Source: Vibrio tarriae
Lineage (GTDB): Bacteria; Pseudomonadota; Gammaproteobacteria; Enterobacterales; Vibrionaceae
Assembly (NCBI RefSeq): GCF_002216685.1
Contig: NZ_CP022353.1
Location: 992,001 to 1,056,000 of the forward strand
Length of the DNA stretch: 64,000 nucleotides
Direction of reading: 5' to 3'
In this document: one piece after another, positions 1 to 64,000 of the stretch
Layout: every line of letters starts with the position of its first letter
Position numbering within the stretch: the first letter of the stretch is position 1
Notes under the pieces: generated by a model
The model's input: only the letters and a program-made list of their open reading frames with translations
Databases searched by the model: none
What the model was told of the DNA's origin: nothing
Translations under genes and position numbers: made by a program

Positions 1-2
1 TC

Positions 3-1205
3 ACTGAAGATAGCATTTATGTGGTGATCAATGGGCTACGAAGAGTGTTCTCTGATAATGCTCGGCAGCCCAAGTATATTGCTACCGAGAATGGTGTGGG
101 GTATCGCTGGATAGCAGAAGTTCGGCGTGAGCGATCTCAGCAAATGAAAAGGTGGCGGTTGGCGGCGGGAATATCGGGATTATCGAGTCTGGCTCTTATC
201 GGACTATTCTGGCTATCTCGCCCAGTCGTATTACCACTTCCCGCCACGGCGCTTGAGCACCTTCAACGAGCCAATTATTTAATGACTCAGCCTGCGCAAT
301 ATCATGATGAGGCGATAGAGATTTATCAATCACTTATCGATCAATATCCCTCTTTTGCAGAAAGTTATGTGAAACTTGCCGCGGCAATGATGAGCACTAT
401 TTTCAATAGTGATGTGCGAGTTGTTGAGAAAAAACGATGGATCGAGCAGCAGCTACTACACGCTCTTGAATTGGATCCCACACATCGCGAAGCCCACAAG
501 TTATTAGGCAACCTTTATTTTTTGGTTTTTCATCAACATGACAAAGCCAGAAAACACTTTGAACAAGCACAGGGTTTGGCCGATGCCCATTATTTCTATA
601 GTCAATTCTTATTAGCGATGGGCGAATTTGAAGCCGCTCATCGAGAGTTAGAGCGATACATTGCCTTGCATCCTCAGGGGTATTCAAGTGAAGGAGCCGC
701 TTGGATCTATACCATGGCTGGCAATTATTCGCGTGCGAGGCTTGAGCTAGAAAAACTCAAGGAATTCTCTGCAGATAGTTACTATTACTTGGTTTCTCAG
801 CAAGCCATCGCGGAGTTGAGTGGTGATGATAAAACCGCTTTCGCGTTTTTGATGCAACTTATTGAGAAAGCCGGTTACAACCAGTTGGATCGTGATCATT
901 TACAAAGTGAATTTGATTCTTTGGGTTTACAAGGTGTGTATCACTGGCTGGCTTTCAATGATCCGAAAAAGTTGTATATCGGGCAATATTCACCGCCCCT
1001 TTCCCTTGCTCGCTATGCGATTGTCGCTGGTAAGCACGAAGCGGCGCTGGATTGGTTAGAACTGGCCTATCAACAAGGTCGGATAGAGTTACTGTGGTTG
1101 GTGGCAGATCCAAAATATCGTCCTCTGTTCAATGAGCCTCGCTTTATTGCACTCATTAAAAAACTCAATTTATATCTTGCATTACAATCAGTTAAGGAAA
1201 TTTAA
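3..1205 (+). CDS. ToxR/CadC-type membrane transcription regulator with periplasmic TPR domain (5' partial)
   Basis: The reading frame is open to the left edge, so the start lies outside the window. The first visible residues are the end of an OmpR-type winged helix (YVVINGLRR, then a wing hairpin ending GVGYRW), which places DNA binding in the cytoplasm. A single hydrophobic segment follows at about visible residues 50-70 (ISGLSSLALIGLFWL). The remaining ~330 residues look like tetratricopeptide helices (for example ALELDPTHREAHKLLGNLYF) and should be periplasmic. This is the ToxR/CadC one-component layout, in which a periplasmic sensor and the DNA-binding domain are in one chain. The signal and targets are unknown. 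The exported beta-propeller gene 83 bases downstream on the same strand is the obvious candidate target or partner (inference). Confidence 0.8.
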   Translation, partial: TEDSIYVVINGLRRVFSDNARQPKYIATENGVGYRWIAEVRRERSQQMKRWRLAAGISGLSSLALIGLFWLSRPVVLPLPATALEHLQRANYLMTQPAQYHDEAIEIYQSLIDQYPSFAESYVKLAAAMMSTIFNSDVRVVEKKRWIEQQLLHALELDPTHREAHKLLGNLYFLVFHQHDKARKHFEQAQGLADAHYFYSQFLLAMGEFEAAHRELERYIALHPQGYSSEGAAWIYTMAGNYSRARLELEKLKEFSADSYYYLVSQQAIAELSGDDKTAFAFLMQLIEKAGYNQLDRDHLQSEFDSLGLQGVYHWLAFNDPKKLYIGQYSPPLSLARYAIVAGKHEAALDWLELAYQQGRIELLWLVADPKYRPLFNEPRFIALIKKLNLYLALQSVKEI

Positions 1206-1288
1206 GATCATTTTAAGAGCGATTTAAGGACGGCAGCGTAGCGTTAGGTTCATGCTGCAATGTCTTTAATCACACAATGGATGGTCAC

Positions 1289-2449
1289 ATGAAAATACGT
1301 ATTCGATCTCTGCTTCTTTCTGGGTGCTGCTTATTCGCCAGCTTGGGAGTTAAGGCTGGACAACAAAGTCAATTAGAATGGTTCTATCAAACAGAGGGGG
1401 CGATTTGGTCTTCGGTTAAAGTACAGCAAGAAACGGCTTACTTTGGCAGTGATGATGGCCACTTTTATGCACTTAATCTCACTGATAAGTCACTCAAATG
1501 GAAATTCTCCACACAGGCTAAAGTGCGTAGCCATGCCGCATTTTATGAACCTTGGGTGCTGTTTAGCAGTGATGATGGTTTCCTCTACGCGTTAGATCAG
1601 CAAACGGGTGAACTAGGTTGGAAAGCGTCACTGAATGATAGTGCGGTGAAACGGATTCTGCCTGCTAACCAAGCTCCATGGGAGTTTGACTACAATAAAT
1701 CCTCACCCGTAGTTGATGAGGGGTCAGTTTATATCGGTAGTGCAGATGGCAACCTCTATAGTTTTAGCGCGAAAGAGGGCAAATTAAGATGGGCATTTTC
1801 TACTGAAAGTGCCATTCGCTCAACTCCAGTGATATATCAAGAATGGGTTGTGTTTGGCTCGAAAGATGGTGGAATTTATGCACTCAATAAAAATAGTGGA
1901 AAATTGGTTTGGAAACACCAAACTGGAGCTGCGGTAGTCTCTGATCCTACCGTTATCCAAGATAAAGTTATTATCAGTTCGCGAGATACCAACATTTATG
2001 CACTGGAATCGAAAACGGGCAAAGTTGTGTGGCAGTATTCGTTCCCAGATCAGTCTTGGGTGGAATCATCGGCCGCGGCAGATCCTTCCCAAAAATACTT
2101 TTACATTGGTAGCTCTGATTCTCATAAGCTACTGAAGTTTGAGGTTGGAACAGGCAAACCAGTTTGGTCTTTTAATACTCGTGGTTGGTCATGGGGAACT
2201 CCCTTGGTTCATAATGATACGGTATATATTGGCGCTAAAAGTACAGATAACTATTGGCAAATCCCTTACCGTGGTTTTTATGCGATCGATGCTCAGGTGG
2301 GGGAACTCGAGTGGCAATATCAACCAATGCGCAGTCAAGCTTATGTTTCTGGTGGTGTTTATGGTCAGCCTGCTTTGTATAAGAATCAGCTATTGGTTCC
2401 TGACCTTGATGGGTCATTACGTGTGTTTGTTGTAAGGGAAGTCCAGTAG
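1289..2449 (+). CDS. exported PQQ-like (BamB-like) beta-propeller protein
   Basis: A 386-residue protein made of about seven or eight repeats of the PQQ/BamB type: a short strand, a GS-DG turn, YAL, then a Gly-Lys/Glu pair and a Trp (VYIGSADGNLYSF, VVFGSKDGGIYAL). An N-terminal signal peptide ends near VKA-GQQ. A Cys pair sits at residues 13-14, but the hydrophobic stretch before it is too short for a convincing lipobox, so I favour a soluble periplasmic protein. I chose the ATG at 1289 over the one at 1277 because the signal peptide then begins MKIRIR. No catalytic residues can be named. PQQ-like propellers serve either as dehydrogenases or as scaffolds such as BamB. It probably belongs functionally with the membrane regulator just upstream. 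Confidence 0.75.
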   Translation: MKIRIRSLLLSGCCLFASLGVKAGQQSQLEWFYQTEGAIWSSVKVQQETAYFGSDDGHFYALNLTDKSLKWKFSTQAKVRSHAAFYEPWVLFSSDDGFLYALDQQTGELGWKASLNDSAVKRILPANQAPWEFDYNKSSPVVDEGSVYIGSADGNLYSFSAKEGKLRWAFSTESAIRSTPVIYQEWVVFGSKDGGIYALNKNSGKLVWKHQTGAAVVSDPTVIQDKVIISSRDTNIYALESKTGKVVWQYSFPDQSWVESSAAADPSQKYFYIGSSDSHKLLKFEVGTGKPVWSFNTRGWSWGTPLVHNDTVYIGAKSTDNYWQIPYRGFYAIDAQVGELEWQYQPMRSQAYVSGGVYGQPALYKNQLLVPDLDGSLRVFVVREVQ

Positions 2450-2487
2450 TTGGTTAACTTAATAAATTCGAGAGTAATAATAAAGTT

Positions 2488-2516
2488 ATGGCTCCCTATG
2501 TGGAGCCATTGTTTTT
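2488..2516 (+). terminator. rho-independent terminator after the beta-propeller gene
   Basis: An eight-base-pair stem (ATGGCTCC with GGAGCCAT) closes a six-base loop and is followed by TGTTTTT. It lies 39 bases after the stop of the preceding gene. Confidence 0.75.
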
Positions 2517-2615
2517 GAGGTGATTTGTTATTGGATACTTCACATTTTGTTATTTATCTTAAATTGAAATGTTATGTTTTTATTTATTTACTAACCTTGG
2601 TCACAGTTTAATCAT

Positions 2616-2632
2616 GGGAAAAGTACATTCCC
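2616..2632. promoter_or_regulatory. candidate operator palindrome upstream of the rpiR-type gene
   Basis: GGGAA and TTCCC form an inverted repeat around a seven-base centre, 58 bases before the regulator start. The surrounding 170 bases are very AT-rich. Binding by the RpiR-type protein itself would be usual for the family, but nothing in the sequence proves it. Confidence 0.3.
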
Positions 2633-2690
2633 TTGAAGGTGTCATTTTATATATAGGAAAATTCTCCCACATTGTTCAATCTTTGGGAAA

Positions 2691-3548
2691 ATGATGAATA
2701 AGCAAGTGTTTATTAATAGTGTGAATAATTTAAAATCAAGTACTCCAGCTGAAAAATTGATTATTGAATATTTCATTAAAAATTACACAATGCTTCCATT
2801 TGCTAAAATGGATGAACTCTGTCATCAGATAGGGGTTGGCAAAGCAACACTGGGACGATTTTTAAATCGACTTGAATTTGATGGATTTATTGATTTTAAG
2901 AAAAGAGTCTCTGAAGAATTGGTACAGGAATTGACGACTCCCATTGATCGATGCAGTAATTTAAATATTCAAAGCCCTTACGATGAACTTATCAAAAATC
3001 ATTATCAGGAGATGCTTTCTAATCTGGAGTCAACCTATCAGTTGATTCAGTCAAACGATTTTTCTTTGGCGATTGAGCATTTACTCAACTCACAAGGTAA
3101 GCTTTACATTATGGGCAGTGCTTCCGCAGAAGCGCTGGCTAACTACTTCTATCTCTTAGCGCGTTATTTAAGAAAGGATGTCATTTACCTTAAAGCAGAT
3201 GCTTCGACTTTACCGCATCAATTAGTGGATGTAGAGCCAACGGATACTCTATTTGCCATTTCATATCACCGTTTTTCAAGTATTACGGTTCGCTGTGTGC
3301 GTTGGTTTAAGCAACACGGTGGAAAGATCATTATGTTAACCGATCAACAGGTTAATCCATTTGTTGCTTATAGTGACATTCAATTTACCGCAGAAAGCCA
3401 TAGCGAAGGGTTATTTAATAACCGTACATCAGGTTTTTCAATTATTGAAGCCTTGATAAAAGGCATGTCGATAACCCACGATAAAGATAAACGATTCCGA
3501 AGGATCGAAGATACATTTAATGAATTCCATATTTTCAAAGAAAGCTAA
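2691..3548 (+). CDS. RpiR/MurR-family transcription regulator (HTH plus SIS domain)
   Basis: A 285-residue regulator with an N-terminal HTH_6 helix-turn-helix at about residues 1-75 (ELCHQIGVGKATLGRFLNRL) and a sugar-isomerase (SIS) domain at about 125-250 (LYIMGSASAEALANYF; TLFAISYHRFSS). RpiR regulators bind a phosphorylated or small-molecule ligand through the SIS domain. The gene stands directly before dcuC-pepT-pepE on the same strand with a 61-base gap, so local control of that set is likely (inference). The ligand cannot be read from sequence. A second ATG lies one codon downstream and the two starts cannot be separated. Local base composition is AT-rich compared with the genes to the right. 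Confidence 0.85.
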   Translation: MMNKQVFINSVNNLKSSTPAEKLIIEYFIKNYTMLPFAKMDELCHQIGVGKATLGRFLNRLEFDGFIDFKKRVSEELVQELTTPIDRCSNLNIQSPYDELIKNHYQEMLSNLESTYQLIQSNDFSLAIEHLLNSQGKLYIMGSASAEALANYFYLLARYLRKDVIYLKADASTLPHQLVDVEPTDTLFAISYHRFSSITVRCVRWFKQHGGKIIMLTDQQVNPFVAYSDIQFTAESHSEGLFNNRTSGFSIIEALIKGMSITHDKDKRFRRIEDTFNEFHIFKES

Positions 3549-3609
3549 GAGAATATAAAGCTCTCATCATTCACTCGTAATGATAAAACCAAACTATTAG
3601 AGGTGTAAT

Positions 3610-4971
3610 ATGATTACATACTTAGCTCTACCTATTATTTTTCTGGTCGGATATTTCATTATTAAAAAATATAATACTCAAGCCGTTTTACTGCTTGCTG
3701 GTTTATTAATGATCATGCTGGGTGTAATGAATGGCGATACTGATTTTATGCCTAAAGGAGGTAAGCCGACAGGGGCTATTATTGTCGATTTCTTTGAAGT
3801 TATTCATTTGATAGCCTCTTCGACCCTAGCTAAATTAGGTTTGATCATTATGGCGGTAGGGGGGTTTTCAAAATACATGAGCCATATTGGCGCAGCTAAC
3901 GCTATGGTGCAGATAGCGACAAAGCCGCTTTCTTACATCAAAAATCCATATTTGGTTTTGGCGATGGCCTATATCACAGGACAATTGATCAACATCTTCA
4001 TTCCCAGTGCGACAGGCTTATCACTACTCTTGTTGGTCGCTATGTACCCAGTTTTAGTTGGGGTAGGTTGTAACCCTGCGGCCGCCGCTGCAGTTGTTGC
4101 AACGACAGGTTGTTTGGATTTAGGCCCAGCGTCTTCGGCGGCAAACAAAGCGGCAGAGGTGTCGGGTATTGATGTGGCAACCTATTTTGTAAGCTATCAA
4201 CTGCAAGTTTCTATTGCTGCTATGGTGGTGATTGCGAGTTTGCATTTTGTCTGCCAGCGCTATTTTGATCGCAAAGATGCAGAAAATGGCGTTCAAAGCG
4301 AGTTCAATATTCAGGAGAAGGCGCAGCGCGTTGTACCGAAGTGGTTTGCGATATTCCCAGTATTACCTTTGGGTCTTCTGCTGACGTTTAGCCCATTTGG
4401 TATTGATACAATCAAAATGAATGTGGTGACGGCGATGTTTATCGCGCTGTTTATTTCCATGGTATTTGATTATGTTTTGACACGTGATGGTAAAACAGTC
4501 GCAGCATCGTTACGCGTGTATCTCGATGGTATGGGTGGCGTATTTGCTAGCGTGGTGAGCTTGATTATCGCCGCACAAGTCTTTGTAACGGGTCTTGAAA
4601 CTATTGGCTTTATCAGCTTGTTATTGGATTCTGCCTCAAGTCTAGGTTTTGGTTATATCGCCATGGTATTGGTGCTGGTCTCCATTATTGTGCTAGTGAC
4701 TTTACTCTCCGGTTCAGGCAATGCTTCATTCTTTAGTTTTTCCAATCTTGCCCCAGATGTCGCCGCTCAAGTAGGTGCTCCGATCGCGGCGGTAGCAATG
4801 CCAATGCAACTTGCGTCAGGCTTAATGCGTTCTGCTTCGCCTGTCGCTGGGGTAATTATTGCGTGTGCAGCCGTTGCCAATGTTTCACCGATTGATCTTG
4901 CTAAGCGTACGGTTATTCCGATGTTAGGTGGATTGGTCACGGTGCTTTTGGCTTCACAACTGTTCATTTAG
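3610..4971 (+). CDS. dcuC: DcuC-family anaerobic C4-dicarboxylate transporter
   Basis: A 453-residue polytopic inner-membrane protein with about 12 hydrophobic segments. It keeps the DcuC family layout: YMSHIGA near residue 95, KPLSYIKNPYL near 110, SATGLSLLLL near 135, and an Ala/Gly-rich half-site near 390-410. DcuC carriers exchange fumarate, succinate, malate or aspartate, mainly during anaerobic growth. A strong ribosome-binding site (AGAGGTG) precedes the ATG at 3610. pepT begins nine bases after its stop, so dcuC, pepT and pepE are probably one transcript. The link with two peptidases suggests handling of aspartate released from peptides (inference). Confidence 0.85.
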   Translation: MITYLALPIIFLVGYFIIKKYNTQAVLLLAGLLMIMLGVMNGDTDFMPKGGKPTGAIIVDFFEVIHLIASSTLAKLGLIIMAVGGFSKYMSHIGAANAMVQIATKPLSYIKNPYLVLAMAYITGQLINIFIPSATGLSLLLLVAMYPVLVGVGCNPAAAAAVVATTGCLDLGPASSAANKAAEVSGIDVATYFVSYQLQVSIAAMVVIASLHFVCQRYFDRKDAENGVQSEFNIQEKAQRVVPKWFAIFPVLPLGLLLTFSPFGIDTIKMNVVTAMFIALFISMVFDYVLTRDGKTVAASLRVYLDGMGGVFASVVSLIIAAQVFVTGLETIGFISLLLDSASSLGFGYIAMVLVLVSIIVLVTLLSGSGNASFFSFSNLAPDVAAQVGAPIAAVAMPMQLASGLMRSASPVAGVIIACAAVANVSPIDLAKRTVIPMLGGLVTVLLASQLFI

Positions 4972-4980
4972 GAGAGAGCG

Positions 4981-6210
4981 ATGAATATTGTCGATAGATT
5001 TATTGGTTATACCGAAATCAACACCACAACGGACAGAACGAAAGGGGCACAAGGGATCATGCCTTCTTCTCCTGGGCAAAAGGTGTTGGCACAACAACTG
5101 GCTCATGAGCTAGAGCAACTTGGGTTGGTGGATGTGCAGGTTGCGGAGACTGCAATTGTGACTGCAACACTGCCTGCCAATATTGAACATGATGCTCCTA
5201 CGGTGGCTTTCTTTGCGCATCTAGATACGAGTGCGGAGCAATCCAACAACACGCGGGCGCAGATCAAACAGCATGAAAAAGACGCGATTTGTCTCAACGA
5301 AGAGTTAGGGATTTATCTGCGCGAAAGTGAATTTCCTGAGCTGGCGGCATACCGAGGTCAAGAGATTATTGTCACCGATGGAACCAGTTTGCTGGGGGCG
5401 GACGACAAGGCGGCTATTGCGGCGATTATGGATGCCTTGCAGTATTTTCAAGCGAATCCAGATCAGAAACACGGCACAGTAAAAGTCGCTTTCTTGCCGG
5501 ATGAAGAGCAAGGGCTGAGGGGCGCAAAAGCCTTTGATGTGCAATCTTTCAATGCAGATTTCGGATTCACTTTGGATTGCTGTGGTATTGGTGAATTTGT
5601 GTGTGAAAACTGGAATGCTGGCGATGTAGTGGTGACGTTTACGGGTCAGTCGGCGCATCCGATGTCGGCTAAAGGTAAGCTGAAAAACTCATTACTGATG
5701 GCGCACAAATTCATTGCCATGCTGCCAGCAGGTGAAGCGCCAGAATACACTGAAGGACGAGAAGGCTATTACTGGGTCAAAGAACTTAAAGGCAATAGCG
5801 CAAAAACCGTGTTGAATCTCGACGTGCGAGATTTCACACGCGAAGGTTATCAACAGCGGATGCAATTTTTACAAAAATTGGCGGAGAGTTGTCAGCAATT
5901 ATGGGGCGGTGTGGAAATCAAACTCAGTGATCGCTATGAGAATGTTGCCAACAGCTTGCAAGAGGATCGCTTTGGAATTTTAGAGATTGCACGGCAAGCC
6001 TATCAGCGGAATGGTATTGAAATGAAAGCCATTCCTATGCGTGGTGGTTATGATGGTGCTGTGTTATCGCAAAAAGGGCTACCATGTCCAAATCTGTTCA
6101 CAGGCGCACATAATTTCCACTCTATTTACGAGTATCTTCCTGTTCGGTCACTGTATGCCGCCAGTGCAGTGGTGCAAGACATCATTCGTTTAACCAGTGA
6201 AAAGCAGTGA
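4981..6210 (+). CDS. pepT: peptidase T (tripeptide aminopeptidase), M20B family
   Basis: Cytoplasmic dinuclear-zinc aminopeptidase that removes the N-terminal residue of tripeptides. The 409-residue length equals the usual ~408. Expected metal and catalytic residues are present: His80 and Asp82 (AHLDT), Asp141 (GADDKA), Glu175-Glu176 (PDEEQG), Asp199 (LDCCG), and the C-terminal His in GAHNFHS. The TLPAN and EGREGYYW segments also match PepT closely. A good ribosome-binding site (GGAGAGAG) overlaps the gap after dcuC. The stop is followed 20 bases later by the pepE start, consistent with one operon. Confidence 0.9.
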   Translation: MNIVDRFIGYTEINTTTDRTKGAQGIMPSSPGQKVLAQQLAHELEQLGLVDVQVAETAIVTATLPANIEHDAPTVAFFAHLDTSAEQSNNTRAQIKQHEKDAICLNEELGIYLRESEFPELAAYRGQEIIVTDGTSLLGADDKAAIAAIMDALQYFQANPDQKHGTVKVAFLPDEEQGLRGAKAFDVQSFNADFGFTLDCCGIGEFVCENWNAGDVVVTFTGQSAHPMSAKGKLKNSLLMAHKFIAMLPAGEAPEYTEGREGYYWVKELKGNSAKTVLNLDVRDFTREGYQQRMQFLQKLAESCQQLWGGVEIKLSDRYENVANSLQEDRFGILEIARQAYQRNGIEMKAIPMRGGYDGAVLSQKGLPCPNLFTGAHNFHSIYEYLPVRSLYAASAVVQDIIRLTSEKQ

Positions 6211-6230
6211 AATCACGGAGAACAAGCATT

Positions 6231-6962
6231 ATGAATATTTTATTATTGAGTAACGGTAAGGTCAGTGGCAATGAAACCTTGCTACAATTTGGTTTAGATT
6301 GGATTGAAGCGGCGATTAAGCGCACGGGTGCGAAGCGGTTCTTGTTCATCCCTTACGCGATGATCCGCGGGAATTATGATGATCGATTAGCGCAATTAGA
6401 GCAGGTTTTAAGCCCATTTGGAGCAACTGTCTCTGGCATTCATCATGCGGATGATCCAGTTAAAGCTGTTGAAGAAGCCGATGCCTTTATCGTCAGTGGT
6501 GGTAATACTTGGGTGCTGAATAAACAATTGCATGATTTGGGGCTGGTTCGTCCACTGCGACAGGCCATTATTAAATCCAATAAGCTCTATATCGGTTGGA
6601 GTGCAGGAACCAACATTGCGTGTCCAACCATTCGTACTACAAATGATATGCCGATTGTTTCTGCTGCTATACTTCCAGCGTTGAATCTAGTGCCATTTCA
6701 AATCAACCCGCATTATATCGAAGCGTCTATTTCAGGCCATATGGGCGAAACCCGTGATGAGCGTATTGAGGAGTTTTTGATTCAAAATCCGCATGAGCTA
6801 GTTGTTGGGATCCCAGAAGGGACTCTACTGGAGGTTTGTGATGACACTCTCCATTATCACAGCCCCGCAGGGGCTCCATTAAAGTTATTCCGTCACGGCT
6901 GCACGGCCGAGTATTTTGCCGCTGGTGAAGAGTTGACTTCGCTGATGCAACACGGCTGTTAG
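6231..6962 (+). CDS. pepE: aspartyl dipeptidase (peptidase E), S51 family
   Basis: Cytoplasmic serine peptidase that hydrolyses Asp-X dipeptides. The 243-residue protein has the S51 nucleophile elbow GWSAG with Ser124, the glycine-rich SGGNTW segment at 89-94, and the His of NPHYIEA. I chose the ATG at 6231 (MNILLLSNGK), which has GGAG ten bases upstream. An in-frame ATG at 6207 overlaps the pepT stop but would add eight residues not found in the family. The product aspartate can be converted to fumarate, which fits co-transcription with a dcuC-type carrier (inference). Confidence 0.9.
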   Translation: MNILLLSNGKVSGNETLLQFGLDWIEAAIKRTGAKRFLFIPYAMIRGNYDDRLAQLEQVLSPFGATVSGIHHADDPVKAVEEADAFIVSGGNTWVLNKQLHDLGLVRPLRQAIIKSNKLYIGWSAGTNIACPTIRTTNDMPIVSAAILPALNLVPFQINPHYIEASISGHMGETRDERIEEFLIQNPHELVVGIPEGTLLEVCDDTLHYHSPAGAPLKLFRHGCTAEYFAAGEELTSLMQHGC

Positions 6963-6974
6963 CCTCGTTGTTCT

Positions 6975-7010
6975 AAAAGCCAACAGGGCAGTGGCTCTGT
7001 TGGCTTTTTT
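6975..7010 (+). terminator. rho-independent terminator after pepE, partly bidirectional
   Basis: AGCCAACAG pairs with CTGTTGGCT around a ten-base loop and runs into six T residues on the plus strand. On the minus strand the same stem ends in TTTT, so it may also stop the EAL gene, whose stop codon begins at the right end of this hairpin. Confidence 0.85.
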
Positions 7011-7800
7011 ATGATTTACCATTCAATGGAATAAGAGGGGTTGGCCGCGCTAGATAGTAACCTTGGAAATAATCAATTCCCAAATTCTTCATTAAACTTA
7101 GCTGCTCAGAATCTTCGACACCTTCTATCACAGTTGGAATATTGGTGGCATAGCAGAGCTGTAAAATGTCCTCAAACACATGAGTTTGACCACTGCAATA
7201 AGCATCCAACAACCCTTTATCGAGTTTGATGATTTGCGGATGAATCAAATCAATACGTCGAATATCCGAAGCAAAACTGCCATAGTCATCGATCGCAATT
7301 TGAAATCCAGACTGTTTAAGATATTCCCCCGCTTTACACAAGAGCTCTTCACTGGAGGAATTGGATTCGGTGATTTCGAGAATGATTTGCTCAGGATGCA
7401 AGCCTAATTCACGGATCCGCTCAACAAGGAGGTTTGAAGGGTAGGCTTGCGACATGTTGTATTCATTAGAAATGGGAAGGATATTAAGAAATAGCTTATA
7501 AGAGGTCTTCGCACTTTGTGCAAAATTTCGGATATGGATAACTCGGCTTAAACGGTCAATGTTGATGCAATCTTCGATGGAATATTGGTTGATATCGAGC
7601 ACGATATTCGGAGCAATAGGGGTTTGAGTTTGCGTATTTTTGACTCTAAGCAAAGCCTCAAAACCGAGAATTTCCCTCGATTGATCGAAGATAGGTTGAT
7701 AGACACTGCTCAGTTCAAGGTCATGATATTTCGCGCACCACAAGCTCTGATTATCCTGATAAAGGTGGGCGTTAAATTCTGTTTTTGAACTGATGACCAT
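7009..7800 (-). CDS. stand-alone EAL-domain cyclic-di-GMP phosphodiesterase
   Basis: A 263-residue protein that is almost entirely one EAL domain with no membrane or sensor region. The catalytic set is present: EALLR, Asn in LNILP, Glu in LEITES, the Asp pair in IDDYG, Lys in IKLDK, Glu in EGVE and Gln in FQGYY. An active phosphodiesterase hydrolysing c-di-GMP to pGpG is therefore likely. The loop-6 motif reads DDYGSFAS instead of the usual DDFGTGYS, a mild variation. I place the start at the ATG at 7800, which has CTGGAG six bases upstream. A TTG at 7836 would extend the frame by 12 residues without a good ribosome site. It lies convergent with pepE. Confidence 0.85.
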   Translation of the reverse strand: MVISSKTEFNAHLYQDNQSLWCAKYHDLELSSVYQPIFDQSREILGFEALLRVKNTQTQTPIAPNIVLDINQYSIEDCINIDRLSRVIHIRNFAQSAKTSYKLFLNILPISNEYNMSQAYPSNLLVERIRELGLHPEQIILEITESNSSSEELLCKAGEYLKQSGFQIAIDDYGSFASDIRRIDLIHPQIIKLDKGLLDAYCSGQTHVFEDILQLCYATNIPTVIEGVEDSEQLSLMKNLGIDYFQGYYLARPTPLIPLNGKS

Positions 7801-7967
7801 ACAACACTCCAGTTTCTTGTTTGGTATAATTTTCAAAGAGTTTTAATGCTAATTAACCTGAAATGCGCAAGAGTTTTCCTTGATATTCAAACAAAGCACC
7901 TACTTATTGTAGTGATAAATAAGTTGGATTTCTGAATCAATTTTGATTCACTGGGCGAAATAAGCTG

Positions 7968-8020
7968 GATAGGGTACGAAAGTAGCCAACACCGCGGCAG
8001 CTTCATATCGAAAGGATTTA
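7968..8020. repeat. ERIC-like repeat fragment
   Basis: The stretch GTAGCCAACACCGCGGCAGC followed by TTCA is the reverse complement of the conserved arm of the full copy at 24920-25046 (TTGAAGCTGC, GTGTTGGCTAC). The opposite arm is degraded. It sits between the EAL gene and the RND pump, at the border between the less familiar left block and the recognisable core block. Confidence 0.6.
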
Positions 8021-8034
8021 ACCTCTCGAAGTAA

Positions 8035-8066
8035 CCAATAAAGGCTCCATGCGGAGCCTTTATTGG
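8035..8066 (-). terminator. long perfect hairpin downstream of the RND pump gene
   Basis: A 14-base-pair perfect stem (CCAATAAAGGCTCC with GGAGCCTTTATTGG) closes a four-base loop. It lies 21 bases after the stop of the minus-strand pump gene. The T-rich part is inside the stem rather than behind it, so it acts either as a terminator or as a 3'-end stabiliser. Confidence 0.65.
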
Positions 8067-8086
8067 TTGGGAGATTCGCCACCTGT

Positions 8087-11000
8087 TTATGCTTTGGCGA
8101 CTTTCACTCTAAACAGCACGGCATAGAAGAGCGGGATCACGACTAAGGTCAGAATGGTGGCAAACAGCAAACCAAACATAATGGTGACCGCCATACTCTT
8201 AAAGAATGGGTCTACCAGCAGTGGAGCCACACCTAAAATCGTGGTGAATGCGCCTAGCAGAACCGGGCGTGCGCGGCTGACCGCCGCATCAATGATTGCG
8301 AAATAAGCTTGTTTACCTTCGCGAATTTCCGCATCCGCTTGGTCAACCAACACAATCGCGTTTTTCACCATCATACCAATCAAGCTTAAAAAGCCGAGGA
8401 TCGCCATAAACTCGAACGGAGTTTGAAAGGCGATAAGGCCAATGGTGACACCCACGACGGCAAAAGGAGCCGTCATCCAGATCACGAGTGGCTGACGCAG
8501 CGCGTTAAACATAAACACCACCGCGAGAATCATCGCCGCAAAGCCGTAAGGCGCGGAGAGCGCCAAGCCTTCATTGGCATCTTTCGAGGCTTTGTATTCA
8601 CCGTACCAAATCAGCTCATAACCAGCTGGCAGCTCAATCTGCTCGATTTTTTCGCGCACATTATTGAACGCATCAGCCGTCATCACACCCGGCGCAGGGT
8701 CAGCTTGCACCAAGATGGTCGGCATGCGGTTAATGCGGCGCAGCAAGGCATCTTGATAGACGGTATCAACCGAATCCACCAGTTGGCTCACCGGAACGTA
8801 ACGACCCGTTTGAGCGCTGAACACTTCACTGTTTTCAATCGCTCGTTCGTGGTGGCGCTCATTCTCTGGTGCGCGAACCATCAACGGGATCAAGTCATTG
8901 CCTTCGCGATACACGCCAACATTTCGGCCATTGAGCGTTTGCGCGATCGCGGCGCTGATTTCTTGCGTGGTTAAGCCAAGACGCTGTGCTTCTTGCGCGG
9001 AATACACAGGTTGCAATACCGGCACCTGTTGACGCCAGTCATCTTGCACCGCAATCAAGTTCGGGTCGTTATGCATAATCGCTTTGGCTTGTTCAGCCAA
9101 TTGGCGTAGCACATGGCTGTCTGGGCCTTTGAAACCGGCTTCAATTTTCTTGCCGCCGCCGCGACCGAGCATAAACTTCCACACCTTGATTGAGGCATCT
9201 GGGTATTTGGCATCCAGCTCATTTTGCAGCTCGCCTACTAATGGGGCAATTTTGGTGTAGTCATCAATATCAATCAGCAGTTGGCCGTAACTTGGGTTAC
9301 GCGCCTCGGGTGAATAGGTCAGCATGAAACGCAGGCCACCACCGCCGATGAAACTGGTAATATTGGTAATACCGTCTTTTTGCGCCACGTCTTTCTCAAT
9401 GCTGGCGACAACCTGTTCGGTCCGACCAATATCTGAGCCTTGTGGCAAGTACACATCCACCACAAATTGTGGGCGTTGCGACTCTGGCATAAAGCCCGGC
9501 GGAATAAACTGAGCGCCCCACACCGCAGCCACTAAGGTGCCGAGCAGCATGACGCAACTGACTACGCGGTGGCTTAATACCCATTGCAGTATCGCTTTAT
9601 AACCCGTTACCAATTTAGACGGTTTTGCCTCTTTGGTTACAGGTTTAACGCGCAGAAAGTCATGGCACAGCATAGGGGTGACGGTCACCGCAAACACCCA
9701 ACTCAAAAACATCGAGTAGAGGATCACCCAAAACAGTGAACCCGCATATTCGCCCATATCCGAAGGGGAGAGGCCAATCGCGCTGAAGGCAAAAATACCC
9801 ACCACCGTACCGCCCAGCAGTGGCCATTTGGTGGCATTGACCACCTCAGAGACCACTTGCTGTTTATCGGCGTTCGGCTCTTGCTGAAAACGCACTAACA
9901 CACCATCGGTAACCACAATCGCGTTATCCACCAGCATACCGAGGGCGATGATGAGTGCGCCGAGCGAAATCCGCTGCATGGCGATGTCATCAATCAGCAT
10001 TACACATAAGGTACCGGCAACGGTGAGCAGCAGAACAAAACCTATGATGACGCCCGAGCGTACGCCCATGAACAGCAGCAGCACGACAAATACGATGGCG
10101 ACAGCGGCAATCAGGTTATCGATAAAATTGGCGACCGAAGCACGCACCGAGTCAGACTGCATCGAAATCACATGCAGATCCATGCCCAGTGGGCGCTGGC
10201 TTTCAAGCTCCGCCAAACGTGCTTTGACGGCATCGCCCATCTCCACCACGTTACCGCCAGTGACGTTTGAGATACCAAAACCAATCGCACGCTGACCGTT
10301 ATAGCGCATCAACATCGATGCTGGCTCGGTGTAGCCACGGCTGATGTTGGCAATATCACCTAGGCGCACAACCGCATTGTTGCTACCGACCGCCACTTGC
10401 AAATTAGTGAGGTCAGCCAAAGAGCTGATGTTGGATTTTGGTATCACTGGAATGCGCATCTGCTGAGCATCGACGCTGCCTGCAACGGTGACTAAGCTCT
10501 GCTTTTGTAGCACTTGCAGCACGCGTTCAACCGAAAGACCAAATTCCGCCATGCGTTCGCTGGACATCTCGATAAAGATCGCTTCTTGCTGCTCGGCCAG
10601 CGTGGCGGCTTTGGCTACACCCGGCACCAGAACCAGTTCACGGCGCAGTGTATCGACGTAGTCTTGCAGCTGTTTGTCGCTAAAGCCTTCTCCTGTCACT
10701 GCGTAAAACAGCGCGTACACGTCAGAGAAGTCATCGTTAACGATTGAAGCGCCGGCACCGGGAGGCAGTTGGCGCTGCGCATCCGCGACTTTGCGGCGTA
10801 ATTTGTCCCACACCTGCTGCAGCTGCGCCGAGGATTTGGCAAATTCGAGTTTGATTTCCACTGTCACTTCAGAGCGGCCTTGCATCGAAACTGATTTGAC
10901 TTCTTTTAGCTCTTGTAGGGCTTGCACCGCACCTTCGATGACATCGGTCACTTCATCGGAAACTTCTTGCGCGGTTGCGCCAGGATAAGGCGTCACAATC

Positions 11001-11137
11001 ACCGCTTGGCGAATGACGAACTCAGGGTCTTCAAAGCGACCCAATTTGAGGTAGCTGATGTAGCCGCCAATCAAGGTCAGGGCTATCAGCACCCAAACGC
11101 TGGTGCGTTTGGCAAGGGTATAACGTGCAATATCCAT
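8087..11137 (-). CDS. breB: RND-family efflux pump inner-membrane subunit (BreB/VexD type)
   Basis: A 1016-residue RND transporter with the typical order: TM1 at residues ~12-30, a large periplasmic loop, TM2-TM6 at ~335-480, a second loop, and TM7-TM12 at ~860-1005. TM4 carries the paired acidic residues used for proton relay (LGMLVDNAIVVTD). RND pumps drive substrates through a periplasmic adaptor and an outer-membrane TolC channel. The adaptor gene overlaps by one base (TAATG), and no TolC gene is present here. In V. cholerae this pair next to pqiABC is known as breAB (vexCD), a bile-salt and detergent pump. I assign that name from gene order and from the shared BreR-type operator. Confidence 0.85.
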   Translation of the reverse strand: MDIARYTLAKRTSVWVLIALTLIGGYISYLKLGRFEDPEFVIRQAVIVTPYPGATAQEVSDEVTDVIEGAVQALQELKEVKSVSMQGRSEVTVEIKLEFAKSSAQLQQVWDKLRRKVADAQRQLPPGAGASIVNDDFSDVYALFYAVTGEGFSDKQLQDYVDTLRRELVLVPGVAKAATLAEQQEAIFIEMSSERMAEFGLSVERVLQVLQKQSLVTVAGSVDAQQMRIPVIPKSNISSLADLTNLQVAVGSNNAVVRLGDIANISRGYTEPASMLMRYNGQRAIGFGISNVTGGNVVEMGDAVKARLAELESQRPLGMDLHVISMQSDSVRASVANFIDNLIAAVAIVFVVLLLFMGVRSGVIIGFVLLLTVAGTLCVMLIDDIAMQRISLGALIIALGMLVDNAIVVTDGVLVRFQQEPNADKQQVVSEVVNATKWPLLGGTVVGIFAFSAIGLSPSDMGEYAGSLFWVILYSMFLSWVFAVTVTPMLCHDFLRVKPVTKEAKPSKLVTGYKAILQWVLSHRVVSCVMLLGTLVAAVWGAQFIPPGFMPESQRPQFVVDVYLPQGSDIGRTEQVVASIEKDVAQKDGITNITSFIGGGGLRFMLTYSPEARNPSYGQLLIDIDDYTKIAPLVGELQNELDAKYPDASIKVWKFMLGRGGGKKIEAGFKGPDSHVLRQLAEQAKAIMHNDPNLIAVQDDWRQQVPVLQPVYSAQEAQRLGLTTQEISAAIAQTLNGRNVGVYREGNDLIPLMVRAPENERHHERAIENSEVFSAQTGRYVPVSQLVDSVDTVYQDALLRRINRMPTILVQADPAPGVMTADAFNNVREKIEQIELPAGYELIWYGEYKASKDANEGLALSAPYGFAAMILAVVFMFNALRQPLVIWMTAPFAVVGVTIGLIAFQTPFEFMAILGFLSLIGMMVKNAIVLVDQADAEIREGKQAYFAIIDAAVSRARPVLLGAFTTILGVAPLLVDPFFKSMAVTIMFGLLFATILTLVVIPLFYAVLFRVKVAKA

Positions 11138-12231
11138 TATTGGGCTCCGTTGTTATCCGTGTAAGGACGAACGGTCATGCCTTCGCGAACACTTGAGACA
11201 CCCGCGATGATCACCTGCTCACCCGGTTTAAGATGCTGGGTGATCACTACGCGATCTTTGTAGGTGGTGCCGATGTCCACGTAACGCTTTTCCGCTTGGT
11301 CTTGCGCATTGACCACCCACACAAATTGTTTGCCTTGGTTATCTGGCACTAGGGCGGTCAGTGGTAGGGTGATCAGCGTGTTTTCAGCGGCGGTATCCTC
11401 GGCAACCGGCAGCACTTTGGCCGACATGCCGGGCATGACTCGGAAACCTTTCAAATCTTCAAAACCAAGCACTACAGAGTAAGTTTGTGAATCCGAACTT
11501 GGCTGAGTGGAGTAGGTACGCAGTTGTAAATCAAATTGCTGATTAGGAATCGCACTTAACTCGGCGATCGCGCGGGTATTACGCACACCAGAGAGCATGA
11601 CACGATGCGGGATCTCAATCGCCACTTCCAAATCATTCAGATCTTGCAAAATCATGATCACTTGATTGGCTTGCACTTGAGCAAAGTTCTCGACGGTTTT
11701 TTCACTGATGACGCCATCAAACGGGGCAGTGATTTGGGTGTACTCCAGTTTGCGTTTGGCCTCTTCCACGCGGTTTTTGGCAAGGTCGTAGCGATTGGTG
11801 ACTTTATCCAGCTCGGCTTTAGAAATGGCTTGGGTTTTCTCAAAAATGGCTTTGGCGCGGCGGTACTCTTGTTCGGTATTTTTTAGCTCAAGTTGCGCAG
11901 CTTCCAGCGCCGTTTTGGCATCTCGCGAGTCGAGGCTCGCCAGCAATTGGCCTTTTTTCACCGTATCGCCTTCTTTTACCGCGATATCCGTTAAGCGGCC
12001 ACTGATGCGAAAGGCGAGATCAGCGCGCTGAGCGGCGCGCACTACGCCATTAAACGTGAGATCGGAAGCGCGTTGACTTGCGACAATCTCGGTTAATGCG
12101 GGTTTGACCACGGGAGCGGTGGCGCTGACTTGTGGCGCTTCACCGCAGCCAGCCAACAATAAAGCCGAGGCGATCACTGCGCTAAGCAATGAGCGCTTTG
12201 CAGCTATTGAACGAGTAAAAGAAGGATTCAT
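11137..12231 (-). CDS. breA: RND periplasmic adaptor lipoprotein (BreA/VexC type)
   Basis: A 364-residue membrane-fusion protein. A lipoprotein signal ends in LLLAGC with Cys29 as the lipidated residue. The body shows a lipoyl half-motif (VKEGDTVKKGQLLASLD), an alpha-helical hairpin rich in Ala/Glu/Lys at ~105-165, a second lipoyl half (ITAPFDGVISEK), then beta-barrel and membrane-proximal domains. It links the inner-membrane pump encoded directly downstream to a TolC-type channel. An almost perfect copy of the operator seen in front of breR lies about 155 bases upstream of its start. Confidence 0.87.
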   Translation of the reverse strand: MNPSFTRSIAAKRSLLSAVIASALLLAGCGEAPQVSATAPVVKPALTEIVASQRASDLTFNGVVRAAQRADLAFRISGRLTDIAVKEGDTVKKGQLLASLDSRDAKTALEAAQLELKNTEQEYRRAKAIFEKTQAISKAELDKVTNRYDLAKNRVEEAKRKLEYTQITAPFDGVISEKTVENFAQVQANQVIMILQDLNDLEVAIEIPHRVMLSGVRNTRAIAELSAIPNQQFDLQLRTYSTQPSSDSQTYSVVLGFEDLKGFRVMPGMSAKVLPVAEDTAAENTLITLPLTALVPDNQGKQFVWVVNAQDQAEKRYVDIGTTYKDRVVITQHLKPGEQVIIAGVSSVREGMTVRPYTDNNGAQ

Positions 12232-12384
12232 AGTGTGTTGCTCCTCAATTTCACAATTGGGAAAGGGGATTTGTGTGAATCCCCATGCCTTTAGACGTTT
12301 TTTCCTGCCGATTACTTCAAATCGGTAGGAGCCGTGACCATCAAGTGGTTAACATTTTGCGCATCATACCTTGAGTAATGACAA

Positions 12385-12407
12385 AAAGTAAACTTGTGGG
12401 TGTACAT
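12385..12407 (-). promoter_or_regulatory. candidate BreR operator upstream of breA
   Basis: Read on the plus strand the site is AAAGTAAACTT, two variable bases, GGGTGTAC, AT. It matches the site upstream of breR at 17990-18012 in 19 of 21 core positions. The outer arms AAGTA and TACAT form an imperfect inverted repeat, as expected for a TetR dimer. BreR repressing breAB and itself is established for V. cholerae; that this is the contact site is my inference from the match. Confidence 0.7.
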
Positions 12408-12449
12408 TTATGTTGGGCTTTTTATTCTATCGATAACCTGATTGTTTGC

Positions 12450-13028
12450 TCAGCGAGTTACCAATTGGGTTTCGATCTGAGTTGAAAGTTGATCTATACC
12501 CGCAGAGAGCGCTTCAACCAGAGCGGGGTAACCCGTATCTTTGAGCGGCACCTGAAAACTGAACTCTTGGTTTAACATGCTTTCTCCTTTCGGGTTGAGC
12601 AGTTCCCAACTGCCAGCCACTTCGGCATTGCCCGTGTAGACACCATTAAATCGCTGTAATCTCACCTGCAGTTTCCAGTGCTCTTGCTGGATGAATGAGG
12701 CATTCAAAGGCGCAGGCCAGTAGCGAGATTGCTTATGGCGCAGATCATTGGTGATACGCTGTGTCAGTTGTGGGCTAAGCCGCTGCGCCCACTGGTTTTG
12801 TCTGGCTTGGATCACTTGTGTTTCCGACTGACGATAAACAATCCCTTGAGTATCGAGATAAGCCGCTAATTCCACGGGTTGAACCACCAGCAAAGGCAAT
12901 CCCTTTGGTTGGGTTAGCTCACTGAGCTCGGGGTTGTTCGGCAGTAAATAGAAGCTGACTTTAGGCTGCGGAGTTCCTCCGCAGCCGAGCAGCAGTGTGG
13001 TTAACATCATTAATAACCATGTTTTCAT
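12450..13028 (-). CDS. pqiC: PqiC-type outer-membrane lipoprotein
   Basis: A 192-residue lipoprotein with signal and lipobox LLLGC (Cys16). The SFYLLP segment just after the lipid anchor and the later VVQPVELAAYLDTQGIVYR region are typical of the PqiC/YmbA (ABC-type transport auxiliary) family. PqiC is the outer-membrane docking partner of the PqiB tube, which moves lipids across the periplasm. Its ATG overlaps the pqiB stop by four bases (ATGA), showing translational coupling. In E. coli the operon has the same order pqiA-pqiB-pqiC. Confidence 0.85.
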   Translation of the reverse strand: MKTWLLMMLTTLLLGCGGTPQPKVSFYLLPNNPELSELTQPKGLPLLVVQPVELAAYLDTQGIVYRQSETQVIQARQNQWAQRLSPQLTQRITNDLRHKQSRYWPAPLNASFIQQEHWKLQVRLQRFNGVYTGNAEVAGSWELLNPKGESMLNQEFSFQVPLKDTGYPALVEALSAGIDQLSTQIETQLVTR

Positions 13029-14653
13029 TCTTGCTTTCCTTTCGCGGGAATTGGATCTGCTGTATTACTTTCACCAAAAATCAACGCATTGGGTTTTTCA
13101 TTAATGGTACGCAGCACGGGTTTAAATTCGGCCATCACCTGGTTGAGCTCTTTTAATGTGGTTTCAAGCTCACGATATACCGTCGACTCAGGGCCAAAAC
13201 CACCTAGGGTCGTTTCCAATTGTTTGAGGCTTGCTTGAATATCCGCCGGCAGATTCTGTGTCTCTTGTTTTTTCAGAATGCGCTCCGCTGAGGCCAAGAG
13301 TTTCTCGGACGCTTTTAATGTGCCGTTCAGTGACTCTAAAGTGTCATCCATAGGCAATCCGTTGAGCTTTCTCAGCAATTCGGTAACTTGTTTTTGCACT
13401 TCAGCAAATCCACCTTGTTTGGTGGGGAATAGGGGATACCCTTCGAAGTGCCTCAACCCATCAATTTTTTCTTCTGGGTAATAATCGGTATCAATGTACA
13501 AAGCGCCAGTCACTAAGTTGCCAGTTTTTAACGAGGCTTTGAGCCCTTTGAAAAACTCCTGCTGCATACGTGACTTCAAGGTGGGGAGATCGGCTTTGTT
13601 GAAATTATCGTGCAAACGACCCAGTTCAATTCGTACCAGAACGGGAATGCGATTGGTATTGATGTCGGTACTCGAAGTTCGAGTTCGCAGAGGCACTTTG
13701 CTGACCGTACCGATGCGTAGGCCACGATATTCGACCGGAGCGGAAGGTTTGAGCCCGCGTACCGATTCATCAAACATCATCACGAACTCGATGTAGTCAT
13801 CAAACATGCCTTCACGGATCTGCTTTACATCGTCAAACAAGCGAAATTCGCTCAGCTGTTGAGTAATCGGTTGACCAGAATCCTCTTCTTGTAACTGGCC
13901 AAAAGTGACACCGCCTTTGAGTAAGCTTTCTATCGAGCCTAAGCTGAACTCGAGGCCTTCGGCATTAAGTTGAAGGTTGATACCAGAATTGAGCCAGAAG
14001 AAGGAGCGCGTATTCACCAACTTATCGTACGGGGCAAAGATAAAGAGTTGGTACTGAGCTTTTTTAGTTTCAACATCAAACTGAGTGCTCTCCACTCGTC
14101 CGACCGTGAAGCCTTCATACATCACCGGATCGCCCACGTTGAGTTTTCCGGCTTCTTTATTGGTCAGCACCAAGCGCAGGCCTTTGGCATCATGCGGCGC
14201 AATCGGTGGTAAGTCCATAACCTTAAAATGATCTTGAGAGGCTGAGTTATTACCCGGTTGGAGCTGAATATAGGCTCCAGAAAGTAAGGTATCGAGCCCT
14301 GAAACACCATCTCGGCCAATGCGAGGTTTAACAACCCAAAAGAGCGTATCTTCGCGCAACATGCGATCGGCATCTTTGCTCATTTGCGCTGTTGCCACGA
14401 TGTGATCGTAATCTTCGCTGAGTTTGATCTCAGTAATTATTCCAACATTGACATTGAGAGCTTTAATTTGGGTTTTACCCACTTCAAGCCCATCAGCTGT
14501 CGGCAAGATGAGTGTTATCTTGGGACCCGTGTTATTGACATATTGAAACAGCATCCATAATCCCATCGCAAGGGCGAGAATAGGAATAATCCAAATCGCA
14601 GAGAGCTGCTTTCGCGCGCTTATTTCAGCATTTACTTGAGGTTCATCACTCAT
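13025..14653 (-). CDS. pqiB: PqiB, MCE-domain lipid transport protein
   Basis: A 542-residue protein (E. coli PqiB is 546) with one N-terminal membrane helix (AIWIIPILALAMGLWMLF, residues ~17-35) and three MCE domains. Each MCE begins with a strand-rich GLEVGKT-like segment (near residues 48, 162 and 285). A coiled C-terminal helix region follows at ~430-520. PqiB hexamers form a long periplasmic tube for lipid movement between the two membranes. I chose the ATG at 14653 (MSDEPQVN), 11 bases after the pqiA stop. An upstream in-frame start would overlap pqiA by 43 bases and add an unlikely N terminus. Confidence 0.88.
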   Translation of the reverse strand: MSDEPQVNAEISARKQLSAIWIIPILALAMGLWMLFQYVNNTGPKITLILPTADGLEVGKTQIKALNVNVGIITEIKLSEDYDHIVATAQMSKDADRMLREDTLFWVVKPRIGRDGVSGLDTLLSGAYIQLQPGNNSASQDHFKVMDLPPIAPHDAKGLRLVLTNKEAGKLNVGDPVMYEGFTVGRVESTQFDVETKKAQYQLFIFAPYDKLVNTRSFFWLNSGINLQLNAEGLEFSLGSIESLLKGGVTFGQLQEEDSGQPITQQLSEFRLFDDVKQIREGMFDDYIEFVMMFDESVRGLKPSAPVEYRGLRIGTVSKVPLRTRTSSTDINTNRIPVLVRIELGRLHDNFNKADLPTLKSRMQQEFFKGLKASLKTGNLVTGALYIDTDYYPEEKIDGLRHFEGYPLFPTKQGGFAEVQKQVTELLRKLNGLPMDDTLESLNGTLKASEKLLASAERILKKQETQNLPADIQASLKQLETTLGGFGPESTVYRELETTLKELNQVMAEFKPVLRTINEKPNALIFGESNTADPIPAKGKQE

Positions 14654-14664
14654 AGAAAGTCTTC

Positions 14665-15969
14665 TCAATTCATTTTTGTTGGTGAGGATACAGGCGGCTC
14701 TTGCCACAAGATTCGGGAATCAAAAACCATGGCCGAGAGCATGGTCAATAGCACCACTGCCGCAAAAGAGAGTGCAGCAGGGCCGGGATAAATCGCCATC
14801 AGGTTATGTAGTTGTACTAAAGCCACCAAGATAGCGACGACAAAAATATCAATCATTGACCAGCGACCGATGAATTCGGTTACGCGATACACTTTGAGAC
14901 GTTTTAGATTCTGCTGCTCTGGAAACACATTAAGTTTTCCGGCTTGCCAGTAGAGCCAACCGAGCGCAAACATTTTGGCTATAGGAATAAAAATACTGGC
15001 GATAAAAATCACCATCGCAATCGGATAAGAGCCAAGGTGCCATAGCAAAACTACCCCTTGCATAATGGTTGAGCCTTCCGATTTGCCGAGGCTCAAGGTG
15101 TACATCATCGGATAAAGATTCGCTGGAATGTAAAAAATGACGGCCGCAAGCAACAGAGCCCAAGCCCGCTGTAGATTCAACTGTGGATGATAAGCGTGCA
15201 GGCGACTGCCACAGCGCAGGCAAGTGGGCTTTTTTTGCTCAGGCTTGAGCAGATTGATTTGCTGACAAGTGTGGCAACTCACATAGTTGTGTGTACAGTG
15301 GGTTTGCCCAGCAAGTACTCCTTTGGGCATTTTTGCTGGGATAAAATGCTGCCATAACCAATAGCGATCAACCTGCGAGACAGTTTTCACTACTAATACT
15401 GAAAAAAAACAAAATGCCCAAAAGGAGTAACCCATCGCTACCTCGGCTAGTGAGGCTATTTTTATGAGACTGACTAATACGCCAATTAAAAAGACATCAA
15501 CCATCAACCACGGCTGAACTTTAAATAATGCTTTGCATAAAAGTTTTGCGCGTTGGATTTCTGAGGCTGATAGTGTCCGTTGTTTGCTCTGTGCCGCTCT
15601 AAAAGACAGAAAAAGAAGTATCGTGATGTAGAGCGCCGGAAAAAGGATAACGGTGGTAAAGAGTAAAATGGCTAATAAAACGTTTTGAAATTCACCGAGC
15701 ATTTTGGCTGCATTTAACAGCGTAATTTCTTGGGTCATTCCTTGCACGCTAAATGACATAAAAGGAAACGTCAGGCTGAGCACCAATAAAATCAAGCAAC
15801 TGATGGTTAATGCGACAGCGGTTTGGTACGGTTTTTGAGGCGTTTGGGTGAGCGTATGCCCGCAACGAGGACACTGCGCAGTTTGTGCTTGGCTTAAAAG
15901 TGGTACGTTGGTTATCAGCCCACACTCGTCACAACCAATCAAATGATTCTTTAGTTTGTCCATAGTCAT
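14665..15969 (-). CDS. pqiA: PqiA, inner-membrane protein with zinc-ribbon motifs
   Basis: A 434-residue inner-membrane protein with two repeats. Each has a pair of CxxC motifs (CDEC and CPRC at residues ~14-40; CHTC and CLRC near 235-260) followed by four hydrophobic helices. This duplicated zinc-ribbon plus four-helix pattern is PqiA/LetA. It is the inner-membrane partner of the PqiB MCE tube. Starts at 15969 and 15963 are both possible and neither has a clear ribosome site. pqiA is divergent from the mscS-type gene. Confidence 0.87.
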   Translation of the reverse strand: MTMDKLKNHLIGCDECGLITNVPLLSQAQTAQCPRCGHTLTQTPQKPYQTAVALTISCLILLVLSLTFPFMSFSVQGMTQEITLLNAAKMLGEFQNVLLAILLFTTVILFPALYITILLFLSFRAAQSKQRTLSASEIQRAKLLCKALFKVQPWLMVDVFLIGVLVSLIKIASLAEVAMGYSFWAFCFFSVLVVKTVSQVDRYWLWQHFIPAKMPKGVLAGQTHCTHNYVSCHTCQQINLLKPEQKKPTCLRCGSRLHAYHPQLNLQRAWALLLAAVIFYIPANLYPMMYTLSLGKSEGSTIMQGVVLLWHLGSYPIAMVIFIASIFIPIAKMFALGWLYWQAGKLNVFPEQQNLKRLKVYRVTEFIGRWSMIDIFVVAILVALVQLHNLMAIYPGPAALSFAAVVLLTMLSAMVFDSRILWQEPPVSSPTKMN

Positions 15970-16016
15970 TGGTTTTATTTATCGTTAGTTGGTTGGAATC
16001 ATTCAACTCGGATCTA

Positions 16017-16050
16017 TAACAAGCCGATATTAAATGTTGAGAGCTTGTAA
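16017..16050. promoter_or_regulatory. inverted repeat in the pqiA / mscS divergent promoter region
   Basis: TAACAAGC and GCTTGTAA flank an 18-base spacer between the two divergent genes. The arms could bind a dimeric regulator of one or both promoters. I cannot name the protein. Confidence 0.3.
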
Positions 16051-16163
16051 CATTTGGGATTTATAGCAGCCTTATTGTAGCGATTTATTCACATGACTAA
16101 AGAAAAGTTTTTTATTTTCAGATAGATTTCATTTTAGCGAATCATTGATGAGGCGGGTTAATA

Positions 16164-17900
16164 ATGGCGACAAAAATGGGTAAAAACGCAATCACACCGC
16201 GTTTGGATTGGATAATTCTGTTGCTGATGATGGCAACCAGCGCTTTCGCGAGTGACACGTCGCAAGAGAATACCCAAACAGAGACTACCACTGAGATCAC
16301 GACTATTGCAGAGTCGTCCTCTGAGCTTGAAAATGAGATTGATCAAACCAAGCAATATATCAGTGAGTTGTCGGTGACGCTGAAGCAAGCAACAGGCGAT
16401 GTTCGTGATGCTTTGCAACTGCAGCTGTTTCAAAAAAATGCAGAGTTAAGAAAGAGCCTTTCCAAAGCGGTGGAAGAAAAAACGATTGCCAAAGAGAAGC
16501 TAGTCGAGCTGGTGAATATTCAACAACGGTATACCGAAGAGGCGAATCGCTACATTTCTGAACGGTTGAGTTCGTTGGATGGCAATCTTGGCAAGGCATC
16601 TCATGAAGAGAAACTCTCCTACATCACTACCTATCGGGAGTTGCAACAATATCTGGATGTGACATACCACTCCAGTGCGGAAAATATTCGTTGGCTCAGT
16701 AGTTTGGATATTGATACCCGTGAAGTTGAGAAGACATTAAGAGAGCGAATCAATCAACGCTTACGTCTACTGTCGGCTTCATTAGAGTATCTAAAGCAAC
16801 AAATCAGTGTGATCAATAACCAGATCAAATCAAGCCCAGAGTCTGAAAAGGCCAACTTACAATTGGCGCTCCTTTTTACTCAGCAGCGGCTGGATATTGT
16901 CACAAAAAGCCTACGTTCAGTGGTGGGGATTGCCGATCAATTTGAGATAGAAACCGCCGACTATAAGCGGCAGATTTTCCAAGTGACGGGCAGTATTACT
17001 CAGGATTTGTTGAACACTCAGGTGGTATTTTCAATTGTTCGTCACTGGTCAAATTCGCTGGTCAACTGGTTGGCAAGTAATGCGGTTCAACACCTATTCC
17101 AACTCTTTATCTTTTTATTGATTCTACTGGCGGCGAAGGGCGGAGCGAAAGTGACTCGCACTTTAGTACGTTCTGCTGTGAACTCGAAAAACATCCGTAT
17201 CTCTCATTTGATGCAGGATTTCTTTGTTTCTATGTCCGGCAAAGTAGTGTGGGTTATCGGGATTTTGGTCGGCTTATCGCAGATTGGTCTCAATCTCGCG
17301 CCAGTATTAACCGGTTTTGGTATTGCAGGGGTGATCATTGGTTTCGCGTTGCAAGATACTTTGTCTAACTTCGCAGCAGGCATGATGTTACTGATTTACC
17401 GACCATTTGATGTGGGGGATTTTGTGCATGCGGGAGGTGTTGATGGCAAAGTGAGCCACATGAGTTTGGTCAATACCACGATTCGTACGTTCGATAACCA
17501 GATCATTATTGTGCCCAATAGCAAAATTTGGGGGGATGTGATCAAAAACGTTACCCATGAACGGATCCGACGAGTCGATATGGTGTTTGGCATTGGGTAT
17601 AGCGATGATTTGCTTAAAGCAGAAGCAGTACTGACCGATATCGTAAAGTCGCATCCCGCAGTGCTAAAAACACCTGAGCCGAATATCAAAGTGCATACGC
17701 TTAACACCTCATCGATTGACTTTATCGTGCGTCCTTGGGTGAAAACCGACGATTACTGGGATGTGTATTGGGATGTCACTAAAGAAGTTAAGCTGCGCTT
17801 TGACCGGGAAGGTATTTCCATTCCTTTCCCACAACAAGATGTGCATTTGCATCTGGTGGATCAGAAAGCCTTTATTCCACCTACACCGCCGGCCTCTTAG
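16164..17900 (+). CDS. MscS-family mechanosensitive channel with long coiled-coil N-terminal domain
   Basis: A 578-residue protein. A signal peptide (ending near AFAS) leads into a ~240-residue coiled-coil periplasmic region rich in Glu, Gln and Leu. Hydrophobic helices lie near residues 312-330 and 355-415, then the MscS pore and beta domain (GFGIAGVIIGFALQDTLSNF; YRPFDVGDFV; NSKIWGDVIKNVT). The C-terminal alpha/beta domain ends near residue 570. The PFDVGD and IPNS signatures are diagnostic for MscS. It should open under hypo-osmotic membrane tension. Start ATG at 16164 has GAGGCGGG eleven bases upstream. It belongs to the larger YbdG/YjeP-like group rather than minimal MscS. Confidence 0.85.
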   Translation: MATKMGKNAITPRLDWIILLLMMATSAFASDTSQENTQTETTTEITTIAESSSELENEIDQTKQYISELSVTLKQATGDVRDALQLQLFQKNAELRKSLSKAVEEKTIAKEKLVELVNIQQRYTEEANRYISERLSSLDGNLGKASHEEKLSYITTYRELQQYLDVTYHSSAENIRWLSSLDIDTREVEKTLRERINQRLRLLSASLEYLKQQISVINNQIKSSPESEKANLQLALLFTQQRLDIVTKSLRSVVGIADQFEIETADYKRQIFQVTGSITQDLLNTQVVFSIVRHWSNSLVNWLASNAVQHLFQLFIFLLILLAAKGGAKVTRTLVRSAVNSKNIRISHLMQDFFVSMSGKVVWVIGILVGLSQIGLNLAPVLTGFGIAGVIIGFALQDTLSNFAAGMMLLIYRPFDVGDFVHAGGVDGKVSHMSLVNTTIRTFDNQIIIVPNSKIWGDVIKNVTHERIRRVDMVFGIGYSDDLLKAEAVLTDIVKSHPAVLKTPEPNIKVHTLNTSSIDFIVRPWVKTDDYWDVYWDVTKEVKLRFDREGISIPFPQQDVHLHLVDQKAFIPPTPPAS

Positions 17901-17989
17901 CTGTCATCTAGATTGGTGTAACTTCTCATCTTTCGGAAATAAATCTGTCGCATTGAGTTAGCTTCGTTGTGTTAACCCATCCACATGAG

Positions 17990-18012
17990 AAAGTAAACTT
18001 CTAGGTGTACTT
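17990..18012 (+). promoter_or_regulatory. candidate BreR operator upstream of breR
   Basis: AAAGTAAACTT, two variable bases, AGGTGTAC, TT. The arms AAGTAAAC and GTGTACTT are inverted repeats with one mismatch around a TTCTAG centre, the expected shape for a TetR-family dimer. The site starts 75 bases before the breR ATG and nearly duplicates the site in front of breA. Confidence 0.7.
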
Positions 18013-18064
18013 GTCTGAAGTTCAGATTTATAGTGAAAGCGGATGAGATTGAGGAAACAGTGGT

Positions 18065-18694
18065 ATGAAGCTCAGTGAACAAAAACGGTTGGCGCTGATT
18101 GAAGCAGCAAAAGAAGAGTTTACCCAGTTTGGATTCCATGCAGCGAATATGGATCGCGTTTGTGAACGCGCAGGTACCTCAAAACGCACCTTGTATCGCC
18201 ACTTTACCAGTAAAGAGTTGCTCTTTATTGAAGTGATCAATCTTCTGGTGGCACAGCCGCACAAGGTTGGTTTTGAGTATCAATCTACCCGTTCTCTTGC
18301 GGATCAGTTGCACGACTACTTTGCGGCAAAAATTGACCTACTGTATCGAACGATTGGCCTTGATGTGCTGCGGATGATTGTGGGGGAATTTGTGCGCGAT
18401 CCAGCCTTAACGCAGCAATATCTCACGTTGATGGGGACTCAAGATACGGCGCTGACTGCGTGGCTGCAAGCTGCCATTAAGGATGGAAAACTGATTGAGA
18501 AAGATGTAGCTCCCATGGCGACAACCTTGATGAATCTCTTTCATGGTCAGTTTTTATGGCCGCAGTTGCTGGCCGCGGTGGAGCTGCCTGATGCCAAACA
18601 GCAGCAAATCATGATGGATGAAATCATTCGTGTGTTTGTGCTGAGCTACGGTGTATCCTCTCCAAGTCATTTGAGTATAGAACTAAAGCCTTAG
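18065..18694 (+). CDS. breR: TetR-family repressor BreR (bile response)
   Basis: A 209-residue TetR protein. The helix-turn-helix spans about residues 10-55 (FTQFGFHAANMDRVCERAGT then SKRTLYRHF). The C-terminal part resembles the AcrR/TetR_C ligand domain. In V. cholerae the TetR gene next to the gabD-type gene is BreR, which represses breAB and its own gene and is relieved by bile salts. The near-identical palindromes at 12385-12407 and 17990-18012 support this identity. gabD follows 32 bases downstream on the same strand, so it may be co-transcribed. Confidence 0.8.
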   Translation: MKLSEQKRLALIEAAKEEFTQFGFHAANMDRVCERAGTSKRTLYRHFTSKELLFIEVINLLVAQPHKVGFEYQSTRSLADQLHDYFAAKIDLLYRTIGLDVLRMIVGEFVRDPALTQQYLTLMGTQDTALTAWLQAAIKDGKLIEKDVAPMATTLMNLFHGQFLWPQLLAAVELPDAKQQQIMMDEIIRVFVLSYGVSSPSHLSIELKP

Positions 18695-18726
18695 AGGCTA
18701 ACGGATCACTGATGAGGAGTCTTGCC

Positions 18727-20178
18727 ATGTTACCGACCGATTTTCCATTTTTTCACCAAAGCGCCTTTATTAATGGGCAGTGGATTTTAGGTGAGCCACA
18801 GGCAAGGCAAACGGTAACCAATCCGTTTGATGGCTCCCTCATTGGCTCTGTTCCTTTATTGAGTGTGGCTCAGGTGCAAGACGCGATTGCAGGTGCGCAG
18901 GCGGCGCAAATCTTATGGCGCCAGCAACCCGCTGAAAATAAAGCCAAAATTTTGCGCCGTTGGTATGAGCTTATTGAACAGCATCATGCATCATTGGCGA
19001 AGTTATTAACCATTGAACAAGGTAAACCGCTGGCTGAAGCCCAAGGGGAAATTCACTACGCCGCGAGCTTTGTGGAATGGTACGCTGAAGAAGCCAAACG
19101 CGCTTATGGTGAGCTGATCCCATCCCATAAACCTGATGCGCGAATTATGGTTTCGCGCCAGCCTGTTGGCGTTGTTGCCGCGATTACGCCTTGGAATTTC
19201 CCCGCCGCCATGATTACCCGTAAATGTGCTCCTGCCTTTGCAGCCGGTTGCGCCGTGGTGTTAAAACCAGCGCCGGATACGCCGTTCACTGCTTTAGCTT
19301 TGGCCGATCTCGCGCAACAAGCGGGAATTCCAGATGGTTTATTGCAAGTGGTGACTGGCGATGCGATTGAAATCGGGCGTGTACTGACGGAAAGCAAAAC
19401 GGTACGCAAACTCTCATTTACTGGCTCAACCGGGGTTGGCAAGCTTTTGATGGCACAATCAGCCAATAGCGTGAAAAAACTCTCGCTTGAGCTGGGAGGA
19501 AATGCGCCGTTTATTGTGTTCGAGGATGCGGATATTAATGCCGCGATTGATGGTGTGATGGTGGCGAAATTTCGTAATGCTGGACAAACTTGCGTGTGCG
19601 CTAACCGGATTTATGTGCATGACGCGGTATACGATCAATTTGCTGCCAAGTTGGTGGATCGGGTCAGCAGGCTCAACGTCGGTTATGGTTTGGATGCCGG
19701 TGTAAACATTGGCCCGCTGATCAATGATGCCGCGGTTGCTAAAGTCACATCACATATAGTGGATGCCCAAAGCAAAGGAGCGAAAGTGATGTTTGGTGAG
19801 CTGCCTGAAGCGGGCAGCCGTTTATTCCAGCCACACGTGTTAACCGAAGTGACCGATGAAATGCGCGTTGCTGACGAAGAAACCTTCGGCCCCTTGGCCG
19901 CTCTGTTTCGTTTTAGTTCTGAGCAAGAAGTGATCGAGCGAGCCAATGCGACCGATTCGGGTTTGGCCGCTTATTGTTATACCCAATCTTTGCGCCGGGC
20001 ATGGCACATGAGTGAAGCACTCGAAGCGGGGATTGTCGGCATCAACGAAGGGTTGATTTCCACCACGTTAGCGCCTTTTGGTGGCATCAAAGAGTCGGGC
20101 CTTGGTAGAGAAGGGGCGAAACACGGCCTTGAAGAGTACCTTGAAGTCAAATATACCCTTATGGGTGGACTAGCTTAG
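18727..20178 (+). CDS. gabD: NAD(P)-dependent succinate-semialdehyde dehydrogenase
   Basis: A 483-residue aldehyde dehydrogenase, matching E. coli GabD (482). Catalytic residues are Glu255 in LELGG and Cys289 in GQTCVCANR. The cofactor loop FTGST is at 231-235 and PWNFP is at 155-159. GabD oxidises succinate semialdehyde to succinate in GABA breakdown. The start at 18727 is preferred because GAGGAG lies seven bases upstream; an in-frame ATG at 18712 would place that site inside the gene. No gabT is present nearby, so the physiological substrate could also be another semialdehyde. Confidence 0.87.
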   Translation: MLPTDFPFFHQSAFINGQWILGEPQARQTVTNPFDGSLIGSVPLLSVAQVQDAIAGAQAAQILWRQQPAENKAKILRRWYELIEQHHASLAKLLTIEQGKPLAEAQGEIHYAASFVEWYAEEAKRAYGELIPSHKPDARIMVSRQPVGVVAAITPWNFPAAMITRKCAPAFAAGCAVVLKPAPDTPFTALALADLAQQAGIPDGLLQVVTGDAIEIGRVLTESKTVRKLSFTGSTGVGKLLMAQSANSVKKLSLELGGNAPFIVFEDADINAAIDGVMVAKFRNAGQTCVCANRIYVHDAVYDQFAAKLVDRVSRLNVGYGLDAGVNIGPLINDAAVAKVTSHIVDAQSKGAKVMFGELPEAGSRLFQPHVLTEVTDEMRVADEETFGPLAALFRFSSEQEVIERANATDSGLAAYCYTQSLRRAWHMSEALEAGIVGINEGLISTTLAPFGGIKESGLGREGAKHGLEEYLEVKYTLMGGLA

Positions 20179-20440
20179 GTTTCGGTGTTTGATTGCTCTG
20201 CCCATTCAGAGGTAACCATTTCAGCGGGCCATTGGTTTCAAAATCATTGGCGCGCTGACAAGAGAGATACACTTCACCGACTAAGATCACAGCACCTTCT
20301 GAATAAGCCTGATCTTGGTAATAGCAGACCCGTTTAGCAATATCATCGCCGATCACGATCGGCAGTTTTGCTGGCGTCGGTGCCGCATGCAACGCGACAC
20401 TGTAACTTAATGTCACGACTACCCCAATCAAAGTACGCAT
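20159..20440 (-). CDS. small exported DUF1496-family protein
   Basis: A 93-residue protein with a signal peptide (MRTLIGVVVTLSYSVALHAAP). The conserved core has CYYQDQAYSEGAVI followed by LSCQRA, giving two cysteines that could form one disulfide in the periplasm. This pattern is the DUF1496 family of Vibrio and related genera, with unknown function. It is convergent with gabD and the two coding regions overlap by 20 bases at their 3' ends. Confidence 0.65.
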   Translation of the reverse strand: MRTLIGVVVTLSYSVALHAAPTPAKLPIVIGDDIAKRVCYYQDQAYSEGAVILVGEVYLSCQRANDFETNGPLKWLPLNGQSNQTPKPKLVHP

Positions 20441-20462
20441 TGAAAACTCCCCATCCTCTGGT

Positions 20463-20502
20463 TATACCCAAACTACCTGCAGCTTCAAGTAGCAAGGGTA
20501 TA
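20463..20502. repeat. ERIC-like mini-palindrome forming the 3' end of a gene
   Basis: Both ERIC termini (TATACCC and GGGTATA) survive with the middle lost, leaving a 40-base hairpin-like remnant that includes CTGCAGCTTCAAGTAG. The right half encodes the last residues YTLAT and the TGA stop of the minus-strand PLP-enzyme gene. Confidence 0.75.
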
Positions 20503-21396
20503 TTCGCTAAACTGCCGCTGATAACGCGGCAACATACTTTCATTTCCCAGTAAACCGCCTTGGTGTAGATAAAGCAAGTTTCGGTCTGGGTTCTCGGTAC
20601 GCCAAGCTGACAATAAACGCCACATCAGCGGGTCGTATAACAGATCAAATTCAATATGAGTTTGTGCCAGTAACGCTTGCCATATCTGATAATCTTCTTG
20701 ATAAAGATGACCGAAATAGTGCTTAGTCGTAGAGGTCAGAACCGTCGGGTGAGAGGTTTCACCGAGCATTAAAAACTGCTCACGTAAGTAGGATTCGTCA
20801 CCCACACAAGGGCAGGTAATGACTTCAACACCGTGTGGTTGCAAATATTTGTGTAAGTAGAGCGCCGTGGTTCCGGTGCCGGAAGGCAGGGCAACCACCC
20901 AATCTGGCTGGATTTGGTGGCGGATCCATTCGAGCATTTCTAACGCCAACTGTTTGATCCCCGGCTCAGCAAAGGGGCTGCGCGCACCTTCCTCAATCAC
21001 CAAGCAATCGGTATTGGGCATGCGTTGTTGCTGAATAAATTCTCGTGGATGCTTAGCCCCTAGTGAGCGCGTTTCAATAATGGTCGCTCCCAATTCCAGC
21101 GCACCACGGTAGTTACCGATTGGATAACTTTTCAGCCACGCGGGAATATGGTCAACGTAAAACTCCAAGCGCCAACCGCGCAGTTTAGCGAGGGCTGCAA
21201 AAGAGTAGAGCGAGTTAGCTTGTGCCGAACCATAGCTGATTAAGGTGGTGATGCCGGGAAAATCCCCTTCAAGCAACGCCATCAATTTGCGGGCTTTGTT
21301 ACCACTGAAATGTGGATGAAGCTTGTCATCCCGTTTGAGGTAAAAGGTTTGCCCTGCAAAACGGTGTTCAGTGATAGGTGATTGAGTGATCAGCAT
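20485..21396 (-). CDS. PLP-dependent ACC deaminase / D-cysteine desulfhydrase-like enzyme
   Basis: A 303-residue fold-type II PLP enzyme. The cofactor lysine is Lys34 in FSGNKARK, and GTGTTALYLH near 180 contributes the phosphate-binding loop. The family includes ACC deaminase and D-cysteine desulfhydrase, and sequence alone does not fix the substrate. I place the start at the ATG at 21396 rather than at 21510. A TATAAT box on the minus strand at 21427-21432 would put transcription start near 21420, downstream of the longer start. The C-terminal five residues and the stop come from an ERIC remnant. Confidence 0.75.
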   Translation of the reverse strand: MLITQSPITEHRFAGQTFYLKRDDKLHPHFSGNKARKLMALLEGDFPGITTLISYGSAQANSLYSFAALAKLRGWRLEFYVDHIPAWLKSYPIGNYRGALELGATIIETRSLGAKHPREFIQQQRMPNTDCLVIEEGARSPFAEPGIKQLALEMLEWIRHQIQPDWVVALPSGTGTTALYLHKYLQPHGVEVITCPCVGDESYLREQFLMLGETSHPTVLTSTTKHYFGHLYQEDYQIWQALLAQTHIEFDLLYDPLMWRLLSAWRTENPDRNLLYLHQGGLLGNESMLPRYQRQFSEYTLAT

Positions 21397-21426
21397 AAGA
21401 AAATCGAGCTCTGAATGGGGTCGCAC

Positions 21427-21432
21427 ATTATA
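21427..21432 (-). promoter_or_regulatory. -10 box for the PLP-enzyme gene
   Basis: A perfect TATAAT on the minus strand, about 30 bases before the chosen ATG at 21396. The -35 region is weak. It decides between the two possible starts of the gene. Confidence 0.5.
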
Positions 21433-21586
21433 CGCAGTTAGATAGCCACGACTAGGGTTTGGATCAAACGCTCTCCGAGTGACCACCCTTATGACTGGCG
21501 GCCTAACCACTTATCGCCGTGCTCTAAGTCCTGAATTTTTGACTGAAAAATCGCCGATTAACCGACTTGAGCAAAATAAACCAGAT

Positions 21587-21726
21587 AAAAAAACGCCCAA
21601 AACAATCTGGTTTTGGGCGTACACAAGTATAGGAGTTAATAAAAAGGAAAAAGCAGCGTAATTGGTGACAGCGGGTCGAGAACCAAATTTGACGGCCAGT
21701 AAAACTCTCAAAGCTCTGTCAATCAC
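21587..21726 (-). ncRNA. vrrA: VrrA, sigma-E-dependent small RNA
   Basis: A 140-base minus-strand RNA gene with no open reading frame of note. The predicted 5' end GTGATTGACAGAGC lies seven bases after a sigma-E -10 box. The 3' end is an intrinsic terminator: ACGCCCAAAAC pairs with GTTTTGGGCGT and a run of seven T residues follows. Length, position between the PLP-enzyme gene and the TetR-fadE pair, and sigma-E promoter all fit VrrA of V. cholerae. VrrA is an Hfq-associated sRNA that represses outer-membrane protein mRNAs such as ompA and ompT and increases vesicle release. The assignment is from memory of the locus plus the promoter and terminator seen here. Confidence 0.88.
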
Positions 21727-21732
21727 GTCTAT

Positions 21733-21760
21733 TCAGACTGGGCGTTTGGCAAAGAGTTCC
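21733..21760 (-). promoter_or_regulatory. sigma-E promoter of vrrA
   Basis: On the minus strand the -35 box is GGAACT (21755-21760) and the -10 box is TCTGA (21733-21737), separated by 17 bases. Both match the envelope-stress sigma factor RpoE consensus (GGAACTT, TCTGA). The spacing predicts initiation at about 21726. Confidence 0.85.
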
Positions 21761-21828
21761 AAAAGTTCGCAAATTATTTTTAAATTTTTTGTGGAAGAAT
21801 TTTCATCGTGCTGCAAGCACTTAGCTGC

Positions 21829-21843
21829 ATCTGGTCAGACCAT
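21829..21843. promoter_or_regulatory. FadR-type operator upstream of the TetR-fadE pair
   Basis: ATCTGGTCAGACCAT contains the perfect palindrome TGGTC-A-GACCA, the core of the FadR consensus (CTGGTCNGACCAG). FadR is a GntR-family fatty-acid regulator that represses beta-oxidation genes until acyl-CoA binds. The site is 85 bases before the TetR start and about 780 bases before fadE, which would be the regulated target. Confidence 0.75.
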
Positions 21844-21898
21844 GGCGAGAAAATGTGATGTTAATCGCTTGTTAATTAAATGTGGCGAGAGTATATTT

Positions 21899-21912
21899 CA
21901 AACAGTTGTTTG
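21899..21912. promoter_or_regulatory. PsrA-type palindrome directly before the TetR gene
   Basis: CAAAC-AGTT-GTTTG is an exact inverted repeat that fits the published PsrA pattern (C/G)AAAC-N2-4-GTTT(G/C). It ends 15 bases before the ATG of a TetR gene that precedes fadE. Autoregulation by that protein is the natural reading (inference). Confidence 0.65.
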
Positions 21913-21927
21913 ATACGAGTGATTGAA

Positions 21928-22554
21928 ATGGCATTACGCAGTAGTACTAAGGAAAAAATATTGGATGTAGCAGAAGGGCTGTTTGCGGAATACGGCTTCA
22001 ATGATACCTCTTTGCGCACGATCACCAGTAAAGCGGGTGTGAATCTTGCGTCGGTCAACTACCATTTTGGTGACAAAAAAACCTTAGTTCGAGCGGTACT
22101 CAATCGTTATCTCGAAGCTTTCATGCCGGAGATGAAACAGTCGCTTGAGCGGCTTAACGAGCGGGACGATTACGATATGGCTGAAGTTTTTGAAGCGCTA
22201 CGTGCTCCCTTGCGTTCGTTAAGCGAATTGCGCCCCAATGGCACCAGCCGTTTTATGCTGCTGATTGGCCGAGGTTATACCGATGTGCAGGGCCATCTCC
22301 GTTGGTTTATTACCAATCGCTACAATGATGTGCTAACCCTATTTACCGATTCCGTGCTTAAGGCAAACCCCAACTTGACTCGCGAAACCTTGTTTTGGCG
22401 GTTGCATTTCACCTTAGGTACTTGCGTCTTTACCATGGCGTCGAGTCAAGCGTTAGCAGAGATTGCAGAAAATGATTTTGGAAGCAAAGTTGATCCTAAG
22501 TCTGTGGTCGATCAACTGATTCCATACCTCGCGGCCGGTGTGGCGGCGAAATAA
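21928..22554 (+). CDS. TetR-family regulator, PsrA-like, upstream of fadE
   Basis: A 208-residue TetR protein with the DNA-binding region at residues 5-52 (AEGLFAEYGFNDTSLRTITS then AGVNLASVNYHFGDKKTL). The region FWRLHFTLGTCVFTMASS near 165 belongs to the ligand domain. Residues around the recognition helix and the neighbouring fadE resemble PsrA, which senses long-chain fatty acids in Pseudomonas and Shewanella. I chose ATG 21928 (MALRSSTKEK) instead of 21880, because the longer form would place the operator palindrome inside the coding region. fadE starts 55 bases after the stop. Confidence 0.8.
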   Translation: MALRSSTKEKILDVAEGLFAEYGFNDTSLRTITSKAGVNLASVNYHFGDKKTLVRAVLNRYLEAFMPEMKQSLERLNERDDYDMAEVFEALRAPLRSLSELRPNGTSRFMLLIGRGYTDVQGHLRWFITNRYNDVLTLFTDSVLKANPNLTRETLFWRLHFTLGTCVFTMASSQALAEIAENDFGSKVDPKSVVDQLIPYLAAGVAAK

Positions 22555-22609
22555 CTAACCGATTCATAACAAAAATAACAGTGTAACCAGTGAACAAAAG
22601 GATCTGAAT

Positions 22610-24892
22610 ATGAGCTCTCTACGCAGAAAATGGATCAGCGACCCCGCTTTCAAAATGTTTAAGAAAGTGCTTCCTCCTCTGTCACAAACCGAGAAAGAAG
22701 CGATGGAAGCGGGCAGTGTATGGTGGGATGGTGAACTGTTCTCTGGTAAGCCTGATTTCACCAAGCTGCACCATTATCCGAAACCGACCTTGTCAGCGGA
22801 GGAGCAATCTTTCATCGACAACGAGTTGGAAACTCTGCTCGCTATGTTGGATGACTACAAGATAGTCAAACAAGATCGCGATCTCCCCAAAGAGGTGTGG
22901 GACTACCTACGTAAAGAGCGTTTCTTCTCGCTGATTATTTCCAAAGAGTATGGTGGCCGTGAGTTCTCGGCTTTGGCGAACTCGACCATAGTGTCACGCA
23001 TTGCTACGCGCAGTATCAGCACCGCAGTGACGGTCATGGTACCGAACTCATTGGGCCCTGGTGAGCTCTTGTCACACTACGGCACCCAAGAGCAGAAAGA
23101 TTACTGGCTGCCACGTTTGGCCGATGGCACCGATATTCCTTGCTTTGCATTGACAGGGCCGGAAGCGGGTTCGGATGCCGGCAGCATTCCTGACCAAGGC
23201 GTGGTCTGCTACGGCAAGCATGAAGGCAAAGACGTGCTGGGCATCCGTTTAAGCTGGAACAAGCGTTACATCACGCTGGCACCGGTGGCGACTGTGCTGG
23301 GTCTTGCTTTCAAACTGAGTGACCCAGAGCATCTGCTTGGCGATAAAGAAGAGATTGGTATTACTTGTGCGCTGATCCCTGCCTCCCATGAAGGCGTAGA
23401 GATTGGCGAACGCCATGACCCACTAGGTTTGGCCTTTATGAACGGCCCAACCCGTGGTCAAGATGTGTTTATCCCAATGGATTGGCTGATTGGTGGGGCG
23501 GATTACGCAGGTAAAGGCTGGCGCATGTTGGTGGAGTGTCTCTCGGCAGGACGTGGGATCTCCCTACCTGCATTGGGTACCGCGATTGGCCACCTCACCG
23601 CTCGCACCACAGGCGCATATGGCTATGTGCGTAAGCAGTTTGGGATGTCGATTGGTAAATTTGAAGGTGTGGCGGAAGCCATGGGACGTATCGGCGGTTT
23701 AACCTACTTGCTGGAAGCGACCCGTACTTTGACTACCACCTCTTTGGATCTCAAAGAGAAACCGGGGATTGTCACGGCGATTGCCAAATACCACATGACG
23801 GAAATCGCGCGCACCATTTTGAATGATGCGATGGATATCCATTCTGGTCGTGCTATCCAAGACGGACCAATGAACTATCTGGCGACGCACTATCTCGGCG
23901 TACCCGTGGCAATCACGGTTGAAGGGGCGAACATTTTGACGCGTAACCTGATGATCTTCGGTCAAGGTGCGACTCGTTGCCATCCTTATGTTCTCAAAGA
24001 GATGGAAGCGGCGGCCAACCCAGATCAACAAGAAGGGGCGAAAGCGTTTGATGAACTGCTGTTCAAGCACATTGCCCACGCGACCAAAAACAGCTTTGGT
24101 GCTCTGTTTGCTGCACTGACGGGTTCACGCTTTATTAAAGCGAATATGAGTGGCCCCACACAAGACTACTATAAGCAGATGACTCGCTTGAGCCGCGCTT
24201 TAGCGGTGAGTGCGGATGTGGCAATGCTCACCTTGGGTGGCGAGCTCAAACGTAAAGAGATGATTTCAGCACGCTTAGGCGATGCACTGAGCTATCTGTA
24301 CATGGGCTCGGCGGTACTGAAAAAGTATGAAGATGAAGGCCGCCACCAAGCGGATTTAGACTACGTACACTATGCGATGCAGTACTGTTTGCATCACGCG
24401 GCGAAATCGCTTAACCAAGCGTATCGTAACTACCCTGTGACTGGAGTCGGAGCCATCTTGAAAGGGCTGCTGTTCCCGCTAGGCAACCACTTTGCACCAC
24501 CGAGTGATGAGTTAGCGGTCAAACTCGCAGAAAGTCTGATGACCCCAGGAGCGCATCGTGATCGTTTAACCGCGCTGTGCTACATAGGTAAAGGTGAAGA
24601 TGACAGCGTAGGCTTGATGGAAAAAGCGTTTTTGGCCATGTACAGCGTTAAAGGCTTAGAGCGTAAACTGCAACAAGGGGTGAAAGAGGGCAAAGTGGCG
24701 CGTAAAGGACTACTGGTTGATCGCCTAGCACAAGCAGAGCAAGCGGGTGTGCTGAGCGCAGATGAAGTGGCTTCGATTCTGGCGGCAGAAAAACTGCGTA
24801 GCCGTGCGATTCAGGTCGATCATTTCAGCCATGATTTCTCGCAAATCCATACCCATCAGACCACCAAACCTAAGTTAAACAGTGTGGCGTAA
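22610..24892 (+). CDS. fadE: acyl-CoA dehydrogenase FadE
   Basis: A 760-residue FAD-dependent acyl-CoA dehydrogenase, the first oxidative step of beta-oxidation. It is shorter than E. coli FadE (814) because it lacks the hydrophobic N-terminal extension; the N terminus here begins MSSLRRKWISDP. The ACD core is visible (CFALTGPEAGSDAGSIPD near 180, SWNKRYITLAP near 217, and the glutamate-containing VEGANILTRNLMIFGQG near 430). The FadE-specific C-terminal domain covers ~500-740. A good ribosome site (AAGGA) lies seven bases upstream. It is probably co-transcribed with the TetR gene and controlled by the FadR-type and PsrA-type sites. Confidence 0.9.
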   Translation: MSSLRRKWISDPAFKMFKKVLPPLSQTEKEAMEAGSVWWDGELFSGKPDFTKLHHYPKPTLSAEEQSFIDNELETLLAMLDDYKIVKQDRDLPKEVWDYLRKERFFSLIISKEYGGREFSALANSTIVSRIATRSISTAVTVMVPNSLGPGELLSHYGTQEQKDYWLPRLADGTDIPCFALTGPEAGSDAGSIPDQGVVCYGKHEGKDVLGIRLSWNKRYITLAPVATVLGLAFKLSDPEHLLGDKEEIGITCALIPASHEGVEIGERHDPLGLAFMNGPTRGQDVFIPMDWLIGGADYAGKGWRMLVECLSAGRGISLPALGTAIGHLTARTTGAYGYVRKQFGMSIGKFEGVAEAMGRIGGLTYLLEATRTLTTTSLDLKEKPGIVTAIAKYHMTEIARTILNDAMDIHSGRAIQDGPMNYLATHYLGVPVAITVEGANILTRNLMIFGQGATRCHPYVLKEMEAAANPDQQEGAKAFDELLFKHIAHATKNSFGALFAALTGSRFIKANMSGPTQDYYKQMTRLSRALAVSADVAMLTLGGELKRKEMISARLGDALSYLYMGSAVLKKYEDEGRHQADLDYVHYAMQYCLHHAAKSLNQAYRNYPVTGVGAILKGLLFPLGNHFAPPSDELAVKLAESLMTPGAHRDRLTALCYIGKGEDDSVGLMEKAFLAMYSVKGLERKLQQGVKEGKVARKGLLVDRLAQAEQAGVLSADEVASILAAEKLRSRAIQVDHFSHDFSQIHTHQTTKPKLNSVA

Positions 24893-24919
24893 CAAATAAA
24901 ATAGAGTATCGAGGGCTTC

Positions 24920-25046
24920 TATCCCCTTCCTACTTGAAGCTGCAGCGGTGTTGGCTACGTTCGTTCACCCCAATCACATAGTTTGTCTATGCTCATGGGG
25001 ACTCACTTACTTGCCGCCTAGCTGCAACTCCAAGTTGTTTGGGGAA
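24920..25046. repeat. full-length ERIC element
   Basis: A ~127-base imperfect palindrome with the order of the enterobacterial ERIC consensus: CTACTTGAAGCTGCAGCGG, GTTGGCTACGTTCGTTCACC, CCAATCAC, a central CTATGCTCATGGGGACTCAC, CTTACTTGCCGCC, and GCTGCAACTCCAAGTTGTTT. It fills most of the fadE-fabV gap. Transcribed, it would fold into a long stem. It is the reference copy for the fragments listed elsewhere in this window. The rest of the gap (25047-25216) shows only the fabV leader. Confidence 0.85.
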
Positions 25047-25216
25047 AATCAGAAGCCCTCTTTATTTTTATTAATTGAGTTTTTTGTGAGCATAACGGGA
25101 AAAATACCCCAATGAGTGCTCCAACCACTGGCCATTTTCGGCGAAATTGAGAGAAATTAGATGCGGTTTGTGTCTGAACCTTTTATCCTAGCGACGATTT
25201 TTTAAGGAAGTTGAAT

Positions 25217-26422
25217 ATGATCATCAAACCTAAAATTCGTGGATTTATCTGTACAACAACGCACCCAGTGGGTTGTGAAGCGAACGTAAAAGAACAAATT
25301 GCCTACACAAAAGCACAAGGTCCGATCAAAAACGCACCTAAGCGCGTGTTGGTTGTCGGATCGTCTAGCGGCTATGGTCTGTCATCACGCATCGCTGCGG
25401 CGTTTGGCGGCGGTGCGGCGACGATCGGCGTATTTTTCGAAAAGCCGGGCACTGACAAAAAACCAGGTACCGCGGGTTTCTACAATGCAGCAGCGTTTGA
25501 CAAGCTAGCGCACGAAGCGGGCTTGTACGCAAAAAGCCTGAACGGCGATGCGTTCTCGAACGAAGCGAAGCAAAAAGCGATTGAGCTGATTAAGCAAGAC
25601 CTCGGCCAGATTGATTTGGTGGTTTACTCATTGGCTTCTCCAGTGCGTAAGATGCCAGAAACGGGTGAGCTAGTGCGCTCTGCACTGAAACCGATTGGCG
25701 AAACGTACACTTCTACGGCGGTAGATACCAATAAAGATGTGATCATCGAAGCCAGTGTTGAACCTGCGACCGAGCAAGAAATCGCTGACACTGTCACTGT
25801 GATGGGCGGCCAAGATTGGGAACTGTGGATCCAAGCGCTGGAAGAGGCGGGTGTGCTTGCTGAAGGTTGCAAAACCGTGGCGTACAGCTACATCGGTACT
25901 GAATTGACTTGGCCAATCTACTGGGATGGCGCTCTAGGCCGTGCCAAGATGGACCTAGATCGCGCAGCGACAGCGCTGAACGAAAAGCTGGCAGCGAAAG
26001 GCGGTACCGCGAACGTTGCAGTTTTGAAATCAGTGGTGACTCAAGCAAGCTCTGCGATTCCTGTGATGCCGCTCTACATCGCGATGGTGTTCAAGAAGAT
26101 GCGTGAACAGGGCGTGCATGAAGGCTGTATGGAGCAGATCTACCGCATGTTCAGTCAACGTCTGTACAAAGAAGATGGTTCAGCGCCGGAAGTGGATGAT
26201 CACAATCGTCTGCGTTTGGATGACTGGGAACTGCGTGATGACATTCAGCAGCACTGTCGTGATCTGTGGCCACAAATCACCACAGAGAACCTGCGTGAGC
26301 TGACCGATTACGACATGTACAAAGAAGAGTTCATCAAGCTGTTTGGCTTTGGCATTGAAGGCATTGATTACGATGCTGACGTCAATCCAGAAGTCGAATT
26401 TGATGTGATTGATATCGAGTAA
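25217..26422 (+). CDS. fabV: FabV-type trans-2-enoyl-ACP reductase
   Basis: A 401-residue NADH-dependent enoyl-ACP reductase for the last step of fatty-acid elongation. It has the FabV active pair Tyr235 and Lys244 in a Y-x8-K spacing ([10 protein letters not shown]), longer than the six-residue spacing of FabI. The cofactor motif is [15 protein letters not shown] (47-61). FabV was first described in V. cholerae and is insensitive to triclosan. I use the ATG at 25217, six bases after AAGGAAG; a TTG at 25211 is a weaker alternative. It lies directly after fadE, so synthesis and degradation genes are neighbours separated by an ERIC element. Confidence 0.93.
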
Positions 26423-26442
26423 GAGAATTAGCTCTTATCTTA

Positions 26443-26469
26443 AAAAGGCGCGTTATCGCGCCTTTTTTG
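26443..26469 (+). terminator. rho-independent terminator after fabV
   Basis: AAGGCGCG and CGCGCCTT pair around TTAT and run into TTTT. It begins 21 bases after the fabV stop. Confidence 0.9.
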
Positions 26470-26549
26470 TGTCCGTAGTACAGCATGAATACAGCAGATC
26501 GCTACAGTGATAAAGAGCAGCGGCGGTAAATTTGAGCTTGATTCTTTGT

Positions 26550-26610
26550 TATACCCAAATCACTTGAAGTGGCAGCCAACACCGCGACTGCTTTAAGTAG
26601 GAAGGGTATA
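26550..26610. repeat. ERIC-like element with central deletion
   Basis: TATACCC and GGGTATA termini are intact and enclose GGCAGCCAACACCGCG and CTTTAAGTAGGAA. About half of the 127-base element is missing. It stands between the fabV and infA terminators. Confidence 0.8.
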
Positions 26611-26674
26611 TGGATTCTTGGTTGAACGGCGTCGATATTTTGCGAACGCATTGAATGATAAGTGCTGTAGCAAA

Positions 26675-26705
26675 ACAAAAAGCGGAGCATAAGCTCCGCT
26701 TTTTG
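26675..26705 (-). terminator. rho-independent terminator after infA
   Basis: AGCGGAGC and GCTCCGCT pair around a four-base loop. On the minus strand the stem is followed by TTTTTGTTTTG. It lies about 20 bases beyond the infA stop. Confidence 0.88.
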
Positions 26706-26725
26706 TTGCGTTCGGAAATCAGAGA

Positions 26726-26944
<219 letters not shown>

Positions 26945-27027
26945 TTAATCCTCTTTAGAAATTTGGCGATCTTTAACGGCGCAGGATTCTGCCATTAAAC
27001 GTTCAATATGGGAAGTTGCGGCGTATT

Positions 27028-27729
27028 CTACCCTCGCCAACGTTGATTTACTAGCCTTTGATGTGGATTGAACCGGACTTTGTAGTTCATAGCTGGGCAT
27101 TCATCGATTTGATATCCCAAATAAAGCCACTGCTTTTTGGTCTGTTGGCAGTAATTGAGCTGACAAAGTACCGCTAAGGTGCCTAAAGAGATCGAAATAT
27201 CTGGGTCATAAAAGGTGTAAAACGCACTCGCACTGTTTGGGAGTAAATCGGTGACGGCAATCGCGACCAACTTTTCGCCCTGATAAAGATGTAAATATTG
27301 GGTATTAAGCCATTTTGCACGGGCAAATTTGGCAAATTCCATTTTATTGGGTGGGTACATGGAGCCGTGGCGATGACGAGCGAAAATATAACGCGCGTAA
27401 AGGGTGTACCAATCTTCATCCAGTTCTGGTTTCAACTGCCAATGAAACTCTTGGCTGAGCAGCTTGAGTAAACGTTTTTGGCTTTTGCTCGGCACAAAAT
27501 CGGGCGCAGGAATACGCAAAGCTTGGCACGACTGGCAATGATCACAATGCGGTTTGTAGATGGTATCGCCGCTGCGCCGGAAACCATTTGCCATCAGCAC
27601 TTCATAGGTTTCGGGTGTTTGCATCTGCGGATCAATCGCCACGGCGACGCGCTCCATCCGATCCGCTAAATAGCTACAAGGATGGTTATTGGTTAAGCCA
27701 ATACGAATTTGCTGAATATCTGAGCTCAT
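27028..27729 (-). CDS. bpt: aspartate/glutamate leucyltransferase (Bpt)
   Basis: A 233-residue aminoacyl-tRNA-protein transferase of the eukaryotic Ate1 fold. It adds leucine to proteins that begin with Asp or Glu, marking them for ClpS-ClpAP. The N-terminal cysteine cluster (CDHCQSCQALRIPAP, residues ~62-76) and the C-terminal LGYQIDECPAMNYK are family signatures. The start codon is three bases beyond the stop of aat, so the two transferases form one tight operon and complete the bacterial N-end rule pair. Confidence 0.92.
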   Translation of the reverse strand: MSSDIQQIRIGLTNNHPCSYLADRMERVAVAIDPQMQTPETYEVLMANGFRRSGDTIYKPHCDHCQSCQALRIPAPDFVPSKSQKRLLKLLSQEFHWQLKPELDEDWYTLYARYIFARHRHGSMYPPNKMEFAKFARAKWLNTQYLHLYQGEKLVAIAVTDLLPNSASAFYTFYDPDISISLGTLAVLCQLNYCQQTKKQWLYLGYQIDECPAMNYKVRFNPHQRLVNQRWRG

Positions 27730-27732
27730 GCA

Positions 27733-28464
27733 TCAATCCTCAAAGGCACATGGCGAAGTGGGGGTGGCGAGCCACTGAGTTTCAAAACAGCCACTGAGCA
27801 CCTGCTTCTCCTTAAAAGATAGCAACGATTGGATAAATTGTTCACGGCTCAAGGTCGTTGCGCCTAAAGATTGCAAATGCGGATTCATCACTTGGCAATC
27901 AATCAACTGCCCTTGATGGCGAGAAAAATGGTCGCAAAAATACCAAAGCGCAATTTTCGAGGCATTGGTTGCGAGGCTAAACATGGATTCGCCACAAAAC
28001 AGTTGGCCAACGGAAATGCCATAAAGCCCACCCACCAGTTGTTCGCCCTGCCACACCTCGACAGAATGGCAACGACCTTGTTTCGCCAACTCGCCATACG
28101 CATGGCGCATTGAGTCATTGAGCCAACGTTGATCCGCAGGGCGAGTGAGCGCGCACTGCTCAATCACTTGCGACGTCGCGTGATTCACGCTAATCCGGTA
28201 CTGATGTTTACGTTGGAACTTCTTCACGCTTTTGGCGGGTTGAAACCGAGTAGGGTCAAACACGGCACGTGGGGAAGGGCTCCACCACAAAATCGGGTCT
28301 TCAGGGCCATACCAAGGGAAAATGCCTTGTTGATAAGCCGCCCAAATTCGCTCAGGACGGAGATCGCCGCCAAATGCAAGCAGGCCGTTAGGGTCGTCTA
28401 ACGCAGTAAAAGGAGAGGGGAATGTCAACGTTTCCGGCGATAATTCAGTCAGATAAATAGCCAT
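27733..28464 (-). CDS. aat: leucyl/phenylalanyl-tRNA-protein transferase (Aat)
   Basis: A 243-residue cytoplasmic transferase that adds Leu or Phe to proteins with N-terminal Lys or Arg, for ClpS-dependent degradation. Family motifs are LLAFGGDL (~30), GIFPWY (~47), WWSPSPRAVF (~60), GGLYGISVGQLFCGESMFS (~147-165) and LIDCQVMNPHLQSLGA (~190). I start at ATG 28464 (MAIYLTELSP). A longer frame to 28590 adds 42 residues that do not belong to the family. Coupled with bpt. Confidence 0.92.
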   Translation of the reverse strand: MAIYLTELSPETLTFPSPFTALDDPNGLLAFGGDLRPERIWAAYQQGIFPWYGPEDPILWWSPSPRAVFDPTRFQPAKSVKKFQRKHQYRISVNHATSQVIEQCALTRPADQRWLNDSMRHAYGELAKQGRCHSVEVWQGEQLVGGLYGISVGQLFCGESMFSLATNASKIALWYFCDHFSRHQGQLIDCQVMNPHLQSLGATTLSREQFIQSLLSFKEKQVLSGCFETQWLATPTSPCAFED

Positions 28465-28730
28465 CGTATTGGTTTGCCTTAGAAGTCCCTGTGAGCCATT
28501 CCGAAAGTGAATGAGCCGCGATCTTAGTGATTTTGATGAAGTTTGCCAATCTTGATGCTTGGGAAATCCCAGGCTTGGTCGAGATTGCATAAACAGAAAT
28601 AAAAATTCATTGTGAGCAAGATAAAGGCTAGCGCTAGCGCATGAATTTGGTTAGTCTGCGGATACGAAGAATTTTCGCCGCGACCCATTACCACAAGGAC
28701 TTTCAGCGGCGCAAGGAAACACAACATCCA

Positions 28731-30011
28731 ATGGAAAGCTTGACTCTACAACCGATTGAACTCATCTCTGGGGAAGTGAATCTTCCCGGTTCCAAAAGCG
28801 TTTCAAACCGTGCGCTCTTGCTGGCTGCGCTAGCCTCAGGCACGACTCGTCTTACTAACTTGCTCGATAGCGACGATATTCGCCATATGCTCAATGCTTT
28901 GACCAAGCTGGGCGTGAACTATCGCCTCTCGGCCGATAAAACCACCTGTGAAGTAGAAGGTTTGGGCCAAGCCTTTCACACGACTCAGCCATTAGAGCTG
29001 TTTTTAGGTAACGCAGGCACTGCAATGCGTCCGCTGGCGGCGGCGTTGTGTCTTGGACAAGGCGACTATGTACTGACTGGCGAACCGCGCATGAAAGAGC
29101 GCCCGATTGGCCACTTGGTGGATGCTCTTCGTCAAGCCGGCGCACAAATTGAGTATCTGGAGCAGGAAAACTTTCCGCCACTGCGTATTCAAGGGACGGG
29201 CTTACAAGCAGGAACGGTGACTATCGATGGTTCTATCTCTAGTCAGTTTTTGACCGCCTTTCTTATGTCGGCACCGTTGGCGCAGGGCAAAGTGACCATC
29301 AAGATCGTCGGCGAGCTGGTTTCTAAGCCTTACATCGACATTACACTGCACATCATGGAGCAGTTTGGTGTTCAGGTGATCAACCACGATTACCAAGAAT
29401 TTGTGATCCCAGCGGGGCAATCTTATGTGTCTCCGGGGCAGTTCCTCGTCGAAGGTGATGCCTCTTCTGCTTCCTATTTCCTTGCTGCGGCTGCCATTAA
29501 AGGCGGTGAGGTAAAAGTGACCGGTATTGGTAAAAACAGCATCCAAGGGGATATTCAATTTGCGGATGCATTGGAAAAGATGGGCGCGCAAATTGAGTGG
29601 GGCGATGATTATGTGATTGCTCGCCGTGGTGAACTGAATGCGGTGGATCTCGATTTTAACCATATCCCAGATGCGGCGATGACGATTGCGACGACGGCAC
29701 TTTTTGCCAAAGGTACCACGGCCATTCGTAACGTTTACAACTGGCGCGTAAAAGAGACGGATCGTTTGGCAGCAATGGCCACCGAATTGCGTAAAGTGGG
29801 CGCGACAGTCGAAGAGGGGGACGATTTCATTGTGATTACGCCTCCAACTAAGCCCATCCATGCGGCAATCGATACCTATGACGATCACCGTATGGCGATG
29901 TGTTTTTCTCTGGTTGCGTTGAGCGATACGCCAGTGACGATCAATGATCCGAAATGCACTTCAAAAACGTTCCCCGATTACTTTGATAAGTTTGCGCAAT
30001 TAAGCCGCTAA
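28731..30011 (+). CDS. aroA: 3-phosphoshikimate 1-carboxyvinyltransferase (EPSP synthase)
   Basis: A 426-residue enzyme (E. coli 427) that joins shikimate-3-phosphate and phosphoenolpyruvate in aromatic amino acid synthesis. Lys22 in [10 protein letters not shown] and the class I signature [10 protein letters not shown] (92-101, Gly96) are present, so glyphosate sensitivity is expected. The [12 protein letters not shown] and KESDR-like [13 protein letters not shown] segments complete the active site. I chose ATG 28731; an in-frame ATG at 28641 would add 30 basic residues foreign to the family. Unlike in E. coli, serC is not the upstream neighbour. aat lies divergent. Confidence 0.95.
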
Positions 30012-30077
30012 AGTGTCATCTTCTGCCCAAAACCGATGGCGGTAGAATCGGTTTTGGAATAAATGTAAGTGATTGAA

Positions 30078-30104
30078 AAAAAGCCTCATTACGAGGCTTT
30101 TATT
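30078..30104. terminator. bidirectional terminator between aroA and yciN
   Basis: AAAAGCCTC and GAGGCTTTT enclose ATTAC, with A residues before and T residues behind the stem. It can serve both convergent genes; the yciN stop overlaps its right end. A second hairpin without a T tail (CCAAAACCGAT with ATCGGTTTTGG) lies just upstream at about 30027-30056. Confidence 0.85.
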
Positions 30105-30351
30105 ATTTTTGTAGGGTAAATTCCGGTGAGAGATGATGAGCGAGATATTTAAACATATTAAATACCGCTGTGGTTTTCTCAGTAGGAAGGCCTTGTTCAG
30201 TGAGGAAATACTCACCTTTAAACACTAACACGCCTTCTTTCTCTTCCACTTGAGTGGCACGCATGCCTTCGATGTAACATTCATGATCTTGAATTAACTG
30301 GTTAGCAATCAGTAAAAGTTCAAATTCAGTGATCGGTTTTTTATGGCTCAT
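30103..30351 (-). CDS. yciN: YciN-family protein (DUF2498)
   Basis: An 82-residue protein close to E. coli YciN (83). The shared core is GVLVFKGEYFLTEQGLPTEK followed by AVFNMFKYLAH. No biochemical role is established. As in E. coli, the gene is divergent from topA, which supports the identification. Confidence 0.85.
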   Translation of the reverse strand: MSHKKPITEFELLLIANQLIQDHECYIEGMRATQVEEKEGVLVFKGEYFLTEQGLPTEKTTAVFNMFKYLAHHLSPEFTLQK

Positions 30352-30586
30352 GGTGATAACTCCTTACCATTGGATGCAGGCATTATAAGTAGGTAACCGG
30401 TGACAACCTTGACAGAAAGCAGGAAAAGGGCGATTTGTTCTCTAGATGAAATTGTGAGTTATTGCATATTTCGTCGTTTTGGGGTCGCGGTATACCGCGC
30501 TTCACTTTAGTATGGGCGCGTTTTTGACAGCAGAACAACATTTCGTCGATTTGTCGAGCAAATAAAAAGCTTTTAGAAAAAACAAG

Positions 30587-30615
30587 TTGATCTTCTTGTT
30601 ATCTGGCTCGATAGT
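30587..30615 (+). promoter_or_regulatory. candidate topA promoter; remaining yciN-topA gap
   Basis: TTGATC (-35) and GATAGT (-10) are separated by 17 bases, 73 bases before the topA ATG. A second TTGACA occurs at 30524-30529 without a clear -10. On the minus strand a TATAAT at 30382-30387 could start yciN. The remaining parts of this 336-base gap show nothing else. Confidence 0.4.
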
Positions 30616-30687
30616 AAAAAAAGAATTACATTTTAGAACGTCATGCGATTTAAATCGCGCCAAATGATGAAGGACAATTGAGTCAAT

Positions 30688-33318
30688 ATGGGTAAATCAC
30701 TCGTTATCGTCGAGTCGCCAGCCAAGGCTAAAACCATCAATAAGTACCTTGGTAAAGACTTTATCGTGAAATCCAGTGTGGGACACGTGCGTGATCTGCC
30801 TACAGCAGGGCAAACGGCCACACCGACCGGTAAAGCGGCGGCAGCATCGACTAAGAAAGCATCTACTACTGATAAAGAGCAGCAGAAGCGTGAAAAAGAA
30901 CGCGCAGCGCTGATCAAAAAGATGGGTGTCGATCCGTATCACGGCTGGCAAGCCAATTACCAAATTCTGCCCGGTAAAGAGAAAGTGGTGGCTGAGCTGC
31001 AAAAGCTCGCAAAAGACGCTGACAGCGTTTATCTCGCAACCGACTTGGACCGCGAGGGAGAAGCCATCGCTTGGCACCTTCGTGAGATCATCGGTGGCGA
31101 TGAAAAGCGATATAAACGAGTGGTATTTAACGAAATCACCAAAAACGCCATTCAGCAGGCTTTTAAGCAGCCTGGTGAACTGAATATGGATGGCGTGAAC
31201 GCTCAACAAGCACGCCGTTTCATGGACCGCGTTGTGGGCTTTATGGTCTCGCCACTGCTGTGGAAAAAAGTGGCGCGAGGCCTTTCCGCTGGTCGTGTAC
31301 AGTCTGTCGCCGTGAAACTTCTGGTTGAGCGTGAACGCGAAATCAAAGCATTTGTTCCGGAAGAATTTTGGGACATCAATGCCGATACCTTGACCGCAGA
31401 CAAGCAAGATTTTCGCCTGTTGGTGGCCCAAAAAGACGGTTTAGCTTTCAAGCCCGTGAACGAAACGCAAGCCTTGGCGGCGGTTGCTGCGCTCAATAAA
31501 GCGCAGTACGAAGTGTGCAAACGCGAAGACAAACCGACCACCAGTAAACCGAGTGCGCCTTTCATTACGTCAACCCTGCAGCAAGCCGCGAGCACTCGCC
31601 TTGGCTATGGGGTGAAAAAGACCATGATGCTCGCTCAGCGCTTGTATGAAGCGGGTTACATCACCTATATGCGTACCGACTCAACCAACTTGAGTGCGGA
31701 AGCGGTCGAGAATCTGCGTGGCTACATCACCAAGCATTACGGTGAGGCGTATTTGCCAAGCCAGCCAAATGTGTATGGCAGCAAGCAAAATGCCCAAGAG
31801 GCGCACGAAGCGATTCGTCCTTCGGATGTGACTGTCACCGCCGACGATCTGGAAGGAATGGAAGCGGATGCACACAAGCTGTATGCCCTGATTTGGAATC
31901 AGTTTGTGGCCTGTCAAATGACACCTGCGCAATACGATTCCACGACAGTCAGTGTAAAAGCGGCAGAGTACACCCTGAAAGCGAAAGGTCGTATCCTCAA
32001 GTTTGATGGTTGGACTCGCGTACAGCGTCCGTTGGGTAAAAACGAAGATCAGATCCTGCCTCCGGTGAAGGTCGGTGATAGCCTAAAGCTCGTCAGCCTA
32101 GATCCGAAACAGCACTTTACCAAACCGCCAGCGCGTTACACGGAAGCGGCATTGGTGAAAGAGTTGGAAAAGCGTGGCATTGGTCGCCCATCGACGTATG
32201 CATCGATCATTTCGACCATTCAAGACCGTGGTTATGTGAAAGTCGATCAGCGCCGTTTCTTCGCGGAAAAAATGGGTGAAATTGTCACCGATCGTCTTGA
32301 TGAAAATTTTGACGACTTGATGAACTACGACTTTACCGCACGTATGGAAGAGAAACTCGACCAAATCGCCGAAGGTGAAGTGAATTGGACAGCAGTACTG
32401 GATGAGTTCTTTGCTGATTTCAGTCGCGACCTCGAAACGGCGGAGCAAGATGAAAGCTTAGGTGGCATGAAGCCTAATCACATCGTGATGACCAACATTT
32501 TGTGTCCGACCTGTTCGCGCCCGATGGGGATTCGTACAGCATCGACTGGTGTGTTTTTAGGCTGTTCTGGCTATGCATTACCGCCGAAAGAGCGCTGCAA
32601 AACCACCATCAACTTAGGTGACGAAGATGGCGTGATCAACGTTCTCGAAGAGGATGTCGAAACCGCAGCATTGCGTGCTAAGAAGCGTTGCCCAATTTGT
32701 GAAACGGCGATGGATGCGTATCTGATTGACGATAAGCGTAAGCTGCATGTTTGTGGTAACAATCCGAACTGTGAAGGCTTTATCGTTGAAGAAGGCGAGT
32801 TCAAAGTCAAAGGTTATGAAGGCCCAACCGTCGAGTGTGACAAATGTGGCTCAGACATGGTGCTGAAAAATGGCCGCTTTGGTAAGTACATGGGTTGTAC
32901 CAATGATGCTTGTAAAAATACGCGTAAGATCCTGAAAAATGGCGAAGTTGCGCCACCGAAAGAAGAGCCAGTGCATTTCCCTGAACTGCCTTGTGAAAAT
33001 TCGGATGCGTATTTTGTGCTTCGTGATGGTGCATCAGGCCTGTTCTTTGCGGCGAGCAATTTCCCTAAATCGCGTGAAACGCGCGCGCCTTTGGTGGAAG
33101 AGTTGAAACGTTTTGCTGAGCGTTTGCCAGAAAAATACCAGTATCTGACTTCTGCACCCGCACATGACCCTGATGGCTTACCTGCGGTGGTGCGCTTCTC
33201 TCGTAAAGAGAAAGAGCATTACGTGCGTACCGAGACGGAGGGTAAACCTTCCGGTTGGATGGCGGTTTACCAAGAGGGTAAATGGTTGGTCACGGATAAA
33301 CGCAAAAACGCGAAATAA
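30688..33318 (+). CDS. topA: DNA topoisomerase I
   Basis: An 876-residue type IA topoisomerase (E. coli 865) that relaxes negative supercoils. The Toprim acidic motif is [16 protein letters not shown] (~115-130). The catalytic tyrosine is the last Tyr of [10 protein letters not shown] (~325). Three C-terminal four-cysteine zinc fingers follow (CPTC...C...C near 606; CPICETAM near 671; CDKCGSDM near 719) and a basic tail ends RKNAK. A variable Ala/Lys/Thr linker at residues 38-75 separates the first Toprim strand from the rest, as in E. coli. Confidence 0.96.
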
Positions 33319-33342
33319 TCCGACTCATCCTTTGTTCAATCA

Positions 33343-33381
33343 AAATAAGACAAGGCAGCCTCGCTGCCTTGTCTTATTTTT
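33343..33381 (+). terminator. strong terminator after topA
   Basis: A 16-base-pair perfect stem (AAATAAGACAAGGCAG with CTGCCTTGTCTTATTT) closes a five-base loop and continues into T residues. It starts 25 bases after the topA stop. Confidence 0.92.
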
Positions 33382-33494
33382 GTATCAGGCTTTGCGAAGC
33401 AGTTCTGAGAAATGCCAGATTGGTATTGATGCTTTTCATCATCAATTTGCCAGAGTGTGACTCACGAAAGAGTCTTACACTTTGATCCTGCCTA

Positions 33495-33682
33495 CTATGA
33501 GATTAACCACTCAATCTGAGTCCTTTTAGCGAGTTCTGGCGTTACCTTCTCGCAAACTTTGCGCCCCAGAACCCAACGCTCTTTCTCAGTCCGATATTTA
33601 TCCGCTACGTATTCTTTTCTATGTATTGAGCGATTTTCTTCGCTAAATCATCATTTTCATTATTTAGGAGGTGAGCTGACAT
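33495..33682 (-). pseudogene. decayed small gene with one-base frameshift (unknown product)
   Basis: From the ATG at 33682 the minus strand reads MSAHLLNNENDDLAKKIAQY then IEKNT and stops. If one A is restored in the A-run near 33615, translation continues as EYVADKYRTEKERWVLGRKV and then CEKVTPELAKRTQIEWLIS to a stop at 33495. The combined ~62 residues have a natural, charged, helical composition, unlike random non-coding sequence. I do not recognise the family. It could be a remnant of a mobile cassette or a toxin-antitoxin partner; no partner gene is intact. Confidence 0.4.
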
Positions 33683-33703
33683 TCAGGCAGTTAATGTGCC
33701 GTG

Positions 33704-33760
33704 ATGGCTGAATATGAGGTTTATGTCATTGAACTACCCAAAGAGTGTGAGTTGGAATAA
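33704..33760 (+). other. possible remnant of a second small gene in the glgC leader
   Basis: An 18-codon frame (MAEYEVYVIELPKECELE) starts 21 bases from the decayed gene on the opposite strand. The opening YEVYVIEL resembles the first strand of GIY-YIG-type nuclease domains, but the frame stops before any diagnostic residue. I treat it as a possible decayed fragment only. Confidence 0.2.
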
Positions 33761-33862
33761 GTCTTTTCCATCTCGTTTTGTTTCACCACTGAGATTTTAA
33801 GAAATTGATTGGTATTCGGCCAAGGATTCGATAACGTATAGCCAACCGATTGCATTGTTTAT

Positions 33863-33986
33863 TCAGCACATTTGTGCTGGCTGTCGTACTGATGTTGCTG
33901 TCGGTTAGCATGGAGCGCCGAGCCAGGACCCCTAAAGCAAAAATTTCGTGGTTCGGCAAATATTATAAAAGAATGGAGAACAACAC
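33863..33986 (+). promoter_or_regulatory. glgC leader with hairpins and GGA motifs (candidate CsrA target)
   Basis: The leader holds a hairpin CAGCACA-TTTGTGCTG type structure near 33866-33881 and a stem CCGAGCC (33918-33924) with GGTTCGG (33950-33956). GGA triplets occur at 33912, at 33926 in the loop of that stem, and at 33975 inside the ribosome-binding site ATGGAGAAC. CsrA represses glgC in E. coli by binding such GGA motifs at the ribosome site. Use of the same mechanism here is inference. Confidence 0.4.
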
Positions 33987-35204
33987 ATGGCTGGAGTATT
34001 AGGCATGATTTTGGCGGGAGGAGAAGGGTCACGTTTGAAGCCGTTGACTGAAACCCGTACCAAGCCGGCAGTTCCTTTTGGTGGAAGCTACCGTTTAATC
34101 GACTTTGCACTCAATAACTTCGTGAATGCCGATTTAATGCGGATTTATGTTCTGACGCAGTTCAAATCGCAATCGCTATACATTCATATGAAAAAGGGCT
34201 GGAATCTTTCTGGGATCACGGATCGTTTTATCGACATTATTCCCGCACAAATGCGTGATGGAAAACGTTGGTATGAAGGCACTGCCGATGCGATTTATCA
34301 AAACCTCCGTTTTGTTGAGATCGTCGCGCCAGATCAAGTCTGTATTTTTGGCTCAGACCATATCTACAAGATGGATATTCGCCAAATGCTCGATTTTCAT
34401 CGCCGTATGGAAGCGGAATTGACCGTTTCTGCACTGCGTATGCCGATCAGCCAAGCCTCTCAGTTTGGGGTGATTGAAGTGGATGAAAACGGCAAAATGG
34501 TCGGTTTTGAAGAGAAACCGAGCAATCCCAAATCGATCCCCGGTGAACCTGAGTGGGCACTGGTCTCGATGGGTAACTACATCTTCGAAGCAGAAACGCT
34601 CAGCAAAGAACTGCGTGAAGATGCTGAAAATAACCAGTCCAGCCATGACTTTGGCAAAGACATCATTCCGAAAATGTTCCCGCGCGGTAAAGTCTATGTG
34701 TATGACTTCACGACCAACAAAATTAAGGGAGAGAAGGAATCGACCTACTGGCGTGATGTCGGAACCATCGAATCGTACTGGTCGGCACATATGGACTTGC
34801 TCGACAAAGATCCAGAATTTTCGCTATACAACCGCAGCTGGCCGCTGCACACCTACTATCCTCCTTTGCCACCTGCGACGTTTGTGGATGTCAAAGACAA
34901 GAAAGTCAAAATCACAGATAGCTTGATCTCTGGGGGAAGTTATATCCAAGGATCAACCATTTATAAATCAGTTCTGGGTTTCCGTAGCAACATTGCTGCT
35001 GGCTCTTTTATCAGTGAATCTGTTATCTTGGGCGACGTGAAAATAGGAGCTGGCTGCACGATTAAGCGCGCCATTATCGATAAAGATGTCGAGATCGCCG
35101 CCGGTACCATCATTGGTGAAGATTTGGAAATGGACAGAAAGCGTTTCCACGTTTCCGATGAAGGGATTGTGGTGATTGCGAAAGGTAGTAAGGTAGGATT
35201 CTAG
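33987..35204 (+). CDS. glgC: glucose-1-phosphate adenylyltransferase
   Basis: A 405-residue ADP-glucose pyrophosphorylase that makes ADP-glucose from glucose-1-phosphate and ATP, the committed step of glycogen synthesis. The nucleotide-binding motif GGEGSRLKPLTETRTKPAVP lies at residues 12-31, and GTADAIYQN near 97 and EEKPSNPKSIPG near 180 are typical. A left-handed beta-helix forms the C-terminal ~100 residues. It is somewhat shorter than E. coli GlgC (431). glgA starts one base after its stop. Confidence 0.94.
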   Translation: MAGVLGMILAGGEGSRLKPLTETRTKPAVPFGGSYRLIDFALNNFVNADLMRIYVLTQFKSQSLYIHMKKGWNLSGITDRFIDIIPAQMRDGKRWYEGTADAIYQNLRFVEIVAPDQVCIFGSDHIYKMDIRQMLDFHRRMEAELTVSALRMPISQASQFGVIEVDENGKMVGFEEKPSNPKSIPGEPEWALVSMGNYIFEAETLSKELREDAENNQSSHDFGKDIIPKMFPRGKVYVYDFTTNKIKGEKESTYWRDVGTIESYWSAHMDLLDKDPEFSLYNRSWPLHTYYPPLPPATFVDVKDKKVKITDSLISGGSYIQGSTIYKSVLGFRSNIAAGSFISESVILGDVKIGAGCTIKRAIIDKDVEIAAGTIIGEDLEMDRKRFHVSDEGIVVIAKGSKVGF

Positions 35205-35205
35205 A

Positions 35206-36660
35206 ATGGAACAATTCAACGTTTGGTTTACCGTTTCAGAAGTACAGGGGCTGGTAAAAAGTGGTGGCCTGGCCGATGTGGCAAAAGCGCTGCCACAAGC
35301 GTTGAAAGCGTTGCATCAGCAGGTAGCTATTGCGCTGCCTGCTTATCGTTCAGTACCGGGAAAGGAAGATGCAGAGTTAGTACTGGAAACAGAGCTGACA
35401 CACTGGCCGCACACTCAGTATCGTGTTTTAAAATGCGAGCTAGACGGTGTGCCAATCTATCTGATTGATTGCCCTGCTTATTTTGACCGCCCGGCGCTGT
35501 ATGCTGAGAATAATCAAGCCTATGCCGATAATGGTGAACGGTTTGGTTTTTTCTCTGCAGCGTGTTTGGACGTACTGCCGAAACTCGGTATTCAGCCTGA
35601 CATCATTCATGCGAATGATTGGCACACGAGTTTGGTGCCTTTTTTGCTGAAAACCCGTTATCGCTATGACAGCTTTTTTGAGCAAGTCAAAAGTGTGCTG
35701 ACGGTGCATAACGCGATTTTTAAAGGGATCTTTTCCTACCATCAGTTAGAAGTCATTCCTGAGCTCAATTTATCGGGTATGGAATTTCTGCAATACGGTC
35801 ACGATCATGTGAGCATGCTGAGGGCGGGGATCGCTTTTGCGGATAAAGTGAATGCGGTGAGTCCTAATTATGCGGCTGAGCTTTTAACGCCTCTTGGGGC
35901 TCACGGGCTTGTGGATGATTTTGTGCGCCGAGCGCGCGATTTACACGGTATCGTCAACGGTTGTGATTACAGCGAGTGGAATCCAAGAACCGACCACTAT
36001 CTGCCAGCAACCTACAGCGATGAGCCAGATTCGATGCGCAAGGGGAAAGCGCTCTGTAAAACTGCGCTGCAGGAAGAGTTACACCTGCCGGTTACCGATG
36101 TACCTCTGTTTGGTATGGTTTGCCGTTTAACGCATCAGAAAGGCTTTCATTACCTGTTGCCGATTTTAGAGCAGTTCCTGCGAAATAACGTTCAAGTGGT
36201 CATTGTTGGTACTGGTGAGCCGGAAGTCGCTGCGCGGCTGAATAAGATCGCTCATTATCATCGGGCCAAGTTTGCGTTTGTCGAGACCTACAGTGAGCGT
36301 TTAGCGCACTGGGTTGAAGCGGGATCGGATTTCTTCTTAATGCCTTCTGAATTTGAAGCCTGTGGGCTCAATCAGATTTACAGCATGGCTTACGGCACTC
36401 TGCCTATTGTTCGTGAAGTGGGTGGCTTGAAAGATACGGTGAACGATTACGATAAATTCCCGGAGCGCGCGACAGGCTTTGGTTACCAAGAGCCCACGCC
36501 AGAAGCTCTATTGATCACTATGCAGCGGGCACTCTTGTTTTATCTGCAGCAGCCAGAAGAGATGCTGAAAGTGCAACAACGTGCCATGCAGCAAAACTTC
36601 AGTTGGGAAGAGTCTGCCCAAGAGTATATGAAGATGTATCGACTCGCGCGATTTGGCTAA
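35206..36660 (+). CDS. glgA: glycogen synthase (ADP-glucose type)
   Basis: A 484-residue GT5 glycosyltransferase that transfers glucose from ADP-glucose to glycogen chains. The N-terminal substrate loop reads VKSGGLADV (residues 16-24), a Ser variant of the KTGGL motif. The C-terminal PSEFEACGLNQIYSMAYGTLP (~381-401) is the nucleotide-sugar site. It is translationally coupled to glgC with a one-base gap. glgB, glgX and glgP are not in the window. Confidence 0.94.
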   Translation: MEQFNVWFTVSEVQGLVKSGGLADVAKALPQALKALHQQVAIALPAYRSVPGKEDAELVLETELTHWPHTQYRVLKCELDGVPIYLIDCPAYFDRPALYAENNQAYADNGERFGFFSAACLDVLPKLGIQPDIIHANDWHTSLVPFLLKTRYRYDSFFEQVKSVLTVHNAIFKGIFSYHQLEVIPELNLSGMEFLQYGHDHVSMLRAGIAFADKVNAVSPNYAAELLTPLGAHGLVDDFVRRARDLHGIVNGCDYSEWNPRTDHYLPATYSDEPDSMRKGKALCKTALQEELHLPVTDVPLFGMVCRLTHQKGFHYLLPILEQFLRNNVQVVIVGTGEPEVAARLNKIAHYHRAKFAFVETYSERLAHWVEAGSDFFLMPSEFEACGLNQIYSMAYGTLPIVREVGGLKDTVNDYDKFPERATGFGYQEPTPEALLITMQRALLFYLQQPEEMLKVQQRAMQQNFSWEESAQEYMKMYRLARFG

Positions 36661-36663
36661 CGA

Positions 36664-36725
36664 TATCACCGTCCGATTTGAAGCGGCAGCAGTGTTGGCT
36701 GCCACTCCAAGTCGTTTGGGTCTAT
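36664..36725. repeat. ERIC-like element with central deletion
   Basis: The two outer arms remain (CGATTTGAAGCGGCAGCAGT; GTTGGCTGCCACTCCAAGTC; GTTTGGGTCTAT) with about half of the centre missing. It directly follows glgA. Confidence 0.7.
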
Positions 36726-36737
36726 GAATCATCTCTC

Positions 36738-36760
36738 AGGCACCGCAAGGTGCCTTTTTT
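36738..36760 (+). terminator. terminator after glgCA
   Basis: AGGCACC and GGTGCCT pair around GCAA, followed by six T residues. Confidence 0.9.
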
Positions 36761-36847
36761 CTGTTTCACTCAACAGTTTCTTACAACTGGGGGGATTCTC
36801 TTGACTAAGATTATGGTAGTCTTGGCCTGCGTAATTAAGAGGTTTCA

Positions 36848-37666
36848 ATGTCTTCCCCTATGACTGCCATTGCCGAAAAAGTGCTGTTTCACAAAACTTA
36901 TCTTCACCCGACAAGTCAGGAGTGGGTGGTGTTCGTTCATGGTGCGGGGGGCAGCTCATCCATATGGTTCAAGCAGATCAAAGCGTATCGGCAGCATTTC
37001 AATTTATTGCTGATTGATTTGCGCGGCCATGGGAAATCCAATCAGTTACTCAGAGACTGGATTGCCAATCGCTATACGTTTAAGACCGTGACGCTGGATG
37101 TGCTCAAAGTGCTTGATCACTTGAAAATCCAGTCGGCGCATTTTGTGGGCATGTCGCTGGGTACCATCATAGTCCGTAACCTTGCTGAGCTTGCCACGCA
37201 TCGGGTCAATTCTATGGTGCTTGGTGGCGCGGTCACACGGCTTAATGCGCGTTCGCAAGTGTTGGTTAAGCTAGGACATTTGAGTAAGCACCTCATCCCG
37301 TACATGTGGCTGTATCGCTTATTTGCTTACATAGTGATGCCGCAGCGTAGTCAAAAAGAGTCTCGCCATCTGTTTATTCGTGAAGCGCAAAAGCTCTGTC
37401 AGAAAGAATTTAAACGTTGGTTTACGTTAACCGCTGAGGTGAATCCGCTGATGCGTTATTTCCGCGACCGCGAATTGCCGATCCCAACCTTATATTTGAT
37501 GGGAGAGAAGGATTACATGTTCATCCATCCGGTGAAAGAGATGGTGGCGCTCCACGCACAAAGTGAGCTGTATGAAATCCCAAACTGCGGTCATGTATGT
37601 AATGTCGAGCAGCCTGAGCTATTTAATCAGCGTTCTATCGAGTTTATCCAGCGCCAAATCCGCTAA
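36848..37666 (+). CDS. alpha/beta hydrolase
   Basis: A 272-residue alpha/beta-hydrolase fold protein. The oxyanion HG motif is VFVHGAGGSSSIW (~28-40), the nucleophile Ser lies in GMSLG (~102), Asp in MGEKDYMF (~219) and His in CGHVCNV (~250). The complete triad suggests an active esterase, lipase or C-C hydrolase, but the substrate cannot be predicted. No signal peptide is present. It stands alone between the glycogen operon and two minus-strand genes. Confidence 0.8.
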   Translation: MSSPMTAIAEKVLFHKTYLHPTSQEWVVFVHGAGGSSSIWFKQIKAYRQHFNLLLIDLRGHGKSNQLLRDWIANRYTFKTVTLDVLKVLDHLKIQSAHFVGMSLGTIIVRNLAELATHRVNSMVLGGAVTRLNARSQVLVKLGHLSKHLIPYMWLYRLFAYIVMPQRSQKESRHLFIREAQKLCQKEFKRWFTLTAEVNPLMRYFRDRELPIPTLYLMGEKDYMFIHPVKEMVALHAQSELYEIPNCGHVCNVEQPELFNQRSIEFIQRQIR

Positions 37667-37670
37667 TCCC

Positions 37671-37982
37671 TCACTGAGCAGTTTGGCTAAAACCACACTG
37701 CCAGCAGGCGGAAAATTGCCCTTCATGATGTTCCCCACACTCTGGACACTGCCAGCATTCGGCGGGTGGGGGATTGAGAAATTCACGGATGATTTGCTGC
37801 GCTGCGGTTTGTTGCTCCGGTTTCTGTAACCAAAGTGAAGGGGCGCTGCTGGAATCCATCGGGATCTCGCCGCGCAGCGCAAACAGCATTTCTCCACGCA
37901 ACTCACACGCTATCCCTTGCTGATGCAAAAGCTGCATCAGCATGTGCGCTTCAAGCGGATGAGTGGCCGTGTAGATTTTCAT
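37671..37982 (-). CDS. small DUF2007 protein with C-terminal zinc ribbon
   Basis: A 103-residue protein. Residues 1-70 match the DUF2007 pattern of a PII-like small fold (MKIYTATHPLEAHMLMQLLH; QQGIACELRGE). The C terminus has CPEC at ~79 and CWQC at ~93, a short zinc ribbon. Function is unknown; the family is often annotated as a putative signal-transducing protein. Its stop is five bases from the stop of the hydrolase gene, which is convergent. Confidence 0.65.
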   Translation of the reverse strand: MKIYTATHPLEAHMLMQLLHQQGIACELRGEMLFALRGEIPMDSSSAPSLWLQKPEQQTAAQQIIREFLNPPPAECWQCPECGEHHEGQFSACWQCGFSQTAQ

Positions 37983-38015
37983 TGTCCTTCCCAGCTTATT
38001 TTTACCAAGAGTGAC

Positions 38016-38705
38016 TTACTTCACCGTCGATTGAGTGGCACGCTGCTGAACTTTGCCCATGAGCCATTTCACCACTATCGGAAATACGCCTAACAAAACG
38101 AATGAAGCGAGCACAGGGAGCGACACAATTTCGCCTAAGCTTGAGATTTCCGCCAGTTGAGTACCAGCATTGAGATACACCGCTGTACCCGGCAGCATAC
38201 CAAGTTGGCTGACCCAGTAGTAACGCCAAGTGGAGATAGGCGTTAGCCCCATCACTAAGTTAATCAGGAAAAATGGAAAAATCGGGATCAGTCGCAGAGA
38301 GAGTAAATAAAACGCGCCATCTCGTTCAATACCTTGATTGATGGTCTGCAATTTATCAGCGAATTTAGCTTGCACCCAATCTCGCAATAAGAAGCGGCTA
38401 CTGAGAAAGGCGAGAGTGGCACCAATAGTACTGGCAAAAGAAGCCAGCAGTAAGCTCAACCAAAAGCCAAATAGGGCCGCTCCCAATAAAGTCACGACCG
38501 TTGCGCCGGGGATTGAAAATGCGGTTAGGAGAACATACACCACAAAATAGATCAGTGCGGCTTGCAGCAAATGGGCATCAATATAATTCGCTAATTCGGC
38601 TTGTTTGGCTTTCGCGACATCTAGTGTTAGGTATTGGCTAAACTGCGTCACCAAGAGCGCGGCGATGGCAATCAAAACAATGGCGATGATGAGTTTTTTA
38701 TACAT
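38016..38705 (-). CDS. TVP38/TMEM64 (DedA-superfamily) membrane protein
   Basis: A 229-residue inner-membrane protein with about six hydrophobic segments. The SNARE-assoc/VTT motif is visible: LLTAFSIPGATVVTLLGAALFGFWLS split around residues 60-85, then FLSSRFLLRDWV near 105 and RLIPIFPFFLINLVMGLT near 140. Relatives are lipid-handling membrane proteins. The exact substrate is not established. It lies 34 bases upstream of the DUF2007 gene on the same strand. Confidence 0.75.
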   Translation of the reverse strand: MYKKLIIAIVLIAIAALLVTQFSQYLTLDVAKAKQAELANYIDAHLLQAALIYFVVYVLLTAFSIPGATVVTLLGAALFGFWLSLLLASFASTIGATLAFLSSRFLLRDWVQAKFADKLQTINQGIERDGAFYLLSLRLIPIFPFFLINLVMGLTPISTWRYYWVSQLGMLPGTAVYLNAGTQLAEISSLGEIVSLPVLASFVLLGVFPIVVKWLMGKVQQRATQSTVK

Positions 38706-38744
38706 TCGAGTACCTAGTCATTACTTTATGGTTTGTGGGGCGTG

Positions 38745-38872
38745 ATATTGCCCGTTTTACTTGGCTCTTCAGCAGTGTGGGCTACGTTTCTTCACCCAAT
38801 CATAGAGTGTCTCTGGTTTGATGTGGGTGCACACAGTGACCGCCGACTTGTCACTCCAAGTCATGAGAGTAT
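38745..38872. repeat. degenerate full-length ERIC-like element
   Basis: The 128-base length and order match the full copy: CTTCAGCAGTGTGGGCTACG, TTTCTTCACCCAATCA, a diverged centre, GACCGCCGACTTGTC and ACTCCAAGTCATGAGAGTAT. It occupies the gap between the TVP38 gene and the tfoY terminator. The rest of this 354-base gap shows only the terminator listed separately. Confidence 0.65.
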
Positions 38873-38965
38873 CGCTCATTACTCAAGTATATCGTCTGTA
38901 ACTGAATTTACTGGAGATACATAGAGAGCCTAAAAGTAAAGACAGGTCAAAGGCCGTTTTTCTTT

Positions 38966-38998
38966 CAAAAAAATAACGCGCCACTTTGGACGCGTTAT
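38966..38998 (-). terminator. rho-independent terminator of tfoY
   Basis: On the minus strand ATAACGCG pairs with CGCGTTAT around a ten-base loop and continues into seven T residues. It lies about 60 bases after the tfoY stop. Confidence 0.85.
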
Positions 38999-39059
38999 GA
39001 AATATAGGGTGTGTAAAAACACAGGATGATTACAGGCGTTGATGAACTCAAAATGAAAC

Positions 39060-39647
39060 TCAGAGATGCCTTAATAGCTCATCACGACGATTTTGTGGGA
39101 TCACCGACCAATGTTTACCTTCGATTGCGCCTTCTAGAGCCCATAACAGCTCTAAACTCACTTCTGCCGTGTGGGTTCGTTGAACCGCTTTATAAGCTTC
39201 GACAGAACCAAGAGTCTGAAGAGACTCGACGGTTTCGATACCTGCTTTTTTGAGCATTCTTTCTGTTGCTAAACGCAAGTTAGGAAGATCTTTCAAACGA
39301 TCAGGTTTCGCTTGTGCTTGAGTTTCACGTTCGGCCTTAGCGACCTCCAGTGCTGCACGCGCTTCATTAAGGATAGAGTCTGGGTGACTCCAACAATCTT
39401 CAGGTAGAGCGTAGTACTTAGTTACAACGGGGAAGCCACGTTTTTTGTAAACATAAGGTTCATAACCTTGCTGTTTATACTTTTCGATTGTGGCGTCATC
39501 TGCACGGATGTGCAGCGTATCGTTAACCACAAGCGCAAACATAGTTTCGTCGACGAAAATACCAAAGCCACCAAACATTGAACGAGATTTAACACGTCCT
39601 AGCTGCTCAAAGAGCCGCATTGAATCTTTTAATACTGGTTTATCCAT
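39060..39647 (-). CDS. tfoY: TfoY, TfoX/Sxy-family regulator
   Basis: A 195-residue protein with the N-terminal TfoX domain ([20 protein letters not shown], residues ~22-41; [20 protein letters not shown] near 66-85) and the C-terminal TfoX domain with a helix-hairpin-helix-like segment ([20 protein letters not shown] near 124-143). In V. cholerae TfoY promotes motility and type VI secretion. Its translation is controlled by the c-di-GMP riboswitch that ends 112 bases upstream of the ATG at 39647. It is distinct from the competence activator TfoX, which does not lie in this window. Confidence 0.88.
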
Positions 39648-39758
39648 GCTGTTAGTCTCGGAGTATTGTTACATACGCCACCAAGTCAGGTCCGAGAAAA
39701 TTAGCAAATACATGCATCGGCCATGTCAATGATGAGTCAACATAGTGTATGCATTTTG

Positions 39759-39846
39759 CCATCGGTAACCCCGCTACCTACCACGTCTTCTGGTTTAGGC
39801 CGGAGGCTTTGCGTCCCACTCTTTCGAATGGTTTGCCCTGTGCGTG
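39759..39846 (-). ncRNA. cyclic-di-GMP-I (GEMM-I, Vc2-type) riboswitch aptamer
   Basis: The minus strand begins CACGCACAGGGCAAACC, then CATTCGAAAGAGTG (a stem with a GAAA tetraloop), GGACGCAAAGCCTCCGGCC (conserved core with tetraloop-receptor region), and ends with GGTAGGTAGCGGGGTTACCG ATGG. This is the GEMM-I consensus and matches the Vc2 aptamer, whose crystal structure with c-di-GMP is known. It binds c-di-GMP between its two helices and controls tfoY. The 111 bases between aptamer and ATG contain the expression platform. Confidence 0.95.
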
Positions 39847-39950
39847 ACATTTTTCCTGATAAAAATTAATCATTCTTGGCTCATCCTCACATACTGATAT
39901 TTCAATTGTGAGAATAAGCGCTATTAATGATACTCGCTCTACATATGTTT

Positions 39951-39968
39951 TGTCATATTTATGTGACA
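39951..39968. promoter_or_regulatory. palindrome in the tfoY promoter region
   Basis: TGTCA and TGACA are perfect inverted repeats around eight AT-rich bases, about 105 bases upstream of the riboswitch. It lies in the region that should contain the tfoY promoter. The protein bound is unknown; it does not match a clean CRP site. Confidence 0.35.
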
Positions 39969-40005
39969 GGGTTTCAAATATAGGCGTTATGAATTGTCAA
40001 GAAAG

Positions 40006-41016
40006 TTAGGATTTTGTCAAGTCTTTCACCGTATCGCGCTCTACGATCTCTGGGTGCATTTCGAAAATACGGCGATCATGTTCTTTATCTTTAATGCGCT
40101 CTAACAAAATTTCAAACGCGTTCTTGCCCACACGACGCTTGGGTTGGTGCACTGTGGTCAGTGGTGGAGAGAAGTATTCTGCTAACTCGATATTATCGTA
40201 ACCGATGACAGACATATCTTCTGGAATACGTATGCCTTTCTGTTGCAAACGGCTCATCAGACCTAATGCCATCGTATCGTTGAAACAGAATACCGCCGTG
40301 GGGCGCTTGTCCATCGCAATGATTTTATCCGCCGCTAAAACGGCAGTATCACACTCAAAGTTACCTTCCAAGATCCAATCTTCATTGACGGTCAAATTAG
40401 CTTCCGCCATTGCGCGGCGGAAACCTTGAATGCGCTCTTGGCATGCGGCTTTGACGAAGTGACCACTCAAACATGCAATCTCAGTGTGACCGCGGTCAGT
40501 GAGATATTTGGTCGCGAGGTAGCCGCCTTCTTCTGAGTTATCGATGATTTTATCGGCGTGCGACGTTTCTGGACCCCAATCCATAACCACTTTTGGAATA
40601 TCTTTGTGCGCATCCAACATATCTTGCAGTTCTTGGGTTAGGTCTGAGCACATCACCAAAATGCCATCAACCCGTTTTTCGGCCAGCATGCGGATATAAT
40701 CGCGTTGCTTTTCATAGATGCCGCCTGTGTTACATAGGATCAGCGTATAGCCTTGACGGTAACAGTAGCTTTCCACACCGTCGATAACTTCCGAGAAAAA
40801 CAGGTTAGTAGATTGCGTCACTAACATACCAATCGTGCGAGTGGTATTGCACTTTAAGCTGCGTGCTACGGCACTTGGCGCGTAGTTCAGTTGCTTAACG
40901 GCTTCCATCACTTTCTCTTGGGTGGTTTCTGCCACAAAACGAGTTTTATTGATAACGTGAGAAACGGTGGTGGTTGACACGCCCGCAAGGCGCGCCACAT
41001 CTTTAATCGTAGCCAT
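40006..41016 (-). CDS. purR: purine repressor PurR, LacI family
   Basis: A 336-residue LacI-type repressor. The DNA-binding region is [20 protein letters not shown] (1-20) with the hinge helix around SAVARSLK. The effector domain follows ([27 protein letters not shown] near 175; [20 protein letters not shown] near 270-290). PurR with hypoxanthine or guanine represses purine synthesis genes. ATG 41016 is chosen, seven bases after AGGAA; an upstream in-frame start adds 13 unrelated residues. Confidence 0.92.
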
Positions 41017-41187
41017 AGAGTGTTCCTGTCGATGACTGCTGCCAGCGAATAACATCGGTGGATTTAATCAGCAGAAGTAAGGCGAGACTGAGCGAATCTT
41101 CACACTCTGTGCGAGCACATGTCCAACACTATGCCGTACGTAAAGCGCTTCAATCACTATGCCTAAAGTAATAAACCTAAAGTAATA

Positions 41188-41218
41188 AAAAACAAAAACC
41201 GCTAAAAAACAGCGGTTT
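41188..41218 (-). terminator. terminator of torD
   Basis: On the minus strand AACCGCT and AGCGGTT pair around GTTTTTT, followed by TTTGTTTTTT. It is 144 bases after the torD stop. The stretch between it and purR should hold the purR promoter; a partial PUR-box-like CGCAAACGATAAAA occurs near 41230-41250. Confidence 0.75.
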
Positions 41219-41330
41219 ACATTTTTATTCGTTTTTATCGTTTGCGGGTGGATTTTAGACTGCAAATCTCTCCGTCGCAACGAAATTCATTCATCAAACT
41301 ATAAGCCATTTCACAATTAATTCGTCTATC

Positions 41331-41366
41331 CTCATTCTACTTTAAGCTGCAACCGTATTGACTAAT
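41331..41366. repeat. short ERIC-like fragment at the torD 3' end
   Basis: CTACTTTAAGCTGCAACCGT then ATTGACTA resembles the first arm of the element (CTACTTGAAGCTGCAGCGGT, GTTGGCTA). Only this arm remains. Confidence 0.45.
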
Positions 41367-42024
41367 GGATGTCGTGAACCAGCTCATCAATACAGCGTTG
41401 ATCTTGCTTAATAAAGACTAACGCTAAACGAGCGGCGGCTGAGTACAATCCGAATGCATCAAATTGAGTGCAACGTTCAACAAAGGCAGGCAGCCAAGTG
41501 AGTAAGTGTTGGCTTATGAAGTCGGACTGAGCTTGTAGCGCTGAACTCAGTTGTGCTCTGTGCTCAATTTGGTTAGCGCTGATCGCAAGATGCGCTAAAA
41601 AGTCGAGCTGTATGGCAAGATGATCCTCAGGCTCATTGATATTTTTTTCAACCTTAACCCCATGTGCGTTGAGTAACTCACGCATTTGCTGTGCAGGCTT
41701 GCCATTGAGTAAACCTTTATCGGTATAGACGGAGGCATAGGGTAGGGCGGAATCACGGTCTGATTTCAAAAAGAGATCGCAGAAATCCGCGGCGAGTTCT
41801 AACTGCGCATCTTGACGATCTTGTAGTCGGTTGAGCGTATCTATCAAGTTTTTAACTTCGCCGCTTAGGCTTTGCTCATCGGCGAGTCCGCTTAAAAAAG
41901 TGCGAATTTCTGCTGAGTGATAACGAGCGATATCTTGCTCATTCAGTTCCTTAAAAAACAGGCTCGACAGCCACCAATAGATTTCAGCACGCTTTTCATT
42001 GAGGATTTTCAGTTCTTGTATCAT
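41362..42024 (-). CDS. torD: TorD-family chaperone for molybdoenzyme maturation
   Basis: A 220-residue all-helical cytoplasmic chaperone of the TorD/DmsD family. The family motif around EPEDHLAIQLDFLAHL (~131-146) is clear. TorD binds the signal peptide and apoenzyme of TMAO reductase TorA and helps insert the molybdenum cofactor before Tat export. It is divergent from torR. torA and torC are not in the window, so the chaperone is encoded apart from its client. Confidence 0.87.
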   Translation of the reverse strand: MIQELKILNEKRAEIYWWLSSLFFKELNEQDIARYHSAEIRTFLSGLADEQSLSGEVKNLIDTLNRLQDRQDAQLELAADFCDLFLKSDRDSALPYASVYTDKGLLNGKPAQQMRELLNAHGVKVEKNINEPEDHLAIQLDFLAHLAISANQIEHRAQLSSALQAQSDFISQHLLTWLPAFVERCTQFDAFGLYSAAARLALVFIKQDQRCIDELVHDIH

Positions 42025-42065
42025 TTCTGCACTCCCAATCGATGTGTACTTAGTCTAAACCATAA

Positions 42066-42075
42066 ACATGAACAG
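42066..42075 (-). promoter_or_regulatory. candidate TorR box near torD
   Basis: On the minus strand CTGTTCATGT matches the E. coli TorR decamer CTGTTCATAT in nine of ten positions. It lies about 42 bases before the torD start. Confidence 0.5.
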
Positions 42076-42187
42076 CTATCACTCTTATTGTGACAGCATG
42101 TGAAAAGAAAAGAATAGGTTGTTAATCTGTTAAATGAAGTTTGCTTTGCATCAAAAAAAGGTGAGATTTCTCACGGTTTTTCTCGAA

Positions 42188-42207
42188 TTATTAACAGATA
42201 TGAATAG
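42188..42207 (-). promoter_or_regulatory. candidate tandem TorR boxes before torR
   Basis: Two adjacent decamers on the minus strand read CTATTCATAT and CTGTTAATAA, matching the TorR box in nine and eight of ten positions. They are 41 bases before the torR ATG, where bound TorR would cover the promoter, as in the known E. coli torR autorepression. Confidence 0.55.
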
Positions 42208-42248
42208 AATAACCCTGCGATACATCCAGTTATTTAAAATGGTGCATT

Positions 42249-42953
42249 ATGAGCTATCACGTACTTGTGGTTGAAGATGACCTCGTCACGCGGAGTAAGT
42301 TAAGTGGTTACTTTCAAAATGAAGGTTACCAAGTAACAGAAGCAGAAAGTGGCGCGCAGATGAGAGAAGCGTTAGAACTCAATGACATCGATCTGGTTTT
42401 GCTGGACATCAATTTGCCCGGTGAAGACGGTCTGTTATTGACGCGAGAATTACGCAGCCAGTCGGAGATTGGCATTATTTTAGTGACAGGACGCACCGAC
42501 AGTATCGACAAAATCGTTGGCCTCGAAATGGGCGCGGACGATTATGTCACTAAACCCGTCGATTTGCGTGAGCTCCAGGTTCGTGTAAAAAACTTATTAT
42601 GGCGAATTTCCCTCGCACAGCGAGAGAGAAATACGGACAAACAAGATGACAAACTGGTGCATTTTGGTGAGTGGACGTTCGATGTTCAGCGCCGTGCCTT
42701 AAGTCGTAACGGTGAGCCTGTGAAGCTCACTAAAGCGGAATACGAGTTGTTAGTCGCGCTTTCTTCTTATCCGAATCAGGTGCTGAGTCGTGAACGTATT
42801 TTGAACATGATCAGCCACCGTGTGGATGCGCCAAACGATCGTACTATTGATGTGTTGATTCGACGTATGCGCGCCAAGATGGAAATGGATCCAAAAAACC
42901 CGCAAATTTTTGTGACGGTTCACGGCGAAGGTTATATGTTCGCTGGGGATTAA
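42249..42953 (+). CDS. torR: TorR, OmpR-family response regulator
   Basis: A 234-residue response regulator. The receiver domain has Asp-Asp at residues 10-11 (VVEDDL), phospho-acceptor Asp53 (LVLLDINLPGEDGL), Thr at 81 (ILVTGRTD) and Lys103 (DDYVTKPV). The C-terminal winged helix ends with the motif NDRTIDVLIRRMRAKM and GEGYMFAGD. Divergence from torD and the TorR-like decamers identify TorR rather than ArcA, which it otherwise resembles. It activates TMAO respiration genes on phosphorylation by TorS; torS is not in this window. Confidence 0.87.
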   Translation: MSYHVLVVEDDLVTRSKLSGYFQNEGYQVTEAESGAQMREALELNDIDLVLLDINLPGEDGLLLTRELRSQSEIGIILVTGRTDSIDKIVGLEMGADDYVTKPVDLRELQVRVKNLLWRISLAQRERNTDKQDDKLVHFGEWTFDVQRRALSRNGEPVKLTKAEYELLVALSSYPNQVLSRERILNMISHRVDAPNDRTIDVLIRRMRAKMEMDPKNPQIFVTVHGEGYMFAGD

Positions 42954-42993
42954 ACTTCGAAAGTGTCTTCATCCTTTTCTGCATTGTAAAAAT

Positions 42994-43021
42994 TAAAAAA
43001 CTGGCTAAATGCCAGTTTTTT
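42994..43021. terminator. bidirectional terminator between torR and elyC
   Basis: AAAAAACTGGC and GCCAGTTTTTT pair around TAAAT. A and T runs on both sides let it serve both convergent genes. Confidence 0.88.
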
Positions 43022-43056
43022 ACTTATTTTTTAACGAGTTGGATGATTTGGGGCGA

Positions 43057-43878
43057 TTAGGGCGTTGTCGGAGCTTCTTCTACGACAGAGGGCGTTCCTA
43101 CCTGTTCACTGCTATCTCCGGCAACGGTATCACGCAGTTTTTGCCACAATAGGCCTAATGTTTCGTACCAATACTGTTCGGTTTGCTCAAGATAGCGTGA
43201 TTTAGGAATGTACTTATCCCAAGGCTGAACAATATTGAGATGACCTAAGTAGTTAGTCGGTGCTGGGATTGGCGTTAAACCTGCCGATTCAAATTCGCGC
43301 ATCGCACGCTTCATATGGCTTGCTGAGGTGACCAGTACCATGCGCTTTTGTTGCACGAAAGCCGCAGCTTGGCGCGCTTCTTCCCAAGTATCTTTAGCGG
43401 TTTCCAGCAAAATAATATCCGATTTCGGCACACCTAACGCTAAAGCGACACGCGCCATCATCCGAGCGTGGCTAACTTCACTACCACCAGCGTAACCGGA
43501 GAGGATAAGTTTCGAACCCGGATACATACGACTAATACGAATGCCTTCTGTTAAGCGCATGAGCGCAGCACGAGTAAGCTCTGAGGTGGGGGGGATGTCA
43601 TCATCAACCACATGGCCATTACCGAGCACCATCACGTAGTCAAGAGTACCTTCTACGGGTAAAAATGCCGTGTAAGTACGTTCAAGTGGCATCAATAAAC
43701 GAGTCGCCACGGGTTGAAAGGAAACCAGAAATAACCCAGTGAGGGAGAACAACACCACTAGGCAGCCAGTTTTACGTTTTGCCGTGAACATGATCAGCAT
43801 CAGGCCCACGAAACCAATGATCAGCAGCGCTGGCAGAGGCATCAACAGTGAAGAAAAAATTTTTTTCAGCTCAAACAT
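43057..43878 (-). CDS. elyC: ElyC-type envelope protein (DUF218)
   Basis: A 273-residue inner-membrane protein with two N-terminal helices (residues ~10-33 and ~38-58) and a periplasmic DUF218 domain (YVMVLGNGHVVDDDIP; RLTEGIRISRMYPGSKLILS; TWEEARQAA; LVTSASHMKRAM). E. coli ElyC (YcbC) influences lipid-carrier recycling in envelope assembly. The gene order elyC-cmoM-mukF-mukE-mukB is the same as in E. coli, which supports the name. I use ATG 43878 (MFELKK); the longer frame begins nine codons upstream. Confidence 0.85.
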   Translation of the reverse strand: MFELKKIFSSLLMPLPALLIIGFVGLMLIMFTAKRKTGCLVVLFSLTGLFLVSFQPVATRLLMPLERTYTAFLPVEGTLDYVMVLGNGHVVDDDIPPTSELTRAALMRLTEGIRISRMYPGSKLILSGYAGGSEVSHARMMARVALALGVPKSDIILLETAKDTWEEARQAAAFVQQKRMVLVTSASHMKRAMREFESAGLTPIPAPTNYLGHLNIVQPWDKYIPKSRYLEQTEQYWYETLGLLWQKLRDTVAGDSSEQVGTPSVVEEAPTTP

Positions 43879-43994
43879 AGAGAAAACAGTCCGAAAAAAC
43901 AGCACTTGAGTATAAAAAGAGTCGAAGCCTCTTTATTCCTGCCATTCGTATGACAGAATAGCAGGCACGGTTCGTTATCATAACTCAAGCTACT

Positions 43995-44777
43995 GTGACA
44001 GAAGATCGCAATTTCGACGATATTGCCCACAAATTTGCAAAAAATATATACGGTTCTGACAAAGGTGAGATCCGCCAAGTCATTGTTTGGGAAGATTTGG
44101 AGCAGCTTCTCAGTCAACTGGACACGCAAAAAGTTCCCTTGCACGTGCTCGATGCGGGTGGCGGCTTGGCGCAAGTATCGCAAAAAATCGCTCGCCTTGG
44201 GCATCGAGTGACACTCTGTGATCTTTCTTCGGAAATGTTGCAATTGGCCGAGCAGGATATTGCAAACAATGGCCTGCTTGAGCAGTATCGCTTCGTCCAT
44301 TCACCAGTGCAGACGATTCAAGCGCACCTTGATGCGCCCGTGGATTTGGTGCTGTTTCATGCGGTGATGGAATGGTTAGCGGAGCCCAAACCAGCGTTGC
44401 AAAATTTGTTGGCGCAAGTCAGACCGGGCGGCATGGTGTCGGTGATGTTTTACAACTATCACGGTTTGGTTTACAAAAACGCCGTGTGTGGCAACATTCC
44501 GCACGTGCTAGAAGATATGCCGCACCGCAAACGGTTTAAATTACAACCGCAGAAAGGCTTGCTCCCCGAAGAGGTCTACCAATGGATCGAAGAATCGGGT
44601 TTTGAGATCTGCGGGAAATCCGGTATTCGTTGTTTCAGTGATTACATCGGAAACATGAAAAATATGGGCGAATACCAGTATGAGGATTTGGTGGCACTGG
44701 AGCGCAAATTCTGCCGTCAGGAGCCTTACCTCTCATTGGGCCGATACATTCACGTATGGGCTAAGAAAAAACAATAA
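43995..44777 (+). CDS. cmoM: tRNA cmo5U methyltransferase CmoM (SmtA)
   Basis: A 260-residue SAM-dependent methyltransferase that methylates 5-carboxymethoxyuridine at the tRNA wobble position. Motif I is [12 protein letters not shown] (~51-62), the acidic strand end is [11 protein letters not shown] (~73-83), and motif IV region is [12 protein letters not shown] (~118-129). The start is a GTG; no better in-frame ATG is present upstream. mukF begins 11 bases after its stop, as in the E. coli smtA-mukFEB operon. Confidence 0.88.
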
Positions 44778-44788
44778 CAGGATACACA

Positions 44789-46126
44789 ATGAGTGAGTTT
44801 ACTCAGGATACTGTGCAAAAGCCCATCGACGAACTCGTCACTTGGGTAAAACAGTATGACTTCTCATTGAATCTGCCTACTGAGCGGCTGGCATTTTTGC
44901 TCGCGATTGCTGTGCTCAGTAATGAAAGATTTGATGAAGAGCTCGGAGAAGGGGAACTTCACGATGCATTCGCGATAGTCACGCGCTTGTTTGCAGAATC
45001 GGGAGAAGCCTCAGCCTTTCGGGCTAACAATGCGATTAATGATCTGGTGAAGCAGCGCTTACTCAGTCGCTTTACCAGCGAAATGACGGAAGGTGCCAGC
45101 ATCTACCGTTTGACTCCTTTAGCGATCGGCATTACCGATTACTATGTTCGTCATCGCGAATTTTCCAAACTGAAACTATCCATCCAACTCTCTATGGTCG
45201 CGGATGAGATGGCGAAAGCCGTGGAATCCGCGCAGCAGGGTGGCAGTGTCGCCCATTGGCGCAAAAACGTGTTTGGCGTGCTCAAATATTCGGTGAGTGA
45301 AATCTTCGATCGCATCGATCTTAACCAGCGTGTGATGGATGAGCAGCAGCAATCGGTCAAAGAACAGATTGCCGATCTGCTGAATAAAGATTGGCGTGAT
45401 GCGATCAACAACTGTGAAGCCTTGCTGTCTGAGACTTCCGCCACACTGCGTGAGTTGCAAGATACCTTGCAAGCGGCTGGCGATGAGTTGCAAACGCAAA
45501 TTCTCGATATTCAGGAGTGCGTGTATGGCGATCTGGAATTGGATTTCATCGAAGAGACGCTGTTTGCGCTGCAGATGAAGCTTGACCGCATCACGAGCTG
45601 GGGGCAGCAGTCGATTGATCTTTGGATCGGTTACGATCGCCACGTCCACAAGTTTATTCGTACCGCGATTGATATGGACCAGAACCGCGCGTTCAGCCAA
45701 CGTCTGCGTCAGTCAATGAACGACTATTTTGAACAACCTTGGTATCTCACTTACGCCGATGCAGAACGTCTATCCGATCTGCGAGATGAAACCTTGACCC
45801 TGCGTGACGAAGAAGTTACCGGTCATGTGCCGATGGAAGTGGAATACGAAGAGCTGCAACAAGTGAACGATGAACTTGCGCAGCGGATTGGCGACATGCT
45901 GAAAGTGCATAAAGAGCAGGGCGCAGCGATTGATTTAGCACTTGTACTGCGTGATTACTTAGCCAGCCACCCACGAACCCATCATTTCGATTTAGCCCGA
46001 ATGGTTGTCGACCAAGCGGTAAGACTGGGTTATTCCGAGTCCGACTACCGCGCTATCCAGCCTGACTGGACGGCGATCAACGATTTTGGCGCAAAGGTAC
46101 AAGCGAATGTCATCGACCGATATTAA
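44789..46126 (+). CDS. mukF: chromosome partition protein MukF (kleisin)
   Basis: A 445-residue kleisin of the MukBEF condensin. The N-terminal winged helix dimerisation domain covers ~1-115, a helical middle region ~120-300, and the C-terminal winged helix that binds the MukB head ~330-445. MukF connects the two MukB heads and recruits MukE. The mukE start lies within its last 20 bases. Confidence 0.93.
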
Positions 46127-46829
46127 TGAATACATGCCAGAGAATCTGGCCAAAGCGATTGCAAACCCGCTATTTCCAGCGCTAGACAGTTTGCTGCGTG
46201 CGGGGCGTCATGTTTCCAGTGACGATTTGGATAACCACGCCTTCCTGTCGGATTTTGAGCCGGATTTGGCGCTGTTTTATCAACGCTACCACACCGAACT
46301 GGTGCGCGCGCCGGAGGGTTTTTTCTATCTGCGTCCACGTTCCACTTCGCTTATCAACCGCAGTGTGCTCTCTGAGCTGGATATGCTGGTGGGTAAAGTG
46401 CTCTGTTTCCTCTATTTGAGCCCTGAGCGTTTAGCGCACGAAGGCATTTTCACCAACCAAGAGCTGTACGATGAGCTACTGACACTGGTGGAAGAGAAGA
46501 AGCTGATGAAGCTGGTGACGAACCGCGCGAGCGGCTCGGATCTGGATCGCGAGAAGCTGTTTGAAAAAGTGCGTACTTCGCTGCGTCGTTTACGTCGCCT
46601 CGGTATGGTGATCACCATTGGTGATACGGCCAAATTCCGCATCACTGAAGCGGTATTTCGTTTTGGTGCGGATGTGCGTTTGGGCGGTGATGTGCGTGAA
46701 GCGCAGCTGCGCCTGATCCGTGATGGTGAAGCTGTGGTGCATACCCCAGAACCAAGCCAGCAAAGCCTGTTGGAAAACCCAGCAACCGAGTACGACGAAG
46801 AGCAAACCGAGTGGGAAGATGAAGCATGA
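46107..46829 (+). CDS. mukE: chromosome partition protein MukE (kite subunit)
   Basis: A 240-residue winged-helix kite protein that dimerises and binds the middle of MukF. I use ATG 46107 ([10 protein letters not shown]), overlapping mukF by 20 bases; an upstream start at 46086 adds seven residues unlike the family. Typical segments are [20 protein letters not shown] (~19-38) and an acidic C-terminal tail ([10 protein letters not shown]). It overlaps mukB by four bases (ATGA). Confidence 0.93.
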
Positions 46830-49800
46830 TTGAACGAGGTAAATATCAATCGCTAACCATGATCAACTGGAACGGCTTCTTTGCGCGTACCTTTGACATT
46901 GATAATTTAGTGACCACTTTATCCGGTGGTAACGGTGCGGGTAAGTCTACCACCATGGCGGCGTTTATCACCGCTTTGATCCCAGACCAAAGCCTGCTCC
47001 ATTTCCGTAACACTACCGAAGCGGGGAGCTCGCAAGCTTCTCGCGATAAAGGTTTGTACGGTAAGCTGCAAGCGGGGGCGTGTTACGCCGCGTTGGATGT
47101 GGTGAACTCACGTAACCAACGTTTACTGTTTGCGGTGAAGCTACAACAAGTGGCGGGACGTGATAAGAAAGTGGATATCAAACCTTTCTTGATCCAAGGT
47201 TTGCCAAGTCATGTTAAACCGACCGATGTGTTGGTCGAAACCGTATCCGACAAACATGCGCGTGTTCGCCAAATCAATGAAGTGAAAGATGCAGTGGGTC
47301 AGATTGAAGGCGCGCACTTCAAATCTTTCCCGTCGATTGTGGATTACCACGCGCAGATGTTTGAATTCGGCGTGATCCCGAAAAAACTGCGTAACAGCTC
47401 AGACCGTTCAAAATTCTACCGTTTGATTGAAGCTTCGCTTTACGGCGGTATTTCCAGTGCAATCACCCGTTCACTGCGTGATTATCTGCTGCCACAAAAT
47501 GGCGGCGTGAAGAAAGCGTTCCAAGATATGGAATCCGCGCTGCGTGAAAACCGCATGACGCTGGAAGCGATCAAGACCACGCAAGCGGATCGAGATCTGT
47601 TCAAACACCTGATCACCGAATCGACCAATTATGTGGCTGCGGACTACATGCGCCACGCCAATGATCGTCGCAACAAAGTGGGACAAACGTTGGTTCTGCG
47701 CGGTGAGTTGTTCTCTTCTCGTGAAACCCTGATTGAGCAAAACAGCTTGCTGAACCGTGTTCACGAAGAGCTAGAACTGCTGGTTGAGCAAGAGTCTGCG
47801 CTGGAGCAAGATTACCAAGGCGCGTCTGACCACCTGCAATTGGTGCAAAACGCGCTGCGTCAGCAAGAAAAAATTGAACGCTACCAAGAAGATCTCGAAG
47901 AGCTGAATTTCCGCCTCGAAGAGCAGATGATGGTGGTCGAAGAAGCCAATGAGCGAGTGATGATGGCCGAAGAGCGCACCACCATCAGTGAAGAGGAAGT
48001 GGATAGCCTCAAATCGCAATTGGCCGATTATCAGCAAGCCCTCGACGTGCAGCAAACCCGTGCTCTGCAATATCAACAAGCCGTGCAAGCGCTCGATAAA
48101 GCGCGTCGCTTATTGGATAAGCCAGAACTCACTGCGGAAAGTGCGCAAGCGTTAGCTACTCAACTGAAAGCGGAGCAGGAAACGCGCACCAGCGAACTGT
48201 TGGCTCTCAAACACAAGCTGGATATGTCTTCAGCCGCGGCGCAGCAGTTCAACCATGCGTTTGAATTGGTGAAACGCGTGCTGGGTGAGGTCGCGCGCAG
48301 TGAAGCTTCGAAGCAAGCGCAGCAAGTGATCCGCCAAGCGCGTGAAGCTCAACATGTGGTGCAAAATGAAGCGCAGTGGCAAGCACAACAACGAGACCTT
48401 GAGCGCCAACTTGAGCAGCAACGCAGCGTGCGTGAGCTGGCAACCCAATACCACAAACAACATATGGTGGTATTGGATGATGCCGCGACCGTCGGGTTAG
48501 AGCGTGAGCGCCACTCTGCACTGCTAGAAGAGCTGGAAACCGAGCAGGAAAACTGCCGTGAACAACGTGGTCAACTGCGCCATCAAGAGCAAGAACTGCA
48601 AACGCAAATCGCCCGTTTTGAGTCAATTGCACCTGCATGGATCAAAGCTAACGATGCATTAGAAACGCTACGTGAGCAAAGTGGTGCAGAACTGGCGGAT
48701 AGCCAATCTGTCATGGCGCAAATGCAGCAAGTGTTGGAGCTGGAAAAAGCCCAATCCATGGCAAAAGATAAGCTCGCCGAGCGTCGCACGAAACTCGATA
48801 GCGAAATTGAGCGTTTAGCTTCTCCGGGTGGCTCTAACGATCCGCGTCTGAAAGGTTTGGCGGACACGCTAGGCGGTGTGCTGCTATCGGAAATTTATGA
48901 CGACATCACCATTGATGATGCGCCGTATTTCAGTGCGATGTACGGCCCTGCGCGTCACGCGATTGTGGTGTCGGATCTCTCTGGTATTAAAGAAAAACTG
49001 GTTGAACTGGATGACTGTCCGGAAGATCTCTACCTCATCGAAGGTGATGTAGATGCGTTTGATGACAGCTCATTCAATGCCGAAGAGCTGGAAGGTGCGG
49101 TGTGCGTTCAGCTTAACCAGCGCCAAATGCGCTACTCGCGCTTCCCAGCCATTCCACTGTTTGGCCGCGCGGCGCGTGAGCAGCGTTTAGAGCTGCTACG
49201 TGAAGAGCGTGATGACGTGGTTGAGCAACACGCCAAAGCTTCGTTCGATTCGCAAAAGTTGCAACGTCTGTACGCCAGCTTCAACCAGTTTGTGGCGATG
49301 CACTTGCAAGTGGCGTTTGATGCCGACCCTGAGCAAGCCTTAGCGAATGCGCGCGATAAGCGTAATCAACTGCTGCGTTCGATCAGCGAATTTGAAGCAC
49401 AAGAGCAGCAACTGCGTAGCCAGTTGCAAGCCAGTAAACAAGCGTTAGCTGCGCTAGACAAACTTGCGCCGCAAATGAGTCTACTTGACGAAGAGACGCT
49501 CGAAGCCCGTTACCACGAGCTTGAAGAAAAACTGCAACAGCTGAGTGAGGCCAAAGCCTTTATCGCTGCGCATGGCCGTACCATCAGCGAGCTGGATAAA
49601 GTGGCGGTGGTACTCGATGCCGACCCAGAGCAGTTTGATGCGCTGGAGCAACAATACCAGCAAGCTGACCAAGCACTACAGCAACTCAAAGCGCAAATTT
49701 TTGCGCTGTCGGATCTGCTTGAACGCCGTCATCACTTTGCTTATTCCGACTCGGTGGATCTGCTCAACCAAAGCAGTGAGCTGAGTGAACAGCTCAAAGC

Positions 49801-51301
49801 GAAATTGGTGCAGGCGGAAAGTGAACGTACCCGCAGCCGTGAAGAGCTGAAACAGGCGCAAGCTCAGCTCAGCCAATACAATCAGCTGTTGGCATCACTG
49901 AAAAGTTCGCACCAAGCTAAGCTGGAAACGGTACAAGAGTTTAAACAAGAGCTGCAAGAGTTTGGTGTGCATGCTGACGAAGGTGCGATTGAGCGTGCTC
50001 AGCGTCGTCGTGATGAGCTGCAAGAGCGTCTGCACACTTCACGCAGTCGTAAGAGCGAATACGAACGTACCATCACCTCCACTGAGCTGGAAATGAAAGC
50101 GCTGGTCAAGCGCATGAAGAAAGTCGAGAAAGATTATCAAGACCTGCGCACTTTCGTGGTCAACGCGAAAGCGGGTTGGTGCTCGGTACTGCGTCTTGCG
50201 CGCCAAAATGATGTTGAACGTCGTCTGCACAAGCGTGAGCTGGCTTACCTGTCTGCCGATGAACTGCGTTCGATGTCCGATAAATCATTGGGTGCGCTGC
50301 GTCTCGCGGTCGCCAACAATGAAGATCTGCGTGATGCACTGCGCCAGTCGGAAGATAACTCGCGTCCTGAGCGTAAAGTGCTGTTCTACATTGCGGTGTA
50401 TCAGCATCTGCGTGAGCGCATTCGTCAAGACATCATTCGCACCGACGATCCGGTCGAAGCGATTGAAGAGATGGAAGTTGAACTGGCTCGTTTGACCGAA
50501 GAGTTGACCCAGCGTGAGCAACGTTTGGCGATCAGTTCGGATTCGGTAGCCAGCATCATCCGCAAAACCATTCAGCGTGAGCAAAACCGAATTCGTATGC
50601 TCAACCAAGGGCTGTCGAACATCTCCTTTGGTCAGGTGAACGGTGTGCGCCTGAATGTGAAAGTGCGTGAAAGCCATGAAATCCTGCTGGCAGGATTATC
50701 TGAGCAGCAAGCGCAGCACAAAGATCTGTTTGAAAGCGCGCGTTACACCTTCTCAGAAGCGATGGCTAAGCTGTTCCAACGCGTGAACCCTCACATCGAC
50801 ATGGGTCAACGTTCACCGCAAGTGCTGGGTGAGGAGCTTTTGGATTACCGTAACTACCTAGAGCTGAGTGTGGAAGTGAACCGTGGTTCGGATGGTTGGC
50901 TACAAGCTGAATCGGGCGCATTGTCGACCGGTGAAGCGATCGGTACCGGTCAGTCCATCCTGCTGATGGTGGTACAAAGCTGGGAAGAGGAGTCGCGTCG
51001 TCTGCGCAGTAAAGATATTGTGCCGTGTCGCCTGTTGTTCCTTGATGAAGCTGCGCGTCTGGATGCCAAATCCATCGCCACCTTGTTTGAGCTGTGTGAG
51101 CGTCTGGATATGCAGTTACTGATTGCTGCGCCAGAGAACATCAGCCCAGAGAAGGGCACCACTTACAAACTGGTACGTAAAGTGTTTAAAGATCACGAGC
51201 ACGTACATGTGGTCGGGCTACGCGGTTTTGCGCAAACCGAAAAGCCAAAAACGGCGGAGCAGAAATTCGCCGAAGAATTGACGGGTGAGCTAACCGATTA
51301 A
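46826..51301 (+). CDS. mukB: chromosome partition protein MukB (SMC-like ATPase)
   Basis: A 1491-residue SMC-type ATPase (E. coli 1486). Walker A is [10 protein letters not shown] at 34-43. Long coiled coils run through ~290-650 and ~780-1110 with a hinge near 650-780 ([20 protein letters not shown]). The signature motif is [16 protein letters not shown] (~1366-1381) and Walker B is [12 protein letters not shown] (~1403-1414). MukBEF compacts and segregates the chromosome and works with topoisomerase IV. The three genes overlap, so they should be translated as a coupled set. Confidence 0.97.
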
Positions 51302-51316
51302 TGTGTGATTGATGTA

Positions 51317-51349
51317 AAAACGCCTTCCATTTGGAAGGCGTTTCTTTTT
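51317..51349 (+). terminator. terminator after mukB
   Basis: AAACGCCTTCC and GGAAGGCGTTT pair around ATTT and continue into CTTTTT, 16 bases after the mukB stop. Confidence 0.92.
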
Positions 51350-51371
51350 GCAACCGAGCTTGTTGGTAAGT

Positions 51372-51815
51372 TTACTGCCGCTCATCTTTGGGTGAATCCA
51401 TCACCACCATGGTGGTAATGGATTTCACCACCGCACATTCGCCAAGCACATCGGCATGGAAGCGTTTGTAAGCCACCAGATCTTTGGTTTCCACGCGCAG
51501 CAAATATTCGTTCATGCCAGTGATGTTGTGGCATTCCACCACTTCTTTAGCAAAGCGGACATGCTGCTCAAAGCTGAGCTGTGATTGCTTGGTATGGCTG
51601 TTTAAGCCAATCGCCACATACGCGATAAAACCGACCTCAAGCTGGTTTTTATCCAATACCGCGCGATAGCCTTTGATTATTTTCTTGCGCTCTAAATCTT
51701 GCACGCGACGCAGGGTGGCGGAGGGCGATAACCCCACGCGCTCGGCTAACTCCACATTGGAAACTCGACCATCGAGTTGCAGCTCGTGCAATATTCTTTC
51801 GTCAAACCTGTCCAT
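51372..51815 (-). CDS. Lrp/AsnC-family regulator
   Basis: A 147-residue feast/famine regulator. The N-terminal helix-turn-helix is RVSNVELAERVGLSPSATLR (~17-36) and the RAM effector domain covers ~65-140 (GFIAYVAIGL; ECHNITGMNEYLLRVE). I place the start at ATG 51815 (MDRFDERIL), with AAGAGAAC before it; a start at 51839 adds eight residues without a ribosome site. The divergent LysE-type exporter gene is the likely target, a common pairing (inference). Confidence 0.85.
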   Translation of the reverse strand: MDRFDERILHELQLDGRVSNVELAERVGLSPSATLRRVQDLERKKIIKGYRAVLDKNQLEVGFIAYVAIGLNSHTKQSQLSFEQHVRFAKEVVECHNITGMNEYLLRVETKDLVAYKRFHADVLGECAVVKSITTMVVMDSPKDERQ

Positions 51816-51922
51816 TGTTCTCTTTTGTTGCGCATTCAATGTTTTGTTCGCTCATATAAACACAAAATTGCGTCAGGGAGCGATTAATATTTTTGCATCT
51901 GACATTAATCGAGAACATCGTT

Positions 51923-52507
51923 ATGGATTACACCTTATTTGGACCACTGTTGGCATTTGCTTTTGTGTCTACTTTTTCGCCGGGTCCAAACAACATCATG
52001 CTAATGACATCGGGAGCCAACGTCGGTTTTCTGCGCACTATCCCGCACATGTTGGGGATTACGTTTGGTTTTAGCATCATGGTGCTTCTGGTCGGCGTAG
52101 GCTTGACGGAACTGTTTCAGCGTTATCCGATCCTTCAACAAGGGTTACAAATTCTCTGCACTTTGTACTTGGTGTATCTGGCGGTCAAAATTGCCCTGAG
52201 TCGACCCTCCAAAGAGGGTCAAGAGTATCAGCCGATGTCTTTTGTGGCGGCGGCGCTGTTTCAGTGGGTCAATCCCAAAGGTTGGTCAATGGCGCTGACG
52301 GCGGTGAGTGTGTTTAACCCGAATGCGAGTTGGTTACAGCTCGGTTTGATTGCGCTGGTGTTTGCGTTAGTGAATTTACCTTCAGTCAGTGTGTGGACTG
52401 CCGCAGGCAAGCAACTGAGCTACTGGATGAATCATCCCAATTATGTGCGTTGGTTTAATGGGGCGATGGGGGGATTGTTACTGCTTTCGGTAGTACCGAT
52501 GCTTTGA
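51923..52507 (+). CDS. LysE/RhtB-family amino-acid exporter
   Basis: A 194-residue inner-membrane protein with about six helices. The N-terminal signature FSPGPNNIMLMTSGANVGF (~18-36) and the FQWVNPKGWSMAL segment (~112-124) define the LysE/RhtB group. Substrate cannot be inferred. The chosen ATG 51923 opens with MDYTLFG; a longer frame starts at 51893. Divergent from an Lrp-type gene that probably controls it. Confidence 0.83.
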   Translation: MDYTLFGPLLAFAFVSTFSPGPNNIMLMTSGANVGFLRTIPHMLGITFGFSIMVLLVGVGLTELFQRYPILQQGLQILCTLYLVYLAVKIALSRPSKEGQEYQPMSFVAAALFQWVNPKGWSMALTAVSVFNPNASWLQLGLIALVFALVNLPSVSVWTAAGKQLSYWMNHPNYVRWFNGAMGGLLLLSVVPML

Positions 52508-52518
52508 GGTAGAACATT

Positions 52519-52540
52519 CAGCCTCCCAAATGGGAGGCTG
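52519..52540. terminator. hairpin between the LysE-type and ygiQ genes
   Basis: CAGCCTCCC and GGGAGGCTG pair perfectly around AAAT. There is no T tail on either side, so termination would be weak or factor-assisted. Confidence 0.5.
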
Positions 52541-52554
52541 AAAGAGGTATAGAT

Positions 52555-54924
52555 TTAACGAGCACGTTGCGGCTGACGTTGAGTATTACCACGGCTGGCA
52601 GGACGACCAGAACCTTGTGGTTTACCGCCTGTCGCTGAACCACGTTGACCTTGTTGGCCTCGGTTTTGTTCACCACGAGCAGATTGGTTGCCCGCAGGCT
52701 TGTTCGCCGTTGGCTTACTGCCTGTCGGTTTACCACCAGCTGGTTTGCCCTGATTCGATTTATTGCCGCTGTTTGGACGACCTTGGCCGCCAGATTTGTT
52801 ACCACGCAGCGCATCAAAGCCCGGTTGGCTATGCGTATGCTTGGTCGCAAAACGATTCGCGCCATGACGACCTGATTTGCGGCTTTGTGCTGGGGTGACT
52901 AGGTCTGAATCTTTTTCAGGGATCAGACACTCAGGGCGATCACCAATCAGATGACGTTTGCCCATCGCAATCAGTGCTTCACGAATCATCGGCCAGTTGG
53001 CAGGATCATGGTAGCGTAGCAGGGCTTTATGCAAGCGACGTTGCGCTTCACCTTTCGCCACTGGCACCTTTTCCGGTTTCTTGTATTTCACGCGTTTCAG
53101 CGGGTTCACTTCTGCGTGATACATCGCGGTAGCATTACACATTGGCGATGGGTAGAAGTTCTGTACTTGGTCACAACGGTAGTTGTTGGATTTCAGCCAC
53201 AGTGCGAGGTTGACCATGTCTTCATCTTCAGTACCCGGGTGAGCGGCGATGAAGTAAGGGATCAGATACTGTTTTTTGCCCGCTTCAGCACTGTATTTTT
53301 CAAACAGCTCTTTAAAGCGATCATACGTACCCATGCCCGGTTTCATCATCATGCTCAGTGGGCCTTTTTCCGTATGCTCAGGAGCAATCTTCAAATAGCC
53401 GCCAACGTGGTGAGTCACCAGCTCACGCACGTACTCAGGCGATTCAATCGCCAAGTCGTAACGTACACCAGAAGCGATAACCACTTTCTTAATACCCTCC
53501 ACATCACGCGCTGCACGATACAGGTCGATGGTGTGTTTGTGGTCGGTATTGAGCTTATGACAGATGCCCGGGAACACACAGCTTGGGCGACGACAGTTCG
53601 CTTCTGCTTTTGGATCTGAACAGCCGAGGCGATACATGTTCGCGGTTGGGCCACCCAAATCGGAAATCACGCCAGTGAAGCCCGGCACTTTGTCACGGAT
53701 TTCTTTCAGCTCATTGATGATCGACTCTTGCGAACGGTTCTGGATGATGCGTCCTTCGTGCTCAGTGATAGAGCAGAATGAACAGCCACCAAAACAGCCG
53801 CGCATGATGTTGACCGAGGTCTTGATCATGTCGTACGCCGGAATTTTCGCGTCGCCATATTTAGGGTGCGGAACACGGGCGTAGTACAGGCCAAACACGA
53901 AATCCATCTCTTCAGTCGTGAGCGGGATCGGTGCTTGGTTAACCCACAGTTCACGGTCACCATGACGCTGCACCAGCGCACGACCAGAATAAGGGTTGGT
54001 TTCTAAGTGCAATACGCGGCTAGCGTGCGCGTACAAAATACGGTCATTCACCAGCTTTTCAAACGAGGGCAGACGCACCGCGGTGGTTTTCGCATCATGG
54101 CGTGATGGGCGAATGGTGATGGGTTGAGCTTCTTCTTTCTCATCACCTTTGGTCGCGCACTGGGTTTCCACTTCATACGGGTTACTTGGCACAAACGGTT
54201 TGTTTGGCTGATCAATGCGGGTTGAATCGATAATCTTAAAGTGTTCAGGTACCTGCGCCAGATTGACAGCCGTGCCGCGTACATCAATCATCTTGTTGAT
54301 CGATTCGCCATTGGCTAAGCGGTGTGCAACCTCAACCAGTGCCCGCTCTGCGTTACCGAATAGCAAAATATCGGCTTTGGCATCCAGCAGGATTGAACGG
54401 CGAACTTTGTCTGACCAGTAATCGTAATGTGCGACACGACGCAGGCTGGCTTCAATACCACCAAGCACAATCGGCACATCTTTGTAGGCTTCACGACAAC
54501 GTTGTGAGTAAACCAATGAACAGCGATCAGGACGCATGCCGCCTTTATTGTTTGGGGTGTACGCATCGTCGTGACGAATTTTTTTATCCGCCGTGTAGCG
54601 GTTGATCATTGAGTCCATGTTGCCGGCAGTCACACCGAAAAACAGGTTCGGTTTGCCAAGCGCCATGAAGGCATCTTTGGTTTGCCATTCCGGTTGCGCA
54701 ATGATACCGACTCGGAAACCTTGTGCTTCAAGCAGGCGGCCGATGATCGCCATACCAAAGCTTGGGTGATCAACATAAGCATCGCCGGTCACGATAATCA
54801 CATCACAGCTATCCCAGCCTAATTGATCCATTTCTTCACGACTGGTCGGTAAGAATGGCGCTGTGCCGAAACACTCGGCCCAGTATTTTTTGTAGTGGTG
54901 GATAGGGGTAACTTCGCTGTGCAT
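52555..54924 (-). CDS. ygiQ: YgiQ-family radical SAM protein
   Basis: A 789-residue radical SAM protein. The iron-sulfur cluster motif is CFGGCSFC within [20 protein letters not shown] (~375-394). The N-terminal YgiQ domain ([20 protein letters not shown]) covers ~1-320 and resembles a B12-binding-like fold. The last ~100 residues are a low-complexity tail rich in Gly, Lys, Pro, Asn, Gln and Arg. No reaction is established for the family. The start has GAGG seven bases upstream. Confidence 0.87.
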
Positions 54925-54952
54925 ATTTTGGCCTCAAGATTAAGAGGGCGGC

Positions 54953-54958
54953 ATTATA
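54953..54958 (-). promoter_or_regulatory. -10 box for ygiQ
   Basis: A perfect TATAAT on the minus strand, 29 bases before the ygiQ ATG. The -35 element (TAGATA at 17 bases) is weak. The rest of the ygiQ-to-EAL gap shows no further clear element. Confidence 0.45.
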
Positions 54959-55202
54959 GCGGCTTGCAAGGCCAGTATCTACCGTAACATTGCCCCGAAA
55001 TTGTTGGGGGTTTATTTCCGCCTCGTTGAGAAATAATCCACGATAGGAATCATAGCTTAAAGAGAAAGTAGGCAATTTAGCATTAAGCAACTAATACTTT
55101 AGCTATGGGTAAGTTAACGTTATGCGTCAACGTTCATTGTATGGGGTGACGAGCTGCTTTAAGGTGGTCACAGAATCAACATCATCAGTTTAGGGATGCC
55201 GG

Positions 55203-57659
55203 ATGAATGTGAATTTATCAACCGTACAACCACAGAGCATTGGCTTACAAACGCGTTATGCACCATTGGATTGGTGTTACCAGTTAGCCAGTCAGCACAT
55301 GGATTACGATGTTTTGATGTGGCAATCATTGGTGGGAAATACTCGCTTGATTAGCAAGCCCGACGATTTTCTTGAGTACTTGCCTTTGACTCAGCGTGAG
55401 CATGCCGCAGGCTTTTTCACGCAAGCAGATTCAGCGCCGCAGAGTCTCAATACCTTATTGGTGAGCGACGAAAAGTTGGTGGCCTTAGTGGCGTTTTCGG
55501 TTGACGAAGTGAGTAGCCAGCTTGTTCGAGGGACGATTACGCCATTACTGATTTTCCATTCAGGTATGGAATCCGCCTTTGCCTTTGATGCTTTATTTGA
55601 TAATGACCACCATGGGGTAGTGATTACCGATGATCAAACCCGAATCTTGGCGTGCAATCGCTATTTTGAACAGCAGACGGGTTATCAACAAAATGAGCTA
55701 CTGGGGCTAAAAACTAGCGTGTTTAATTCCGGTAAACACTCGCAACATTTTTATCTCGATATGTGGCATCAACTGCGTGAGCAAGGCGGGTGGAGCGGCA
55801 CGATTTTATCTCAGCGCGCTTCTGGCGAAATTTGGCCACAAGACCTATCCATTAAACGTTTAAGTCCTCAGAAAGGGCAGAATTTTTATATCGGTTTTAC
55901 CACGGATCTGGCACCGCATTTGGATCGCGTACTGGATAAGCAAGCGGGCGATGTCGAGTTACTGACGCAATTACCGACACTCTCCAAATTCAATGCGCAA
56001 CTGAAACAGCGTTTACCTAAGCAGCAAACCACTACCGGATTTGTGTTGGCGATACAGCCTAAATTCAGCAGCGATAAATATTATGCGCAGCTCCGCCGAT
56101 TGGCATCCAGCTTGGCGCAGAATGGACAAGTTCAACTGTGTGGCTACCACGGTGAAGGGATTTTTTTGTGTCAATTGGATGCAGAAAAAAACCTAGAGGC
56201 TCAATCTTTAATGTCCTTACAACGCACTTTACGCCAGTTTTTTATTGAGCTGCGGCAACGAGGTGGGCAAGAAGCTCATCAAATTGTCTCTAAGGGGCGT
56301 TTAGGGGTTTCGGTATTAGGTGTGGATACCGATAAAATTGATCGCCTCGTTCCCCATGCAATCCAAGCCATGCTGGAGCACCACGCGGGTGAAACTCGAC
56401 ATATCAACTTTTATGATCGCGCGATCCATCAACAGATTGAGCGTCACAAAACGCTGGGGAAATGGGTGCAGAAATGGGTAGAAAATGGTGATGTCGACGT
56501 TTTTTATCAGCCCATTGTGGATAGCCAGAGTTGGTCTGTGGTGAAGTTTGAGGCTTTATGCCGTTTTCAAGCCCCAGAAGTTTTGCATGCGTCAACGCAA
56601 GAATTAATTTCGATTGCTGAAGAGTTGGGGCTAATTGATCAGTTAGATGAGTTGGTTGGGCGCAAGGCTTTGCATGATTTACCCAAAATTCACGCGTTAT
56701 TTGGTCACCATGTGGGCATGAGCATTAATCGTTCGTTAAACAGCGATCTAAATGCTGAGCAGATCTTACGAGCGGTGGCAGACATGCTCGCTGAAGCTCC
56801 GAATCTAACCAAAAATATCACGGTGGAGTTAACCGAAAGTGCCTATTTTGACTCTCAATCACAAGGAGGGGAGGTGCTACAGCATTTGCGAAATCAAGGG
56901 ATGACGGTTGCGATTGATGATTTTGGCACTGGCTTCTCTTCGTTCTCTTATCTGACTGAGTGTCAGTTCGATTATTTGAAAATCGATCGCGAGTTCGTGA
57001 CCAATATCGAAGTGGGTTCGCGCCGCTATGCCATCGTAAAAATGATGACCGATCTTGCTCATACTTTGGGGGTTAAGGTCGTTGCAGAAGGGGTTGAGAC
57101 TGAACATGAAGTTTATGTGCTCAAATCATTGGGAGTGGATTTGTTGCAGGGATTCTTTTTTGCGAAGCCTCTGCCACTAAGCCGCCTTATTCATGCTTCT
57201 GATTATCGTAAACATCTTAAGCTGACCCACCGTGAAGCAGAAAAGCAGCCAAGCGAAGCCACGACACTGCACAGTTTGGCGACCTTTACTCAACATCGGC
57301 TCGATCCTGGGGATCCGCTTTCGCTGGCAGTGGAGTATTTCAATGCAGTGCAGTCGGATGTTTTGCCTGTGGTCACGGCGGGAGAATGTGTCGGGTTGGT
57401 GGATAGGTCAGCGCTGAATTTGCACCTTACGCCAACCATGGGCACAGAACTGGAGACCGCGCGTGAAGCTACCCTCTGGCGTAAACCTGTCAATCAAATC
57501 ATGCGCGTGCCATTAGTTAAACTGGCTCATGATACGGATCTCAAGCTATTAGCTTCGTTGCTCAAAACCAATCCACCGCCACCTTGGGTGTTGGTCGAAG
57601 GTAAAAAATACAAGGGTATGATTACTGCACCGCGTTTGCTCACTTATTTAGCAAATTGA
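55203..57659 (+). CDS. PAS - degenerate GGDEF - EAL - CBS cyclic-di-GMP phosphodiesterase
   Basis: An 818-residue cytoplasmic protein. A PAS domain lies at ~130-240 (HHGVVITDDQTRILACNRYF). The GGDEF domain at ~245-405 has YHGEGIF where GGDEF is expected, so it should not make c-di-GMP. The EAL domain at ~420-670 keeps FEALCRF, Asn in SINRS, VELTES, IDDFGTGFSS, LKIDRE, AEGVETE and LQGFFFAKP, so phosphodiesterase activity is likely. Two CBS-like repeats close the protein at ~690-818 (SDVLPVVTAGECVGLVDRSA; PWVLVEGKKYKGMITAPRLL). The PAS and CBS parts suggest redox/ligand and nucleotide sensing. Confidence 0.87.
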   Translation: MNVNLSTVQPQSIGLQTRYAPLDWCYQLASQHMDYDVLMWQSLVGNTRLISKPDDFLEYLPLTQREHAAGFFTQADSAPQSLNTLLVSDEKLVALVAFSVDEVSSQLVRGTITPLLIFHSGMESAFAFDALFDNDHHGVVITDDQTRILACNRYFEQQTGYQQNELLGLKTSVFNSGKHSQHFYLDMWHQLREQGGWSGTILSQRASGEIWPQDLSIKRLSPQKGQNFYIGFTTDLAPHLDRVLDKQAGDVELLTQLPTLSKFNAQLKQRLPKQQTTTGFVLAIQPKFSSDKYYAQLRRLASSLAQNGQVQLCGYHGEGIFLCQLDAEKNLEAQSLMSLQRTLRQFFIELRQRGGQEAHQIVSKGRLGVSVLGVDTDKIDRLVPHAIQAMLEHHAGETRHINFYDRAIHQQIERHKTLGKWVQKWVENGDVDVFYQPIVDSQSWSVVKFEALCRFQAPEVLHASTQELISIAEELGLIDQLDELVGRKALHDLPKIHALFGHHVGMSINRSLNSDLNAEQILRAVADMLAEAPNLTKNITVELTESAYFDSQSQGGEVLQHLRNQGMTVAIDDFGTGFSSFSYLTECQFDYLKIDREFVTNIEVGSRRYAIVKMMTDLAHTLGVKVVAEGVETEHEVYVLKSLGVDLLQGFFFAKPLPLSRLIHASDYRKHLKLTHREAEKQPSEATTLHSLATFTQHRLDPGDPLSLAVEYFNAVQSDVLPVVTAGECVGLVDRSALNLHLTPTMGTELETAREATLWRKPVNQIMRVPLVKLAHDTDLKLLASLLKTNPPPPWVLVEGKKYKGMITAPRLLTYLAN

Positions 57660-57708
57660 GATGGCCTGTAACGCCAATTCAATACCGGTTCCAATAAACG
57701 CAGCTCAT

Positions 57709-57735
57709 CTCAAAGCCCGCCAAGCGGGCTTTGAG
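57709..57735. terminator. hairpin between the EAL gene and the M16 protease gene
   Basis: CTCAAAGCCCGC and GCGGGCTTTGAG form a perfect 12-base-pair stem around CAA. It lies between convergent genes. T residues are inside the stem only. Confidence 0.65.
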
Positions 57736-57792
57736 ATATTGAACATGATTTAGCATTGCACGGCTAAGTTGCTGGATGAGTACAGTCAGGGC

Positions 57793-60561
57793 TTAGCCTT
57801 TACTCTTTGCCTTGGGCGTCATGATCAGCTCTTGTGATATGGCTCCTTGGCCAAATAACGTTTGAGCACGTTGGTTGACGTCATTGAGAGTGATGGATTG
57901 CGTCATCTCCTCAACTTTGTACGTCGCTTCAATGCCATAGTGATGAATCGCATAGCGCAACATGAAGTAAGCTTGCTGAGCTGGTGATTTGTCGAGCGGT
58001 TTCATATCAATCAAGAACTTCTGTTTGACAACTTCCAACTCTTGCTGCGTCACGCCTTGAGCAAGCTCACTCGCGACTTCGCGAATTACTTTGGCCACTT
58101 GCGATTCATTTTTCGGATCGACTAAGGCTGACAGTACCCAATCATTGAGAATGTCTCCATCGACCACGTATGGGATCACTTGTGGCGTGTAGTCTAAACC
58201 TTGATGCTCGCGAACTTCAGCCAGTAAACGCTGAGTCGCAATGCGCTGCAAAATATCATCAATAAAGACGGCTTTTGCCGTACGCGGCTGGGTTTCAGAC
58301 ATCAGGCGCAAGGAATATTGGGTAGAGTTTTCATTGTTTAGCGCCAGCTCTAGGCGTGGCACAACTGGTTTGATCAACTGGCTGATTCTGGGGGAAATCG
58401 TTCCCTTGATTAAAGGCAAGCTTGCCACGTACTGACGCAGCATTGGGGTAATTTGAGAGCGCTCAATATCGCCGACGATGACCAGCGTATTATTGCGCCC
58501 TTCACTGAAGAGACGTTGATGAACCTGCTCAATTTGCTGTGCCGTGACTTGAGCAATCTGCTCTGGGGTGCGAATTCTATATTGGCTTGTTTCGATAAAA
58601 CTCTGGTTGGTCACCTCACGGAAGAAAGCGCCGATAGGAGAATCAAAGTACGCCGTACGATTTTGAGTAAATTCAGTTTTTACTGCATTTAACTGCTCAG
58701 GATTCACCTTCACTTGTGTCACCAACAGATGAAGTGCTTCAAGCAATTCTGGCAACTCCTGCGCTTTACTATTGGCCTCAAAGCCATGACTGGTCGACGC
58801 AATATAGCTAAAGAAACCAATATCTTTCTGACGTAGGTAGCGATCAAACTGAGATCCGCTCAAGGTGCTTAGGCCACTTCGCATCTGTACCGCAGGAGCA
58901 ATTTCGGCGGCAGGGAGCAGGTCTGCTGGTAACGCGGATTGGCCACCCGAACTGGCGTATTGTACAAAGACGCGCTCTTTGGCTTCTGGATTACGCAGAT
59001 AATAGACATCAATACCGTTACCAAGTTGCCAATAGGTCACTTGCGGCTCTTCATTGATATCGAGTTGTTTAACTACTTCACCAGCCGCAGCTTGTAGTTT
59101 AAACGGGCTATCAACTTCTAGGTTGATGGGTTTACTGCCTTGCTGAGCGATCTTTTTACGCAATTGAGGTAGGGTATTCTTCAACATTTGTGCATCTTCA
59201 GTTGCAGCAACGCCGAGGACCAGTAAAGGCTTCTGGCTGAATTGCTGCTCGATGTGACGGCTGATCTTCTCTGGCGTCGCAGAGGCTAGAAACTCGGTCA
59301 AACTGGCTTGATAATCAAGCGTGGCTTGAATCGGCTCATCAAACACAATTGAGTAGACTTTTTGATTGGCATGCTCCACTGGCGTCATGGATTCACGATC
59401 TTCTTGCAAAAAGGTTAATTGCTCGCGATAACCACGCAAAATAATATCCAGCTCATTTTGCGTCACGCCATAATCACGCACTGAAGCGAGCGTTTCCAAC
59501 AGTAACTCTTGCACTTTTTCTCTTTGCTCGGCGGCAAATCCGACGCTGATGAGGGTATAACGCTGGCCTTCGATATCATAACGTGTCGCGTAAATGCCGG
59601 TTGTGGCTTGCGCTGCATCACTGAATGCTGCCCCTAAGCGCGCTTGCAGTAGCTGCTCGCTGACATCATCACGCCAAAACTCTTGTTGGCTGGCATAGTC
59701 TTTAATGGTGGTTGAGCCTTGTGGAAACATTAAAGTCAGGCTAGGGGATTCACCCGCTATTACTGAAGCGACTAGATCTTGGTTGTTCAGCGCTTGGTGG
59801 TAAATCGAGGCGGGCTTGTTGGTATTGCCTTTCTGCCACTTGGAGAAATACTTCTCAACCCACTGTTGGCCTTGTTCAAGGGTAAAGTTACCTGTGATCA
59901 CGAGTTCCGCTAATTGAGGTTGATACCACTCTTGATAGAAGGCTTTCAAACTATCTGGGGTAGCGGTTTGCACTAATTCGCGTGAGCCGAGCGGATCGCG
60001 ATCCGCGTAGGATGTGCCTTGGACCAGATGTAGATAAAACTGCTGCTCTATGCCCATGTTTTCTGTGCGTGAGGCGCGAAACTCACCCAAGATCACGCCT
60101 TTCTCTTTTTCGACTTCATCTGCGTCAAATGCTAAACCGTCAGCAATATCGGCAAACCACAATAATGCTTTATCCATATTTTGCGCATTCGGCAGGTCAA
60201 GTTGATAAACCGTACGGTCGTAGCCAGTTAAAGCGTTAAAGTCGGCACCAAACTGGGCACCACTTTGCTCAAACATACGAATCACGTCGTTATGCTGATA
60301 ATGGCGTGTACCATTAAAGGCCATATGTTCGACGAAGTGAGCGTAACCCGCTTGCTGCGCGGTTTCTTGCATTGAACCTGCGTGAATGTACAAACGAATA
60401 GAGACTTCTTGTTCACTGTCTGGGTAGAGATGATAAGTGAGACCATTGGGAAGTGTTTGAGTTACCCAGCGTTGGTCGGGTTGGAGTGCGCGGTTGGTTT
60501 GTTGTAAGGCACAACCGGCAAGCAGGACGCATAAAATGCCAACTAAATATTTACTTTTCAT
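57793..60561 (-). CDS. M16-family zinc metalloprotease lipoprotein
   Basis: A 922-residue two-half insulinase/pitrilysin-type protease. A lipoprotein signal ends LLAGC (Cys17), so it is membrane-anchored in the periplasm. The zinc motif HFVEH is at 75-79 with the downstream Glu in EVEKEKGVILGEF (~152). The C-terminal half starts near residue 500 and lacks the motif, as usual. M16 enzymes degrade short peptides enclosed in their chamber. E. coli PqqL is the nearest common homologue by layout, but I do not assign that name. Confidence 0.82.
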   Translation of the reverse strand: MKSKYLVGILCVLLAGCALQQTNRALQPDQRWVTQTLPNGLTYHLYPDSEQEVSIRLYIHAGSMQETAQQAGYAHFVEHMAFNGTRHYQHNDVIRMFEQSGAQFGADFNALTGYDRTVYQLDLPNAQNMDKALLWFADIADGLAFDADEVEKEKGVILGEFRASRTENMGIEQQFYLHLVQGTSYADRDPLGSRELVQTATPDSLKAFYQEWYQPQLAELVITGNFTLEQGQQWVEKYFSKWQKGNTNKPASIYHQALNNQDLVASVIAGESPSLTLMFPQGSTTIKDYASQQEFWRDDVSEQLLQARLGAAFSDAAQATTGIYATRYDIEGQRYTLISVGFAAEQREKVQELLLETLASVRDYGVTQNELDIILRGYREQLTFLQEDRESMTPVEHANQKVYSIVFDEPIQATLDYQASLTEFLASATPEKISRHIEQQFSQKPLLVLGVAATEDAQMLKNTLPQLRKKIAQQGSKPINLEVDSPFKLQAAAGEVVKQLDINEEPQVTYWQLGNGIDVYYLRNPEAKERVFVQYASSGGQSALPADLLPAAEIAPAVQMRSGLSTLSGSQFDRYLRQKDIGFFSYIASTSHGFEANSKAQELPELLEALHLLVTQVKVNPEQLNAVKTEFTQNRTAYFDSPIGAFFREVTNQSFIETSQYRIRTPEQIAQVTAQQIEQVHQRLFSEGRNNTLVIVGDIERSQITPMLRQYVASLPLIKGTISPRISQLIKPVVPRLELALNNENSTQYSLRLMSETQPRTAKAVFIDDILQRIATQRLLAEVREHQGLDYTPQVIPYVVDGDILNDWVLSALVDPKNESQVAKVIREVASELAQGVTQQELEVVKQKFLIDMKPLDKSPAQQAYFMLRYAIHHYGIEATYKVEEMTQSITLNDVNQRAQTLFGQGAISQELIMTPKAKSKG

Positions 60562-60722
60562 ATAAGCCTCTGATTATAGTAAGAATTGAACTATAACGCA
60601 TTGTGATGTTTTGTCGCCCTACTTTTGTTTCGCTTGCTGCACTTTTCACCGTTTTGCGATCTAGTCTGAGTTGCCCACATCACCGTTGTTCTATCCAAGA
60701 AGAGAAATCAACGTATAGTCGC

Positions 60723-60752
60723 TTGGGGTTCTCGATTAAGGTTTGCTATTAT
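60723..60752 (+). promoter_or_regulatory. candidate promoter of the small membrane protein gene
   Basis: TTGGGG (-35) and TATTAT (-10) are 18 bases apart, placing the transcript start near 60759, about 28 bases before the ATG at 60787. Confidence 0.45.
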
Positions 60753-60786
60753 CGGCGGCCTCGACAGCTCTTTGATTTGGCAAACT

Positions 60787-61473
60787 ATGCTTTATTCTCT
60801 GATTTCCGTATTCGCACCTATGTTATTGGGCGCGCAAATCATTTTGACTCTGGTGTTGGTCAAGGGTGAAATTTGTCCTGGACAACGAGGCCGTATCCAC
60901 AAAGTATTACCTGCAATTGCGGTGCTCTGGTTGGCGGTGGCGTCGATCAAAATTGAAGCGTTTCTGGTGGTGTTTGCGCTGTTTTACTTCTATTCGCAAG
61001 TGCAGACTAAAAAGACGCGTGAGGAAGGTCCGCTGTGGGTGATGTATTTAGCCAATGGTTTAGCTCTGGCTTACGTCGGGATTTTGATCCGCGAAGCGCC
61101 GGCATGGCCAGCATCGATGACGATATTTGCGGCGATTTTTCTGCTTGGCGCGATGTTCGGACATTTGCTACTGACACTGGCGCGCTCTCGGCTACAAGCC
61201 TTCCACCGCATTTTGCCTGTGGTGGGTATTGTGTCTGCAATGCTGACGGCGTTATGCCTCTTGCCTTATGTTTCTGATTTGAGTGACGAGCAACTGCAAA
61301 CACTGTTGATGCCGATTGCGATGAGCTTTGGCTTACTGGTTGCGGGTATTGTGGTCTGGTGCTGGCATCTGATCTCCGGTAAAACGGTGAACAAATGGTT
61401 ATTGGTTGTGGCAGGGCTTTTAGTGCTGGCATCCGCTACAGGTTTGCACGGCCTTTACCAGATCCCACTGTAA
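60787..61473 (+). CDS. polytopic membrane protein of unknown function
   Basis: A 228-residue inner-membrane protein with about seven hydrophobic helices (for example SVFAPMLLGAQIILTLVLV at the N terminus and WLLVVAGLLVLASATGLHGL near the C terminus). I do not recognise a family. ATG 60787 is preferred; a TTG at 60772 would add five residues and start only 13 bases after the expected transcript start. No strong ribosome site is visible for either. It lies divergent from the M16 lipoprotein gene. Confidence 0.6.
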   Translation: MLYSLISVFAPMLLGAQIILTLVLVKGEICPGQRGRIHKVLPAIAVLWLAVASIKIEAFLVVFALFYFYSQVQTKKTREEGPLWVMYLANGLALAYVGILIREAPAWPASMTIFAAIFLLGAMFGHLLLTLARSRLQAFHRILPVVGIVSAMLTALCLLPYVSDLSDEQLQTLLMPIAMSFGLLVAGIVVWCWHLISGKTVNKWLLVVAGLLVLASATGLHGLYQIPL

Positions 61474-61590
61474 TATTGCTAAGGTGCGATCCGTCGTGCA
61501 GAACACTTTTCGTTCCCCAAATAGCGACTATGCTTGATGAAGTTGGGGAGCGGAAACGCTGAGTGAAAACATTCAATCAGGAGTGATGTG

Positions 61591-61791
61591 ATGGATCTGA
61601 GCAACGTACGAAACATCGATAGCGTGATTTTGCTGGGCATCGTCAATGAAAAACTGCGTTTGGAATGTGACAGTCTGGATGAGTTGATCAGCACTTATGA
61701 AATGGATATTGAACATCTGGTCGGTAAGTTAGACGTATTGGGTTATCAATACGATCCTCTTACCAACCAGTTCAAAGCTTATGCTCGGTAG
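61591..61791 (+). CDS. small DUF4250-family protein
   Basis: A 66-residue soluble protein. The pattern VILLGIVNEKLRLECDSLDE, a middle helix, LDVLGYQYDPLTNQFK resembles DUF4250 proteins of Vibrio. Function is unknown. A good ribosome site (GGAG) lies eight bases before the ATG. It is convergent with metR, with only six bases between the two stops. Confidence 0.6.
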   Translation: MDLSNVRNIDSVILLGIVNEKLRLECDSLDELISTYEMDIEHLVGKLDVLGYQYDPLTNQFKAYAR

Positions 61792-61797
61792 TGATGC

Positions 61798-62715
61798 CTA
61801 AAGTGAAGCCATCTTGATCCCGTCAAGGTGGCTTTTGCATTGTTGGCGTGCGGTAGCGAAAAAGGCTTGTAAGTAGCGTTTGTCTTTTTCGCTGTGGCGA
61901 GTAGCGGCAAACAAGCGACGCCATAGCCCTTTACCTAACGGTTTACTGGTGATGAGCCCTTGGCGTGAAAACTCGCTGATCGCCCAATTGGGCAGTGCCG
62001 CGACACCTAATCCTGCTGAGACCATCTGTACCAGCATCAAGGTATTGTCAGCTTGCTTCCAGCGTGCAGGCTCAACGCCTGCGGGTTGCAAAAAGTGTTT
62101 CACCACATCCAATCTCTGTTTTTGCACCGGATAGGTGAGCATGGTTTGATCAATCAAGTATTGGGGCTCAATACTGGCTTTGTCAGCCAACGGATGGTTG
62201 GTGGCGGTGATAAGGCGCATTTCAAAATCAAACAGCGGCTCATAATGCACTTCCGAGCGCGGCAAAATATCCGAGGTGATCACCAGATCCAATTCCCCCG
62301 CTAACAGCGCGGGTAGAGGTTCAAACCCAAAGCCGGATGAAAAATCCAGCGCCACAGTTGGCCAGCCGACCTGATATTCGCGCAGCGCGGGCATCAACCA
62401 TTGAAAGCAGGAGTGACACTCAATCGCCATATGCAGACGTCCGTTCACATCTTCTTTTAGGCTCGCCAACTCATTCTCGGCACGTGCCATCTTGGGCAAA
62501 ACATCGTCAGCCAAACGCAGCAGAATTTCGCCTTCGGCGGTAAAGCGTACTGGACGTGTTTTACGCAAAAAAAGCTGCCCGCCAATCCGTGCTTCCAAGT
62601 CTTTAATCTGATGTGAGAGCGCAGACTGGGTGAGATGCAACGAGGTCGCTGTGGCGGTCAGTGAACCGGTATCGCGTAGCGAGATCAGCGTTTTCAAATG
62701 TTTCAGCTCTATCAT
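61798..62715 (-). CDS. metR: MetR, LysR-family regulator of methionine synthesis
   Basis: A 305-residue LysR-type regulator. The helix-turn-helix is SLTATATSLHLTQSALSHQI (18-37) and the co-inducer domain follows from ~90. IECHSCFQWLMPALREYQ (~98-115) is a MetR-type segment. MetR activates metE and metH with homocysteine as co-inducer. It is divergent from metE, the classic arrangement. Confidence 0.92.
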   Translation of the reverse strand: MIELKHLKTLISLRDTGSLTATATSLHLTQSALSHQIKDLEARIGGQLFLRKTRPVRFTAEGEILLRLADDVLPKMARAENELASLKEDVNGRLHMAIECHSCFQWLMPALREYQVGWPTVALDFSSGFGFEPLPALLAGELDLVITSDILPRSEVHYEPLFDFEMRLITATNHPLADKASIEPQYLIDQTMLTYPVQKQRLDVVKHFLQPAGVEPARWKQADNTLMLVQMVSAGLGVAALPNWAISEFSRQGLITSKPLGKGLWRRLFAATRHSEKDKRYLQAFFATARQQCKSHLDGIKMASL

Positions 62716-62800
62716 GAACTCTCCTCACTTATCCCTAAGCCAACATGAATTTTTAGCTAAGTTACGCCTATTTTATGGAGCTGTAAACATCTAGATGGCC

Positions 62801-62860
62801 ATAGTCCTCCTGCTTGAAGCCTCAACGGTGTTAGCTGCAACTCCAATTCGTTTGGTTATA
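62801..62860. repeat. ERIC-like element with central deletion in the metR-metE gap
   Basis: CTGCTTGAAGCCTCAACGGT, GTTAGCTGCAACTCCAATTC and GTTTGGTTATA are the two outer arms with about half of the centre missing. It separates the metR side from the metE side of the intergenic region. Confidence 0.7.
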
Positions 62861-62964
62861 AAAAGTGAAGGTAAATTGATAATCGCCATTGTCAACATGA
62901 AAATTACTAATAAACAAGTTGAATAAATGAACCTTGTCCTCGAAGGCGTACAACGCGATAGTTT

Positions 62965-62980
62965 AGCCATCCAGACATCT
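62965..62980 (+). promoter_or_regulatory. candidate tandem MetJ boxes in the metE leader
   Basis: AGCCATCC and AGACATCT are adjacent eight-base units, matching the met box AGACGTCT in five and seven positions. A second weaker pair (AAACATCT, AGATGGCC) lies at 62785-62800. MetJ with SAM represses met genes through tandem boxes. I could not find a clean MetR site (TGAA-N5-TTCA) in the gap. Confidence 0.4.
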
Positions 62981-63043
62981 TCGGATGCGCTGAGTCGGCT
63001 TAGAACTTCTACGACCAATTAAGAACAGACAAAGGATTTTCAC

Positions 63044-64000
63044 ATGACAACGACACACATTCTTGGTTATCCCCGCATTGGCGAAAAACGCGAACTTAAA
63101 TTTGCTCTTGAAAAATACTGGCGTGGTGAGATTGACCAAGCGGCTTTGAAACAGGTCGGTAGCCAAATTCGTCAACACAACTGGGCACTGCAAAAAGAAG
63201 CCGGATTGGATTTCGTCACCGCGGGTGATTTTGCTTGGTACGACCATGTACTCACCACCACACTGTTACTGGGGCATGTGCCTAAGCGCCATAACCACGG
63301 TTTTCCCGATTTAGATACGCTGTTTCGCGTCGGTCGTGGTCAGTCACAAAATGCTTGTGGTTGCGGAACGGGCAGCGCGGCATCGGATATGACCAAGTGG
63401 TTCAACACCAACTATCACTACATCGTGCCGGAGTTCAGCTCTCACGACACTTTCAGTGTGAGCTGGCCACAACTGTTTGAAGAGGTGAATGAAGCACTGC
63501 AAGCGGGTCACGATGTAAAACCTGTGCTGCTTGGTCCCGTGAGCTACCTCTATTTAGGCAAAGAAGTGGAAGAGGGTTTTGATCGTTTAACGTTGTTGCC
63601 GCGTCTATTGACCGCTTACCAAGCGATTCTGAGCAAGCTGGCGAAGCAGGGTGTGCAGTGGGTGCAAATCGATGAGCCTATTTTGGCGTTAGAACTGGAA
63701 CCACGTTGGCAAGAAGCATTTAAGTTGGCTTATCAGGTGATCCGCGGTGACGTCAAACTGCTGCTGACCACTTACTTTGATTCAGTGTTAGACACGCTTG
63801 ATAAGATTGTGGAATTGCCTGTCGATGGCCTACATGTGGATATTTCGGCCGCTCCAGCGCAGCTCGAAACCATTGTTAACCGCTTGCCATCTGATTGGGT
63901 ACTTTCAGCAGGTGTGATTAATGGCCGTAACGTTTGGCGTGCGGATTTGAGTTCCATTCTGGCTCGTTTGCAGCCTGTGAAAACCCTGTTGGGCGAGCGT
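63044..64000 (+). CDS. metE: cobalamin-independent methionine synthase MetE (3' partial)
   Basis: The first 319 codons of MetE, cut by the right window edge with no frame break (the full enzyme is normally ~750-760 residues). It transfers a methyl group from 5-methyltetrahydropteroyltriglutamate to homocysteine. The N terminus reads [20 protein letters not shown], and [16 protein letters not shown] (~117-132), [13 protein letters not shown] and WVQIDEPIL are diagnostic. The N-terminal domain is the folate-binding half; the zinc ligands lie beyond the window. A ribosome site AAAGGA is ten bases upstream. Confidence 0.96.

What the first reader, a model, noticed from the sequence alone, without database searches (positions are those of the whole stretch)
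21829..21912. Two fatty-acid regulator sites stacked in front of the TetR-fadE pair
A perfect FadR core palindrome (TGGTC-A-GACCA) and, 56 bases downstream, a perfect CAAAC-AGTT-GTTTG palindrome fitting the PsrA pattern lie before a TetR gene that precedes fadE. PsrA-type control is known in Pseudomonas and Shewanella, FadR in Enterobacteria and Vibrio. Having both on one operon would make beta-oxidation answer to two acyl-CoA sensors, with possible feed-forward through the TetR gene.
Basis: partly seen in the sequence, partly recalled or inferred. Interest (0 to 1): 0.7.

Follow-up and report, generated by a model that had tools for sequence, protein, structure and literature searches.

The report
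Doubly controlled Vibrio fatty-acid promoter
In front of a gene pair for burning fatty acids, many Vibrio bacteria carry docking sites for two different fatty-acid sensors at a fixed distance; both look real and selected, and they extend a known kind of control rather than reveal a new one.

Summary
TGGTC-A-GACCA (21832-21842) and CAAACA-GT-TGTTTG (21899-21912) lie 56 bases apart before a TetR gene (start 21928) followed by fadE. The TetR protein is Vibrio PsrA by NCBIfam (361 bits, cut-off 300), so the second site is most simply its own operator. Of 81 Vibrio loci (window included) all have the PsrA-type palindrome within two mismatches and 72 the FadR type within one; the latter needs five changes on the tree. 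In 16 of 16 sampled genomes of other genera psrA, fadE and the PsrA site are together, with no FadR site at this place. Seven Vibrio genomes without psrA that keep this fadE have no exact PsrA-type site in 1.5 kb upstream. A conserved TTGTTA-17-TATATT puts PsrA on the predicted start point and FadR about 67 bases upstream; three TGTT-like repeats in 11-base steps resemble an ArcA box. fadB and a fadH-like gene carry both operators in the opposite order. 'Two sensors on one operon' is supported; 'two acyl-CoA sensors' is doubtful, since PsrA is reported to answer to fatty acids. FadR control of V. cholerae fadE, and the name PsrA for VC1741, are in print. Binding and start point were not tested.

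The parts
21829..21845 (.). FadR-type operator, core TGGTC-A-GACCA 21832-21842, centre 21837
   Evidence: in 67 non-redundant promoters 21831-21842 carry 1.0-1.6 bits except the centre (0.11); the 24 bases before (21806-21829) mostly under 0.35 bit (21811-21812 about 0.7); two bases after (21843-21844) 0.9-1.0; 69 exact + 3 one-mismatch + 9 absent of 81
21854..21858 (+). nearly invariant TGTGA, CRP half-site-like; meaning open
   Evidence: 79 of 81 loci; the other half (TCACA expected) is not conserved
21859..21884 (+). three direct repeats TGTT / TGTT / TGT at 21859, 21870, 21881, 11-base steps: ArcA-box-like
   Evidence: 79, 80 and 64 of 81 loci; the third is TGTT in only 34 of 81 and TGTG in the window; 11-bp centre-to-centre repeats are the ArcA architecture (PMC3798270, passages)
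21869..21874 (+). predicted -35 TTGTTA
   Evidence: only promoter-like hit of the scan, 9 of 12, spacer 17; shuffles give 1.5 hits, so the scan alone is not significant; TTGTT in 80 of 81
21892..21897 (+). predicted -10 TATATT; start point inferred near 21904
   Evidence: in 81 of 81 loci, which were aligned on this motif
21898..21913 (.). PsrA-type operator TCAAACA-GT-TGTTTGA over the predicted start point
   Evidence: within 2 mismatches in 81 of 81 loci; in 16 of 16 sampled genomes of other genera, 12 exact and 4 with one mismatch to AAACANNYGTTT; no exact match in 1,500 bases upstream of this fadE in 7 of 7 genomes without psrA
21928..22554 (+). psrA, TetR-family repressor, 208 aa
   Evidence: NCBIfam NF053516 361 bits over cut-off 300; PDB 2fbq 1.8e-45; TetR_N + TetR_C_30
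22610..24892 (+). fadE, acyl-CoA dehydrogenase, 760 aa
   Evidence: NF009586 1331 bits over cut-off 608; ACDH_C 368 bits; 55 bases after psrA, no terminator-like site found in 21650-22620

Best explanation
This is the promoter of an autoregulated psrA-fadE operon. PsrA, made from the first gene, binds the palindrome over the start point and blocks its own operon until long-chain fatty acid releases it. FadR, free of long-chain acyl-CoA, binds about 67 bases upstream of the start and is a second, distal repressor, probably by occupying the DNA where RNA polymerase or an activator would bind just above the -35. The operon therefore opens fully only when both the fatty acid and its CoA ester are present. 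Three 11-base TGTT-like repeats across the -35 probably let ArcA shut it when oxygen is low. fadB and a fadH-like gene use the same two operators in the opposite order, with FadR by the start point and PsrA upstream. Shown by sequence: sites, spacing, conservation, gene identities, co-absence with psrA. Inferred: binding, start point, direction of FadR's effect, ArcA, ligands.
For: PsrA identity: 361 bits over the Vibrio PsrA equivalog cut-off; the DNA-binding helices align closely with 2fbq (recalled to be P. aeruginosa PsrA), and the published motif G/CAAAC(N2-4)GTTTG/C (PMC10304680, passage) fits the site. PsrA operator in 81 of 81 Vibrio loci and 16 of 16 other-genus loci. Co-absence: 7 of 7 genomes without psrA that keep this fadE have no exact match in 1,500 bases upstream and none within one mismatch in the nearest 500. 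FadR site: 69 exact and 3 one-mismatch of 81, arms conserved and centre free, same distance in 67 of 69. fadR over the family cut-off in 13 of 13 genomes searched; the own FadR has 275 residues aligned to 235 model positions, so about 40 extra, as described for Vibrio FadR (PMC5733061, introduction read). Pair pattern in 109 of 194 genomes of the genus (my count of rows; reversed control 1 match in 296 genomes). PsrA-then-FadR pattern, any promoter: 110 of 196 genomes of the genus, controls 0; 24 of 46 genomes outside it, control 1; genes behind 49 of these and's matches were compared with the own genes.
Against: No binding or expression was measured. The start point is predicted; the promoter scan alone does not beat shuffles (1 found, 1.5 expected). 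A FadR site near -67 is not where E. coli fad operators sit, which overlap the start (PMC9329746, passage), so the sign of its effect is open. 9 of 81 loci lack the FadR site. Single-genome counts of the FadR core do not exceed the control. In the psrA-less genomes the sites are not cleanly absent at one mismatch: three have a distant PsrA-type match with one mismatch, one has an exact and three have one-mismatch FadR-type matches, all at other distances. The published FadR repression of V. cholerae fadE might concern the other fadE paralogue, whose FadR site lies just after its predicted -10. The ArcA box rests on repeat geometry only; its middle repeat overlaps the -35, which could explain part of the conservation, and the third repeat is weak. 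The 3' flank ACCAAT (A and T each in 49 of 67) resembles a PdhR site (recalled motif).
Confidence: 0.65

Rival explanations
1. FadR acts here as an activator from its upstream place: without fatty acid it raises psrA, and PsrA then holds down fadB, the fadH-like gene and fadD. Fatty acid removes both, giving a coherent feed-forward loop through the TetR gene.
For: The site is upstream of the conserved promoter, whereas at fadB and the second fadE the FadR site lies at the predicted start point. FadR activates fabA and fabB in E. coli (PMC5733061, introduction read).
Against: psrA and fadE look like one operon; activation would also raise fadE, and the review PMC9438474 (passages) says FadR lowers V. 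cholerae fadE, without saying in those passages which of two paralogues.
Confidence: 0.17
2. The upstream palindrome is read by another GntR-family protein with the same geometry, such as PdhR, and not by FadR.
For: TGGT-NNN-ACCA is shared with the PdhR motif (recalled); one of the 4 exact cores in this genome lies before pdhR (442 bits over cut-off 330) inside ATTGGTCTGACCAAT; the 3' flank is mostly ACCAAT in relatives.
Against: The positions next to the centre are conserved as C and G (1.2-1.3 bits) and the 5' flank as C (1.04 bits), which is FadR-like: the published consensus is aaCTGGTCnGACC(T/A)Gtt (PMC9329746, passage). The same element pairs with PsrA at fadB and the fadH-like gene.
Confidence: 0.08
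3. The FadR palindrome is a chance or decaying relic without function; only PsrA autoregulation matters.
For: Exact cores are no more frequent genome-wide than in the reversed control; 9 of 81 loci lack it.
Against: The bases before it are mostly under 0.35 bit while the arms reach 1.0-1.6 and the centre is free; a perfect odd 11-base palindrome is there in 48 of 81 loci against a mean of 0.3% at other places, highest 13.6%.
Confidence: 0.07

Closest known systems
PsrA autoregulation (P. aeruginosa PsrA; Stenotrophomonas Smlt2053 and Xanthomonas XAC2014 operons)
   Same: TetR repressor with the same motif in its own operator; Smlt2053 and XAC2014 are in operons with beta-oxidation genes and their sites have a very similar position relative to +1 (PMC10304680, passages)
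   Different: Here the partner gene is fadE and a FadR-type operator is added upstream
FadR regulon of Vibrio (V. alginolyticus and V. cholerae FadR; RegPrecise)
   Same: Same kind of palindrome; binding of vc2105, fadBA and fabA by Vibrio FadR shown by EMSA and/or SPR (PMC5733061, introduction read); FadR lowers V. cholerae fadE (PMC9438474, passages)
   Different: The words fadE, psrA, VC1740 and VC1741 do not occur in the text of PMC5733061; no PsrA site is mentioned in what I read
Shewanella FadR/PsrA network
   Same: Both regulators present; PsrA controls fatty acid degradation, FadR keeps fadIJ and fadL (PMC3223726 and PMC5343134, passages)
   Different: There the FadR regulon is described as contracted; here both operators stand at fadB, a fadH-like gene and, only in this genus in my sample, psrA-fadE
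ArcA boxes of E. coli fad promoters
   Same: 11-bp repeats, three to five common; fadE among repressed targets (PMC3798270, passages)
   Different: Here only inferred; the Table 1 passages seen of PMC1805755 list fadIJ, fadBA, fadD and fadL with ArcA sites in Vibrionaceae, and fadE or psrA was not in the passages shown

Membership tests
PsrA (Vibrio equivalog NF053516) | whole-protein score over the curated cut-off | tested here: met
   361.4 bits, cut-off 300
PsrA | motif G/CAAAC(N2-4)GTTTG/C in its own promoter | tested here: met
   CAAAC-AGTT-GTTTG at 21899-21912; motif as quoted in PMC10304680
PsrA | operator absent where the regulator gene is absent | tested here: met
   7 of 7 genomes that lack a strong psrA hit and keep this fadE: no exact match in 1,500 bases; three have a distant one-mismatch match. 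I gave 16 of the 19 genus genomes without a strong psrA hit; 15 of 16 had a fadE hit, 7 of this type
PsrA | release from DNA by long-chain fatty acid | not testable with these tools
   needs a binding assay
FadR operator | palindrome with CTGGTCnGACC core | tested here: met
   window ATCTGGTCAGACCATGG; consensus quoted in PMC9329746
FadR operator | genome encodes FadR | tested here: met
   391.9 bits over cut-off 249.2 at C2:849465-850289
FadR operator (E. coli fad repressor type) | overlaps the transcription start | tested here: not met
   about 67 bases upstream of the predicted start; the start itself is unmapped
FadR operator | bound by FadR | not testable with these tools
   needs EMSA or footprint
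ArcA box | direct repeats with 11-bp centre-to-centre step | tested here: met
   TGTT at 21859 and 21870 in 79 and 80 of 81; TGT at 21881 in 64 of 81
ArcA box | score with the published 18-bp weight matrix | not tested
   matrix not at hand
CRP site | TGTGA-N6-TCACA (recalled consensus) | tested here: not met
   first half in 79 of 81, second half not conserved

The most novel reading that the evidence does not exclude
Vibrio runs beta-oxidation as a two-key lock: at each of three promoters one fatty-acid sensor sits on the start point and the other upstream, and the order is reversed at the regulator's own operon. Dual control of fadB and the fadH-like gene is old in the family, while FadR's grip on psrA-fadE was added in the Vibrio lineage, turning two parallel repressors into a linked circuit in which FadR sets the level of its partner. 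Together with the FarS RNA and ArcA this gives fadE up to four inputs.
Probability: 0.4. Interest if true: 0.5.

Novelty: new variant of a known kind. Interest (0 to 1): 0.4.

Why it matters
E. coli gates fatty-acid burning mainly with FadR, Pseudomonas with PsrA. A genus that keeps both at fixed places on three promoters allows a direct test of why: an AND gate on free fatty acid and its CoA ester, a brake through PsrA, or insurance. It also warns that 'FadR represses fadE' in Vibrio may mix two fadE paralogues with different promoter layouts.

Tried and rejected
CRP site at about -42: the TGTGA half is nearly invariant but the other half is not conserved; left open. A second promoter upstream with FadR over its start: I saw no conserved hexamer pair there in the profile. 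Genome-wide lists as proof: the FadR core alone is about at its control, so I relied on conservation. The other three exact FadR cores: fadH-like promoter, pdhR promoter, and a coding stretch. PsrA-pattern matches inside coding stretches (C1:692314, C1:828950, C2:631404, C2:2267595, C2:2615019) were treated as chance, untested. Structure prediction was not used; it would not bear on the sites. In the family pair search the two matches outside the genus were fadB promoters read on the other strand and are not counted as psrA-type; one extra match in G130 was not followed. The exact double-site pattern misses variants: of the 4 comparison genomes that keep the site at psrA, 3 matched. Gene names: FadD, malate synthase A, PdhR, FadR and the E. 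coli-type second FadE reached NCBIfam cut-offs; FadB was best-matched by the FadB model but, cut at the locus end, stayed under its cut-off (810 of 933 bits); 'fadH-like' is my reading of an OYE-type reductase (best model a FadH/OYE family one, under cut-off; Oxidored_FMN). Kazakov et al. 2009 (recalled as the key comparative paper), Huber et al. 2020 and two more FadR papers are not held, so whether the exact psrA-fadE double site is already listed there could not be checked. Searches of the held library made for this: (16 listed 25 of 97 papers, 72 listed 12 of 39).

Full report
What is there. The window lies in a 4.12 Mb, two-contig genome whose psrA product is 98% identical to that of Vibrio mimicus. 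At 21832-21842 stands TGGTCAGACCA and at 21899-21912 CAAACAGTTGTTTG, 56 bases apart. They precede a 208-residue TetR protein starting at 21928, then fadE at 22610-24892 and, further on, fabV at 25217. The TetR protein scores 361 bits against the NCBI model for the Vibrio repressor PsrA, cut-off 300; its best solved relative is 2fbq at 1.8e-45, which I recall to be P. aeruginosa PsrA. So the second palindrome is most simply PsrA's own operator.

More than chance? In the window, the FadR core is unlikely by chance (0.03 expected), the PsrA pattern less so (0.16 expected). Across the genome the bare patterns are not decisive: 4 FadR cores against 3 in the reversed control, and 9 PsrA-type matches per strand against 3 and 4. 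Conservation settles it. I took the 80 loci kept of 175 psrA relatives plus the window. TGGTNNRACCA occurs 69 times in 26,730 positions, 67 at exactly this distance from TATATT and two one base off. Three more loci have it with one mismatch and nine lack it, with no match within one mismatch in 320 bases upstream. In 67 non-redundant promoters positions 21831-21842 carry 1.0-1.6 bits except the centre (0.11), and the 24 bases before are mostly under 0.35. The PsrA-type palindrome is present within two mismatches in 81 of 81, with fadE downstream in 81 of 81.

Anatomy. The only promoter-like pair the scan found in 21650-22620 is TTGTTA-17-TATATT (such a hit alone is not significant, but TTGTT is in 80 and TATATT in 81 of 81 loci). 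It places the start near 21904, inside the PsrA palindrome, and the FadR centre at about -67. Between them TGTT recurs at 21859 and 21870 and TGT at 21881 in 79, 80 and 64 of 81 loci. Repeats in 11-base steps, often three or more, are the ArcA architecture, and ArcA represses fadE and other fad genes in E. coli (PMC3798270, passages). A TGTGA just before is almost invariant, but the other half of a CRP site is not conserved.

History. In 16 of 16 genomes sampled from other genera (of 102 such genomes in the set, by my count of rows; 9 genera) psrA and fadE are neighbours and the PsrA palindrome is there, 12 exact and 4 with one mismatch. None has a FadR palindrome at this place; two one-mismatch matches lie at other distances, in L217 and L224. 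One of the 16 psrA copies has an internal stop. The strict pair pattern occurs in 109 of 194 genomes of the genus by my count, and the two matches outside the genus are fadB promoters on the other strand. So, in this sample, FadR's site at psrA-fadE belongs to the genus. Its absence in 9 loci needs five changes on the PsrA tree, four of them forced by well-supported branches. Eight of the nine were searched for fadR (L078 was not held) and 8 of 8 keep it. In V. anguillarum and V. ordalii the double site survives at the fadH-like gene, and in V. anguillarum at fadB; in the other six no exact double site was found, but the pattern also missed one of four comparison genomes. The PsrA assignment has a natural test. 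Of 16 genus genomes without a strong psrA hit (of 19), 7 keep this type of fadE, 8 have only the other type and 1 had no hit. All 7 lack psrA next to it and an exact PsrA palindrome in the 1,500 bases upstream; three have a distant one-mismatch match. FadR-type matches there are one exact at -1011 (L237) and one-mismatch ones in L238, L240 and L242, none at the psrA-promoter layout.

Network. The same genome has both operators before a fadH-like gene (C2:730530 and 730569) and fadB (C2:2785804 and 2785864), and a PsrA-type site alone before fadD and malate synthase A. The pattern PsrA-then-FadR occurs in 110 of 196 genomes of the genus with no match of the reversed control and in 24 of 46 genomes given from other genera, 7 of 12 genera, control 1. 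Of 30 such loci that I examined, 18 were fadB, 10 fadH-like and 2 a metallo-beta-lactamase-superfamily gene; 19 further loci, 7 from Vibrio and 12 from other genera, were 7 fadB and 12 fadH-like. At fadB a TTGA..-17-CA(A/C)ACT pair is found in 15 of 19, with FadR beginning 8 or 9 bases after it. There FadR is by the start and PsrA upstream, the reverse of psrA-fadE. The second fadE (C2:498801-501011, 51% identical; E. coli-type, 1528 bits over cut-off 1300) has a FadR site just after a TACACT hexamer and no PsrA site within one mismatch.

How it probably works. PsrA over the start point represses its own operon; FadR adds repression from upstream; release needs fatty acid for PsrA and acyl-CoA for FadR. 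The ligands come from the literature: FadR, acyl-CoA (PMC5733061, introduction read); PsrA, long-chain fatty acid (PMC10304680, passages). If FadR lowers psrA, and both lower fadB, the circuit is an incoherent feed-forward loop in which PsrA becomes a brake on induction. This is inference. An activating FadR is the main rival, since E. coli fad operators overlap the start (PMC9329746, passage).

What is known. FadR lowers V. cholerae fadE and raises fabB, with the FarS RNA closing a mixed loop (PMC9438474, passages; the primary paper is not held). VC1741 is named PsrA in a 2020 paper that I saw only as a reference entry and in one citing sentence. That VC1741-VC1740 is the psrA-fadE pair of this window is from memory. 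FadR and PsrA regulons were compared across Proteobacteria (PMC5343134, passages). One paper of the held library has the words PsrA, FadR, Vibrio and fadE together, an E. coli review. I therefore rate this a new variant of a known kind, with the caution that Kazakov 2009, which I could not read, may list it.

Noticed in passing
window 18065-20178: A second TetR regulator with an AefR-like C-terminal domain just before a succinate-semialdehyde-dehydrogenase-type gene (673 bits over cut-off 646); the pair looks like another self-regulated unit.
   Followed up: partly
L189 and L190 (G202:C2:238794, G265:C2:615396): In two other Vibrio genomes a PsrA-then-FadR double site stands before a metallo-beta-lactamase-superfamily gene (PF00753); a possible extra member of the dual regulon.
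   Followed up: partly
G000:C2:2067876 (L107): A perfect TAAACAAGTGTTTA lies upstream of malate synthase A (670 bits over cut-off 594), suggesting PsrA control of the glyoxylate shunt, as described for Shewanella.
   Followed up: partly
19 genus genomes, e.g. G151, G153, G174, G193: Some Vibrio lack a strong psrA hit; of 16 searched, 8 have only the E. coli-like type of fadE, 7 the psrA-linked type and 1 no hit.
   Followed up: partly
window 21801-21813: A weakly conserved TTTC...TTA upstream of the FadR site (up to 0.9 bit) has no explanation.
   Followed up: no
psrA promoter of V. cholerae (literature): ChIP-seq reportedly finds the response regulator CarR at the vc1741 promoter (PMC9178039, passages): a possible further input.
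   Followed up: no
window 20485-21510: The reverse-strand ORF upstream looks like a pyridoxal-phosphate enzyme to me but gave no Pfam match at 0.001.
   Followed up: no
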